This document shows, piece by piece, positions 1 through 54,924 of a stretch of 54,924 bases of DNA. Position 1 is the first letter of the stretch. Each line of letters begins with the position of its first letter. The position numbers and the translations under genes are program-made. The stretch comes from Verrucomicrobiales bacterium (lineage in GTDB: Bacteria; Verrucomicrobiota; Verrucomicrobiia; Verrucomicrobiales; V1-33): positions 1 to 54,924 of the forward strand of contig JAGNEJ010000025.1 in assembly GCA_018003315.1 (NCBI GenBank), written 5' to 3'. Under the pieces are notes generated by a model. The model was given only the letters and a program-made list of their open reading frames with translations, was not told where the DNA came from and did not search any database.

Positions 1-99
1 CAACTGCTCAAAAGCTGCGCCAAGGGCCTGCCCAACTTTGAGTCACTGAGGGCACGAGTGCTGTTCTTTGAAGGCAAGCTGGAACTGCACCCCGCATGA
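1..99 (+). CDS. C-terminal fragment of an unidentified repeated-element protein
   Basis: The frame is open from base 1 and encodes the last 32 residues of a protein ending FFEGKLELHPA before TGA at 97-99. I do not recognise the family. The same coding end plus about 27 bases beyond the stop recurs inverted at the other edge of the window, which suggests a mobile element, possibly a transposase end (inference). The gene is cut by the window edge. Confidence 0.45.
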   Translation, partial: QLLKSCAKGLPNFESLRARVLFFEGKLELHPA

Positions 100-126
100 T
101 TACTCCCCATCAATTCCCGAAGAACC
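6..126 (+). repeat. 121-bp repeat, copy 1 (inverted copy at 54749-54869)
   Basis: Bases 6-126 match the reverse complement of 54749-54869 with three mismatches. The match covers the end of the fragment CDS and continues through CCCGAAGAACC, where it stops abruptly. An abrupt end just past a stop codon is what the end of an insertion sequence would look like. The repeat may extend beyond the window. Confidence 0.8.
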
Positions 127-131
127 AAAAA

Positions 132-932
132 ATGAATGCCCCATCCCCCATTCCCAACATTTCACAATGTCCGCCACCCGGCCCGCAGGAGGTGCGTGAG
201 GAAGAACGCTATCTGCTGGAGGAGCCTAACCGCAGTGTGCTGGCGGGTCCCCGGGGGCGCTGGCACGAACTCGGGGTCATCATCCGCAGCGGACTGGATT
301 TGCTGCGAGGCTTCCGCATTCTTCACTTTGTCGGCCCCTGCGTCACCGTCTTTGGTTCCGCGCGCGTTCCGGCGGGCCACCGCTATTATGAACTGACTCG
401 CGAGGTCGCCGGGGAAATTGCCCGGCTGGGATTCACCGTCATGACCGGCGGCGGCCCGGGGCTCATGGAAGCGGCCAACCGCGGCGCCAAGGAGGCCGGC
501 GGAAAGTCCATTGGCTGCAACATCCAGCTTCCGCACGAACAGCACCCCAACGCCTGGCTGGACCGCTCCGTCACCCTGCGGTATTTCTTCACTCGGAAGG
601 TGGTGCTGGTGAAATACAGCTATGCCTTCATCGTCATGCCGGGAGGACTCGGCACCATGGACGAACTGTTCGAGGCATTGACTCTGATCCAGACCGGGAA
701 AATGAAAAATTTCCCGGTGATTCTCATGGGCAGCGACTATTGGCGTCCGCTTCTCGGCTTTCTCGATGACATGGTGGCCCATGGGGTCATCAGCAAATCC
801 GACCTCGACCTGCTGGTCGTCACCGATGATGTCTCCGCGGTCATGAACGTGCTCTGCGAGAAGGCGATCACCCAGTTCGGGCTGCACCAGGTGAAAATGC
901 CCAAGCGCCGGCGGTGGCTGGGCGAGGGTTGA
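132..932 (+). CDS. LOG family protein (TIGR00730-type Rossmann fold phosphoribohydrolase)
   Basis: A 266-residue protein of the LOG / 'lysine decarboxylase-like' family. Characterised members are nucleoside 5'-monophosphate phosphoribohydrolases that release a free base, for example active cytokinin, in the cytoplasm. Both diagnostic motifs are present: a glycine-rich GGGPGLMEAAN near residues 106-116 and PGGLGTMDELFE at 170-181, the PGGxGTxxE active site. An in-frame ATG at 96 lies inside the upstream repeat, so its extra residues would be encoded by the repeat. I therefore prefer ATG 132. No strong Shine-Dalgarno sequence is visible. The protein is longer than the ~190-residue plant-type LOGs because of N- and C-terminal extensions, as in many bacterial type-II LOGs. 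The true substrate cannot be told from sequence. Confidence 0.88.
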   Translation: MNAPSPIPNISQCPPPGPQEVREEERYLLEEPNRSVLAGPRGRWHELGVIIRSGLDLLRGFRILHFVGPCVTVFGSARVPAGHRYYELTREVAGEIARLGFTVMTGGGPGLMEAANRGAKEAGGKSIGCNIQLPHEQHPNAWLDRSVTLRYFFTRKVVLVKYSYAFIVMPGGLGTMDELFEALTLIQTGKMKNFPVILMGSDYWRPLLGFLDDMVAHGVISKSDLDLLVVTDDVSAVMNVLCEKAITQFGLHQVKMPKRRRWLGEG

Positions 933-1015
933 GGCTGGTCCGCGATTCCGCAGTAGATTCCGTATTGTCCCTCCCCATTGCCAATGGGATGGCTGCCCGT
1001 CTGCCATCTCCGTAT

Positions 1016-4453
<3,438 letters not shown>

Positions 4454-4707
4454 GGCCTGCCGTCTCCGGCTTGCGGCGTGGCGGAGTTCCGTTGGGGAAA
4501 CCCCGCACCGCATCCATCCACCGCAAGCCCAACCCCGTGGGAGAAATTGCCGCTGCGGGGGATTTTGTGTTGTCGCTGGACATCCACCCGGCGAAACTTG
4601 GTTCGCTGAATCACCATAAAAAGCAATCCCGTGCGTAACGGTCCCAGCCTGAATGGCGTAAATACTTCGCCGCCGCGCTTATCACGCCATCCACCCCAAG
4701 ATCATTC

Positions 4708-7700
4708 ATGAAAACCAAGCTCGTCTTCGCTTCCGTCGGTCGTATTCCCCTCATTTTGTGCTGTGCGGCATTGTTGATGTGCAGCCGGCACCAGGCCGGT
4801 GCGGTGCCCGCAGCACCCACCGTGACTGCCATGCAGCAGCCGGACGGGACCGTTTTCCAGGCCCGGCTATTCGGCGACGAGTTCTTTCACTATTACACCA
4901 CCGCGGATGGGCACCCGCTGGTTTATGACGCGGAGACGCACTGGTGGACGTTTGCCGCGGTCGCCGCGGAGGGAGTGGGGAAGTCCACCGGGCTCCGCCC
5001 GGGACGAGACACCGCTCCCACCGGGGCCTGGACGCCTAAAGTACCGGCGGCCGAACTGCAAGCCAGGGCGACCCGGAGGTTTGAAGCCAGCGTGCCGTCG
5101 GTGCGGAAGTCAAAAACACGGGACGGCGGCCCCAGCCCGGTTACGGCCAATGTGGCCATGTTTCTGACGACGTTCTCGGACCGCGTGGCCGCCAGTGATC
5201 CCGGGGGGCGTCCCATTTATCAGGCCCCTGCCTTTGAGAGCCTGTTCTTTTCCACCAGCGACCCGAACGCCTACACCGCAGCCAATCTCTACAAGCAGAT
5301 GTCCTATGGCCTGCATACGGTGACTTCCGGCCCCGCGGGCATTCAGACCTGGGCCACGGCACCGAAAACGCATGATTACTATGGGGCAGGGGTTTCAGGG
5401 GTTCCCAATGTAAGCGAGGACGGGGCGCGGGTGCAGGAACTGGTGAAGTGGCGGGTGCAGAATGCGGACGCAACGTTCGACTTCGGTCCCTACGATACCG
5501 ACAATAACGGGACCGTGGATCTCGTGTGCATCATTTACCAGGGAACCGACCAGGCAAACAGCAAGCTGGTGAATGACATCTGGCCCATCCGCTGGACGCT
5601 GGATGCCAACACCGGCCCGGGCACTCCCGGCACCGGGCCGGGCGCCTACCAAAGCACGGACCTCAATGGCGCAGGCAATCCCGTGAAAGTCAACGATTTC
5701 ATCGTGGTCTCGGAATTGTTTCCCGGCGCGACTTCCCCAATGGCGACGATCGGCGTTTTTGCCCATGAGTATGGTCACGGCATCGGCTGGCCGGATCTCT
5801 ACGACTCGGATTACAGCAGTTCTGGATTGGGCTATTGGGATTTGATGGCCTTGGGGTGTTATAACCAAAAAACAACCGGCGGCTCCAAAGGGGACTGTCC
5901 GTCCTGGGCGAATGCCTGGTGCCGCATCAAAAGCGGCTGGCTGGCACCCACGAATCCCACCTATAACATCCGCGGCTTCCGCATTCCCGAAGCCAAGAAG
6001 GAGAACTTTTGCCTGAAACTCTCCCTGAACGGAGCCGGCGGTCTGGAATATTTTCTGGTGGAGAATCGCCAGCGCACCGGCTGGGACCAGGGGCTGCCCG
6101 GCGGTCCCACCGGACCCGCCAGCGGGCTGATGATCTGGCACATTGACGATAACCAAACCCGCAACACCAATGAATGGTGGTCCATCCCCGGCACCGGTGG
6201 ACTCACCAACGGTGGAAACCGCCTGGTGGCGATGGAGCAGGCGGATGGGCTGTTCCACCTGGACCGGAGCCCGCCGACTACGGCAGCCCCGGCCAATGTC
6301 GGCAACGGCGGCGACGCGGGCGACCTGTTCACCGCTGGCAGTTCGTTCACCGGCTCCACAGTGCCTTCCAGCCGAACCTATGCCGGCGCCGTGACCAATG
6401 TAGCCGTGCGGAATATCAGCGCGGCCTCCGCCACGGATGCCAGCATTACGGCGGACATCTACATGCAGGCGGACCAGGAATTCGCGGAAGTGCTGACCAT
6501 GAATCCGGCGGATGGACTGAACTACTACACCATTCCCTCGCTCTCAGGCACCGCGAAGGACAATGTGGGGCTGCTCGCCGTGCAGGTGGCGCTGTTCCGG
6601 CACCTGCCTTCCGGTGGTGAGTGGTACAACTGGACAACCAGCGCCTGGCAGACGGCCTATTTCGATACGGTCACGGCCTTGAGCGGCAGCGGCAATACCA
6701 GAGATTTCAACATAGGCATCACGGTGGGACACGTCACGCCGGGCTCCTACAGCTTTTTCGCGAAGGCCATAGACACCAGCTCGGCCGGCAGCGCGTGGCG
6801 CGAAAGCCGCTTCACCGTGCTGGAGGATCCCAACGCCCCGGACGTGACCATCAGCGAGCCGTCGAATTGGGAAAACTACCCCGCGGGCGTGGTCCCGAAC
6901 TTCGTCGGCACCGCCGTGAACACCATCCCCACGAACAGCGTGGAGATCGCCATGAAAAAGGAAACCGGCCCCGAAGCGGGACGATTTTACAACTGGACGA
7001 GCAACACCTGGAGCCCCGCCGGCTCCTACGGCGCACCCAACGCATATCTCGACTCCGGCGCGAACTGGGTGGTGAACATGGCCCCGCGTCCGCTGGACGA
7101 CGGCAACTACACGCTTTTTGTCCGGGTCACCAGCGGCGACACGCGGGTTTCGCCGTGGCGGGCGGTGGCCTTTCGTGTGGGCCGTCCCTTCCGCGTGGCC
7201 ATCAGCTCGCCGGGACATCAGTCGGCGACAAAGCATCTCACGGAATTCAGCGGCACGGTGGATGAACCCAGCGGCACCGGCCTCACCGGCGGCGTGGTGA
7301 CCCTCACGTTGACCGATCCCGGCGGACGCCAGTGGAACGGCTCCGCGTGGGTGAGCGCCGCCGCCACCTTCACCGCCTCCGCAGGCAACGGTTCCTGGGT
7401 TACCACCGCCGTGCCCGCCGATGCCGACTTGCCCTCCGGCCTGTATGCCCTGACTGCCAGTGCCTCCACGAATGGCGGTGAATCCACCGTGCTCACGGCC
7501 GGAGTGAATGCCATCAACTTTCACATGGACCGCACCCTCCCCACAGGTGCCGTGACTTCGCCCGCTCAGAATGCGGTCATTACCACGCCTACACTGCCGC
7601 CATTCCGCGGCACTGCTGCGGACAACAACGGCATCGCCTGGGTGAACTGCTTCATCCGGCGCAATTCCGACCAGGCTTTCTGGAACGGCAGCACCTGGAC

Positions 7701-10700
7701 CGAGGATGTCACCGGCGCTCCCGATGGCAACGTGATGGAGCACGCGCCGCCCGTGGCTTTTCTGAGTGCCAGTTACACCGCCGCCACCGGCGAATGGATT
7801 TGCACCTCTCCCCTGCCTGCGCCGGAAAGCAACATGGTCAGCGGAAGCTACAGTTTCATTGTCATTCCCGGCGACAGTGCCGGAAACTACTTCCAGACGG
7901 AATCCACGATCACTGTGGACTATCACCGCATCTATACCTGGACTGGCCTCACGCTGCGCGACGGCATCCCCGGCAATGACAGCACCTACTGGGGCACGCC
8001 CGCCAACTGGTCGCCGTATGGCGTGCCGGATGTGGATGACATCGCCGTCATCGCCAACGGCGACCGCGTGGACAGCACCGTCAGCCGGACGGTGTACGGA
8101 CTGCAGCTCTCCAGCGGCATGATCAATTTCACCAACGGAGCAGGGCCAAGCGGCACGCTGACGACGACGAATGCCTCCATCTGGACCGGCGGCACGATGA
8201 CCGGCATCTGGGAAAACGCGGCGGGCGCAGTGCTGACCATCTCGGGCAGCAGCGGCAAAGAATTGCGCGATGGTTCGATCCTCAACAATTCCGGCCACAT
8301 CACCTGGCTGGGCGGCGCGCCCATCAGCGCCGAGGGCAACGGCTTTGTGGCCAATACGGTCATCAACAACCGCAACGGGGGGCGATTCCGCATGGAGGGC
8401 AGCACGGACGTTTTTTCCCGGAACAGCGGAAGGGCCGGGGTCCCGGTGTTTAACAATGAAGCCGGCGGCATCGTGGAGTCGGCGGATGGAACCCCGCGCT
8501 GGAGCACCTTTAGTTTCAACAATGCGGGCACACTCGAATTCACCGGCGGAGCTGTGCTGCGGCTGAACACGGTCACGGCATTTCTCGACGCATCCCCCGT
8601 CACGGGCACGGGCTCTCTCGTGCAGGAAACCGGCTCCTTCACACTCAAAGGAGACCTTCACATGGCGGGTCCGCAGGTGCTGCTCCGCGGCGGCGACATC
8701 ATTGGGCATGGCGACAACTCCGCAGCGTTCAAAGTCAGCGCCGGAGGACGCATCCGGCTCTACGGCGGCGTTTATTTCAATACATTCACCGTCGCTTCCG
8801 GTCACCGGATCGAAATAGAAGATGCGCCGGAGGGGCCGCTTGCGCGCCTGTTCCGCGACGGCATGGTGCTGGACAATTACGGCACCGTGAACTGGCGCGG
8901 CACGGCGCCAATCCAGTGCGAAGGCAACGGCTTTACCGCCAATCCCATCTTCAATAACCACAGCGGGGGTGTCTTTAATGCTTCTGGCGGCACGCATCTT
9001 TTCAGCCGGGCCAGTGGCCGGGCCGGTGTGCCGGTTTTCAATAACGAGGCCGGGGCACTCTTCCAAAAAGTGACCGCCATTCCTGCGGTGCCGGTGCTGA
9101 CCGTGGATACCGCCGTCTTCAACAACCAGGGCGCGGTGGTGTGCGACAGCGGCGTGCTTGCTTTCCGCACCACGTTGAATCACGCCTCCACGACCCCCCT
9201 CACGGGAGCCGGCGCGTTTGAGTTTCAAACCGGACGGCTCGGCATCACCGGACTGCTGCGGGTCACGGACACCAGCCTGTTCCTGCTCGGCGGCGACATC
9301 GTATCCGAAAGCGGCACGGCCGTGCTCTCGGCCTCCGGTGCGGCGCGCATTCATTTGCAGGGCGGCAGCTACTTCAGCAAATTCACCGTCAATGCCGGCG
9401 ACCGGCTGGAGATTGACGACCCCGCCACCGGAGCTGTGGCGCGTCTCTTCCGCGATGGCTTCGTGCTCGACAATTCCGGCACCGTCACCTGGCCCGGCGG
9501 CAGCCCCATTCTCGCTCAGGGCGACGGCTGGGATCCCAATCCCGTCATCAACAACAAAGCGGGCGGTCTCTTCCTGGCATCATCTGACGGCGTCCTCTTC
9601 AACCGCGCCAGCGGACGGGCTGGTGTTCCGGTTCTCAACAACGAGGCCGGCGGCACCTTCCGCAAATCCGCGGGCAGCGGAGAATTGGCCTTCCATACCT
9701 TCATCTTGAACAATGCCGGCGACCTTGCGTGTGATTCCGGTGTGGTCGCTTTCACGACAACGGTGAACCACAATTCCCCCACGCCCCTGACGGGTCCAGG
9801 CACATGGGAGATGCGCGGCGGGCGGCTCGGAATTACGGGGCCGCTGCGGGTCACTGACACCAGCCTGTTCCTGCTCGGCGGCGACATCGTATCCGAAAGC
9901 GGCACGGCCGTGCTCTCGGCCTCCGGTGCGGCGCGCATTCATTTGCAGGGCGGCAGCTACTTCAGCAAATTCACCGTCAATGCCGGCGACCGGCTGGAGA
10001 TTGACGACCCCGCCACCGGAGCTGTGGCGCGTCTCTTCCGCGATGGCTTCGTGCTCGACAATTCCGGCACCGTCACCTGGCCCGGCGGCAGCCCCATTCT
10101 CGCTCAGGGCGACGGCTGGGATCCCAATCCCGTCATCAACAACAAAGCGGGCGGTCTTTTCCTGGCATCAGCCGACGGCGTCCTCTTCAACCGCGCCAGC
10201 GGACGGGCTGGTGTTCCGGTTCTCAACAACGAAGCCGGCGGCACCTTCCGTAAATCCGCGGGCACAGGGGACCTCGCCTTCCATACCTTCCATCTGGTGA
10301 ACAATGGAGCGATCGGTTGTCTGAGCGGACGCATCCTGTTCACCACCCGCTTCGTCCATGAATCATCGTCCCCGCTTGTCGGCCCCGGGCTCTTCCGGCT
10401 CAGCGGGGGAAATCTGGAACTCCGCGGCCCGCTCACCGCCGACAACACGCAGTTCACCATTGCTGCCGGTGATCTCAACATGCACAACGACGGCACCGCT
10501 CAACTCGACGTTGCCAATGGCGGCAGCTTCCGCGCACAGGGCGGACGCTTCTTCGGGGCATGGACACTCGCCGCCGGGGCACAGCTCGACTTTGAGGCCG
10601 GCGACGGCGGCGATGCGGCCAAGTTCTTCGCTGACGGCAGCGTCTTTACCAATCGCGGCCATGTGCGCTGGCTCGGCGGCGGTCCCATCCAGGCCGAAGG

Positions 10701-12123
10701 CAATGGTTTTGTAGCCAACCCCGTTTTCCTGAACAAATCCGGTGCCCAATTCGAGTTTGCTGCCGGCGGCGATCCCTTCAGCCGCGCCAGCGGACGTGCC
10801 GGAGCGCCCGTGTTCGTCAATGAAGCTGGAGCCCTCATGGAAAACACCGCAGGTGTGCCGGTGAATTTCCACACCTTCCAGCTGGACCAGCAGGGGCTGG
10901 CGCGGTCAGGTGCTGGCGGGATCACTTACAATACCGAAATCCGGGCTGCCACCGGCAGCGTGTTTGAGGGCACGGCTGCACACCGCTTCCTCGCAGGAAA
11001 TCTCCGCATCAATGGCGAGGTGACAGCGCACACTGCCCTCTTTGAAATCAGTGGAGGCACCACCTTCGGATCAGCCGACGCACGCTTCACCTCATCTGGC
11101 ACCGGCGGCTGGAAATGGACTGGCGGCACCTTTACCAGCCACTTTGCTGTGTCGGCGGGCTCAAGGTTCTTCATCGCAGACGGCAACGCCGGCGCGTCAG
11201 TGAAATACTTTACCGACGGATCCGTCTTCGAGAACTCTGGCTCCGTGGAATGGACCGGCGCGGGCCCCATTCAGGCGGAAGGAAATGGCTTTGTCGACAA
11301 TCCGGTAATCAACAATCTGGCAGGGGCCTCGTTCACCGACGCGGCCACCGGCGTCTTCAATCGTGCGAGCTATCGTGCCGGCACTCCCGAATTCAACAAC
11401 CACGGCACGGTCATCGTCGGTCCGGGCATTGGCGACTGGACGATGGAAGGCTGGAACTTTGCGCAGCACGCCACCGGTTCGCTGCTGCTCGACGTGGGCG
11501 GATCCGCCGCAGGTCAGTTTGACCGGCTCTCGGTTAACCGAACCGCCACCCTCGCCGGCACCGTCAGCGTCACCAAACTCAACGGTTACGCTCCCGCTGA
11601 AGGCACAACGTTTCCGTTCCTCACCGCCGGCAGCGTCACCGGCACCTTCGCCAATGTCACCGGCGGATTCGCCGCAGACTACACCGGCACCACCGCCACG
11701 CTGCGTGCTGCGCCAGTCATGCCCTTGACCTTCGAGCAATGGGCCGCTTCCAAGGGTCTCACCGGGGGCAACGCCCTGCCCGAGGCCGACCCTGACAAGG
11801 ACGGCTTCAGCAACTTCTTTGAATACGTCCACAACATGAGTCCCACCGCTGCCAGCGGCCCGCCGGACACTGCTGGCACCGCCAGCATCGGTGGACAACA
11901 GTGGCTCACGCTTCACTTCCGGCGCTACGACGACCGCGAAGCTGCCGGCGTCACCTACACGCCGCAGACCGGCAGCAGCCTCGGCAACTGGAGCGCCGCG
12001 GGCATCGTGGAGGAAGTGGACCCCGATGCGCCAGTCATTCCCGGCAGCACGGCCGTGCGTTGTCGCGTGCTGGTGGAGGCGGGGAATGAGAAATTCCTTC
12101 GTGTCAGGGCGACAAGGCCGTAA
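4708..12123 (+). CDS. Giant secreted M6-family metalloprotease with six tandem ~196-residue modules
   Basis: A 2471-residue exported protein. A signal peptide (residues 1 to ~32) precedes an M6 (immune-inhibitor-A type) zinc protease domain with HEYGHGIGWPDLYD at 353-366; the two His and the Glu are intact. Ig-like segments follow (~600-1080). From ~1100 to 2270 there are six tandem modules. Each carries an E/QGN/DGF motif then 'SGRAGVPVFNNEAG'; the motif codons fall at 8332, 8920, 9517, 10105, 10696 and 11278, 194-199 codons apart. Modules 3 and 4 are almost identical. The C-terminus has a calcium loop (EADPDKDG, ~2358) and a ~90-residue beta-rich tail also seen in two other proteins here. 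There is no autotransporter barrel. It probably acts at or outside the cell surface; substrate and cell attachment are unknown. Confidence 0.88.
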   Translation: MKTKLVFASVGRIPLILCCAALLMCSRHQAGAVPAAPTVTAMQQPDGTVFQARLFGDEFFHYYTTADGHPLVYDAETHWWTFAAVAAEGVGKSTGLRPGRDTAPTGAWTPKVPAAELQARATRRFEASVPSVRKSKTRDGGPSPVTANVAMFLTTFSDRVAASDPGGRPIYQAPAFESLFFSTSDPNAYTAANLYKQMSYGLHTVTSGPAGIQTWATAPKTHDYYGAGVSGVPNVSEDGARVQELVKWRVQNADATFDFGPYDTDNNGTVDLVCIIYQGTDQANSKLVNDIWPIRWTLDANTGPGTPGTGPGAYQSTDLNGAGNPVKVNDFIVVSELFPGATSPMATIGVFAHEYGHGIGWPDLYDSDYSSSGLGYWDLMALGCYNQKTTGGSKGDCPSWANAWCRIKSGWLAPTNPTYNIRGFRIPEAKKENFCLKLSLNGAGGLEYFLVENRQRTGWDQGLPGGPTGPASGLMIWHIDDNQTRNTNEWWSIPGTGGLTNGGNRLVAMEQADGLFHLDRSPPTTAAPANVGNGGDAGDLFTAGSSFTGSTVPSSRTYAGAVTNVAVRNISAASATDASITADIYMQADQEFAEVLTMNPADGLNYYTIPSLSGTAKDNVGLLAVQVALFRHLPSGGEWYNWTTSAWQTAYFDTVTALSGSGNTRDFNIGITVGHVTPGSYSFFAKAIDTSSAGSAWRESRFTVLEDPNAPDVTISEPSNWENYPAGVVPNFVGTAVNTIPTNSVEIAMKKETGPEAGRFYNWTSNTWSPAGSYGAPNAYLDSGANWVVNMAPRPLDDGNYTLFVRVTSGDTRVSPWRAVAFRVGRPFRVAISSPGHQSATKHLTEFSGTVDEPSGTGLTGGVVTLTLTDPGGRQWNGSAWVSAAATFTASAGNGSWVTTAVPADADLPSGLYALTASASTNGGESTVLTAGVNAINFHMDRTLPTGAVTSPAQNAVITTPTLPPFRGTAADNNGIAWVNCFIRRNSDQAFWNGSTWTEDVTGAPDGNVMEHAPPVAFLSASYTAATGEWICTSPLPAPESNMVSGSYSFIVIPGDSAGNYFQTESTITVDYHRIYTWTGLTLRDGIPGNDSTYWGTPANWSPYGVPDVDDIAVIANGDRVDSTVSRTVYGLQLSSGMINFTNGAGPSGTLTTTNASIWTGGTMTGIWENAAGAVLTISGSSGKELRDGSILNNSGHITWLGGAPISAEGNGFVANTVINNRNGGRFRMEGSTDVFSRNSGRAGVPVFNNEAGGIVESADGTPRWSTFSFNNAGTLEFTGGAVLRLNTVTAFLDASPVTGTGSLVQETGSFTLKGDLHMAGPQVLLRGGDIIGHGDNSAAFKVSAGGRIRLYGGVYFNTFTVASGHRIEIEDAPEGPLARLFRDGMVLDNYGTVNWRGTAPIQCEGNGFTANPIFNNHSGGVFNASGGTHLFSRASGRAGVPVFNNEAGALFQKVTAIPAVPVLTVDTAVFNNQGAVVCDSGVLAFRTTLNHASTTPLTGAGAFEFQTGRLGITGLLRVTDTSLFLLGGDIVSESGTAVLSASGAARIHLQGGSYFSKFTVNAGDRLEIDDPATGAVARLFRDGFVLDNSGTVTWPGGSPILAQGDGWDPNPVINNKAGGLFLASSDGVLFNRASGRAGVPVLNNEAGGTFRKSAGSGELAFHTFILNNAGDLACDSGVVAFTTTVNHNSPTPLTGPGTWEMRGGRLGITGPLRVTDTSLFLLGGDIVSESGTAVLSASGAARIHLQGGSYFSKFTVNAGDRLEIDDPATGAVARLFRDGFVLDNSGTVTWPGGSPILAQGDGWDPNPVINNKAGGLFLASADGVLFNRASGRAGVPVLNNEAGGTFRKSAGTGDLAFHTFHLVNNGAIGCLSGRILFTTRFVHESSSPLVGPGLFRLSGGNLELRGPLTADNTQFTIAAGDLNMHNDGTAQLDVANGGSFRAQGGRFFGAWTLAAGAQLDFEAGDGGDAAKFFADGSVFTNRGHVRWLGGGPIQAEGNGFVANPVFLNKSGAQFEFAAGGDPFSRASGRAGAPVFVNEAGALMENTAGVPVNFHTFQLDQQGLARSGAGGITYNTEIRAATGSVFEGTAAHRFLAGNLRINGEVTAHTALFEISGGTTFGSADARFTSSGTGGWKWTGGTFTSHFAVSAGSRFFIADGNAGASVKYFTDGSVFENSGSVEWTGAGPIQAEGNGFVDNPVINNLAGASFTDAATGVFNRASYRAGTPEFNNHGTVIVGPGIGDWTMEGWNFAQHATGSLLLDVGGSAAGQFDRLSVNRTATLAGTVSVTKLNGYAPAEGTTFPFLTAGSVTGTFANVTGGFAADYTGTTATLRAAPVMPLTFEQWAASKGLTGGNALPEADPDKDGFSNFFEYVHNMSPTAASGPPDTAGTASIGGQQWLTLHFRRYDDREAAGVTYTPQTGSSLGNWSAAGIVEEVDPDAPVIPGSTAVRCRVLVEAGNEKFLRVRATRP
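9253..9680 (+). repeat. Internal direct repeat, copy 1 (within the M6 protease gene)
   Basis: Nearly identical to 9841-10268 at an offset of exactly 588 bp (196 codons). The stretch from about 9268 to 9570 shows no difference that I can find; the few changes cluster at the ends. Such identity inside a diverged repeat array points to a recent duplication or gene conversion. Confidence 0.9.
9841..10268 (+). repeat. Internal direct repeat, copy 2 (within the M6 protease gene)
   Basis: Second copy of the unit at 9253-9680. It encodes module 4 of the six-module array. The other four modules share only the motif skeleton, not the DNA sequence. Confidence 0.9.
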
Positions 12124-12165
12124 ATCGAAAACCGCAAGAAATGGTGCAGAATCCGCGATGTCAGA

Positions 12166-13038
12166 CTAGCCTTTCTGCAGATGCAGCACCCAGCGGGAGG
12201 GCTGGACGCCTTTTTCCTCGAAGAAGGCGCGGCTGAAATGCGAGAAGCTCCGGTAACCGACTTCCAGCGCAGCCTCGGAAACATTGCAGGTGCCGGACGC
12301 GATCAATCCGGCTGCCTTTTCGATCCGGGCGCGGCGTAGCCAGAGTGAGAGGGTGATGCCCTCCACCTGGGTAAAGGTGCGGCTGAGGTAGTGCTGGTTG
12401 CACCCGGCCAGCACGGCCAGGGCATCCAGGGGTGGGGGATCGTCCAACCGGGCGCACAGGGCGGCCTTCACGCGGTCCACACGTTCCCGGGCGAGCCGCC
12501 GGGTGCGCGTGGCGTAGGTTTTGGGCTCGGCAGGACGGTCAAAGAGCTGGCGGACGAAAAATTCTGTCAGGCGCGCCTTGTCGAGCAGTTGCCGCGCCGG
12601 CTCGCAGAGATGCGGTGCCATGAAACTTTGCGCCCAGACCCGATCCTCCGGAGCCAGCGTCCGAACCGCAGCGCGCACCCTGGAAATTTTTGCGTGCAGC
12701 AGGTCCTTCAAATCCTCGGAGAGCCCGGTTCGCGTGTTTTGCAGCGTCCGTTCGATCCAAGGCTGTGGAAATTGCAGTGCCAGGCACTCGTGGTTTCCCC
12801 GACTGGGCAATCGCCGGGCCAGCCGCAATTCGGCCGGATTTCCCCGCAGCCACTGCATCATGCCCGGCTGGATCAGATGCCGTTCTCCGGACTTCCATTC
12901 GACCTCTGCTTCGCCTCCGAAATTCAGCCACACGTTGACCGCATTCCCCGCCACAGCCTCGCGCCAGTCGCGCACTCGGTCCGCCGGCCATTGAAACCAG
13001 TGGCGGCTCGGAATCGGGGTGGAAGGATCGGCAATCAT
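12166..13038 (-). CDS. AraC family transcriptional regulator
   Basis: A 290-residue DNA-binding regulator. The C-terminal ~100 residues form the two-helix-turn-helix AraC/XylS domain, ending in the family signature around ALEVGYRSFSHFSRAFFEEKG-type sequence. The N-terminal ~170 residues would be a cupin-like sensor; 'GEAEVEWKSGERHLIQPG' fits a small beta-barrel. ATG at 13038 is chosen because GGGAG lies just ahead of it; the frame stays open to 13194 without a better start. It is divergent from the PEP-CTERM cassette at 13240, so it may control that operon (inference). The ligand is unknown. Confidence 0.88.
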   Translation of the reverse strand: MIADPSTPIPSRHWFQWPADRVRDWREAVAGNAVNVWLNFGGEAEVEWKSGERHLIQPGMMQWLRGNPAELRLARRLPSRGNHECLALQFPQPWIERTLQNTRTGLSEDLKDLLHAKISRVRAAVRTLAPEDRVWAQSFMAPHLCEPARQLLDKARLTEFFVRQLFDRPAEPKTYATRTRRLARERVDRVKAALCARLDDPPPLDALAVLAGCNQHYLSRTFTQVEGITLSLWLRRARIEKAAGLIASGTCNVSEAALEVGYRSFSHFSRAFFEEKGVQPSRWVLHLQKG

Positions 13039-13239
13039 AGCTCCCTGTGCGCTGCAAATGAGAACCAGTCTCAATGGACCGGATTGCGGAGAAATGCAAG
13101 GATGGCAGCGGTGAATTCGCACGGAGGCTGGTGTTGATTTGCGCAAGGCTGGTGCTGCCATGCGAAATCCCAGAACACCGGCAACGCGAGGCAAGCGGCC
13201 AATAGCAGAAGGCCTGCAGCGTGTGGCAGGGTGGCGGCC

Positions 13240-13950
13240 ATGTCTGACTCTACATTGCTATCCAAACTGTGTCCGTGCTTTGCCGGAGTTCTCACTGCGC
13301 TGAGCCTCATCCAGCCGCTGACTGCGGCCACCTACTCCATCGCTGAACAAACGGCGTTGATTGCCCCCTCCACCCGCGGCGGACCCAACACGACCTACTA
13401 TGGTTGGGACACCTTCAACGATGCGGATGCCCGCAACGTTCCCATCAACGACAACACGCCGGACATGGGAACGGCTCCAGTTGGCGCGTTGTTCCGCACC
13501 ACCAACGGCGAGGATCATGTGCTGGGGAGTGGCAACTTCTATCTTTTCGCGGGAAATCCAGCCGAGGAGGTGACCGCCGTTGCCAGTGGAATTCTGGGCA
13601 CCGGTTTCACCACAGTCATTCTCCAGGGCCTCGCTTCCTTTGATCCGTTTCCAGGCCCCTGGGTGTTTGCTCCGGTCAATGGAGTGGCGCCGCAGGTGGT
13701 CCAAGGGGTCAACGCAGGAAATTTCGGGCAATTCTGGGTTCGCTATGACCTTCCTGGAAACGATGCCTCTTACGTCATTCCCTTTGGTGCCACCGGGCAA
13801 CACTTCAGCCTCGACAAGTTCACGGTCGATACCTTCTGGAGCCCGACCGGATTTCAGCCCGACCTCGTCATCGTTCCGGAACCCTCCGGAGCGCTGGTGC
13901 TGGCATTGAGTCTTGGAGCAGTGGTGCTTGGACGCAGGAGGCAGCCATGA
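13240..13950 (+). CDS. PEP-CTERM sorting domain protein
   Basis: A 236-residue secreted protein with an N-terminal signal peptide and a C-terminal exosortase signal: VPEPSG, a hydrophobic span, then GRRRQP. PEP-CTERM proteins are cut and sorted by EpsH/XrtA-type exosortases and usually end up in extracellular matrix or envelope. The middle has no domain I recognise. ATG 13240 is preferred over GTG 13231 because AGGG at 13227-13230 is spaced properly for it. The stop codon overlaps the next start (ATGA), so the two are translationally coupled. No exosortase gene is in the window. Confidence 0.85.
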   Translation: MSDSTLLSKLCPCFAGVLTALSLIQPLTAATYSIAEQTALIAPSTRGGPNTTYYGWDTFNDADARNVPINDNTPDMGTAPVGALFRTTNGEDHVLGSGNFYLFAGNPAEEVTAVASGILGTGFTTVILQGLASFDPFPGPWVFAPVNGVAPQVVQGVNAGNFGQFWVRYDLPGNDASYVIPFGATGQHFSLDKFTVDTFWSPTGFQPDLVIVPEPSGALVLALSLGAVVLGRRRQP

Positions 13951-15353
13951 AATCGCGAGGCATCCCGGTGCTGCAATGCGCCGCAGTGGCCGCAGTGCTG
14001 GCGGCCATCGGCAGCGGTTCACTCCTGGCGCAGAGCACGGGCAGTTTTGTGCGGCCACAGCTGCGCGGGCTCAACGGTGCGGAGTTTGCCTATTGGGATT
14101 GGTTCGCGAAACCGCCGGGCAAAACCTACAACTATCAATACGACAATCCTCCGGCCCTGCTGGATGGAACCGGAGAGGATGAAGGGGGAGCGCAGACGAA
14201 CCTGTTCGCCCCGCGGGCCGTGCTGGTGCAAACGGGCAGCGCCACCGCCTTCGTGACTTCATCCGGAGCCATTTATGATCACAACGGCTCCACGGCCTTT
14301 GAGGCGCGTTATCAACGTCCGCAGGGAAGCCTCCTTCCGGTGACCAACGTGGTTTTCCAAACCCAAACTGGCGGATCGCGTTTTGACATCGACAACATCC
14401 GCCTGGTGTTCACGCGTTCGGTTCAGGGCGGCGGCACGGAGACGGTGAGTCTGGCACCGGACTTCAAGGCACTGGACGATCCTCAAACGGGAAGTTTCAG
14501 CGAACGCCTCGTCAGCGCCTTCCAGTGGAATCTGGAAGGAGCCGGGGCGGGCGATTTCAAGCTGATTTTCTCCGCACCCTCGGATTCCATGCCGCTCTGG
14601 CAGGCCCAGTTGGATGTGGTGCTGGACCGTCCCTTTGTCAGGGAGTTGGGCTTCCTGCTCCTCCCCCACGTCAAACCCGTGGTCCGTTTCGGACGCCCTG
14701 GGCGCATTCTGAAAAACCTTCCTTCCGGAGCGGAAGAACGCTTTCACCTTCCCGGTCAAACGGTGGAACTTCTGGCTGAACCTGAAAACGGCTGGGCGCA
14801 CCTCGGGTGGCTCAGCGGCGGCACCATCACGGCTGCGCCGAATTTGCCAGTGACGTTTACGGACCATGACCTGAGTGTCACCGCGCTGTTTGCACCGCGG
14901 CATTACGACGCCTGGCGCGAGGCGGTGTTCCAGCATGGCAATCCCATCACCGGCGAACCGGACGACTATCACAATGATGCCGTGAGCGGACCAGAAGCGG
15001 ATCCCGACGGCGATGGGGCCAGGAATTTTGCGGAGTATGCCTTCGGCGGCGATCCCTACCTGGCGGACAAGCCGCGCATGACACCTTTCTGCACCCTGAC
15101 AAACGTCGCCGACGTGCTCTATCCCGCGGTGACTTTCCGGCAGGGAACCGCAGCGGAGGAAGCGGAGACGCACTTCCGGGTCCGCGTTTCCACGGATTTG
15201 ACCGTGTGGACCGACAACGATTCCTCCCCGGTGCCGGTCACCCAGGAACTGGGCCGCAGCCTGCAAGCCGACGGCACCCAGCTCGTCACCGTGCGGGCGT
15301 TGCAGCCGGTCGGTCCGGGAACCCGACTGTTTTTTACCGTGGTGGCCGAATGA
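13947..15353 (+). CDS. Secreted protein with calcium loop and shared C-terminal module
   Basis: A 468-residue protein with a signal peptide (MKSRGIPV..., cleavage near LLAQ). The centre is unrecognised; a segment near residues 250-310 resembles the InlB B-repeat/Bacterial_repeat type ('PENGWAHLGWLSGG'). Near residue 350 lies a thrombospondin-3-like calcium loop, EADPDGDGARNFAEYAFGG, followed by a ~90-residue beta-rich tail like those of the 2471- and 1947-residue proteins in this window. Its start overlaps the stop of the PEP-CTERM gene and its stop overlaps the start of the next gene (ATGA both times), so the three products are probably made together. Confidence 0.75.
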   Translation: MKSRGIPVLQCAAVAAVLAAIGSGSLLAQSTGSFVRPQLRGLNGAEFAYWDWFAKPPGKTYNYQYDNPPALLDGTGEDEGGAQTNLFAPRAVLVQTGSATAFVTSSGAIYDHNGSTAFEARYQRPQGSLLPVTNVVFQTQTGGSRFDIDNIRLVFTRSVQGGGTETVSLAPDFKALDDPQTGSFSERLVSAFQWNLEGAGAGDFKLIFSAPSDSMPLWQAQLDVVLDRPFVRELGFLLLPHVKPVVRFGRPGRILKNLPSGAEERFHLPGQTVELLAEPENGWAHLGWLSGGTITAAPNLPVTFTDHDLSVTALFAPRHYDAWREAVFQHGNPITGEPDDYHNDAVSGPEADPDGDGARNFAEYAFGGDPYLADKPRMTPFCTLTNVADVLYPAVTFRQGTAAEEAETHFRVRVSTDLTVWTDNDSSPVPVTQELGRSLQADGTQLVTVRALQPVGPGTRLFFTVVAE

Positions 15354-18300
15354 AGCGCCGAACTCGAGAACGCGGCGTCGCCATCCTGCTGGTGATGTCC
15401 GTCATGGCAATCATGACGGTGCTGGTGATCAGCCTCTTCAGCATGGGTTCGTCCAGCCAGCGTTCCGCCGGTCTGGAAAAAGCGGGACTGAGCGCCAATA
15501 CCCTGAGAGACACTGCCATCAACCTGGCCGTCGCACAACTGCGCGAGGCGACCAGCCAGACCATGCCGGACGGAACGCCCCTGCTGTGGACCAGCCAGCC
15601 CGGGGCTGTCAGGGTCCACCGCATGGATGGTTCGCTGCAGCAACTCTACAAACTTTACAGTGCGGCGTCCTCCGTTTCCACGAGCGGCGATCTCAGCAGT
15701 GACGTGCCGAAGGCGTGGTCATCCTCGCTGGATCAATTTGTCGATATCAATGCGCCCGTGGAAATTTCCGTGCCGGGATCAAAACCCCTGGTGCGCTTTC
15801 CCATTGTCGATCCGCGAGCCAAAGGCTCGTCGCCAGCCGCCACGGTGGAGGGGTTTGACTATCGTGCGGACATCGCCGGAGTGACCGGTCCCGGCGGCGC
15901 ACCGGACGCTCAGCGGTTGCCCATGCCGGTGCGCTGGCTTTACCAACTGTTGGACGGTTCCGTGGGGGTGCTGGAGGACGGGGGCGCATTCGTCAGCATT
16001 GGCGGCGGCACCCCTTCCGCGGCCAATCCCATTGTGGGCCGTCTGGCCTACTGGGTGGATGATGAATCCTGCAAAATCAACATCAACACGGCCAGCGAAG
16101 GCGTGTTCTGGGATGTGCCGCGGGCGGACACCACGCAGGAACGCCTGCTGGCCGAACGCCAGCCCACCCGCCGCGAATACGAGCGGCAGCCCGGACACCT
16201 TGCCGGCGTGTGTCTCTCCAGCGTGCTGTTTCCGAACCGACGCTACCACCCGCCGGGATTTTCCGCAGAGTCCAGAGATGCCGACGAACCGATGGAAGCC
16301 ATGTCCCTGGCGGATGCCAGCGCGCTGTGGGACCTGGGGCGGTTTGCGGCGGGTGACGCACCAGGTACTTCACGCGGCGGACTGGCCCGTCCCGCCATCC
16401 GCCTGCAACAAGGACCATCCAAGGACCTGTTCGAGGGGAGAATTCCGCCCCATGCAAATGTCGCCGACTTGGTGTGGGAGCAGGGGGCCGATGCGGAAGA
16501 TTCGGCAGGTGTCCGGTCGCAGGCAGAATTCTTCAAGATGCATCCCGATGCCGCAACCCGCCTCGCCGCGGGGGAGTTTTTCCTGACAACACAAAGCGCG
16601 GCCCCGGAAACCACGCCATTCGGCACGCCCCGCATCGCTCTCTGGCCCGTGCATGGGGCCACGCAGACGGGCGAGGGGGACAAGGATCACGGCTCACCCG
16701 TTCGGCGCGCGACGGACTATGATCACCGGCTCGCCCTGATGGCCCAGTTGGGCGGACGCAGGTATTTCGTCCAGCGGCAGCGGCCGACGGATGGCGTCTG
16801 GGACTTGGAAAAAACCGCGTCGGGGGGCAATCGCGCCCTCTTTGACTATCTGAAAGCCCTGACCCGTCGGCCCGTTCCGGGGTTCCATCGACCCGAATTG
16901 GGCTATGGCACGTTCCTGGAAAAATACGGGGACGGCCCCGCAGGAGACCGGGACGCGATTCTGCTGGCCATGCTCGATTATGTCAGGAGCGCCAACTTTT
17001 CCGATGGCGGACTTGGGGCGGAAACCCAGTTTCCAATACTCTGTCCAGGAAATCCCCAGGAAGGATTTGGTCAGGTTTCTCCGCTTTCGCTGGGATTCAA
17101 TCAGCGGATCAAAGCGCTGGGCCGCATCCTCACCGTGAGCGAGGTGGCTCTCGTTGTCGTGTGCCGTGCGGAGGTCGGCGCGGACGGCAGGATCCAGGGC
17201 GAACCCTCATCCCAGAACCGTGGAAAACTCCTCCAGCCGGGAGACCGGGAAATAGATGTCGCCCTGCTGTTGGAGGCCTTTTTGCCTGGGCAGGGGTGGA
17301 CGGACTATTTCCCCTACGTCAGCATTGCCCTGGTGGGAGGTCCGCCGGGATCGGAACCGGATTTCACCGCGCCCTGGCCCGAATTGAAAATCAACGGGCA
17401 GCCATTGCTGCCCGTGCACGCAAAGCCGTCTGCGGCCTCCGCGGCGGATCCGCCCGCTGACTGGGTGGCGTGGGGAGGAACGCTGGGGGTGCGCAGCCTC
17501 TCTGAGCGGGTGATCCAATTCCGCCCGATCGTCGTTTCCTCGGACAGTGGTGGCGAGGAAAATCTCCTGACATTTTCTGGAACCATGGAGCCTCCAAACG
17601 ACTCCGGACGCAGGCAGCTCAAACTGGCCGTCTATGATGACCCGGGCAGCGCCACCTCCGGCCGCGCGGGCCGGGGTGATTTGCTGCAGGTCATTCCGCT
17701 GGAATTTCCTGCGCTGGGCGGACCGGTTCCTTCCAGCCTCCGGCTGCCGAAGCTCCCAGATGACAGCACGGCACCAACATTGGAAAAGCGGCTGCGTGCG
17801 GCATTTCGATCCGGCGCACGGCTGTTTGCCGCCACGGACGTGGTGCAGTCACTCGTGCCGGCCCACGGCGATCTGCGCCTCATCGCCGCCGCCTCGCACC
17901 TGGAGGCTCCCAGCCGTTCCCTGCCCAACGGAAACCATCCGGTTTTTGTCGCTCACCCGCTTTGGGGACAGTCCGCTCAGGCCCATTCACTGAAAGAACC
18001 CTCCCTGGACGGCCGGAGAAAAATTCTGAGTCGCGCCCCGGGTCTGGCGGACCCTGACAATCCAAGCTCGCTCGGGTATTTCCACGATTTGCGCCTGGCG
18101 GCGGGCCTGACTCCGGACGTTCCCGTGCGATTCAACGACATGCAGCAGACGATGCATGCCGCGGACGGTAGCAGCCTGCTCCAACTCAACGCCTCCGCGG
18201 CGGCGGACTGGAACCGCCTGGACGGCATGCGACGCGGTGCAGCCCGTCCGGATGTTACGGGGGATTTCGACAACGGCGTGGGCTGTGCCCCCGACGGTCC

Positions 18301-19249
18301 CTACATCAACCGGCCGGATGATGGTAATCTCCGCCCGCTGACAAGCAATGGGCTGTCCTACTTCACCTCCACCCCGAACAAGGCGGGCTGCGTGCCGCCT
18401 GTCAGTGCCGATGTGTTCTCGGCCTGCCGCCAGATTCCTTCCGCGGTCATGTTTGGCAGTCTGCCGACGGGAGTGAATGCCCAGGTGCCCTGGCAAACCC
18501 TGCTGTTCCGCCCCCACGACACCCACTTCGGCAGCAAATCTCCCCCCGACCACTTGCTGACGGAATTTTTCTGGCAGCCGGTCCTGGAGCCCGAACCACT
18601 GGGCGGCGTCCTTGAAACGGCGGGCAAGGTGAATCTGAATCACCCCCTGGCCCCGTTTTCCTACATCACCCGGGCGACCGCACTGCACGCGGCCATGAAG
18701 CCGGAAACGCTCATGGCCATTCCGGACACCGCCTCAAAGAGCTACAAGAACGGAACGGAACCGGACAATCGTTTCCGCCATTATCTGGACGCAGGAGCCA
18801 CTCTTCGGCTTTGGCACGAGAACATTTTCAGCCAGGGGAAAGTGTTTCTTGCGGCCAGCGAAATCTGCGCGCAATACCTGATTCCAGAGGGACTGGGGAC
18901 CAAGGGCACTGCGGCCACAATGAAAGATTTCTGGAACCGCCACCGGCTGACAGGAGACAACTCCAAGGAACGGCCCTACGCCCATCTGCTGCCGCGCTTC
19001 ACCACCAGGAGCAATGTGTTCCGCATTCACTTTATCGTCGAAACCATTCAGAAGGCCCGCACGTCCGACCACGTCCGGTTTGACCCCGCGAAGGACAAGA
19101 TCACCGCCAGCCAGCGCGGCTCCTGCCTCATCCGCCGATGGCTCCAGACGGAGGATGCGGATCTGCCGGACTACACGAAGGCAGCGGACGCCCCGCCGCT
19201 CTCCGAATTTTACCGCTGGCGCACCGAAGCCTTCACAAGATTCCCATAA
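15350..19249 (+). CDS. Verru_Chthon cassette protein A (GspK/PilX-like pseudopilin family)
   Basis: A 1299-residue protein. The N-terminus (RERGVAILLVMSVMAIMTVL) is a short basic segment and a long hydrophobic helix, as in GspK/PilX minor pseudopilins. Near residue 241 it has CKININTASEG, resembling the NINTA segment of GspK. Size and sequence fit the Verru_Chthon cassette protein A family (TIGR02600). Start ATG 15350 overlaps the preceding stop. Cassette proteins B, C and D, which I recall often accompany A, are not here; two secreted proteins precede it instead. It probably forms the large tip subunit of a pseudopilus-like or secretion structure in the envelope (inference). Confidence 0.83.
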   Translation: MKRRTRERGVAILLVMSVMAIMTVLVISLFSMGSSSQRSAGLEKAGLSANTLRDTAINLAVAQLREATSQTMPDGTPLLWTSQPGAVRVHRMDGSLQQLYKLYSAASSVSTSGDLSSDVPKAWSSSLDQFVDINAPVEISVPGSKPLVRFPIVDPRAKGSSPAATVEGFDYRADIAGVTGPGGAPDAQRLPMPVRWLYQLLDGSVGVLEDGGAFVSIGGGTPSAANPIVGRLAYWVDDESCKININTASEGVFWDVPRADTTQERLLAERQPTRREYERQPGHLAGVCLSSVLFPNRRYHPPGFSAESRDADEPMEAMSLADASALWDLGRFAAGDAPGTSRGGLARPAIRLQQGPSKDLFEGRIPPHANVADLVWEQGADAEDSAGVRSQAEFFKMHPDAATRLAAGEFFLTTQSAAPETTPFGTPRIALWPVHGATQTGEGDKDHGSPVRRATDYDHRLALMAQLGGRRYFVQRQRPTDGVWDLEKTASGGNRALFDYLKALTRRPVPGFHRPELGYGTFLEKYGDGPAGDRDAILLAMLDYVRSANFSDGGLGAETQFPILCPGNPQEGFGQVSPLSLGFNQRIKALGRILTVSEVALVVVCRAEVGADGRIQGEPSSQNRGKLLQPGDREIDVALLLEAFLPGQGWTDYFPYVSIALVGGPPGSEPDFTAPWPELKINGQPLLPVHAKPSAASAADPPADWVAWGGTLGVRSLSERVIQFRPIVVSSDSGGEENLLTFSGTMEPPNDSGRRQLKLAVYDDPGSATSGRAGRGDLLQVIPLEFPALGGPVPSSLRLPKLPDDSTAPTLEKRLRAAFRSGARLFAATDVVQSLVPAHGDLRLIAAASHLEAPSRSLPNGNHPVFVAHPLWGQSAQAHSLKEPSLDGRRKILSRAPGLADPDNPSSLGYFHDLRLAAGLTPDVPVRFNDMQQTMHAADGSSLLQLNASAAADWNRLDGMRRGAARPDVTGDFDNGVGCAPDGPYINRPDDGNLRPLTSNGLSYFTSTPNKAGCVPPVSADVFSACRQIPSAVMFGSLPTGVNAQVPWQTLLFRPHDTHFGSKSPPDHLLTEFFWQPVLEPEPLGGVLETAGKVNLNHPLAPFSYITRATALHAAMKPETLMAIPDTASKSYKNGTEPDNRFRHYLDAGATLRLWHENIFSQGKVFLAASEICAQYLIPEGLGTKGTAATMKDFWNRHRLTGDNSKERPYAHLLPRFTTRSNVFRIHFIVETIQKARTSDHVRFDPAKDKITASQRGSCLIRRWLQTEDADLPDYTKAADAPPLSEFYRWRTEAFTRFP

Positions 19250-19444
19250 CGCGGCAGCACCGGCATGGATGCCTAACGTTCAGTTTGCCTTGTTGGTGGA
19301 TAAAATTCACCCCATAACAGGACAATATGCGACTGGAAGGAAGTTTTCCTCTGCACACCGGAAAAAAATTCCTAAGACCGGCCACGGGCGCGGCGTTGCA
19401 TTGCGGTCCTGCAATGTGTTTCTCCCCTGCCCCATCCACACCTG

Positions 19445-20554
19445 ATGACGCCTGAACCGTATTTCCACTCGATGAACGACACCCCTGGCGATGAATTCGT
19501 CCTCTACGGACCACGGCTTCGGGAAAGCTATTGGCGGCGAATCGGCGGTGGTTCGCTTTTCGTGAGCATCACGGTCCATTTGCTCTTCATCCTGGTGGCG
19601 CTGTTTCTCATCACCTTCGTCACAAAACGCTCGAAGCAGGAGGAGGCCGTGGATTTTTTGCCTGGAGGTGGAGGCGGTGGAAAATCCAACACCGCAAAGC
19701 TCGCGACCAAGCGCAGGGCGGTCAGCATGAGCCAGCCGAAGAGCCGGATCGTTGTCTCCTCTGCGCTGGCCAACGTGGTGCTGCCGGACGCTCCCACGAT
19801 GACGGCGGACATGGGCCTCAGCGGCATGATGTCAATGCCCGGTGGAGGCATTGGGGGCGGGGAAGGCGGCCTCCGAGGCAAGGGCAAGGGCGGGTTGATG
19901 GGCGACGGGTTGGGCAAGGGCGTGGGTCCCGGCCGAGGGGCGGGATTTGTGGCCATGTTTGGAAAAGTGCTCAAGGCGCAAAAGCTCGCCGTGGTGCTGG
20001 ATGTCTCCCGGTCGATGCACCCGTATCTGCCGGTGGTGGTGCGGGAGGCCAACAAGCTCAGTGGCGGCTGTCCGGTGGTGCTTTTTTACGGCTGCGGAGC
20101 CAAGGAGACCGAAGACCGCGAAATTGAGCGCCAGCTTGCCCATCCGACACGAGGCCGGGATTTCGACGAATTTTGGCGGCGCAACTTTACCGGAGGTGAC
20201 GGTCCGCCGGCGATGGACGGTCCGATGCCCAGCGAGGAAACCTACCGGGTATTCGATGGCCGCAAGGATACCTACTTCTTTGAAAAGGTGGGCGTCGGGT
20301 TTTCCTGGCTGGCGCTGACTTCACCCAAAATCAAGGAAGCCGATGCGATTTACTGGTTTGCAGATTTCCGCGATCCGGTGGAAACCGCCCAGCTCGAAGA
20401 TGTCAGGAAAATCCTCGGCAAGCGAAAACAGAAACTTTACGTTCACGCCTCGGGCGATTCGAATCCGTCCCTGGCGGCGGTCAACGAAATCCTCGTCAAG
20501 CCGACCGGCGGCGAAATCATGCAAGTCAATCTGAAACCCGATAAAGTAAAATGA
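19445..20554 (+). CDS. Membrane-anchored VWA-like domain protein
   Basis: A 369-residue protein (360 if it starts at ATG 19472). One transmembrane helix spans residues ~34-56. Gly-rich linkers follow (GGGGGG, GGGIGGGEGG), then a von Willebrand A-like domain beginning KLAVVLDVSRSM, with D186 and the DxSxS MIDAS motif. The arrangement resembles TonB/TolA-like or batch-type proteins of PVC bacteria, with the VWA domain on the far side of the membrane. A 195-bp gap separates it from the pseudopilin gene, and its stop overlaps the next start (ATGA). No clear Shine-Dalgarno sequence decides the start. The binding partner is unknown; the coupled prenyltransferase-repeat protein is the obvious candidate. 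Confidence 0.75.
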   Translation: MTPEPYFHSMNDTPGDEFVLYGPRLRESYWRRIGGGSLFVSITVHLLFILVALFLITFVTKRSKQEEAVDFLPGGGGGGKSNTAKLATKRRAVSMSQPKSRIVVSSALANVVLPDAPTMTADMGLSGMMSMPGGGIGGGEGGLRGKGKGGLMGDGLGKGVGPGRGAGFVAMFGKVLKAQKLAVVLDVSRSMHPYLPVVVREANKLSGGCPVVLFYGCGAKETEDREIERQLAHPTRGRDFDEFWRRNFTGGDGPPAMDGPMPSEETYRVFDGRKDTYFFEKVGVGFSWLALTSPKIKEADAIYWFADFRDPVETAQLEDVRKILGKRKQKLYVHASGDSNPSLAAVNEILVKPTGGEIMQVNLKPDKVK

Positions 20555-21720
20555 ATCCTGACCGATCCAACGCACCCTCAAGACACCGGAACGCAATGCC
20601 GTTCCTTTTCCTGGCGTCCATCCTCGGCTCCCTGTTGCTTCCGGCTGCGGGGCAGGCGCTGGAAAAGGCCGAACCCGACCTCAAGTCCGGCGCTGCGCAA
20701 GCCATCAGCCGCGGGCTGGCCTTTCTGGACGGACAGCAGAAGCCCGAAGGCTTCTGGAGCAGCAGGGAGTATCCTGGCCTGACCGCCTTGGTCGTTCAGG
20801 GATACCTTGCAGCACCCAGTGCCGAGGACCGCAAACGCCCTGCGGCCGCAAAGGCGCTTGCCTATCTGCGGGGCAATGCCAAGCCGGACGGCGGCATCTA
20901 CCATGAGCGCATGGGCATTTACAATACCTCCATTTGCCTGACGGCGCTGCTGCTCGCGGCGGATCCCGCGGATCGCGCCATCATCGACCGGGCTCACCAG
21001 TACCTCACCGGCGGGCAGACCAAAGGCGCGCCGAATCCGGCCTCAGACGGAGGTTTTGGTTATGAGATCGGCGGCGGCAAGGGCGGTGGACGGGCGGACC
21101 TGGACAACACCGTGTTTGCTCTGGAAGCGCTGAAGCGCTACCGCGATGCACAGCAGGCCCGCGAACAAAAGGTGGACAAAGACCTCGACTGGGAGGCCGC
21201 CATTGGATTTGTCAGCCGCTGCCAGCAGCTTTCCAGCCATAATCGGGAACCGTGGGTCAGCGAGACCCCGGAGGAGAAGGGCGGCTTCGTTTATACCCCG
21301 TCCGGCGAGGGAGACCGCGGCGAGGGGCGGACGCTGCGCAGTTACGGGACCATGACCTATGCGGGGCTCCTGAGCTTCGTTTATGCGGACCTCAAGGCGA
21401 ACGATCCACGGGTGAAAGCCGCACTGGACTGGATTTCCCGGCGCTACACGCTGGAGGAAAACCCCGGCCAGGGCACGCAGGGCCTGTATTATTACTATCA
21501 CATGATGGCAAAAAGCCTGACGGCCGCGGGCATTGATGAACTGGAAACGAAGAACGGAAAGAAAACCGCCTGGCGGACAGAACTGACCAGAAAGCTGCTT
21601 GCACTGCAAAAGCCGGATGGTTCCTGGGCGAACACCAACGGGCGCTGGATGGAAAAAGATCCGAACCTGGTCACGGCCTACTGCCTGCTGGCTCTGGCAA
21701 CGCTGCACGCCGAACTCTGA
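20551..21720 (+). CDS. Prenyltransferase/squalene-oxidase repeat protein, exported
   Basis: A 389-residue alpha/alpha-barrel repeat protein with a signal peptide (possibly starting at ATG 20596, MPFLFLASILGS). Repeats carry the QW-like pattern: QQKPEGFWSS near 55, GNAKPDGGIYHE, and LQKPDGSWANTNGRW near the C-terminus. This fold is shared by terpene cyclases, prenyltransferase beta subunits and complement-like proteins. In PVC bacteria exported members without catalytic DxDD are common and unassigned; I see no DxDD here, so cyclase activity is unlikely. It is translationally coupled to the VWA protein upstream. Confidence 0.8.
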   Translation: MNPDRSNAPSRHRNAMPFLFLASILGSLLLPAAGQALEKAEPDLKSGAAQAISRGLAFLDGQQKPEGFWSSREYPGLTALVVQGYLAAPSAEDRKRPAAAKALAYLRGNAKPDGGIYHERMGIYNTSICLTALLLAADPADRAIIDRAHQYLTGGQTKGAPNPASDGGFGYEIGGGKGGGRADLDNTVFALEALKRYRDAQQAREQKVDKDLDWEAAIGFVSRCQQLSSHNREPWVSETPEEKGGFVYTPSGEGDRGEGRTLRSYGTMTYAGLLSFVYADLKANDPRVKAALDWISRRYTLEENPGQGTQGLYYYYHMMAKSLTAAGIDELETKNGKKTAWRTELTRKLLALQKPDGSWANTNGRWMEKDPNLVTAYCLLALATLHAEL

Positions 21721-21781
21721 CCAAGCGCCGACGCCACAGGCTGCGCTCCTCGACGCGTGGCATTGGCCGGAAATGAGAAGA

Positions 21782-21803
21782 GGCACCGCGGTTCTGCGGT
21801 GCC
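21782..21803. terminator. Hairpin between convergent genes, candidate bidirectional terminator
   Basis: GGCACCGC and GCGGTGCC form a perfect 8-bp stem with a 6-base loop, between the ends of the prenyltransferase-repeat gene (+) and an oxidoreductase gene (-). Only short pyrimidine runs flank it, so it is a weaker match to an intrinsic terminator than its position suggests. Confidence 0.55.
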
Positions 21804-21830
21804 CCTTCCGTGTGAAAAATCCGACGGATT

Positions 21831-23147
21831 TCAGGCCAGTTTCCAGGGGCCGCGGTATTCGCGCCCCAGTAGCTTGGCGGCTTCGGCATCGCCGATGATT
21901 TCCTCCTTTTTCGCGTCCCATTTCAGGGTGCGATTTGTCAGGAAGGAAATGAGGGACAAGTGGCCGGGAACCGCGCTGCAGTGGGCGGTGCGCACCGGGG
22001 TGATGGTGGGCTTGCGGTCCTTGACGCAGGCGATGAAGTTTTTGAAATGGTCGCCGCTGTAATAAAGGGAGACCTTGCGCTGGGCTTCGGGCAGGCGGCT
22101 GTATTTCTTGTGCTCCGGATTGGACGAATCAAAGCCGCCCCGGTCAACCCAGATCCAGCCGTCGGTGCCGATCCATTTGGTGCCGCCGCGAATGTCGTCG
22201 TGGCCGCCGGCGATCGTCATCTTCACTCCGCCGGGATAGGTGAGTTCGGCGCGGTATTTGGTGGCGGTGTTATACACGGCATCCTTTGGCGGGAAGTCCA
22301 CCTGGATCGGTTTGACCTCTTCAGGGCCGCCATTGTCCATGTCCATGCCCCAGTGGGCGATGTCGCAGTGGTGCCCTATCCAGTCGAGAAGCTGGCCGCC
22401 GCCCACATTGTAATTCCAGCGCCAGTTCATGTGGATCCGCCCCTTGATGTATGGCTCCATCCGCGCCGGGCCGATCCACATGTCATAGTCGAGTTCCGGC
22501 GGCGGATCCGACTTCTCCATGAATTTCCCCGTGCCGGCGAAATCGTGGTGGCCGGACGGAAGCCCGACCTCCACGGATACAACCTTTCCGATGGCTCCGT
22601 TGCGCACCAGTTCGGCAGCCTTGAGAAACTGGGAGGTGCTGCGCTGCCAGCTCCCCGTCTGCCAGATGCGTTGGTTGGATTCCACCGCCTTCACGATCGC
22701 CTGCTGTTCGCGAACGGTCCGGGCCAGGGGTTTTTCCCCGTAAATGTCCTTCTTGTTGTTGGCGGCTTCGACGGACATCAGCGCATGCCAGTTGTCAGGA
22801 ACCGCCAGCATGACCGTGTCAATGTCCTTGCGCGCCATCATCTCGCGGTAGTCATGGTAGCCCTTGGCGTCCTTGTTGCCATACTTGCCGTTGATGGCGT
22901 TGAGGCTGGCCTCCAGGTGCTTTTTGTCCACGTTGGCTGAGGCGACCACTTGTACGTCGGGCATGTTGAGGAACTGCGAGGTGTTGCCCGGTGCCTGCAT
23001 GCCCCAGCCGACCACTCCCATGGTGATGCGCTTGCTGGGCGCATTCTGTCCGAAGACGGAGGATGGAACGACGGTGGGGAATCCGACCGCGGCGGCAGTG
23101 GTCTGCAAAAAGCGACGGCGCGAGGTGTTGGAGGATGGTGATTTCAT
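21831..23147 (-). CDS. Gfo/Idh/MocA family oxidoreductase, Tat-exported
   Basis: A 438-residue protein. ATG 23147 is chosen because it starts a twin-arginine signal (SRRRFLQTT). The NAD(P)-binding Rossmann motif follows (GVVGWGMQAPG), then EKPLARTVREQ, the conserved EKP of the family. Family members oxidise or isomerise sugars and inositols. The C-terminal half carries the beta-sheet substrate domain. It lies 34 bp downstream of the TIM-barrel isomerase gene and is probably cotranscribed with it. Exported Gfo/Idh/MocA proteins are numerous in Planctomycetes and Verrucomicrobia, where they are linked to glycan breakdown. Exact substrate unknown. Confidence 0.88.
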   Translation of the reverse strand: MKSPSSNTSRRRFLQTTAAAVGFPTVVPSSVFGQNAPSKRITMGVVGWGMQAPGNTSQFLNMPDVQVVASANVDKKHLEASLNAINGKYGNKDAKGYHDYREMMARKDIDTVMLAVPDNWHALMSVEAANNKKDIYGEKPLARTVREQQAIVKAVESNQRIWQTGSWQRSTSQFLKAAELVRNGAIGKVVSVEVGLPSGHHDFAGTGKFMEKSDPPPELDYDMWIGPARMEPYIKGRIHMNWRWNYNVGGGQLLDWIGHHCDIAHWGMDMDNGGPEEVKPIQVDFPPKDAVYNTATKYRAELTYPGGVKMTIAGGHDDIRGGTKWIGTDGWIWVDRGGFDSSNPEHKKYSRLPEAQRKVSLYYSGDHFKNFIACVKDRKPTITPVRTAHCSAVPGHLSLISFLTNRTLKWDAKKEEIIGDAEAAKLLGREYRGPWKLA

Positions 23148-23181
23148 GGATGCAGTGGTCAGTGGTTGGGATGCGGAGAGT

Positions 23182-24099
23182 TCAGGCGGACATTTTCGCG
23201 CAGATGCGTTCCAGCAGGGTCTTGGTGGCCCGAATGCCGTCGGGTTCCGACAGTTTGGAGCCTTCATATTCGATGCCGATGAATCCGTGGTAGCCGTGCT
23301 TTTTGACCACGATGTCCAGCATTTTGACGTAGTCAGTGTGGATTTCGTTGCCCTGGGCATCGAAATCGTGGCTCTTGGCGCTGACGCCCCTGGCAAACGG
23401 CATCAGTTCATCGATTCCCTGATAGCGGTCATATTCCTTGCCGCCACCGAGGCCGAAGTTTCCGAAATCCGGCAGTGTGCCGCAGTTGGGCAGGTTTACC
23501 CGCTTCATGACCGCAGCCAGCCACGCTCCATCGGAACTGAGCATGCCATGATTTTCCACGATCACATTGATTCCCAGCGTTGCTCCGTATTCCGAGAGTC
23601 GCCGCAATCCGTCCGCAGCGTGTTTTTCCTGTTCCTCGCGGGAGCGTTTTTCGTCCGTGTGGGCATTGACCCGGATGCTGTGGCATCCCAGCGCTTTCGC
23701 TGCTTCCGCCCATTTCTTGTGATTTTCCACCGTCTTCTGGCGCTTCTTTTCGTCAGGGTCACCCAGAAATCCCTCGCCGTCGCACATGATGAGCACATTG
23801 GTCACTCCATTGTCGGCAGCACGTTTTTTCAATTCAGCCACATACTTGGCGTCCGTAGCCTTGTCTTTCCAGAACTGGTTCACATGCTCGATGGCGTCGA
23901 TCCCGTAATCCTTTTTCGCCACCACGGGAAAATCCAAGTGACTGAGCTTCCCCGCGAACAGCGTTTTATGCAGCGACCATTCAGCGAGGGAAATTTTGAA
24001 CAGGGGCGGCTTGGGTGCGAGGGCGAGACCCGGAACCGTCAGCGCGGCGGACGTTGCAGCGGCGGATTTCAAGAATGCACGGCGGGAAGTGGTAGTCAT
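23182..24099 (-). CDS. Sugar phosphate isomerase/epimerase-like TIM barrel protein, Tat-exported
   Basis: A 305-residue xylose-isomerase-like TIM barrel (AP endonuclease family 2 fold; hydroxypyruvate isomerase/epimerase relatives). ATG 24099 gives a twin-arginine signal, [15 protein letters not shown]. Likely metal-site residues can be seen in [23 protein letters not shown] and GIEYEG, following the Glu-Asp-His-Glu order of the family. It precedes the Gfo/Idh/MocA gene in the same direction, a pairing that suggests one sugar pathway. It is divergent from the FG-GAP gene at 24352; the 252-bp gap should hold both promoters, though I see no convincing boxes. Confidence 0.85.
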
Positions 24100-24351
24100 G
24101 CAGACTCTGTGCCACGGCGGACCTTGCACTGTAAAGGCAAAACTCCCGCAGTGGGCCTCCGCGTTTGCTGCAAAGTGTGTTTCCACTTGCCGATGGGAGG
24201 AAATCAGGACCGTCGGCAGCAGAAGCTCGATCCAAGCTCCTGTCCTTCGGTGCTAGGGTTGCTTGGAGTGCCCCCACGTTCCCGCATTCCCGGAGCGGAA
24301 AATGGCGGGATCGCCCTTGAGCACGCCGCTCGACACGCTTACAACTGTCCC

Positions 24352-25602
24352 ATGAACACCACTGCTTCGATCCTGTTGTGCCTGTCCGCATCCGCCGCCG
24401 CAGGCCTGGCGGCCGACCCCAAGTTCTCCCGCAAGGAATTGAGCAAATTTTTCTGGGCTGAGGGAGCGACCTTCGGAGACTTCAACAAGGACGGGAAAAT
24501 GGACGTGGCTGCGGGGCCCTACTGGTACGAGGCGCCGGACTTTTCCAAGGCCCATGAGTTCATGCCTGCCAAGGCCACCTTTGAATTGAAGAAGGACGAC
24601 GGCAGTGTGGAAAAAATTCCGGGATTCGAAGGGGCACTGGGCAAGGAGAACAAATACTCTGACAATTTTTTTGCCTTTGTGCGGGATTTCAACACCGATG
24701 GCTGGGACGACATCCTGATTATTGGATTTCCCGGCGAGTGGTCCTCCTGGTATGAAAACCCGAAGAACAAGGACGGACACTGGTCGCGCCACAATGTGTT
24801 GAAGGTAACCGACAATGAATCGCCCACGTTCACTGACATCACCGGCGACGGGAAACCTGAAATCGTGTGCTGTTCCGGCGGAACCTACGGCTATGCCGAA
24901 CCGGACTGGAAGGATCCGGCCAAGGAATGGAAATGGAATCCCGTCACTTCCAACAAGGGTTATCAGCGCTTTACCCACGGACTCGGAGTGGGCGACATCA
25001 ATGGTGACAAGCGTTCGGACATCATTGAAAGGGACGGCTGGTGGGAACAGCCCGAAACACTGGGCGGCCTGTGGACGCAGCACCCGTGGAAATTCAACGG
25101 CGGCGGCGCCCAAATGTATGCGTATGATGTCAATGGCGACGGGCTCAATGACGTCATCACCAGCCAGGCGGCTCACGGTTATGGCTTGGCCTGGCACAAG
25201 CAGGTCCGGGAAGGCACCGAGATCAAGTTTGTGAAGCAACTGTTCATGAACGAAAAACAGGAAGAGAACAAATACGGAGTCCGTTTCGGTGAACTGCACG
25301 CCTTGGATCTCGTGGACATGAACGGCGACGGCTTGAAAGACATCGTCACCGGAAAACGTTTCTGGTCGCACGGAGACCACGGCGACACGAAATCCGAAAC
25401 GGTTTCACCGCTTTACTGGTTTGAACTCAAGCGGGACGGACGGGAAGTGGACTGGGTGCCGCATCTCATCGACGGAGAATCCGGAGTCGGCACCCAGGTG
25501 GTGGCGATGGACGCCAATGGCGACCATCTCCCGGATGTGGTGGTCTCCAACAAGCGTGGCACTTTTGTCTTCTTCCAACAAAAGGCTCAACCGCAATCGT
25601 AG
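24352..25602 (+). CDS. Secreted FG-GAP/VCBS-type beta-propeller protein
   Basis: A 416-residue exported protein: signal peptide to about residue 21, then seven Asp-rich calcium loops of the form DxNxDGxxD (DFNKDGKMD, DFNTDGWDD, DITGDGKPE, DINGDKRSD, DVNGDGLND, DMNGDGLKD, DANGDHLPD). Seven loops fit a seven-bladed FG-GAP propeller. Such proteins bind ligands or glycans at the surface and have no known catalytic residues. ATG 24352 starts the signal peptide; the frame continues far upstream but only antisense to the isomerase gene. Confidence 0.85.
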   Translation: MNTTASILLCLSASAAAGLAADPKFSRKELSKFFWAEGATFGDFNKDGKMDVAAGPYWYEAPDFSKAHEFMPAKATFELKKDDGSVEKIPGFEGALGKENKYSDNFFAFVRDFNTDGWDDILIIGFPGEWSSWYENPKNKDGHWSRHNVLKVTDNESPTFTDITGDGKPEIVCCSGGTYGYAEPDWKDPAKEWKWNPVTSNKGYQRFTHGLGVGDINGDKRSDIIERDGWWEQPETLGGLWTQHPWKFNGGGAQMYAYDVNGDGLNDVITSQAAHGYGLAWHKQVREGTEIKFVKQLFMNEKQEENKYGVRFGELHALDLVDMNGDGLKDIVTGKRFWSHGDHGDTKSETVSPLYWFELKRDGREVDWVPHLIDGESGVGTQVVAMDANGDHLPDVVVSNKRGTFVFFQQKAQPQS

Positions 25603-25687
25603 CGGCGACCCCGTCGGCTCGCTTTCGCGTGGGCATCTCTGAGCGGATGCGGACCGCAAGGCCGCGGGAGGTTCCGGGGAACGTGGA

Positions 25688-27328
25688 TTACCGGAGCACG
25701 TGGCGGGACACGCAGCCCGTGTTTGCCTGACAGACCGTGGCCGCAAAATCCGCCAGGTAGGTGCGGTCGTGGCGGACGGCTGTGCGGCGCTGGTTCGTCC
25801 GGCGGATGGAAATTTCCCGCTCGCTGACATGCCAGGAAATGTCCCCCGCCGCCAAGTCGAAGGAAATGGCATCGCCATCCTGCACCAGTCCGATGGGGCC
25901 GCCAATGACGGCTTCCGGGGCACAGTGAACGCCGATGATCCCCTGGGAAATCCCTGACACTCTGGCATCCGAGATCAGAGCGGCTTTGCCGGCAAGTTCC
26001 GGCGCGGCAACGACCTCGGCAGCACGGAGAACCTCCGGCATGCCCGCGGCGACGGGACCGAGATGCCGCAGCACGACGACATGACCCGGTTTGATTTTTC
26101 TCGCTGCCGCGGCGTCCTCGACCGCCTGCGCATCGGAAAAACAGAGTGCGGTCCCCTGAAACCGCACCGGGTTCATGCCGGGCGCTTTGAAGAGGATGCC
26201 ATCCGGAGCGAGGTTCCCAAAGCATGCCTGGATGTCGGCCTGGGAATCGAACGGACGGTCCGGGCCGGTGATGAGATTCTGGTGTGGAGGAAGCTCCGGA
26301 GCATCGAAGAGCACCTCGCCAAGGCGCAGTCCCGTGAGCGTGAGGCAGGTGTCATCCAAGAGGCCGGCGATCCAAAAATGTTTCAGCAACATGCTGGTTC
26401 CTCCCAATCGGTGCAGGTCGGCCATGGTGCCGCGGCCTCGCGGGGCGAAATGGCAGCACAGCGGAGTGCGCCGGCAGATTTCCTGAACCTCGCGCAGGTT
26501 GAACTCCACGCCCGCCTCGCGGGCCAGCGCCAGCAAATGCAGCACCCCGTTGGTGGAGCCGCCAAGGGCCGCCAGGACGGTCATGGCGTTGGTGAAGGCA
26601 GCTTTTGTTAGTATGTCCCGCGGACGAATGTCCCGTGCCAGCAACTGCCGCACCACCGAACCAACGCGCAGACATTCCTTCTGCTTGGCCGGATCCACGG
26701 TGGGCAGGGACGCGCTGTTTGGCAGGGCCAGCCCCAGCGCCTCCAGGACAATGGCCCAGGTGTGGAACGCATCGGCGGGGCAGATTCCCGCATTCGCAGC
26801 GACAACTGCGGATCCCATGTCCGGCGGCGTCCGCTGGTCCTCAGCACCGAAAACCGGCGGCGCCTGGCCTTTGCCCCGCTCCGGCACCGGAGCGCCTCCG
26901 GACAGGATCAAACCCGGGCAATTTAAACGCGCCAGCGCCATGGCGAAACCCGGACCGTGGCTGTCATCGAGGTGCAGGCCCACCAGCGCATCCAAACCCT
27001 GAGCGGCGGCCACCATTTCCGCGGCATTTGCGATCGCATTGCGGAAGGGCAATGTCGCATTTCCTGATTCCTCTTCCGTGGCGGCGGCGGTTCCCCCCGG
27101 AACGCCAAAGGGTATGCTCCTCATCCCGGCCACCTGGCAACCAGTGGCGAGCTTATCCGCAAGTTGCCAAGCCTCGCCCGTGCATCGGTTTCCGTCGAGC
27201 AAGGGAACTCCAATGCCCACCTGCGCCTTCAAAATTTCCCGGGCATCACCCCCGGATCGTCCCGAAGACCGGAGCGTCCGATTCTGCCGTCCGGGGGACG
27301 CTTGGTGGCTGTTCCAATTCAGGGGCAT
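25688..27328 (-). CDS. Divergent IlvD/Edd family dehydratase paralogue lacking canonical ligands
   Basis: A 546-residue protein aligning along its whole length with dihydroxy-acid / 6-phosphogluconate dehydratases: GGSTNGVLHLLALAREAG, GNLAPDGILFKAPG and GGPIGLVQDGD are family hallmarks. Of the three Fe-S cysteines, C49 (DGNRC) and C183 (AGIC) remain, but the central CDK motif reads D121-D122-S123, so both the cluster Cys and the Lys that is carbamylated in characterised enzymes are gone. The DDGxxMGHxGM acidic region is replaced by VPGGTAAATEEE. ATG 27328 gives the usual family length; the frame is open to 27622. It may be a non-Fe-S sugar-acid dehydratase variant or have another role. I would not annotate it as valine/isoleucine biosynthesis. 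Confidence 0.8.
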   Translation of the reverse strand: MPLNWNSHQASPGRQNRTLRSSGRSGGDAREILKAQVGIGVPLLDGNRCTGEAWQLADKLATGCQVAGMRSIPFGVPGGTAAATEEESGNATLPFRNAIANAAEMVAAAQGLDALVGLHLDDSHGPGFAMALARLNCPGLILSGGAPVPERGKGQAPPVFGAEDQRTPPDMGSAVVAANAGICPADAFHTWAIVLEALGLALPNSASLPTVDPAKQKECLRVGSVVRQLLARDIRPRDILTKAAFTNAMTVLAALGGSTNGVLHLLALAREAGVEFNLREVQEICRRTPLCCHFAPRGRGTMADLHRLGGTSMLLKHFWIAGLLDDTCLTLTGLRLGEVLFDAPELPPHQNLITGPDRPFDSQADIQACFGNLAPDGILFKAPGMNPVRFQGTALCFSDAQAVEDAAAARKIKPGHVVVLRHLGPVAAGMPEVLRAAEVVAAPELAGKAALISDARVSGISQGIIGVHCAPEAVIGGPIGLVQDGDAISFDLAAGDISWHVSEREISIRRTNQRRTAVRHDRTYLADFAATVCQANTGCVSRHVLR

Positions 27329-27774
27329 CATCGGAAATATGAAAATGGGAAAAGCTCCGCCGGAACTACCCGGCAGACAATTCGGCAATGGATACCGCCA
27401 CACCCCACCAACGAAAAGCGGAAAGAACCAATTCCCCTCCATCCGCGAACCCCCAGCCTCCGGAGAGGGCAAGCTCAGTTTTGCAATGTTTTTGCGATAT
27501 TTCGTCTGGCAGTTTGTTGCCAATTCCTCAGAGTTCCTCAGAATCCACCCATTTTCCGCCCCTCTCTCCCCCCAGACCCCCTCACTCCCCGTTCCGGACC
27601 CCGCCAATGACGCCACCCGCAAAAAAGCAAATTCCTTTCAGGCTGGCAGCTTGCCCCGCCTTTTCTGCCCTGGCGGGCGGCGATGAGTCCGAGGCGAGAG
27701 GACACCGGTGCTCCCCGCTCCGCGCCGTCACTGGATTGGGAAACGCATTCCCGCAGCTCCAGAGGCAGCACCTC
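27329..27774. other. 446-bp intergenic region
   Basis: Lies between the IlvD-like start and the end of the delta-60 gene, both on the minus strand. It should carry the IlvD-like promoter and the upstream gene's terminator. I see no strong hairpin with a T-tract and no convincing promoter boxes. A moderately AT-rich patch lies around 27478-27540. The frame upstream of the IlvD-like start stays open to 27622 but has no domain content. Confidence 0.5.
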
Positions 27775-30700
27775 TCACGGGCTGGCCGTCACCTTGAGGT
27801 GCAGGAAGCGCCGGGCCGATCCGGAGATGAGGAAGTTGTCGCGCGCCTTGAGCGTGGTGGCGTTGTTGGTGAGCACGGTGGTGCTGGTAGCGCTGAAGGA
27901 ATCCGGCTGGCCGGTGGCGAGCGTACCAGCGCTTTGCACTTCGTAGGTGACGCCGGTTTGCTTGGTGAGGGTCATGGTGAGATAGCCGCCTTCGATGGTC
28001 ACGGGCGGCAGTCCGCCGGTGTTGGGCGCGACGGGGCTGAGGCCGAGGGCCAGTTCCAGCAGTTCGTTGTAGCCGTCGTGGTCAAAGTCATCCAGCGCGC
28101 TGTGGCCGACGGTAGCGCCGAAGTGGGTGATCTCCCACGAGTCGAGCAGGCCGTCGCCGTCGGCATCGGGACTGCCTGCGGTGAAGGAGACGATCTGCTC
28201 GATGAGGCCGCGGCTGCCGTTCTTGTAGCCTGCGAGCGGACGGCCGCGGGCGCGGAGCTGGCCGCTGGCGGGCAGGCTGAGGCCGGTGATCTGCCAGTTG
28301 GCAGTGCTGCCGACGCGGCTGCCCGCGCCCAGCGGAGTCCACGACGCGCCGCCGTTGGTGCTCAGCGAAAAATTGACCTCGAAAAACTCCGGCGCAGCGC
28401 CGCCGCGGCTCCAGAGCGCCTGTGTGGCGCCGGAAACAGCAAGCGTCTGGCTGGCGGCATCGTTGTAAATGCGCGCGATGCCGTTGCGCGCCGCGCCGCC
28501 CACGGCGCCGAAGAGTCCGCCGAGGATCACCCGCCCGTCCGCCTGCTGGGCGATGCAGTGCACATAGCTGCTCGCGTCGGGATTGAACGAGGCGTCCAGT
28601 GAGCCGTCGGGATGCACGCGGGCGGCGTAGTTGCGCGTGGTTCCGGCCACGGCGGTGAAAGTGCCGCCGAAGATGATTCTGCCGTCTGCCTGCAAGGCGA
28701 GACTTTCGACGGCCCCGCCGAAGGGCGCGGTCGGGATCGGGTTGAAGGCGGGATCTGCCACGCCGTCGGCATCGAGCCGCGCGATGTAGTTGCGCAGCGC
28801 GCCGCCGATGGAGGTGAACTCGCCGCCGACGAGGATGCCGCCGCCGGGCAGCGCGGCCAGGCAGAGCACGGCGCTGGTGGCATTGGGATTGAAGCCAGTA
28901 TCCAGCGCGCCGCCGGCATCGAGCCGCGCGATGCGATTGCGCGCCGTGCCGGCCACGGTGTTGAAGTAACCTCCGATGAGGATTTTGCCGTCGGCCTGCA
29001 CGACGACGCTGTGGACCTGGCCATTGGCACCGGGATTGAATCCCGAGTCCAGCGTGCCATTGGCATTGAGCCGCGCGACGCAACTGCGGGCGCTGCCGCC
29101 CACGTTGGTGAAACCGCCGCCGATGATCAGCTTGCCGTCCGGTTGCAGCGCGATGGCGCTGACGTCGCCGTTGACATTGGGATTGAAACCCGCGTCCAGC
29201 GCGCCATTGGTATCGAGGCGCGCGATGCGATTGCGAGTGACGGCGTTAACAGTGGTGAAATCGCCGCCGATGATGATTTGCCCGTCCTCCTGCGCTACGA
29301 TCGCGCTGACATTTGCATTCAAGGAACCGCTGGCCTGCGGGCTGAAGGCATGGTCCACAGCGCCATCGGCATCGATTCTGCCGATCAAGGCATGGGCCAC
29401 GCCGCCGAGCGAACCGAACTCGCCGCCCACGATGATTTTCCCATCAGGCTGCACGGCGGCGGCCAGCACCGCGCCGCCGGCGCCGGGATTGAACGTCATG
29501 TCCACATCGCCGGTGCCTGGAGCGGCGCGCGTCACGGTGAGGGTGTAGGTCTTCGTGGTCGTGCCGTTGGAGGCGGTGACGACGCTTGGGATGGCATTCG
29601 GACCTACGACCAGCGCGACCGGACTGCTGGCGCTGCCGGAGGCGACCGGATTGCCATTCACCGCCACCGTCGCGCCCGGATCGGCAACGGTCGGTGTGAC
29701 GGTGACGCTGGCCGTGCTGTGGCCGACGCTGGCGGTGTAGCTGGTGGTGGCGGGGGAAAAAACCGGCGCGAGCGTCCCGGCGCTCGGGGTGAGGGCGGAG
29801 AGATTGGCATCGGTGGGATTGGTGCCCGTGCCGGCGAGCGTGATGTCGAACGGGTTCTCGTCATAGTCAGCGCTGGCGATGTGCAGGACGCCCGCACGCG
29901 CACCCGCCGCGCCTGGCGTGAAAGTCACGCTGAAGGTGGTGCTGCCGCCGGGCGCAACGGAGGCGGACATGCCCGCGGTGTTCACGGCGAAGTCGGCTCC
30001 TCCCGGGCCATCGACGCTGATCGCGCCGATGGACAGCGCGGCCACGCCGGTGTTGCGGATCGTGAAGGTCTTCGCCGGGCTGGCTGCGCCGACAGGGAAC
30101 ATGCCGTGGCTGACAAGCGCCTGGCCGTCGGACAGGTTTGTGCCCGCAGGATGCTCGACCGCGATCTCCGCCGCGGGGAAGGGCGCGATCTGCTCGATGA
30201 GTCCGCCGCTGGCCGCGTAAAACCCGCCACACGCACGACCGCGGGCGCGGAGCAGACCGCTGGCCGGCAGCGACAGGCCGGTGAGTTGCCAGCTCGCGCT
30301 CGTGCCGATGCGCGCCCCCGCGCCCAGCGGTGTCCAATTGGCACCGCCATCGATGCTCAACTCGATGCTGACGGCGGTGAGTTCCGGTCCGGCGCCGCCG
30401 CGGCTCCACAGCACCTGGCTGGTGCTGGGAGCCTCGAGTGTCTGTGCGGCGCCATCGTTGAGCAGGCGCGCGATGCTCTGGCGCGCCACGGGAGTGACGC
30501 CGATCTGCGTGAAATAGCCCGCGGCGAGGATCGCGCCGTCCGGCTGCAGCGCCAGGCCATACACGAAGGCATTGGCCCGCGCGGTGAAGCTCGTGTCGAG
30601 GGCGCCGCTGGCATGGATGCGCGCGATGCGCCAGCGGTTCGAATCGCCAGCCACGGTGGTGAAGTTGCCGCCGATGAGGATTTTTCCGTCGGCCTGCAGC

Positions 30701-33618
30701 GTCATGGTCTGAACCCAGTAGTCGGGGGCGGGATTGAAGCCAGTGTCGAGCGTGCCGTCGGCATGGACCCGCGCGAAGTAGGTGCGTGCCATGCCGCCGA
30801 CGGTGGTGAACTGGCCGCCGAGCAGGATTTTGCCATCCGGCTGGACGGCGACATTGAGCACTGGGCCGCCGGCATTGGGATTGAAAGCCGCGTCCAGCGC
30901 GCCGGTGGAAGTCACCCGCGCAATACGATTGCGTGTACTGCCGCCCACGGTGGTGAAGTAGCCGCCAAGTACGACCTTGCCATCTGGCTGGAGGGCAAGG
31001 CTCGTGACGTAGCCGTTGGACACATTGGCCGTGAAGGTACTGTCCCGTGTGCCGCTGGCATTGAGCCGCGCGAGGCGGTTGTGCGTGAAGGAGTTCACCG
31101 TGGTGAAGTAGCCGCCGATGAGGATCTTCCCGTCGGGTTGCAGTTCCAACGCCCACACATTGCTGTCGAGGACGGGACTGAAGGCGGCATCGAGTGTCTC
31201 GTCCGTGTTCAGGCGCGCGAGGTTACTGCGCGCTCCTCCGGCAATGGTGGTGAACTGGCCTCCCACCACGATCCTGCCGTCCGGCTGCACCATCACAGCG
31301 TAGATCGAAGCGTTCGGGTTCGGATTGAAGGCCGCGTCCAGAGTGCCGTCGGCATTGAGGCGCGCGATGTAGTTGCGCGCCGTGCCGGCGATGGAGGTGA
31401 AGTTCCCGGCCACGATGATCCTCCCGTCAGGCTGCGTTGCCACGGCATACGCGGAGGCAAAGGGATTCGTGTCAGCCACGAAGCTCCCGTCCACGTCGCC
31501 GGGCACGGGCGTGGCTCTCGTGACGACGACGGTATACGTTTTCGTGGTCGTGCCGTTGAAGGCGGTGACCACAGTCTGGATCGTGTTCGCGCCGACACTG
31601 AGCGAGACGGGGGCGCTGGCGCTGCCGGAGGCGACGGACGCGCCATTGACCGTCACCGTGGCGCCCACATCTGCCGTGGAGGGCGTGACCGTGAGGCTCG
31701 TCGTCGCGTTGCCCACGCTGGCGCTGTAGCTCGTCGTGGCCGGCGTGAACGGCGGCGCGAGCGTCCCGGCGCTGAGCGTGAGACTGGAGAGATTCGCGTC
31801 AGTAGTCACGATCCCGACACCGGTGAGAGCGATGTCGAAGGGATTTTCATCGCCGTCATCGCTGGCGACATGCAAAACCGCGCTGCGCTGCCCCTGCGCG
31901 GCCGGAGTGAGCGTGACGCCGAAGGCCGTGCTGCCGCCCGCAGGCAGCACGGTGCTCATGCCCGTGGTGTCCACGCTGAACTCGCCCGGATGCGCGCCAT
32001 CCCTGGTGATTGCGCCCAGATTCAGCACCGAGGTGCCCGTGTTGCGGATGATGAAACCTTTGGGCGCGCCACTGGTCCCGACCGGCACCGCACCGAAGCT
32101 GATGGATGCCGTGCCATCCGCCAAGCCTGCGCCCGACGGCTGCTCGATCACGATCTCCGGCGCCGGATAGGCCAGGCTCTGCGCCACCAATCCCGGACTG
32201 CTGCCCCACTGTCCGCCGTGCGTCCGCCCGCGGGCGCGCACCATGCCGGTGGCCGGGAGCGAGAGGCCCGTGACCTGCCAGTTCAATCCCGAGCGCACAC
32301 CTGCGCCCAGCGGCGTCCAGCTTCCGCCACCATCGGTGCTCAGATCGAACAACACGCTCGAAAACTCCGGCCCCGCGCCGCTGCGGAGCCAGTCCGCCCG
32401 CGTCAGATCGGGAACGCTTAGCGTCAGCGATGCCGGATCATTCATCAGGCGGGCGATGCGGTTGTGCGGCGCGCCCCCGGCGCTGGCAAAGTCGCCGCCA
32501 AGCAGGATCGCCCCGTTGGCCTGCACGGCGATGGCGTTCGGGTATTCGTCCAGACTGGGATTGAAGGCCGAGTCCAGCGTGCCGTCGGCATTCAGCCGCG
32601 CCAGGTGAGTGCGCGAGACGCCATTCACAGCGATGAAGTCGCCGCTGATGAGCACCTTGCCGTCCGCCTGCAGCACCGCGCCTTTCAGCGAGTCATCGAA
32701 GCCTTCAATCACCGGAGTGTAGGATGTGTCCAGCGTGCCGTCCGGATGGAGCCGCGCGAGCTTCCTCCGAACCGTGCCAGTGACCTGGACAAAAGCACCT
32801 GCCAGCAGCAATTTGTCATCCGGCAGAAGCGTCACGCCGTTGACGGTCGAATCCGCCCACGGAGTGAAGGACGTGTCCAGGGTGCCGTCAGCATTGACGC
32901 GCGCGAGGCGGTTTTTCGACTGGCCGCCCACCGAGAAGAAGTGGCCGCCGGTGACGATCTTTCCGTCCGGCTGCACCGCGATGCCATGCACCGGCCCGGT
33001 GAAAGCGGGATCGAAGGCCGTGTCGAGCGTGCCATCCGCGTTGAACCGCACCAGGTAGCCGCGGGAGGTGCCCGCGATGGCGGTGAACTGCCCGCCGACG
33101 AGGAACTTCCCGTCCGGTTGCTGCGCCAGGACATACATGGCCTCGGCGGTGGGATTGGGATCGAAGGCGGCATCGAGCGTGCCATTCGCGTTCAGCCGCG
33201 CAAGCATGTTCCGCGCCGCTCCGCCCACCGAGGTGAAGCTGCCTGCGATCACGATCTTCCCATCCAATTGCACCAGCACCGAGCGCACCGCGCCGTTCAC
33301 CCCTGGATTGAAAGCCGCATCCAGCGAGCCATCCGCGTTGAGCCGCGCCAGCCGCACCACCGCCGTGCCGTTCACCGTCGAAAAGTCCCCGCCGATGATG
33401 ATCTTTCCGTCCGGCTGCACAGCCAGAGTATAAACGACGCCGTCCGCGGAGGGATTGAAAGCCGGATCGGGATCACCCGGCGCGGAGTGGGCGGACGGGA
33501 TCAACCAGATGCTCAGCGCGGAGACCAGCGCGCGGGCGAGGGTGAAGCGGCGCAGCGAGAATGACGAAAGCCGAATGATGAATGACGAAGATACGGAGCG
33601 TGGTGGTGGTGATTTCAT
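27775..33618 (-). CDS. Giant secreted delta-60 repeat protein (three seven-repeat blocks)
   Basis: A 1947-residue exported protein; ATG 33618 is chosen because it precedes the signal-like hydrophobic segment, although the frame is open to 33738. It has 21 delta-60 repeats of the form VQPDGKIIIGGDF, grouped as three blocks of seven. Each block is followed by an ARLxND...LSxDGGxxWTPLGAG segment. The first two blocks are then followed by a choice-of-anchor-D-like domain (FTIRNTGxxxLxxGAI) and a cadherin-like beta-sandwich ending KTYTVVVTR or similar. The C-terminus has two calcium loops (DADGDG, DFDHDGYNE) and the beta-rich tail shared with two other proteins in the window. It is probably a surface adhesin or matrix protein with three seven-bladed propellers (inference). 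Confidence 0.87.
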   Translation of the reverse strand: MKSPPPRSVSSSFIIRLSSFSLRRFTLARALVSALSIWLIPSAHSAPGDPDPAFNPSADGVVYTLAVQPDGKIIIGGDFSTVNGTAVVRLARLNADGSLDAAFNPGVNGAVRSVLVQLDGKIVIAGSFTSVGGAARNMLARLNANGTLDAAFDPNPTAEAMYVLAQQPDGKFLVGGQFTAIAGTSRGYLVRFNADGTLDTAFDPAFTGPVHGIAVQPDGKIVTGGHFFSVGGQSKNRLARVNADGTLDTSFTPWADSTVNGVTLLPDDKLLLAGAFVQVTGTVRRKLARLHPDGTLDTSYTPVIEGFDDSLKGAVLQADGKVLISGDFIAVNGVSRTHLARLNADGTLDSAFNPSLDEYPNAIAVQANGAILLGGDFASAGGAPHNRIARLMNDPASLTLSVPDLTRADWLRSGAGPEFSSVLFDLSTDGGGSWTPLGAGVRSGLNWQVTGLSLPATGMVRARGRTHGGQWGSSPGLVAQSLAYPAPEIVIEQPSGAGLADGTASISFGAVPVGTSGAPKGFIIRNTGTSVLNLGAITRDGAHPGEFSVDTTGMSTVLPAGGSTAFGVTLTPAAQGQRSAVLHVASDDGDENPFDIALTGVGIVTTDANLSSLTLSAGTLAPPFTPATTSYSASVGNATTSLTVTPSTADVGATVTVNGASVASGSASAPVSLSVGANTIQTVVTAFNGTTTKTYTVVVTRATPVPGDVDGSFVADTNPFASAYAVATQPDGRIIVAGNFTSIAGTARNYIARLNADGTLDAAFNPNPNASIYAVMVQPDGRIVVGGQFTTIAGGARSNLARLNTDETLDAAFSPVLDSNVWALELQPDGKILIGGYFTTVNSFTHNRLARLNASGTRDSTFTANVSNGYVTSLALQPDGKVVLGGYFTTVGGSTRNRIARVTSTGALDAAFNPNAGGPVLNVAVQPDGKILLGGQFTTVGGMARTYFARVHADGTLDTGFNPAPDYWVQTMTLQADGKILIGGNFTTVAGDSNRWRIARIHASGALDTSFTARANAFVYGLALQPDGAILAAGYFTQIGVTPVARQSIARLLNDGAAQTLEAPSTSQVLWSRGGAGPELTAVSIELSIDGGANWTPLGAGARIGTSASWQLTGLSLPASGLLRARGRACGGFYAASGGLIEQIAPFPAAEIAVEHPAGTNLSDGQALVSHGMFPVGAASPAKTFTIRNTGVAALSIGAISVDGPGGADFAVNTAGMSASVAPGGSTTFSVTFTPGAAGARAGVLHIASADYDENPFDITLAGTGTNPTDANLSALTPSAGTLAPVFSPATTSYTASVGHSTASVTVTPTVADPGATVAVNGNPVASGSASSPVALVVGPNAIPSVVTASNGTTTKTYTLTVTRAAPGTGDVDMTFNPGAGGAVLAAAVQPDGKIIVGGEFGSLGGVAHALIGRIDADGAVDHAFSPQASGSLNANVSAIVAQEDGQIIIGGDFTTVNAVTRNRIARLDTNGALDAGFNPNVNGDVSAIALQPDGKLIIGGGFTNVGGSARSCVARLNANGTLDSGFNPGANGQVHSVVVQADGKILIGGYFNTVAGTARNRIARLDAGGALDTGFNPNATSAVLCLAALPGGGILVGGEFTSIGGALRNYIARLDADGVADPAFNPIPTAPFGGAVESLALQADGRIIFGGTFTAVAGTTRNYAARVHPDGSLDASFNPDASSYVHCIAQQADGRVILGGLFGAVGGAARNGIARIYNDAASQTLAVSGATQALWSRGGAAPEFFEVNFSLSTNGGASWTPLGAGSRVGSTANWQITGLSLPASGQLRARGRPLAGYKNGSRGLIEQIVSFTAGSPDADGDGLLDSWEITHFGATVGHSALDDFDHDGYNELLELALGLSPVAPNTGGLPPVTIEGGYLTMTLTKQTGVTYEVQSAGTLATGQPDSFSATSTTVLTNNATTLKARDNFLISGSARRFLHLKVTASP

Positions 33619-34033
33619 CGCGGTGGCGAGTTCGGGAAGCGGCGGGACGGAGCAGCAACGACGCAGGACGGGTGCGGCGAAACCCGCCCGGCTGGCGCGT
33701 GCGCCGGTGAGGAAACACACGCTGCATAACCTGCGCACGTCGCAAAAGGACGAGCGGGCTGCGCCACACTCGTTCTGCGGGACGTGTGCTCACTCGGAGT
33801 CACGAAGCAACACCCATCCGACACTCTGCGCCCCGATGCGTGGCGGCGAAAATGATGCGCAGTCTGCATGGCCCGTGAGAGTATCACGACACCCCCGCGC
33901 GCTGCTTTGCACTTTGGGACATTTTTCGCGCTTTTTTGGCAACCGCGAACCAGTCCATCCGGGAGCACTGCCGGCCCGGCTGTCGCATTCGGCGGCCCGC
34001 CGAATGCCCGCGCGACCATGAAACACCGCTGCC
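33619..34033. other. 415-bp intergenic region upstream of the delta-60 gene
   Basis: Holds the presumed promoter and leader of the delta-60 gene and the 3' side of the AraC/GyrI gene. The notable element is the left copy of a 30-bp inverted repeat at 33908-33937. The part nearest the gene (33619-33738) is in frame with it but looks non-coding: a low-complexity R/A-rich translation that would put the signal peptide internally. Confidence 0.5.
33908..33937 (+). repeat. 30-bp inverted repeat, left copy (flanks AraC/GyrI gene)
   Basis: TGCACTTTGGGACATTTTTC followed by GCGCTTTTTT. It matches the reverse complement of 35061-35090 with four mismatches. It lies just past the 3' end of the AraC/GyrI gene and about 290 bp upstream of the delta-60 gene start. 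Confidence 0.8.
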
Positions 34034-35047
34034 TCAATCCACCGCCTTTTGCTCCAGCGGAATGCACAGGGTCGTCTCCACCACTGGATCGCTCGCGGTC
34101 ACGAAAACGGCGAGCTTTCTCACCGCGAGCTGATGCGGAGCGAGGAGATCGAAGCCGAACAGCTCCCGCGGGCGGCGCCCGCTGCGGGGCAGCCACTCCT
34201 CGGAAAACAAATCCCATCGCCGCACCAGGGCCGAGGCGCGGCCTTGGAAGTCGTGCATCGCCACCAAGCCGCCGGGGATGGTCATCATGCCCACGCCGCT
34301 GTGCGCATCGGCCTCGAAATCATCGGGCACCGTCAGGCATACATCGCATCGTTGGGCCTCCATCGCGGCCTCGCTGCCGTCATGGTAGAGGCACAGAGGC
34401 CAGGTCTTGCGGCCCTGGAGCAGCTTCTTCTTCCAGGCCCAGCCCAGCAGTCGCATCCAGACGGGCAACATCTTCGCCGGATGCCCTGTGTGGCGGAGAC
34501 AAGCCACCCGCAAGTCAGGCATGTGGGCGTATCGGACTGCCAGCGGCGGGCTCGCCTCCGCCACCGATGTCGGCTTTTCCCCAAAGCGATTCCGCGAGCG
34601 GTTCCTCTCCCGATGCTTCGTGGGCGAGCAGCCATGCCAGGCGGCGAAGGCCCGGCTGAACACGCTCGGCGACTCGTAGCCCACCGCCAGCGCCGCCTCC
34701 GCCACCGGCATCTCAAAAAAGCTCAGCAGCACCGCCGCCTTTTGCATCCGCAACCGCATCAGATAGTCGCCCACACTTTCGCCCAGCGCCTCGTGAAAGA
34801 CCCGCTGAAAGTGCCGGGGCGTGTAACAGGCGACCTCCGCGATCTGCGGAACAGAAACGCGGCTGCCCAAGTGATGCTCCAGATACAGCAGGGCACGGAA
34901 CAGCCGCGACCGCTTCTCCGCATGGCCGCCTGCGAGGTCATGCTCCAGACCCAGGCGCTGGAAATAAGGCGCCTGCTCAGCCGTGGAGAGTTCCTCTGCG
35001 GACTCCCAGGGCGGCTGGTTCCAGGCATCGGCGGCTCCAGGGTGCAT
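34034..35047 (-). CDS. AraC family regulator with GyrI-like (small-molecule-binding) C-terminal domain
   Basis: A 337-residue protein with an N-terminal AraC/XylS DNA-binding domain (~48-142; SVPQIAEVACYTPRHFQRVF, then ALAVGYESPSVFSRAF) and a C-terminal GyrI/SbmC-like domain (~165-335) of the kind that binds amphipathic small molecules in Rob- and BmrR-type regulators. The order (HTH first, GyrI second) matches Rob. ATG 35047 is preferred over 35101. The 30-bp element just upstream of 35047 has an inverted twin in non-coding DNA at 33908, so it is more likely regulatory than coding. There is no clear Shine-Dalgarno sequence at either start. Target genes unknown; it may regulate itself or the delta-60 gene through the twin sites (inference). 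Confidence 0.85.
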   Translation of the reverse strand: MHPGAADAWNQPPWESAEELSTAEQAPYFQRLGLEHDLAGGHAEKRSRLFRALLYLEHHLGSRVSVPQIAEVACYTPRHFQRVFHEALGESVGDYLMRLRMQKAAVLLSFFEMPVAEAALAVGYESPSVFSRAFAAWHGCSPTKHRERNRSRNRFGEKPTSVAEASPPLAVRYAHMPDLRVACLRHTGHPAKMLPVWMRLLGWAWKKKLLQGRKTWPLCLYHDGSEAAMEAQRCDVCLTVPDDFEADAHSGVGMMTIPGGLVAMHDFQGRASALVRRWDLFSEEWLPRSGRRPRELFGFDLLAPHQLAVRKLAVFVTASDPVVETTLCIPLEQKAVD

Positions 35048-35060
35048 GGCGGGTGGGCGG

Positions 35061-35090
35061 GAAAAGGTGCGAAGAATGTCCCAAAGTGCA
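35061..35090 (-). repeat. 30-bp inverted repeat, right copy (upstream of AraC/GyrI start)
   Basis: Twin of the element at 33908-33937 in opposite orientation, 14 bp upstream of the preferred start of the AraC/GyrI gene. Its place in front of the gene makes it a candidate operator or core promoter element. Confidence 0.75.
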
Positions 35091-35164
35091 ACGCAAAGCA
35101 TGGGGCGCTTGTGGCACGATGAGCCGCGACGTGGAGCAGCCTGCCAGATTACTCATTGTCACAA

Positions 35165-35185
35165 GGGCAAGCTGACGGCTTGCCC
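35165..35185. repeat. Short perfect hairpin A
   Basis: GGGCAAGC and GCTTGCCC, 8-bp stem with loop TGACG. First of three hairpins within 140 bp, REP-like in size. Confidence 0.7.
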
Positions 35186-35249
35186 CGCCCTTCGCGCTGC
35201 CGCGCAACACACTGGTCCACCAGGGAAACGTTGAGCTATTCTTTTGGCG

Positions 35250-35264
35250 GCGGTTTCCAACCGC
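35250..35264. repeat. Short perfect hairpin B
   Basis: GCGGTT, loop TCC, AACCGC: 6-bp stem with 3-base loop. Confidence 0.6.
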
Positions 35265-35283
35265 TGATCCTGCCGGGGAGAAA

Positions 35284-35304
35284 GCAGAGGTTGAAAACCT
35301 CTGC
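35284..35304. repeat. Short perfect hairpin C
   Basis: GCAGAGGTT, loop GAA, AACCTCTGC: 9-bp perfect stem with a 3-base loop, 8 bp before the large palindrome. Confidence 0.75.
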
Positions 35305-35312
35305 CACGACTA

Positions 35313-35473
35313 ATTCCAACGCGCGTTCAAGATGAGACGCATCCGCCTGCCCATGTGTCTGCTGGCCGCGTTGCGTCCTCGTTGAGTATTGCTTGAATAC
35401 ACGCCTCGGACGCGCCTTGCCAGCAAACACCATGGCGGCGCGGCTTCATCTCATCTTGAACGCGCATTGGAAT
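35313..35473. repeat. 161-bp imperfect palindrome (MITE-like or structured RNA)
   Basis: The outer 25 bp (35313-35337 and 35449-35473) are inverted repeats with one mismatch (ATTCCAAYGCGCGTTCAAGA then TGAGA). The arms continue with scattered mismatches and one compensated indel (CCATG...TGCTGGC on both) to a central GTATT-GCTTG-AATAC hairpin at 35386-35400. The symmetry centre of the outer arms (35393) is also the centre of the inner loop, so the whole element folds as one hairpin. Confidence 0.8.
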
Positions 35474-35605
35474 AAGACATGGGTGTCCAAATTAGCCTGC
35501 AATTTTTCCTAACCCTGGCCCTGTTATAGGCCTCAGGGGCGGCTTTACGGGGCGGGATTTTGCCCTCCGTATCCCTGCTTTAACCCGGGGCTAGATAAAT
35601 TGTCT

Positions 35606-35644
35606 GGCAAATAATTGTGGCAATAATTGCGGGCAAATAATTGC
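35606..35644. repeat. Three 13-bp tandem repeats (iteron-like)
   Basis: GGCAAATAATTGT, GGCAATAATTGCG and GGCAAATAATTGC begin at 35606, 35619 and 35632, exactly 13 bp apart, sharing the core ATAATTGY. The patch is much richer in A+T than its surroundings. A tandem operator for a regulator is one reading; nothing else suggests a replication origin. Confidence 0.7.
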
Positions 35645-35693
35645 GACCATATGACGGGCATGGTGTGGACGGAGGCGAACAACCACGACTCCA

Positions 35694-35736
35694 CCTCCCC
35701 GGCGGGTGCTTTCTTCAGAAAGGCCCGCCGGGGTGG
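35694..35736 (-). terminator. Strong GC hairpin after the radical SAM/flavoprotein operon
   Basis: CCCCGGCGGG (35697-35706) pairs with CCCGCCGGGG (35724-35733); inside it CTTTCT pairs with AGAAAG over a TC loop, and the outer flanks add 2-3 more pairs past one mismatch. It lies 43 bp beyond the flavoprotein stop codon. No T-tract follows, so it may stabilise the 3' end or work with Rho. Confidence 0.6.
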
Positions 35737-35778
35737 GAAACGGTTGGGATCACGGTTGGTGCGGCACCGGCAAGGCGG

Positions 35779-37074
35779 CTAGGCACCGGCCGCAACCGGT
35801 TCGGCGAGGGGAGGGAGATTCGAGCCCAGGGGCGGGGGCGGCGGTGACATCTCCGCGAGCGCATTGGTGAAAGCGCTCATGTCCTTGATGACATCGCCGA
35901 CGAGACAGTCGATGAGGGCGCGGCGTTGCTCCGGAAAACGCTTGGCAAATTCGATGAAGCTGAAATCCGGATCATAGAACGCGTGAATGAGGCGGCGAAC
36001 CGATTCCACGCCGCTCATGAGCGCTCCCTCAAAGTGTCCCAATCGAGCAGCGGAAAGGTCGCCGGACTTCAATGCGTCATCAATGCTCTGCGCCGCCAAC
36101 TCGGCGGAACCGAGAGCGAGGTAGAGGCCCGAGGAGTAAATCGGATCCAGGAATGCCCGGGCGTCGCCAATCATCACCCATCCGTCGCCGCTGGTGCGGC
36201 GGTTCAGGTAGGCCATGTGCCGCGTGCCGCGCACCGGTCCGAACCGCTCGGCGTTGACCAGGCGCTCGCTCAGCGCAGCACAGCGGGAAACTTCGCGCAG
36301 GTAGGCTGCCTCCATGTCGTCGGAATCCGAAAAGACATACTCCGGATTAGCGACGAGTCCGACGCTCACCACGTCGTCCGGGAGCGGGATGTACCAGAAC
36401 CAGCCGCCGCCGCCGAGCAGAAACATCGTGGTCTCCCCGGCGTCGATTCCCGGCAGGCGTTTGCCGCCGCGGTAGTAACTCCAGACGGTGGCCTTCCGGA
36501 GTTCTGGCAGGCTGCACCGCAGGTTCAACTGCTGGCCGATAACGCAGGCCCGCCCCGAGGCATCGGCCACGACCTTTGCCCGCACTTCGGTGGGCGACCC
36601 TTTTCCGATGGCCACCCGAACGCCCACGGCCTGTTTGCCTTCAAAGATCACTTCCTGAACATTGGCCTGTTCGTGGACTTCCACACCATTCTCGCGGGCG
36701 TGGTCGAGCATCATGCAGTCGAATTTGCTGCGCTCCACCTGCCAGGTCCGGGCGCCGTCGCCCTCAATGGTTTCCGTGAAATAGAAGGGCAGCGATTCCT
36801 TCCCGGCAGGCGACACAAAGCGCACGCTGTGCTTCACCGGAAAATCGGACGCCCGCAGCTTCGGAAGCATTCCAAGGCGGTCGAGGATGCCGTAGGTGTG
36901 CGGCACCAGCGATTCGCCAATGTGATAGCGGGGATATTTTGCCTGCTCGAACACAATGCAACGGTGGCCGTTGCGCGTCAAAAACGTGGCCAGAGCGGAG
37001 CCTCCGGGACCTCCGCCGATAATGACGACGTCATAGGAGGAATGTTGCGGGGCGGTGGAGGGGGAGTCATTCAT
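35779..37074 (-). CDS. FAD-dependent oxidoreductase, flavin-halogenase-like
   Basis: A 431-residue flavoprotein of the p-hydroxybenzoate hydroxylase superfamily. It has the FAD motif GGGPGG (20-25), PRYHIGESLVP (48-58) and a WFWYIP segment at 225-230 that fits the WxWxIP motif of flavin-dependent halogenases. K81 in FPVKHSVRF lies where the catalytic Lys of CmlS/PrnA-type halogenases is expected. GDARAFLDPIYSSG is the second FAD-binding segment. Related proteins include geranylgeranyl reductases and simple hydroxylases, so halogenation is only a candidate activity. It is 25 bp downstream of the radical SAM gene, so the two are probably one operon. The Pro-rich C-terminal tail is unusual. Confidence 0.82.
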   Translation of the reverse strand: MNDSPSTAPQHSSYDVVIIGGGPGGSALATFLTRNGHRCIVFEQAKYPRYHIGESLVPHTYGILDRLGMLPKLRASDFPVKHSVRFVSPAGKESLPFYFTETIEGDGARTWQVERSKFDCMMLDHARENGVEVHEQANVQEVIFEGKQAVGVRVAIGKGSPTEVRAKVVADASGRACVIGQQLNLRCSLPELRKATVWSYYRGGKRLPGIDAGETTMFLLGGGGWFWYIPLPDDVVSVGLVANPEYVFSDSDDMEAAYLREVSRCAALSERLVNAERFGPVRGTRHMAYLNRRTSGDGWVMIGDARAFLDPIYSSGLYLALGSAELAAQSIDDALKSGDLSAARLGHFEGALMSGVESVRRLIHAFYDPDFSFIEFAKRFPEQRRALIDCLVGDVIKDMSAFTNALAEMSPPPPPLGSNLPPLAEPVAAGA

Positions 37075-37099
37075 GGTGCGGTATTCCTTGTTTATGGGT

Positions 37100-38437
37100 T
37101 TATGTGTATCGGAGAGAGTGGTATTTCGGGTCGTAGAATCGGGGCAACAGGCGGTCCACGCGCAGCAGACCGCGGCGCGTCAATTCAACGGCCTCCAGCG
37201 AGGCGGAGAGCCAACCTTCGGCGGCGAGGTCCTGCAGAGGCTGGGCAAACACGGCCAGCGGCTCCACCCCAAACCGGGCGCGCAGCGGCGCCAGGGAGAC
37301 CCTGCCGAGTTTGAGTTGCAGGATGAACTCCCGCACCAGCTGGTCCTCCAGGGAAAGCTGCAGGGCGCGGCCGACGGGAAGTTCCCCGCGCTCCACGGCG
37401 GTTTGATAGGATTCCGCGGTGACGGCGTTCTGGGCATGCACTCCGCCGAAATAGCCGAAGGCAGCCACGCCGAGTCCGAGCATGTCTGCGCCGCGCCAGA
37501 GGTATTCTTGATAGCAAAAGCGGTGGCGCTGCGGGTCCTTGACCGCGTTGTATCCGCTGATGATCGTGTAGCCTGCGCGTTCGAGTTCCTGGAAACCCTC
37601 TGCAAGCCGACGGCGCTTGGTTTCCCACGAAACCGGTGCGGCGGGACCGGTTTGCGATTTGATATCGCGGTAGGTCTGCGTGTTGTGCGGAATCTCGGTT
37701 TGATAAATGGTGATCCCGTCCGGAGCCAGGGCGATGGCGCGGCGGACCGACTCGATCCACTGTGCGTCGGTCTCGCCCAGCAGGCCGCACATGAGGTCGA
37801 GGTTCAACCAGGCGAACTTCGTCTGGCGGATCAGTTCGCAGGCCCGCAGCACGTCCCCGGCCAAGTGTACCCTTCCATTCAGTTTCAGCAGGTGGTCGTC
37901 AAAGCTTTGCACCCCCATGCTCAGGCGCGTCACGCCTGCGTCCCGCAGCGTTTCCAAAAACTCGGAACGCACCGACCGGGGCGCACACTCGAAGGTGACT
38001 TCCTCCACCGCATTCCACGCCAGGCTGCGCTGGAGCCCCTCCGCCAACGTCCGCACCTGTCTGGAACTGAGCGCGGATGGCGTGCCGCCTCCAAAATATA
38101 CGAATGCCGGGGACCGCCCCCGGATGCCTGGACACTGCGCGTAAAGCGCCAATTCCTGCACCACGCATTCTAGGTAGCGGTCCACCACGGCCGCGGGTTG
38201 TGCGATGTAGGAAAGGTAATAACAATAGTCGCACTTCTGCTGACAAAAGGGAACATGTACATACATCCCCAGCCGCTCGGCAGAGGCAGGGCGGGCCAGA
38301 GCCTCATGCAAGGCGGGCACCTGGGCGGAAGTCCATGCTGAAAACGGAGGATATGCCGCGACGAAATAGTTTCCGGCCACTGGCTCGGGGGCAAGCGCGG
38401 CATCCTCTGGCAGGGGCGGAACGGTAGGGGCAATCAC
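37100..38437 (-). CDS. HemN/HemW-like radical SAM protein
   Basis: A 445-residue radical SAM enzyme of the coproporphyrinogen-oxidase-like (HemN/HemW) superfamily. The cluster motif is PFCQQKCDYC (C65, C69, C72; CX3CX2C), followed by YFGGGTPS and later family segments (RLSMGVQSFDD; HemN-type C-terminal domain). The start is GTG 38437; no ATG fits the frame upstream of the cluster motif. The C-terminal half departs from true HemN, and the pairing with a halogenase-like flavoprotein points away from plain heme synthesis. Class C radical SAM methyltransferases (NosN-type) share this fold and act on natural products, so a modification enzyme is plausible (inference). It is divergent from the YlbF gene. 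Confidence 0.83.
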   Translation of the reverse strand: MIAPTVPPLPEDAALAPEPVAGNYFVAAYPPFSAWTSAQVPALHEALARPASAERLGMYVHVPFCQQKCDYCYYLSYIAQPAAVVDRYLECVVQELALYAQCPGIRGRSPAFVYFGGGTPSALSSRQVRTLAEGLQRSLAWNAVEEVTFECAPRSVRSEFLETLRDAGVTRLSMGVQSFDDHLLKLNGRVHLAGDVLRACELIRQTKFAWLNLDLMCGLLGETDAQWIESVRRAIALAPDGITIYQTEIPHNTQTYRDIKSQTGPAAPVSWETKRRRLAEGFQELERAGYTIISGYNAVKDPQRHRFCYQEYLWRGADMLGLGVAAFGYFGGVHAQNAVTAESYQTAVERGELPVGRALQLSLEDQLVREFILQLKLGRVSLAPLRARFGVEPLAVFAQPLQDLAAEGWLSASLEAVELTRRGLLRVDRLLPRFYDPKYHSLRYT

Positions 38438-38657
38438 TGCGGCATGAATACGAGCGAGGAGGTTCCGCCCTGTTGATTCGAGTCAAATTTTCACCAATTG
38501 CGGGTAGTCCAATCGCGGATTGCCAGTGACGCCCGTCCGCGACTTCCTCTCCCGTTTCAGAAACCATGAGTCCCCCCCCGGCACCCGAAGACACAATCAG
38601 GGCGGAATTCGTGAAAAGCACTTGGCCTGGTGCGCAATCGGGGTAGGTTCCGCGCTT

Positions 38658-39104
38658 ATGATCATCATCGGCGAAGAAAACTCTGTTCGGAAAATCGACT
38701 TGGACGAAGCCTTGCGCACGCTTTGTGCAGCCCTGCTGCAGAACGACCGTGTGCAGCAGGCGCGGGAGGTGGTGGAGACCTTTCTGGAGGACGATGAGGC
38801 GCGGGAACTTTATGCCGCGCTGACCCGGAAGTCCGAGGAACTGCACATGAAACAGCATGCCGGTGAGGATCTGACCGAGGAGGATGTCACCGATTTCAAC
38901 CGGCTGCGGGACAAGGCTTTTTCCGATGACCGGGTGCAGGCGTTTTCAGCGGCCCGCGGAGCCCTTCAGGAAATGGAGGATCGCGTGGTGGCCTATGTGG
39001 AAAAAACCCTGGAACTGGGCCGCGTGCCGGAAGAACACGAAGTCCTGCGCCAGGGCAGCGGCGGCGGCTGCTGCAGTGGCAACGGCGGCTGCGGGTGCCA
39101 CTGA
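38658..39104 (+). CDS. YlbF/YmcA family protein with Cys-rich tail
   Basis: A 148-residue mostly helical protein resembling the YlbF/YmcA (Com_YlbF) family: EALRTLCAALLQNDRVQQARE, then DDEARELYAALTRKSEEL and the second long helix. ATG 38658 is chosen because homology-like sequence begins there; the frame is open upstream but unconvincing. In Bacillus, YlbF, YmcA and YaaT form a cytoplasmic complex that affects RNase Y, competence and biofilm and has been reported to carry Fe-S clusters. The last 16 residues here are GSGGGCCSGNGGCGCH, four Cys and a His in a flexible Gly tail, which could bind a metal or cluster. No YmcA or YaaT partner is in the window. Confidence 0.75.
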   Translation: MIIIGEENSVRKIDLDEALRTLCAALLQNDRVQQAREVVETFLEDDEARELYAALTRKSEELHMKQHAGEDLTEEDVTDFNRLRDKAFSDDRVQAFSAARGALQEMEDRVVAYVEKTLELGRVPEEHEVLRQGSGGGCCSGNGGCGCH

Positions 39105-39142
39105 GGCCGCGGCAGCGCAGGCTTGCGCCATTCCGGCATTCC

Positions 39143-40018
39143 CTAGCAAATGACGCGCAGCCGGTGACCGGCGTTGGCAACGGTCACCGGTGCGGTGCCG
39201 ACCAACTCACCGTCCGCCTCGACGGGCACATTTTCTTCACTGCGGATTTCAAGCCGTGCGGTTTGGAAATAGGTGAAATCCCCGCTGGAGGCCTTTTCAT
39301 AACCGCGGGTCAGGAGGCTAAACAGGCCGCTGAAGAGCGGGCCATAGCCATGTCGGCGCAGGACAATGACATCCAGCAAACCGTCGGAATTGTCCGCCGC
39401 AGGAAAAATCTTGAACGGGCCACCGTAGCGTTTGCCATTGCCAATGAGCACGACAGAGCCTTCGGTGGGCTCACGCCCATCCGCACTGATGGCAACCAGC
39501 GGAGCATCCCTTCCCAGGAGGCGCGCGGCTGAGAGGATGTAGCTGAGCGGGCCGAGGGCTTTTTTGCTTTCCCAAGTGGTTTCGCGGATGATTTCCGCGT
39601 CCAGACCGACGCCAGCCAGCTGCACGAAGCAATGCTCACCGGCCTTCCAAAGGTCCACTTCCCTAACATGACCACGTTCGATGGCATTCCAGCAGCCTTG
39701 GAGGTCGCGGGCGGGCAGTCCCATTTCCACGGCAAAAACATTCATGGTGCCGGCAGGCAGCAGGCCCAGGGCCGACTGGGTCGCAGGGCCTGCATCCGCG
39801 AGGCCGTTGACGACCTCGTTGACGGTTCCGTCGCCCCCGGCCGCAACCACGGTGGAGTGGCCTGACTGCGCCAGTTCCCGTGCCAGGCGACGGGCGTCTC
39901 CAGGCCCCAGAGTCGGGCACAGGCGGATGCGCGGCGAAAGTTCCCGGATGGCCTCCAGACGCGATTCGGCCGTGGCACTGCGGGCGCAAGGATTGAAGAT
40001 GACCGGGATGTCGTCCAC
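39143..40018 (-). CDS. Diacylglycerol kinase family lipid kinase (YegS/BmrU-like)
   Basis: A 291-residue cytoplasmic lipid kinase. The nucleotide motif GGDGTVNEV is at 61-69, followed by LGLLPAGTMNVFA, and the C-terminal beta-sandwich includes DNSDGLLDVIVL. Members phosphorylate diacylglycerol, phosphatidylglycerol or related lipids. The start is GTG 40018 (no ATG available); the length is typical. The lipoprotein gene lies 18 bp upstream on the same strand, so the two are probably cotranscribed. The lipid substrate cannot be deduced. Confidence 0.88.
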   Translation of the reverse strand: MDDIPVIFNPCARSATAESRLEAIRELSPRIRLCPTLGPGDARRLARELAQSGHSTVVAAGGDGTVNEVVNGLADAGPATQSALGLLPAGTMNVFAVEMGLPARDLQGCWNAIERGHVREVDLWKAGEHCFVQLAGVGLDAEIIRETTWESKKALGPLSYILSAARLLGRDAPLVAISADGREPTEGSVVLIGNGKRYGGPFKIFPAADNSDGLLDVIVLRRHGYGPLFSGLFSLLTRGYEKASSGDFTYFQTARLEIRSEENVPVEADGELVGTAPVTVANAGHRLRVIC

Positions 40019-40036
40019 GCCGTGAATGGCTGTCCC

Positions 40037-40714
40037 TCAGTGCCAGGTCTGCTGTTCCAGACAGTTGTCGGCTACGAATGCCGCCAGAAAATCTTCGAAA
40101 ACCGTGCTGTATTCCCCCAGTTCGCCATGATGACTGGCCCGGGCGCAGCCAATCGTCACAAAGCGGTTGGGATTTTTCGGGTGCATGACCAGGGCTCCCA
40201 CCGTGCGGATGAAATAGGTGGTGGCCAGGGTGCGTCCGCGGGTGCCCAGCGCGGCCCTTACGCGGTCATCTCCGCCGCTGGAGTCCTCCTCCAGCCGCTC
40301 GAAGCGCAGCACCGGCACGCCCAGCACCTCGGCGCGGCGCAGTTTTTCAAATTTCAACCCCTCTCCGCCGCGCACTAGATTTTCGACATCGTCCAGCGTT
40401 TTGATGCCGGGATCAGCGGCGGATTGGTTCGCGTACAGGGACACCACGTCATCCATGCCGTCCTTGGCCAGCACGTAGTGCGTTCCGTCCGAACGGGAAA
40501 TGCTAGTCCATTTTTCCTGCACCCGTTCCTCGGCCCCTCCCTCCCCTTTGCGCGGGGTGACGCGGCGGGTTTCAGGCGGCTGCACCACCAATGGTTCGTC
40601 CGAACCGGCGTCTGGTTTCGCCGACTGGCAGGAAGCCAGGCCGCACGAAATCACCCCGCCTGCCAGCAGCAGCGGCCACAGTCGGTTGGAGATTTTTTTG
40701 CCCCTTGGATTCAT
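40037..40714 (-). CDS. Lipoprotein of unknown function
   Basis: A 225-residue protein with a lipoprotein signal: basic MNPRGKKISNR, a hydrophobic core, and lipobox LASC (Cys ~29). ATG 40714 is the start nearest the signal. The mature part has no recognised domain. Visible pieces are LYANQSAADPGIKTLDDVENL and a C-terminal region (ATTYFIRTVGALVMHPKNPN, then VFEDFLAAFV). It is expected on the periplasmic side of an envelope membrane. It lies 18 bp before the lipid kinase gene and is divergent from sodA. Confidence 0.7.
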   Translation of the reverse strand: MNPRGKKISNRLWPLLLAGGVISCGLASCQSAKPDAGSDEPLVVQPPETRRVTPRKGEGGAEERVQEKWTSISRSDGTHYVLAKDGMDDVVSLYANQSAADPGIKTLDDVENLVRGGEGLKFEKLRRAEVLGVPVLRFERLEEDSSGGDDRVRAALGTRGRTLATTYFIRTVGALVMHPKNPNRFVTIGCARASHHGELGEYSTVFEDFLAAFVADNCLEQQTWH

Positions 40715-40857
40715 GGCTGGCAATCACGCCACGCCTCCGGCATTGTCAAAGCAGGTTTTGCAGGCCTTCCCGCTCCGGAATGGAACCGGACCAGCTTCCT
40801 CACGCTACGCAATTTTCAACTCGACGCCGGAAAGGACATTTCTATTTTGCTCCCGCC

Positions 40858-41604
40858 ATGAAACAAACCCCCGACCTGTCCCGACGTTCGTTTTTCGCAC
40901 TGTCCGCCGGCGCCGCTGCCGCCGCCACCCTGACCGCCCGCAGTCCGGCAGCGGACCCGCCGAAAGGGCCGTTCGCATTGGGAAAACTGCCCTATGCAGC
41001 GGATGCGCTCGAACCCTACATCGACGCCCGCACCATGGAAATCCACCACGGCAAACACCATGCCGCCTACGTCGCCAAACTCAATGAAGCCGTGGCAGAC
41101 CTGGCAACCGCACCGCCGCCGACATTGACCGGACTGATTTCCGGCATCAAAAAACTCCCTGACAAAATGCAATCCGCAGTGCGCAACAACGGCGGCGGGC
41201 ACTACAACCACGATTTGTTCTGGAAACTGATGGGCAAACCCGGTACCAAGGGTGTCGGGGGCGAGCCATCCGGCAAAATCGGCCCCGCCATCGTCAAGGC
41301 GTTCGGATCGTTTGCGGCCTTCCAGCAAAAATTTGCGGATGCCGCGGCGAAACGCTTCGGCTCCGGCTGGGCCTGGCTCCTGCAGAAAGAAGACGGCAGC
41401 CTGGCAGTGACATCGACCCCCAATCAGGACAATCCGCTGATGCAGGGCGTGGTGGCGGAGGCGGAGACGGGCAAACCGCTCCTCGGCCTCGATGTGTGGG
41501 AGCACGCCTATTATCTCAAATACCAGAATCTGAGGGCCAAGTACGTCGAAGCCTGGTGGAATGTGGTCAACTGGAGCGCCGTGGACGAATGCTTCACCGC
41601 CTGA
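40858..41604 (+). CDS. sodA: Superoxide dismutase, Mn-type signature, Tat-exported
   Basis: A 248-residue Fe/Mn superoxide dismutase (2 superoxide to O2 and H2O2). Metal ligands by alignment with E. coli SodA are H63 (IHHGKHH), H118 (HYNHDLFW), D212 and H216 (LDVWEHAYYL). The Mn-specific pair Gly114 (E. coli G77) and Gln190 (NQDNPLM; E. coli Q146) is present, so manganese is more likely than iron. ATG 40858 gives a Tat signal, SRRSFFALSAG, with Ala-rich cleavage region; most SODs of this family are cytoplasmic, so this one probably acts in the periplasm. The PQQ-propeller gene follows after 19 bp. Confidence 0.9.
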   Translation: MKQTPDLSRRSFFALSAGAAAAATLTARSPAADPPKGPFALGKLPYAADALEPYIDARTMEIHHGKHHAAYVAKLNEAVADLATAPPPTLTGLISGIKKLPDKMQSAVRNNGGGHYNHDLFWKLMGKPGTKGVGGEPSGKIGPAIVKAFGSFAAFQQKFADAAAKRFGSGWAWLLQKEDGSLAVTSTPNQDNPLMQGVVAEAETGKPLLGLDVWEHAYYLKYQNLRAKYVEAWWNVVNWSAVDECFTA

Positions 41605-41623
41605 CATTTCACCGCCTGCATCC

Positions 41624-42898
41624 ATGAACCCGTTCAGGGCTTCCGTTGTCGTGGGCCTGCTGTGCGCCGCCGCCTCCGCGCAGGACTGGCCGCAATTCCG
41701 GGGGCCGGATGGCAACGGCCACACCGAGGTCCGCGACTTGCCGCTGAAGTGGGGGAAAGGCCGCAACATCGCCTGGCAGGTGGACATCCCGGGCAAGGGC
41801 TGGTCCTCCCCGGCCTATGCGGACGGGAAACTTTATCTGACCACGGCCGTGCTGACCGATGGCGGCAGCGAGGACGAGGCCAAAGCACCACGCTCCCTGC
41901 GCGTGCTGTGCCTGGATGCCAGGGACGGGAAAACCGTGTGGAACGTGGAGGCATTTCCGCAGGACCTGGACAAGGCCCCCCGGACCATCCATTTCAAAAA
42001 CAGCCACGCCAGCCCCTCCCCCATCGTCCACGGTGGACGGTTATACGTCCATTTTGGCCATCAGGGCACAGCGTGCCTCGATCTGAATGGGAAAAAAATC
42101 TGGGAAAGCCGCGCACTTTTTTACGAACCGTTCCATGGCGGTGCCAGTTCCCCGATTGTGGTCGATGACAAACTCATCTTCAGCTGCGACGGGATCAAGG
42201 AACAGTTCGTCGCCGCATTGAAACTCGCCGATGGCGCCCTGGCGTGGAAATTCATGCGCAAAACGGATGCCAAGAGCAAGTTCGCCTTCGCCACGCCCGT
42301 GTGCATCGTCACTGGCGGGAAAAAGCAGATCATCTCCCCTGGGGCGGATGTCGTGAACGCCCTCGATCCTGACACCGGCGAGGAAATCTGGCGCTGCCGC
42401 TACGAGGGTTATTCCATCGTTCCCAAACCGGTTTTTGGAAATGGAATGGTCTATGTCTGCACCAGTTTTGAGTCTCCGGATGTGCTCGCCATCAAACCCG
42501 ACGGCAGGGGAGACGTAACCGACTCGCATGTCGTCTGGCAGGTGGACCAGAGCAAGCGTCCGCCAAAGACGTGCAGCATGCTGCTGGACGGCGATCTGCT
42601 ATACTGGGTCTCAGACAACGGCCTGGCCAGTTGTGTGGATGCAAAAACCGGTGACATCATCTGGAATGAAAGGGCGGTCAGGGATTGCTCCGCATCCCCC
42701 CTGCTGGCGGACGGGCGCATCTACATTCAGGACGAACGGGGAAAATGCATCGTGCTCAAAACCGGACGGCAGTTCGAAATCCTGGCAGAAAACGACCTGG
42801 AACTCGGCAGCGAACGCACCTTTGCCTCTTACGCCGTCACCAAGGGAACCATTTTTTTGCGCTCGGAAAAGCAGCTCTACTGCATCCGGGAACAATAG
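41624..42898 (+). CDS. PQQ-like beta-propeller repeat protein, secreted
   Basis: A 424-residue exported protein with a signal peptide to about residue 19 (CAAASAQ). It opens with DWPQFRGPDGNG, the usual first strand of PVC 'outer membrane protein assembly BamB-like / PQQ-binding-like' proteins. Repeated DxxTGxxxW motifs (LDARDGKTVWN, LDPDTGEEIWR, VDAKTGDIIWN) mark propeller blades. The catalytic Asp and Ca-binding residues of true PQQ alcohol dehydrogenases are not evident, so binding or scaffolding is more likely. It lies 19 bp downstream of sodA and is probably cotranscribed. Confidence 0.85.
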   Translation: MNPFRASVVVGLLCAAASAQDWPQFRGPDGNGHTEVRDLPLKWGKGRNIAWQVDIPGKGWSSPAYADGKLYLTTAVLTDGGSEDEAKAPRSLRVLCLDARDGKTVWNVEAFPQDLDKAPRTIHFKNSHASPSPIVHGGRLYVHFGHQGTACLDLNGKKIWESRALFYEPFHGGASSPIVVDDKLIFSCDGIKEQFVAALKLADGALAWKFMRKTDAKSKFAFATPVCIVTGGKKQIISPGADVVNALDPDTGEEIWRCRYEGYSIVPKPVFGNGMVYVCTSFESPDVLAIKPDGRGDVTDSHVVWQVDQSKRPPKTCSMLLDGDLLYWVSDNGLASCVDAKTGDIIWNERAVRDCSASPLLADGRIYIQDERGKCIVLKTGRQFEILAENDLELGSERTFASYAVTKGTIFLRSEKQLYCIREQ

Positions 42899-43135
42899 CC
42901 ATCATGGCCAGGATGCCTGCATCTTTCTGAAAGCAGACCAGTGGACTGTCCGGGGCCACAAACTCAATGAACGTGGCAAACGCCGGCAACCTTCGGCCTA
43001 ACGGACTGCCACGGCTGCCATTACATTCGCGCGCCCACGCAGACCCAGCGGCGCAGCATGGTCCTTTTCGATCAAAAGGGCATGTCCTCAGGCAAACGAT
43101 TTGTCGAAGGCACTGCTTCGGCAGACCAACGTCGG

Positions 43136-44470
43136 TCAGAGCACAACGGTGCGGCCGGGCGTGGCGACGGGGTAATGCCCGGAGGCGTCAGGCGAGACCG
43201 GGGCGGGATCGTCAAGGGTGCGCAGCGCATCCAGATCCGGGGCCAGTTGCAGATTGGAATTCAGCGCCGCTTCCCAAGTGATGACTTTGCCGGACTCGAT
43301 GGCCATGCGGCCCATGATCGCAGTCAGGCAGGACTTGGCCGAGCGTTCCACTTCATTCCACGGACGGTCGTTGCGGATGGCATCGAACAGCAGGTCGTGC
43401 TCCCGTTGGTAGTGGTCGCACGGTTCTTCGTCGTTGTGGCTCCAGAGCAGGCTGTCTGACTTCTGCTTGAATCCCTTGTAGAGCCGCGGATTGGGAATGC
43501 CCTCGCCCAGCACGGCGCTGCCCTTCGTGCCCTGGATGACATCGCCAAAAAATCCATAACAATCCGCCATGTGACGCCCCTGGGCGTCCATGCGGGTGCC
43601 GTCCGGAAAAGTGAACTCTGCGCTGTAGTGGTCGAAGAGTTGATCTGGTGCGGAGCGCACCTGCCGTCCTCCCATGCCCTGTGCTGACTCCGGCCAGTCA
43701 TTCTTCACCCAGCAGCAGACGTCGATGTTGTGAATCAGCCAATCCACGAAGAAGCTGCCGTTGAGCCAGGTGAAATTGCTGTAGTGCTGGATTTGACAGG
43801 CCAGTTCCGACTGTCCGGCGGCGCGGGCAGGGGTGCCTAGCGGGGCGTGCATGCGGTAGGCCCGGCAGTTGATGACTTCGCCGATGGAGCCGTCGTGAAT
43901 CCGACGCACGGCCTCCTCGAGCGGAAGATAGTGGCGGCTCATCAGGCCGGTGGCCACTTTGAGATTCTTTTTCGCCGCCTCTTCTCCGGCTTTCAGCACG
44001 CGGCGGATGCCCGGAGCATCCACGGCGAAGGATTTCTCCATGAAGATGTGAACGCCTTTGGCGACGGCATATTCGAAATGCAGCGGACGGAAAGCCGGTG
44101 GTGTGGCCAGAATCACCACACCGCCCGCACCGATGGAATCAATGGCGTGTCGGTAGGCGTCAAATCCCGTAAATCGCCGTTCGGGTGGCACCACCACCTG
44201 CGTGCCGCGCTGGGCTGTCAGGGCGTTGAGGCTGCCCTGCAGCCGGTTTTCAAAAACATCTGCCATCGCCCAGAGCTGCACCGGGCCTTTGGTGGCAAGT
44301 GCATTTGCCGCTGCTCCGGAACCGCGTCCGCCGCACCCGACCAGCGCGACTTTCAGCGGGCCAGGTTCGGCGCAGTAACCGGATCGTGGAGTTCCAAATG
44401 AAGCGGCGGCGGCGGCGGCTTTGCCGGTGGTGCCCAGAAACTGACGGCGGGTGGCAGTGGATGATTTCAT
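43136..44470 (-). CDS. Gfo/Idh/MocA family oxidoreductase, Tat-exported
   Basis: A 444-residue protein. ATG 44470 starts a twin-arginine signal (TRRQFLGTTGK, Ala-rich). The Rossmann motif is VALVGCGGRGSG; the usual EKP is here MEKSFAVDAPG (EKS). The substrate domain contains GLMSRHYLPLEEAV and WLIHNIDVCCW, with the His expected near the active site. It is not a close copy of the protein at 21831-23147; only the general fold is shared. It follows the CvpA-like gene on the same strand after 211 bp. Substrate unknown, likely a sugar. Confidence 0.88.
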   Translation of the reverse strand: MKSSTATRRQFLGTTGKAAAAAASFGTPRSGYCAEPGPLKVALVGCGGRGSGAAANALATKGPVQLWAMADVFENRLQGSLNALTAQRGTQVVVPPERRFTGFDAYRHAIDSIGAGGVVILATPPAFRPLHFEYAVAKGVHIFMEKSFAVDAPGIRRVLKAGEEAAKKNLKVATGLMSRHYLPLEEAVRRIHDGSIGEVINCRAYRMHAPLGTPARAAGQSELACQIQHYSNFTWLNGSFFVDWLIHNIDVCCWVKNDWPESAQGMGGRQVRSAPDQLFDHYSAEFTFPDGTRMDAQGRHMADCYGFFGDVIQGTKGSAVLGEGIPNPRLYKGFKQKSDSLLWSHNDEEPCDHYQREHDLLFDAIRNDRPWNEVERSAKSCLTAIMGRMAIESGKVITWEAALNSNLQLAPDLDALRTLDDPAPVSPDASGHYPVATPGRTVVL

Positions 44471-44681
44471 GGCGGGTGCAGCTTCACCAATTCGACGGCC
44501 TCCATTGCATGATGCGGCCAGGACTGGCGTGCAGCCAATAAGCCCCGGCTGGCGGGGGATGTCTTGATGCGTGTCAAGCCGTGCCGGATTCCACCGCCGC
44601 TTGCGGGTGATGATTTCCACCTGGTCCGGCATCGCTGGCGTGGCCCGCGCTGCCGTTCATGGGCTCATTTTCGTGACCAAT

Positions 44682-45608
44682 TCAGGTTCCTCGATTCTGG
44701 CGAATCAGGATGTCTGGCGCGAAATCGGCGGGCATGGGCTTGGAGCCGCGTCGTCGAGCCACTGCGGGAGTGAGCCCAATGGCATGGCGGGCGGAGGATT
44801 CGACATCGAGCGCCCGGAGTTTGGCGGTGAGGGCGGGGTCTTTCAATGCGGCGGTGACTTCCGGAAGGGTGAGCAGGCGTGCATAATTGCGAAAACTGGC
44901 CGGGCGCAGCCAGTCGTGATCGCGCACCAGCCGCTGCAGGGTGGGGTGGCGCAGGATGGGACCGGCCGCCGGATCATGGAGCAGCCGTGGCCAGGCGTCC
45001 TCGTCGCGGCGGATCAGCAGCAGACTGCACAGGGCGGAGGCTTCGGTGGAGGAGAGCGGGTCGGTCCGGTCGAGCCAGCCTCCGACGGTGCCAGTGGTCA
45101 GCACCAACTGCGCACGGGCAAATAACGGGGATTTCTGCTGCAGCGAAACACCTTCCGAGCGGATGCCGTCGTCGATGTATTGCATGCGGGCCAGGGCTCC
45201 GGTCCAGCGTACTCCCATGGCGGCGACCCAGAGGAGAAAGGCGGCGGGAATGAGGCTGAAAATGCCGGACCGCACCCGGTCGCCACCCGTCACCGGCACG
45301 CCCATTTCCGGTTTCACCAGGCCGCACAACAGTCGGCGGGCGAGATGGTGCACCACGGCTCCCGCTGCCACGCTCAGGGTAATCATCCAATCCGGGTGCA
45401 GGTGCTGGAACCATCGGGACAAAAATTCCGGTGCGTGCCGGAAGACCAACCATCCGGCGGCGAATCCACACGCCAGACAAGCCATGCCGAGAACCTGCCG
45501 CGCAATGCCTCGGATGAAGGCATGCGCAATGAACACAACAGCCACCAGGATGGCGATGGTGCGCGGCGATTGCTCTGGCGAGAACAACTCTGGGAAGGCG
45601 GAAGTCAT
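44682..45608 (-). CDS. CvpA-family-like membrane protein
   Basis: A 308-residue protein with about four transmembrane helices in the first ~140 residues (IAILVAVVFIAHAFIRGIAR; LGMACLACGFAAGWLVF; later two), resembling CvpA (colicin V production) proteins, and a ~150-residue cytoplasmic C-terminus without recognised domains. E. coli CvpA is only ~160 residues. ATG 45608 is chosen over 45620 because it lies closer to the conserved part. It follows sufC after 116 bp on the same strand. CvpA proteins affect envelope integrity; the mechanism is unclear. Confidence 0.7.
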   Translation of the reverse strand: MTSAFPELFSPEQSPRTIAILVAVVFIAHAFIRGIARQVLGMACLACGFAAGWLVFRHAPEFLSRWFQHLHPDWMITLSVAAGAVVHHLARRLLCGLVKPEMGVPVTGGDRVRSGIFSLIPAAFLLWVAAMGVRWTGALARMQYIDDGIRSEGVSLQQKSPLFARAQLVLTTGTVGGWLDRTDPLSSTEASALCSLLLIRRDEDAWPRLLHDPAAGPILRHPTLQRLVRDHDWLRPASFRNYARLLTLPEVTAALKDPALTAKLRALDVESSARHAIGLTPAVARRRGSKPMPADFAPDILIRQNRGT

Positions 45609-45724
45609 GGACGCCCGCACACTGCCCGTTCACGGGACGGATGCATCCAATTTCAATGGTCTCCCTGCGGACGCGCTCAAGCTGCGGACCACCTATCAGG
45701 AAACAGCCCAACGCGGGCGCTGGT

Positions 45725-46468
45725 TCAGGCAGCGTCCTTCACCCAGTCGTAGCCTTTTTCTTCCAGTTCGAGGGCAAGTTCCGGTCCACCGGTTTTGACG
45801 ATGCGGCCGCCGCTGAGGACGTGGACCACGTCCGGCTTGATGTAGTCGAGCAGGCGCTGGTAGTGGGTGATGACCAGAAAGCCGCGCTCCGTCGAGCGCA
45901 TCGCGTTGACGCCATCCGCCACCACCTTCAACGCGTCGATGTCGAGTCCGGAATCGGTTTCGTCCAAAATGGCGTAGGTGGGGCTCAGCATCGCCATCTG
46001 CAGGATTTCGTTGCGCTTTTTTTCGCCGCCGGAGAAGCCTTCGTTGACGCTGCGACCGGTGAAACTGCGGCTCATCTGCAGCATGTCCATTTTCTTGTAG
46101 AGCAGTTGGTAAAACTGCACCGCGTCGAAGTCCGAATCCTTCGGCTGCCTCGCACGCAGGGCGGCCCGCAGGAAATTGGCGTTGCTCACGCCGGCGATTT
46201 CCATGGGGTACTGAAAAGCCAGAAACAGTCCGGCGCGGCTGCGTGCATCCACCGGCATCTCCAGCAGGTTTTCACCGTCCATGCGGACCTCACCCTCCGT
46301 CACCGTGTAGTCTTCATGTCCGCACAGGACTTTGGAGAGGGTGCTTTTCCCGGAACCATTCGGCCCCATGATGGCGTGGACCTCGCCTTTCGGCAGCGTC
46401 AAGGTGAGCCCGTTGAGGATTTTTTTGCCGTCGATTTCGGCGTGGAGGTTGGTGATTTCGAGTGACAT
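45725..46468 (-). CDS. sufC: Fe-S cluster assembly ATPase SufC
   Basis: A 247-residue ABC ATPase. Walker A is GPNGSGKST (35-43), the signature [12 protein letters not shown], and Walker [16 protein letters not shown]; the last two are diagnostic of SufC rather than transporter ATPases. SufC works with SufB and SufD as the cytoplasmic scaffold complex for Fe-S cluster assembly. Its start lies 31 bp after the Fur-family regulator stop, so they are probably cotranscribed. No sufB, sufD, sufS or sufE gene is in the window; downstream is a CvpA-like gene. Confidence 0.95.
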
Positions 46469-46499
46469 AGGATTTGAAGGGAATGGTGGGGGATGACGA

Positions 46500-46937
46500 T
46501 CAGCCTTGGCTGGCACACTTGGGGCAGAGGCCATGCAGTGCCAACTCAAGGCGGCGAATGACAGAACCGGGCTCCACCGGGAGTATTTTGAGGGCGCAAC
46601 CCTCCGCCTGCAGCGGCACGTCCCGGATGTCGCCGCAGCGTTCGCAGAAGAAGTGCCCGTGGTCGGCCAGGTTCGGACAGTAGCGACTGGGGCCGCGGTC
46701 GAGATTCACCTGCCGCACCAGTCCGGCCTGGGTCAATGCATCCAGGCAGTTGTAAACCGTTGCCAGTGAAATGCTGGGCATCCGCGGCTTCACCCGCAAA
46801 AACACCTTGGTGGCGGTCGGGTGGTCGCGTTCTTCCAGCACCACATCCAGCACCATCCGCCGCTGCGGAGTCAATCGCAGCTCGGACGGACTGTGATCAG
46901 CCACGGGCATTGCAGAGGAATCAGTTTGGACAACCAT
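46500..46937 (-). CDS. Fur family transcriptional regulator (Fur/PerR/Zur type)
   Basis: A 145-residue metalloregulator: winged-helix N-terminus ([26 protein letters not shown]) and dimerisation domain with two CxxC pairs, C98/C101 and C138/C141, for structural zinc. The regulatory site shows H93, H95 and D106, matching PerR H91, H93 and D104, but the residue equivalent to PerR Asp85 is Cys87. A Cys near there is seen in Zur proteins (for example M. tuberculosis FurB), so metal choice among Fe, Mn and Zn is open. ATG 46937 is preferred; the frame is open to 47000. A PerR-like box lies 61 bp upstream and sufC follows directly, which argues for control of Fe-S assembly. Confidence 0.9.
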
Positions 46938-46997
46938 CGCGGATGGCGGTTTGAGGGTGATCGGACACCGGCACCCTGAACGGAGATTTCCTTTTAT

Positions 46998-47012
46998 CAA
47001 GAATAATTCTAA
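46998..47012 (-). promoter_or_regulatory. PerR/Fur-like box upstream of the Fur-family gene
   Basis: On the minus strand TTAGAATTATTCTTG, with a perfect AGAATAATTCT palindrome at 47000-47010. It matches the B. subtilis PerR box TTATAATNATTATAA at 10 of 14 defined positions in the 7-1-7 layout. It lies 61 bp before the regulator's start in an AT-rich patch, the expected place for autoregulation. Confidence 0.55.
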
Positions 47013-47054
47013 ATCTCAAATGACTTCGACCACCCGTTGGGTTGGAATTGCTGC

Positions 47055-48374
47055 TCACCGGTCTTTTGGAGGTGGGCTGGTGATGAGGCGGGCACCGCGT
47101 TTGTAGGTGACGTAGGCGTGGACCCAGTTGAGGAAAACGGAAATTTTGTTGCGGAAGCCGATGAGAAAAAGGAGGTGGACGAACAACCACATGAGCCAGG
47201 CGGTGAATCCGCGAAATTTCAGCGGTCCTGAAATGGCAACGGCGGCACTGCGTCCGATGGTGGCCATGCTGCCCTTGTCGAAATACGCAAATGCTGCCCG
47301 CGGCACACTGGCGGAAACGGGCCGGCCCAGCTTGCGGAGGCGCTGTTCTTCCCGGAGAATCCCGGCGACGTGCCGCCCCATCTGCATGGCGGCAGGGCTG
47401 ACCCCCGGCACGTTCACCCCGTTGCGGTCGGTGAGCTGTGCCAGGTCGCCGATGACAAACACGTCCGGATGCCCCGGCAGGCTGCAGTCCGGCTCCACGG
47501 GAACACGTCCGGAACGGTCCACCGGCAGGCCGGAAAGCCGCGCCACCGCACTGCCTTCAACCCCCGCAGCCCAGACAATGGTGGAGGCGGGAATGGTTTC
47601 CCTGTCGGCCACCAGCATCCCTGGTCCCACTTCCTGCACCCGGCAGGAGGTTTTCACGGTGACGCCCATTTGGGTCAGCCGTTGTTCGGCGTAGCGGGAA
47701 AGATCTTCGGGAAAACTGCCGAGCAGGCGCGGGCCGGCCTCGATGAGGATAACGCTTGCCTGGGAGGGATCGATCCGGCGGAAATCGCGTTTCAACGCCT
47801 TGTGAGCCAGTTCCGCGAGGGCGCCAGCCATTTCGACGCCAGTCGGACCGCCGCCGACCACGATGGTGGAAAGCAGCCGGCGGACTTCCTGGGGATCGTT
47901 GGCAGTTTCCGCTTTTTCATACGCCAGCAGCACCTCCCGCCGGATGCGCATCGCATCCTCCAGGCTTTTGAGACCCTGGGCGTGCTGCTCCCATCCGGGA
48001 TGGCCGAAATATCCGCTGCGCGCCCCCAGGGCGATGACCAGCACGTCGTAATCCAGCGCAGCATCTCCCAGCACGACCCGGCGTGCCGCCAGGTCCACCG
48101 AATGCACCTCCGCCATGATGACCCTGACATTTTCCTGTCCGGCCAGGATGGAACGGATGGGCTGGGCGATGTCCGTGGCGGAAAGTCCAGCCGTGGCCAC
48201 CTGGTAGAGCAGCGGCTGAAAGAGGTGGTGGTTCTGGCGGTCCACCAGAGTGATGGAAAATGCCGCCTGTGGAAGCTCCTTGCAGAAGGCAAGCCCGCCG
48301 AAGCCCCCGCCCAAAACGACGACGCGCTGCGGGCGGTCTGCATCCGACGGAGGAGAAACTGGTTCTGGCACCAT
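47055..48374 (-). CDS. ndh: Type II NADH dehydrogenase (NDH-2)
   Basis: A 439-residue membrane-associated flavoenzyme that oxidises NADH and reduces quinone without pumping protons. FAD motif VVLGGGFGGLAF (G22-G27), second nucleotide motif VVGGGPTGVEMAG, FVIGDLAQ (C-terminal FAD contact), and a hydrophobic C-terminal segment (WLMWLFVHLLFLIGF) for membrane attachment. Length is typical. It lies between hemC (124 bp upstream) and the Fur-family gene on the same strand, in a stretch of respiration and iron genes. I see no separate promoter. Confidence 0.93.
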   Translation of the reverse strand: MVPEPVSPPSDADRPQRVVVLGGGFGGLAFCKELPQAAFSITLVDRQNHHLFQPLLYQVATAGLSATDIAQPIRSILAGQENVRVIMAEVHSVDLAARRVVLGDAALDYDVLVIALGARSGYFGHPGWEQHAQGLKSLEDAMRIRREVLLAYEKAETANDPQEVRRLLSTIVVGGGPTGVEMAGALAELAHKALKRDFRRIDPSQASVILIEAGPRLLGSFPEDLSRYAEQRLTQMGVTVKTSCRVQEVGPGMLVADRETIPASTIVWAAGVEGSAVARLSGLPVDRSGRVPVEPDCSLPGHPDVFVIGDLAQLTDRNGVNVPGVSPAAMQMGRHVAGILREEQRLRKLGRPVSASVPRAAFAYFDKGSMATIGRSAAVAISGPLKFRGFTAWLMWLFVHLLFLIGFRNKISVFLNWVHAYVTYKRGARLITSPPPKDR

Positions 48375-48498
48375 GTGGTCAGTTCGGTGCAGAGCGTGCC
48401 GGAAGCAAGCGCGATGTGGAACTGACGCCGGAGCCTCTTGCAGAAGGAAACCAACGGCGCAGCCGCGCCCTCCTTGTCAGGACGGCTTCAGTAAAACC

Positions 48499-49485
48499 TT
48501 AGTCCAGCCCAGCCGGATGCGCGCGCCGCGCGGACGTCTGGTCTGCCACCTGGGCGAAGAGCCGCTCTGCGACCGCATGGGGATTCCCTGCGTTTCCGGA
48601 GGCCTCTGCCCGAACGGGCGGTTCCTCAGGATTCTGTTCACTGAAGACGATCGTTTTCATGTGCAGCGCCGGACCGTCCAGCGCCGAATGCAGCCCTACC
48701 GGCGTCTGACAGCCGGCCTGCAGGAGGTGGAGGAAATGGCGTTCCGCGGTGATGCAAAGAAACGTCTGCACGTGGTTGATGCGGTGCAGAATTTCCTCCA
48801 GTGCGGGGTTTTCACCAAAGATTTCGAACGCCACCGCACCCTGGCTGGCAGCAGGAAGAAACCGGTCCGCAGAGAGTGTTTCCTGGTGCAGGAGGGTGTC
48901 TTGAAACGGAAGTTCCCCGGCATGCAGGCCCAGCCGCTGCAGGCCGGCACGGGCGAGCAGCAGGCCGGCGAGATCCGGGCGGTGCGCCAGTTTTGTCAGG
49001 CGGGTGGGCACGTTGCCGCGGATGTCCTCGACCCGCAGATCCGGCCGCAGCAGGCGCAACTGGCGGGCCCGGCGCACGCTGCTGGTGGCCACCAGCGCTC
49101 CCGCAGGGAGGGTCGCCAGTCCGCCGGGAGATTTCGTGACGAGCACATCCTCGACCGGCGCCCGCGGGAGCACTGCCACGATGCGGAAACCGGCGGCCAG
49201 TTCCGTGGGCACATCCTTGAGACTGTGCACCGCGAAATCAATGCGCTGTTCCTGCAGTGCCTGCTCGAGTTCCCGGGTGAAGATGCCTTTGTCCACCGGA
49301 TTGGGACCGCGGTTGAATTCGGAAAGCTTGAGGTCCGGGCGCAGGTCTCCGGTGGTTTTGACGATGGTGCGCGCGACTTGCAGTTCCGGCCACGCTTCGG
49401 CCAGGGCGGCCTCGGTGAGTGCCGCCTGGGCCAGGGCCAGTTCGCTGCCGCGAGTGCCGAGGGTGACGTGGGTGAGCGGGGGCAT
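48499..49485 (-). CDS. hemC: Hydroxymethylbilane synthase (porphobilinogen deaminase)
   Basis: A 328-residue cytoplasmic enzyme that joins four porphobilinogens into hydroxymethylbilane in heme synthesis. It starts THVTLGTRGSELALAQA, contains HSLKDVPTEL and DIRGNVPTRL, and has the cofactor-binding Cys in LQAGCQTPVG. ATG 49485 is chosen because the family begins there. An upstream extension to 49554 would be translated from a terminator hairpin. It lies just 10 nt behind that hairpin's T-tract and has no Shine-Dalgarno sequence, so its expression signal is unusual. No other heme-pathway gene is adjacent; cytochrome-domain genes lie upstream. Confidence 0.95.
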   Translation of the reverse strand: MPPLTHVTLGTRGSELALAQAALTEAALAEAWPELQVARTIVKTTGDLRPDLKLSEFNRGPNPVDKGIFTRELEQALQEQRIDFAVHSLKDVPTELAAGFRIVAVLPRAPVEDVLVTKSPGGLATLPAGALVATSSVRRARQLRLLRPDLRVEDIRGNVPTRLTKLAHRPDLAGLLLARAGLQRLGLHAGELPFQDTLLHQETLSADRFLPAASQGAVAFEIFGENPALEEILHRINHVQTFLCITAERHFLHLLQAGCQTPVGLHSALDGPALHMKTIVFSEQNPEEPPVRAEASGNAGNPHAVAERLFAQVADQTSARRAHPAGLD

Positions 49486-49494
49486 GGAGAAGAC

Positions 49495-49525
49495 AAAAAA
49501 GATGCGGGGAGGCATTCCCCGCATC
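49495..49525 (-). terminator. Intrinsic terminator or attenuator directly before hemC
   Basis: On the minus strand GATGCGGGGA, loop ATGCC, TCCCCGCATC, then TTTTTT: a perfect 10-bp GC-rich stem and a run of six T, a textbook intrinsic terminator. It lies 48 bp past the stop of the LRR-cytochrome gene but ends only 10 nt before the hemC start codon. Confidence 0.85.
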
Positions 49526-49573
49526 CTTCTATCTCCGCCAGCGGCGGAGTGCAAATGGCACCTGGAGTTGTTC

Positions 49574-51004
49574 CTATTTCAGCAGTTCCGCGGGAATGCC
49601 GGCGTCCTTGACTTTCACGTCGGTTTTCGCCCCGGCATCGATCCACCAGTGAATGAGCTTCGCTTCCTTGTCCGTCAGCTGTTCCTTTTTCTTTGGAGGC
49701 ATGTGGTCGTCCTCCTCCAGCGGCAGGGAAATGCGCTTGATCACGGCACTTTCGGCTGATTTTCCGGAAACAACCGACGCCTCTCCACTCTTGCCTGACT
49801 TCATGACGGCCTCAAACGAATCCATGCGGTACTTGCCCTTCTGCTTGTCGGCGCCATGACAGCCCGTGCATTTCCGGTTGAAGATCGGTTGAATGACGGC
49901 GGCGTAAGCCAATTCCTCCGGGCCGACGGGTGTCGGAGCGACAACCGGCGTGGACGCCGCTGCCGGAGCAGGTGCCGGAGCGGCCGGCGGTGGCGGCGGG
50001 GCCGCTGGAGCAGGCTGGCCGACGATGTTGTCCCAGCCGAGATTGATGACGAGCTTGGGCCGCTTGCCGTGCAGCGATTCCGCGGCGGGTTTGGTGACGC
50101 TGGTCTGCCAGAGGTAGAGCGCCTTGAGGTTGGGCAGTTTTTCCAGTTTGGCCAGGCCGGCGTCCGAAATCTTGGTGCCGTAAAGGTTGAGGTACTCGAG
50201 TTTGGCCAGGTTCGCGAGGTGATCGAGCCCGGCATCCGTAATCGCCGTGTTTTCCAGGCGCAGCCGGGTGAGGTTTTTGGCACTGGCGAGGTGCTGCAGT
50301 CCGGCATCGGTCACCTTGCTGCGGCCCAGATTGAGGTCGGCAAACCGATCCGCCAGCGGCCCCAGTTTTGCCAGCATCCCGTCGTCGAACTTGTCGGCGA
50401 TGTTGATGACATTGAAGGTCAGGCCGGGATCATTCTGGGCCACCTGCAAAATGGGACTTCCCAGTTCCTTTTCGAGCGCGAGCACTTTTTCGTCACGGGC
50501 ATTGACCGGCGGCGCGGCGTGGGCGGTGGCGGCGGGATCTGCGGACGGCGGGGCGATTTTTTGCCGGGCCAGGGCGATGATTTTTTCCTTCAATTCGGCT
50601 GGCGGGGCTGCGTCCTTGATTTTCACCGCTTGGTTGGCTCCCGCGTCGATCCACCATTTCAACATCGCCGTTTCTTCCGCGGTCAACTGCGGTTTGTCCT
50701 TCGGAGGCATGTGGTCGTCATCATCCTCCGGCAGGATGATCCGGGCGATGGCTTCGCTGCCGGTGCTGTTTTTGGGGACGATGGCGGCGTTCTCGCTTTC
50801 GCCAGCCTTGAGCATGGCCGCGTGGCTGTCCAGGCGCAGTTTGCCTTTCTGTTTGCTGGCACCATGACAGGAAACGCATTTTCCATTGAAAATGTTCATG
50901 ACCACACCTTCCAGCACGGTCTTTTCCTCCGGCGGCGGATCGTCGGCAAAGACGAACGAAACACCCAGCAGGACACTGCAAAATAAAGGAGCGGCGCGGT
51001 TCAT
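49574..51004 (-). CDS. Exported protein with two planctomycete-type cytochrome c domains around leucine-rich repeats
   Basis: A 476-residue exported protein. Signal peptide to ~20; a first PVC-type (PSCyt1-like) heme domain with CVSCH (43-47) and HMPPKDK (candidate axial Met); a central block of leucine-rich repeats (VTDAGLQHLASAKNLTRL, ITDAGLDHL, ISDAGLAKL); a Pro/Ala-rich linker; and a second heme domain with CTGCH near residue 378 and HMPPKKK. Both heme domains end WWIDAGA. It should sit in the periplasm as an electron-transfer or sensing protein with an LRR binding surface. The upstream cytochrome gene ends 38 bp before its start, so they form an operon. Confidence 0.88.
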   Translation of the reverse strand: MNRAAPLFCSVLLGVSFVFADDPPPEEKTVLEGVVMNIFNGKCVSCHGASKQKGKLRLDSHAAMLKAGESENAAIVPKNSTGSEAIARIILPEDDDDHMPPKDKPQLTAEETAMLKWWIDAGANQAVKIKDAAPPAELKEKIIALARQKIAPPSADPAATAHAAPPVNARDEKVLALEKELGSPILQVAQNDPGLTFNVINIADKFDDGMLAKLGPLADRFADLNLGRSKVTDAGLQHLASAKNLTRLRLENTAITDAGLDHLANLAKLEYLNLYGTKISDAGLAKLEKLPNLKALYLWQTSVTKPAAESLHGKRPKLVINLGWDNIVGQPAPAAPPPPPAAPAPAPAAASTPVVAPTPVGPEELAYAAVIQPIFNRKCTGCHGADKQKGKYRMDSFEAVMKSGKSGEASVVSGKSAESAVIKRISLPLEEDDHMPPKKKEQLTDKEAKLIHWWIDAGAKTDVKVKDAGIPAELLK

Positions 51005-51042
51005 GACAGTTGCGCCATACGCCGGGGTTTCCCGCGGTCAAC

Positions 51043-52359
51043 CTAGGTAGATGCGGATTGCGGCGGTTTTTGTGCCAGAGAACGCAGTTTTTCGATCAAA
51101 TCCGCAGGGGCTGACTTGATTTTGATTTCGCGGTCGGCTCCGGCATCGATCCACCATTTGAAGACGTCCAGTTCTTCGGCGGTGTGCTGGGTTTTTTTCG
51201 GCGGCGGCATGTGGTCTTCGTCATCCTGCGGCAGCAGCATGCGGATGACCGATTCGCTTTGCGCGGAATTTTTCGCCACCACGGAGGATTTGCCGCTTTC
51301 TCCGGAGTTGAACAATTCGGCATAGAAGTCGAGCCGGATTTCCCCCTTCTGCTTTTTCTCGCCGTGGCAGGAAGTGCAGCGCGCATTGAGAATGGGCTGG
51401 ATCACCGCGTCGAAAATACTTTTTTCGTCATGAGCCACGGCGGAGGCAGCCGCATTTTCGACGGGCGGCAGCACGCTTGGAATGGCGGGCGGCGGCGTGG
51501 GCGGCGTTGTCGGCGCAGCGGGGGGGGGCGCACTCGGAGCAGGCGGCGCGTTGGGATTCACCGCCGGGGCGGCAGGCAGCGGAGCAGGTGGACTGGCAGG
51601 TGGATCCTGAGCGGGCGGATTTTCCTTCGCTGGCGCAGACTTTTTCACCCACGGCAGTTCGTTCATGATTTCCCCGTGGGTCAGCGTGGCCCCGAAATGC
51701 CCCGCCAGAGCCACGGCCACGACGGCTCCAGACAGGGAAAGACGGTAGAGCGCGGTGGTGGCACTGCCGGAACGCAGCAGGAAAAAGAACAGAGCCAGAT
51801 AGGAACACCCGCCGACGACAAGGCCGCTCAACAGGTGGTTGCGCAGTTTTTGCTCGCTGTATTCTGCACTGGCGAAATGCCCGAGCAGAATGCCGCTGGC
51901 GCACGCCAGCAGGTTGATCCACAGCAGCCAGCGAATGGCTCCGTCATGCAGGCGTTTGCGGCCTCCTACGATGCCCAGCAGCGCAACCAGCAAAATGGCG
52001 GCGACCGGAAAGTGTACCGCCAGCGGATGGGCCATGGCGAGAAAATCCTCCCATCCATCCAGAAAGGCAGGCGCGGGACGGTTCCGCAAGTGCCAGTAAG
52101 CATAGCCCGTGCCCCCTGCGATCAGGGTTGCCAGGAAGGCGGGGAAAACAACCGGTTTGTCCGGGGCCGGGGTGGCCGTTCGGGAATCGGGTTCGGCATT
52201 CATGGGCTGGGTGGTTTTTCCATCCGGGCGGGTCGTCCCTGGGTCCGGACGGGTGATGTAAAATTTCGATCCGCAGTTGGAACATTCGCCTTTTTCTCCC
52301 ACCAGCCCTTCGTCCACATCGAACGGCGTGCGGCAGGTCGGACAATGCGTGCGGATCAT
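51043..52359 (-). CDS. Membrane protein with N-terminal zinc ribbon and C-terminal cytochrome c domain
   Basis: A 438-residue protein. MJ0042-type zinc ribbon at the N-terminus (C6, C9, C26, C29), then several transmembrane helices (~75-230) including a DUF2231-like stretch (MAHPLAVHFPVAAILLVALLG), a Pro/Ala-rich linker, and a PVC-type heme domain with CTSCH near residue 328 and HMPPPKK. ATG 52359 is used; a TTG at 52368 is possible. A zinc ribbon facing the cytoplasm combined with a periplasmic heme domain on one chain suggests signalling or assembly across the membrane (inference). It is first in an operon with the LRR-cytochrome gene. Confidence 0.82.
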   Translation of the reverse strand: MIRTHCPTCRTPFDVDEGLVGEKGECSNCGSKFYITRPDPGTTRPDGKTTQPMNAEPDSRTATPAPDKPVVFPAFLATLIAGGTGYAYWHLRNRPAPAFLDGWEDFLAMAHPLAVHFPVAAILLVALLGIVGGRKRLHDGAIRWLLWINLLACASGILLGHFASAEYSEQKLRNHLLSGLVVGGCSYLALFFFLLRSGSATTALYRLSLSGAVVAVALAGHFGATLTHGEIMNELPWVKKSAPAKENPPAQDPPASPPAPLPAAPAVNPNAPPAPSAPPPAAPTTPPTPPPAIPSVLPPVENAAASAVAHDEKSIFDAVIQPILNARCTSCHGEKKQKGEIRLDFYAELFNSGESGKSSVVAKNSAQSESVIRMLLPQDDEDHMPPPKKTQHTAEELDVFKWWIDAGADREIKIKSAPADLIEKLRSLAQKPPQSAST

Positions 52360-52620
52360 ACGTTGCAACGGTACGAAAACTCTTCGGATGCTATGGGGTG
52401 AACCTCCCGCCGCAACCCATCGGAAGCTACGGCTTCACGGAACACTGCGGGAAACCCCATCGCCGTCAAGCCTGCCCCGGTGCGTGACCAGAAAACGGTC
52501 GCCCAGCGAACATCGCGTTTCGCCAAGGATTCCGTGCGGCGACCAGTGGACAAGTCCATTTCTGCTTGCTTAAATATTTGGCAATTGTGAAAAATAAACA
52601 TTGATGTAGCATCGGCACCC

Positions 52621-53532
52621 ATGCGGTCAGGAAACAAAAAACTCGGGCAGCGGGGACGCCGCGAGTCGCTGCTGGAACTGGGAACGCGCAGGAGCCAAAA
52701 CCGGCTGCTGCCGCGCCGGGAGCGGCGTGAACGCAAACGGCAGATCAGCAAGGCCGCGCTGTATGAGCTGGAGGAGCCCGGGGCCTGGACCGTCCGCATG
52801 CACTTGGTGGCCCAAATCTGCGGGATCGCGGTGTTGCTGCCGCTGGCATTCATTACAACCGAAACCTTCCTCACCTGTCTGAGTCATGCCATCGACACCA
52901 GCGCCTGGCGGACCGCTCCCTTTTGGTTTTTTTCGCTCGGACTCATCCTCTGGCTCGGAGTATTTTTTTTCATCTGGCGGCCGATTTTTCTTTACGTCCT
53001 CGGTCACGAAATAACCCATGCGCTCTGCACCTGGCTCTGCTTTGGGAGGGTGTACCATTTTAACGTGACCTCCGAGGGCGGCTTTGTGGAGACCTCCAAA
53101 AGCAACCTGCTCATCTCCCTCTCCCCTTACTTTATCCCATTGTATTCCGTGGTCGCGGCCCTGGTGTTCTGGCTGGTGGGCTCCTACATCGACCTCACCG
53201 CCTGGCATGCGACCGATTTTCCGTGGCTCCCCGGCTTCCGCTGGGAATGGGCGGGGTTCTGGGTGCTGGGATTCACCTGGGGATTCCACCTCACCTTCAC
53301 AGTGTGGATGATCGCCAAAGATCAGCCGGACCTGCGGGGAAATGGCACGGTTTTTTCCATCAATCTCATCTACCTCGTCAACATTCTGCTCCTGTGCGCG
53401 CTCATCGTGCTGGCCGCTCCGGGCCTAACCTGGAGGAATTTTTGCGACGAATGGGTGCTCGCTGCCGGGGACCTGCGCCAGGCGGTGAACGATTTCGGCC
53501 ACTGGATGCACCGCCTGGTCGAGCCGCTTTGA
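52621..53532 (+). CDS. Integral membrane protein with HExxH motif (M50-like peptidase candidate)
   Basis: A 303-residue protein with a very basic ~45-residue N-terminus (PRRERRERKRQ), then about six hydrophobic helices. HEITH (H129, E130, H133) lies inside a helix, as in site-2-protease-like M50 peptidases that cut within the membrane. The second M50 motif (NPDG/LDG) is not evident; SPYFIP near residue 167 resembles the short motif of M50B-like proteins. Catalysis is therefore only possible, not shown. The 251-bp gap in front is AT-rich near the start; a weak TTGTGA/TAGCAT pair (52585, 52607) would give an almost leaderless transcript. Divergent from the zinc-ribbon cytochrome gene. Confidence 0.7.
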   Translation: MRSGNKKLGQRGRRESLLELGTRRSQNRLLPRRERRERKRQISKAALYELEEPGAWTVRMHLVAQICGIAVLLPLAFITTETFLTCLSHAIDTSAWRTAPFWFFSLGLILWLGVFFFIWRPIFLYVLGHEITHALCTWLCFGRVYHFNVTSEGGFVETSKSNLLISLSPYFIPLYSVVAALVFWLVGSYIDLTAWHATDFPWLPGFRWEWAGFWVLGFTWGFHLTFTVWMIAKDQPDLRGNGTVFSINLIYLVNILLLCALIVLAAPGLTWRNFCDEWVLAAGDLRQAVNDFGHWMHRLVEPL

Positions 53533-53555
53533 AAAATCGTTTCCGGTGAGGGAAA

Positions 53556-54644
53556 TCAGGCCGCGGGGAAATCGGCAAGCCGCCATTCCGGCTGGCCGGC
53601 TTCGCGGGCGATGGCGTTGAACTCACTCACTTCCGCAGCGGTGAAAAGCAGCCCGCCTGCCTTCGCCGTGGCGGCAGCGGCGCGGGCCTCCGGCTGGCCG
53701 GGCAGCATGCACGATTCATTGCCGTGACCCAGAATGTCCGCGATGACTGCCTTGAGGTTGGCGACTTGGTCACGCCCCGCAGCGAAGGCCCCGCTGCTGA
53801 GTGAGTCCGGGTGGATGACCTGGAAATAAAAGCACGGGGTGCGCTTTTCCCCATCCGGAGCAGTGCGGCTGCGCAACGTGGGCAGGCTGCCGCCGATGAA
53901 TGCAGCCACCAACTCGTTGATGAGGGCCAGTCCGTAGCCCTTGTGGGTGCCAAAAGGCATCAATGCCACGGCCTGCGCGGGGTCCGTGGTCATGTGGCCG
54001 GAGGCATCGATCGCCGCATTGGGCGGCAGGGCGGCTCCTTCGCGTTTCAACTGCTGCACCCGCCCCATGGCCACCGTGGACGTGGCCCAGTCCACCACGA
54101 TGGGAAAGCCCACCGCCTTCTGGGTGGGAAATCCCCAGCTGTGGGGATTGGTGCCGAGCGTCGGAAACCTCCCGCCGAAAGGAACCACTTCCGCCAGCGC
54201 GGCGGTGCAGTTGGTGTAGGCGATGTAGCCGCGTTTCGCAGCATCCATAACATACCCGCCACCCCAGAGATAATGAAAAGCGTTGTCCACGCTCACCTGG
54301 CCGATGCCGTAGCGGTCCGCTAGGCGAATCGCCTCTTCCATGGCACGAAAAGCCGTGGCCTGGCCGAGCTTTTTGTGGGCATTCCAGATTTTCGACGCCG
54401 CAAAGCGGGAGGGAAGTTCCTCGATTTCCGCTCCCGGCGTGCACCCGCCAGCCCTGCTGCCGAAATAGTCGTCGAGGTGCAGCGCCTTGATGCCATTGTG
54501 CGTGCGGATGCCGTGCGTGGAGGCGAGATCGCAGAACCGGGCCGCATCCCCGGCTTCATCCGCAGTGAATCCCCGTTGTTGATAGGCAGCGGAAATGAGA
54601 TCGTAATGCAGGCGGTGCGGGACGACGTGGAACGATTCAGCCAT
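53556..54644 (-). CDS. Ldh family oxidoreductase (malate/L-lactate/ureidoglycolate dehydrogenase type)
   Basis: A 362-residue NAD(P)-dependent 2-hydroxyacid dehydrogenase of the type-II malate/L-lactate family, unrelated to classical Rossmann MDH. Family segments: ASTHGIRTHNGIK (catalytic His/Arg region), VDNAFHYLWGGGYVMDA, GTNPHSWGFPT, and PFGTHKGYGLALINEL. ATG 54644 is chosen as the family start; the frame is open to 54779, but that extension runs into the end-of-window repeat. The substrate could be malate, sulfolactate, ureidoglycolate or similar and cannot be decided here. Confidence 0.88.
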   Translation of the reverse strand: MAESFHVVPHRLHYDLISAAYQQRGFTADEAGDAARFCDLASTHGIRTHNGIKALHLDDYFGSRAGGCTPGAEIEELPSRFAASKIWNAHKKLGQATAFRAMEEAIRLADRYGIGQVSVDNAFHYLWGGGYVMDAAKRGYIAYTNCTAALAEVVPFGGRFPTLGTNPHSWGFPTQKAVGFPIVVDWATSTVAMGRVQQLKREGAALPPNAAIDASGHMTTDPAQAVALMPFGTHKGYGLALINELVAAFIGGSLPTLRSRTAPDGEKRTPCFYFQVIHPDSLSSGAFAAGRDQVANLKAVIADILGHGNESCMLPGQPEARAAAATAKAGGLLFTAAEVSEFNAIAREAGQPEWRLADFPAA

Positions 54645-54748
54645 GGCGATGTACAGTGTTGGTAAAATCTTGCTGCCGGGTGAAGATACCTCATCCGCCA
54701 AAAGCGCCAGAGCCAAATTCCACTGCGCAAACCCCGAATAAATAAATG

Positions 54749-54869
54749 GGTTCTTCGGGAATTGGTGGGGAGTAATCATGCGGGGTGCAGTTCCAGCTTG
54801 CCTTCAAAGAACAGCACTCGTGCCCTCAGTGACTCAAAGTTGGGCAGGCCCTTGGTGCAGCTATTGAGC
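54749..54869 (-). repeat. 121-bp repeat, copy 2 (inverted relative to 6-126)
   Basis: Matches bases 6-126 in reverse complement with three mismatches. It contains the same coding tail (…LFFEGKLELHPA, stop at 54776-54778). Here the upstream coding sequence is not obviously continuous, so this copy looks like a broken remnant. Confidence 0.8.
54776..54869 (-). pseudogene. C-terminal remnant of the repeated-element gene
   Basis: Encodes the last ~30 residues of the same protein end seen at 1-99 (SCTKGLPNFESLRARVLFFE and onward). Just upstream, only 9 bp away, another reading frame ends (stop 54879-54881), so the element seems truncated here, leaving its 3' end. Confidence 0.5.
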
Positions 54870-54878
54870 GTAAGCGTC

Positions 54879-54923
54879 TCACCAGACCATGTTGGCGCCG
54901 ACCTCGCGGGCGTCGGGCGTCGG
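54879..54923 (-). CDS. Partial C-terminus of an unidentified gene entering from beyond the window
   Basis: The minus-strand frame from the window edge reads PTPDAREVGANMVW and stops at 54879-54881. This is plausible coding sequence but too short to identify. It abuts the remnant of the repeated element. Confidence 0.35.
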   Translation of the reverse strand, partial: PTPDAREVGANMVW

Positions 54924-54924
54924 T

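Follow-up and report, generated by a model that had tools for sequence, protein, structure and literature searches.

Several described systems resemble parts of the one analysed here. The variant-type flavin-dependent halogenases are represented by CndH, PltA, Mpy16, Bmp2, ChlB4 and FasV, and PltA, Bmp2 and CmlS accept their substrates bound to a carrier. HemN, HutW/ChuW, the STM4012 family and NocN are the relevant radical SAM proteins, and E. coli UbiC and the DUF98 proteins the relevant chorismate lyases. In the marine bmp pathway of Pseudoalteromonas, which has no radical SAM enzyme, the chorismate lyase Bmp6 is combined with brominases, and Bmp5 halogenates the phenol. Planctomycetes are also known to produce halogenated 4-hydroxybenzoate-type compounds, and one source gives the genes for alichondrichlorin as unknown (PMC12078418). 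Here we describe a halogenase-type flavoprotein gene that is paired with a HemN-like radical SAM gene and, across genomes, associated with a putative chorismate lyase gene. As in the bmp pathway, a chorismate lyase would be coupled with flavin-dependent halogenation; unlike the bmp pathway, which halogenates the phenol with a different enzyme, Bmp5, the present system includes a radical SAM enzyme. The coupling of chorismate lyase and flavin halogenase thus has a precedent, whereas for a triad that adds a HemN-like radical SAM protein we found no description in the open-licence publications searched.

The window, that is, the whole stretch of 54,924 nucleotides that was analysed, is contig C53 in its entirety, part of a draft genome of 5.1 Mb. 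Both genes lie on its minus strand. The radical SAM gene (37100..38437, 445 aa, GTG start) is the upstream partner of the flavoprotein gene (35779..37074, 431 aa, ATG start), and the 25 bp between the two ORFs (37075..37099) contain an AAGGA ribosome-binding-like sequence before the flavoprotein. Gaps in relatives are similar (15-36 bp), and we infer that the two genes form one transcription unit. All features that the first-pass annotation had read from the letters are present, including the coordinates, the GTG start, the spacing, the cysteines C65/C69/C72 and the flavoprotein motifs GxGxxG, HIGESLVP, K81 and WFWYIP. It had further proposed that a strong GC hairpin ends the operon. A GC-rich hairpin with a 10-bp stem is indeed found on the minus strand 3' of the flavoprotein gene (35695..35735), with a z of -2.4 and only 3 of 200 shuffles folding equally well. 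The hairpin itself is real but is not confirmed as a terminator of the usual kind: the minus strand lacks a U tract, and the terminator scan lists no minus-strand terminator there. The highly structured region said to lie behind it did not hold up, as the folding of 35360-35660 is no better than that of shuffles (z -0.23) and an Rfam search of the region returned no family match; a structured RNA at this place was rejected. Independently of the pair, the first 400 and the last 400 bases of the window share a 90-bp exact inverted repeat, so the contig termini probably lie in a repeated element.

The association of the two genes extends well beyond this contig. The radical SAM family was delimited at E<=1e-60 and the flavoprotein family at E<=1e-85, the latter threshold being fixed after the radical SAM list had been seen and before the flavoprotein list; both were kept unchanged for the Planctomycetota. 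Among 288 Verrucomicrobiota genomes, the two families occur in an identical set of 12, even where the genes are unlinked; six of these genomes belong to one family and the remainder are spread across five other families. About one in five of the sampled Planctomycetota genomes bear the pair: the radical SAM and flavoprotein families are present in 77 and 76 of 362 genomes, respectively, 74 genomes have both, and in 39 the two genes are no more than 3 kb apart. The Fisher test for co-occurrence gives 2e-21 in Verrucomicrobiota and 9e-71 in Planctomycetota, values that are uncorrected for shared ancestry. Across all 650 genomes, the members of the pair are almost never found apart. A scan with one genome per species yielded 34 loci with a flavoprotein relative. 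The radical SAM gene is directly upstream in L005, L006, L007, L008, L009, L014, L016, L025, L027, L030 and L037 and near the flavoprotein gene in L015, L028, L029, L032 and L034, and these linked loci span Verrucomicrobia, Poribacteria, Planctomycetes and Acidobacteria. Lack of such conservation had been named in advance as grounds for rejecting the tailoring module; the pair is conserved.

A third gene accompanies the pair. In many loci, an ORF of ~180 aa lies between the two genes or adjoins the radical SAM gene, and, among the 288 Verrucomicrobiota genomes, its family profile (A1) matches exactly the 12 that have both enzymes. In contrast to UbiC and DUF98 chorismate lyases, this family has no Pfam match, and none to the UbiC/DUF98 families even at E up to 1. 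A fold model of modest confidence (pLDDT 65), built from an Acidobacterial homolog in L030, resembles most closely, among PDB entries, the DUF98 protein 2nwi (Z 13.9) and the product-bound chorismate lyase of E. coli (1g81, Z 9.6); GntR effector domains share this fold. When the family profile is aligned with E. coli UbiC, the pairwise E is 9e-5 and the probability a modest 59%. The alignment places the product-binding M and R of UbiC and its PLG motif (M34, R76 and L114-type positions) in register with residues that are invariant or nearly so in the family; the fourth product-binding residue, a glutamate, falls outside the aligned block. The genomic setting and the residue pattern favour a putative lyase over a GntR-type domain. 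In one genome (G235, L100:8810-10603, minus strand), the lyase-like domain is fused to the N-terminus of a flavoprotein of the second type described below.

Both enzyme families are split in the same way. Their trees (that of the radical SAM proteins being a quick version without bootstraps) separate a type-1 clade, which contains the window proteins, from a type-2 clade, so the duplication of the two genes was joint or parallel. The window's genome has both types. The type-1 pair is on C53, a type-2 flavoprotein (42% identity) on C1, a type-2 radical SAM protein (45% identity) on C118 and the lyase-like gene on C79 (G000:C79:45830-46357); each lies inside its contig and away from the others. 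The earlier suggestion that the substrate is made elsewhere agrees with the finding that this chorismate-lyase-like gene and a second, unlinked pair are encoded elsewhere in the genome, outside C53. Type-1 mostly accompanies type-2: the 24 fetched genomes that encode a type-1 flavoprotein (at least 60% identity) include 21 that also encode a type-2 flavoprotein and 20 that carry the lyase-like gene. Neither is present in two type-1 genomes, the small MAG G296 and G301. Several type-1 flavoproteins of Prosthecobacter-like genomes have no type-1 radical SAM partner, so pairing within type-1 is common and not strict. The "minimal tailoring module" of the first-pass annotation is therefore better described as a paralogous copy of the pair from a wider three-gene core. 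Separately, two genomes from one taxonomic order encode an extra flavin-halogenase-like paralog with the motif WWSWWIP near the type-2 flavoprotein (L107:12099-13670 and L112:10341-11933).

The observed co-occurrence, linkage, paired paralogy, folds and conserved catalytic-type residues form the basis of our interpretation. Since the pair is rarely apart and is joined by a chorismate-lyase-like third gene, we propose an undescribed pathway toward a 4-hydroxybenzoate-type compound that is probably halogenated. The best explanation is that the type-2 core forms 4-hydroxybenzoate and halogenates or radically modifies a derivative, with the window pair as a paralogous tailoring step. Judging by its fold and conserved residues, the lyase-like protein would convert chorismate into 4-hydroxybenzoate. 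Proteins encoded nearby in many genomes, among them a PaaK-like ligase and a thioesterase, may activate or modify the product or export it. The flavoprotein, to go by its residues and fold, would halogenate the electron-rich ring or its thioester via K81, using FADH2, O2 and halide. The weakest step is the last, in which the HemN-like enzyme might move a SAM-derived carbon unit onto an sp2 carbon (methylation or ring closure), a suggestion drawn solely from the known chemistry of HemN-like enzymes. For the type-1 pair, we propose a parallel extra round of tailoring in the window's genome. That this pair is one functional unit acting on one aromatic metabolite, paralogous to the pair of the core initiated by the chorismate-lyase-like protein, we hold to be an evenly balanced proposition. 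Counting against it are the modest confidence of the lyase-like model, the GntR domains of the same fold, the type-1 flavoproteins that lack a type-1 radical SAM partner, and the two type-1 genomes G296 and G301. More tentatively, a widespread and undescribed lyase-like/HemN-like/halogenase pathway of Planctomycetota, Verrucomicrobiota, Acidobacteriota and Poribacteria might produce a conserved halogenated 4-hydroxybenzoate-derived molecule with a carbon skeleton remodelled by radical chemistry, the window holding a paralogous branch. If the pair does halogenate, it would be a common source of natural organohalogens among environmental bacteria that are difficult to cultivate, and halogenation would be joined with radical SAM chemistry in a combination without report in the open-licence literature searched. 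The planctomycete halogenated 4-hydroxybenzoate-type compounds come from a phylum in which the core is common, and by this analogy they are a lead as products of the core. The pair is a testable candidate for such products, one of which is stated to have no known genes (PMC12078418).

The flavoprotein matches PF04820 (E 1e-25) and contains GGGPGG (GxGxxG, residues 20-25), HIGESLVP at 51, K81, WFWYIP (WxWxIP, 225-230) and DPIYSSG (DPxYSSG, 310-316). K81, W225, W227, I229, P230 and the DPxxSSG loop are kept in at least 97% of 59 aligned relatives, and WFWxIP is found in all 59. In a sequence search of solved structures, halogenases lead (CndH, E 8e-66, and FasV, PltA, Mpy16, ChlB4 and CmlS), and K81 is in register with a lysine of the CndH, FasV and PltA chains. 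The predicted model (pLDDT 87) likewise places halogenases at the top of the fold ranking (Z 40.1-45.6), with Z 44-46 against Bmp2, FasV, PltA, Mpy16 and ChlB4, 41.5 against CndH and 35.0 against CmlS. With the variant-type enzymes, the protein therefore has in common the fold (Z 41-46), the position of the catalytic lysine, WxWxIP and the DPxxSSG loop; it is only about 30% identical to them and forms two clades of its own. The alternative that the first-pass annotation had set against its halogenase-like reading, a geranylgeranyl reductase-type protein lacking an equivalent of K81, was rejected, because the geranylgeranyl reductase-like structure 3oz2 scores lower (Z 33.2 versus 40-46) and K81 is conserved. 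These results support a halogenase-type protein of the CndH/PltA/Bmp2 kind, for which the use of halide is predicted. However, the fold alone is insufficient to settle the reaction or to prove halogenation, as an uncharacterised "flavoprotein/dehydrogenase" (3nix, Z 43.8) ranks among the halogenases and as close as they do. Together with the monooxygenase QhpG as the second-best NCBIfam model, this speaks for a version of the same three-gene pathway in which the flavoprotein acts as a monooxygenase or a dehydrogenase and the product is a derivative of 4-hydroxybenzoate that is quinone-like or redox-active and may work with a secreted BamB/PQQ-like propeller. A gene for such a propeller often neighbours the core, is present in each of the 12 Verrucomicrobiota genomes that have the core and, in several phyla, adjoins the radical SAM gene. 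We nonetheless consider this version rather unlikely: K81 and WxWxIP are kept in nearly all relatives, the best NCBIfam model is that of CmlS (NF033113, 202.5 bits, below the curated cut-off of 900), and the propeller is unspecific, its profile also matching 31 genomes that do not have the core. It is consequently not core, and perhaps neither are the genes adjoining it; its candidacy as an exclusive fourth member was rejected. The PQQ-like protein of the window itself (41561-42898) belongs to a different subfamily and was rejected as the partner propeller.

The neighbouring genes were called with a codon-usage gene caller. Compact type-2 clusters of several phyla include a PaaK-like ligase, a 4HBT thioesterase, a small membrane protein, a GT4 glycosyltransferase and an ABC exporter, and in addition the propeller, an Fe-alcohol dehydrogenase, an aldehyde-dehydrogenase-family protein, a second AMP-binding protein and a sodium symporter. 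A large type-2 core cluster is conserved across phyla in L186, L098, L095, L097, L183, L185 and L206/L207. The aldehyde-dehydrogenase-family, AMP-binding and alcohol dehydrogenase proteins adjoining the core could be taken to build the alkyl part of a chlorinated lipid ester of 4-hydroxybenzoate similar to alichondrichlorin, with the lyase-like protein supplying the acid and the flavoprotein chlorinating it. Alichondrichlorin is reported from a planctomycete, and its biosynthetic genes are given as unknown (PMC12078418). However, genomes without the core also have the propeller that stands with these genes, so the sub-cluster may be a separate one, and we regard a lipid ester of this kind as improbable. 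Unlike the CndH/PltA/Bmp2-type halogenases, the flavoprotein is linked to a radical SAM and a chorismate-lyase-like partner. No acyl carrier protein was found among the small ORFs of the clusters, which counts against the preferred reading, given the carrier-bound substrates of PltA, Bmp2 and CmlS. A right-handed beta-helix protein (~740 aa) adjoins the radical SAM or lyase-like gene in L182, L184, L187, L196 and L201.

The radical SAM protein has both a PF04055 (E 5e-21) and a HemN_C (PF06969, E 1e-8) domain above cut-off, as expected of the HemN-like protein first proposed. It shares CxxxCxxC (C65-x3-C69-x2-C72), GGGTP, the HemN_C domain and sequence homology with HemN, HutW/ChuW, the STM4012 family and NocN, and the cluster cysteines are kept in at least 97% of 55 relatives. 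Among proteins of solved structure, E. coli HemN is nearest in sequence (E 2e-37), followed by NocN. Nevertheless, every equivalog cut-off is missed: the protein scores 199.8 bits against a cut-off of 400 for ChuW/HutW (TIGR04107), 199 against 380 for STM4012, 186.5 against 325 for HemN (TIGR00538) and 174.9 against 205.4 for HemW (TIGR00539). The protein is thus HemN-like and outside the named families, and, in contrast to HemN, HutW and STM4012, it is tied to the flavoprotein and not to heme genes. An ordinary heme enzyme (HemN, HemW or HutW) that is a chance neighbour of an unrelated flavoprotein, as the HemN_C domain, the matching HutW, STM4012, HemN and HemW models and the proximity to E. 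coli HemN could suggest, is highly improbable and was rejected, being already contradicted by the missed cut-offs, by a separate, distant homolog on C29 of the same genome and by a distribution that follows the flavoprotein genome by genome. With no heme-pathway equivalog reaching its cut-off, the tetrapyrrole-like substrate that had initially been considered next to an aromatic one finds no support.

Another radical SAM protein is found near the pair in relatives. It is B12-binding, ~655 aa long and far under every NCBIfam cut-off, and adjoins the type-1 pair or the flavoprotein (L005:11283-13265, L015:7987-9957 and L025:11313-13265, also L006, L027, L023 and L201). A search of the window's own genome, run without a positive control, gave no match, and the gene was rejected as part of the window system. 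Two further genes of the window are of note. The Fe/Mn superoxide dismutase at 40591-41604 has an internal start that yields a twin-arginine-like signal (SRRSFFALS), which suggests an exported enzyme. The YlbF/YmcA-domain protein at 38661-39104 has a tail rich in Gly and Cys (GGGCCSGNGGCGCH).
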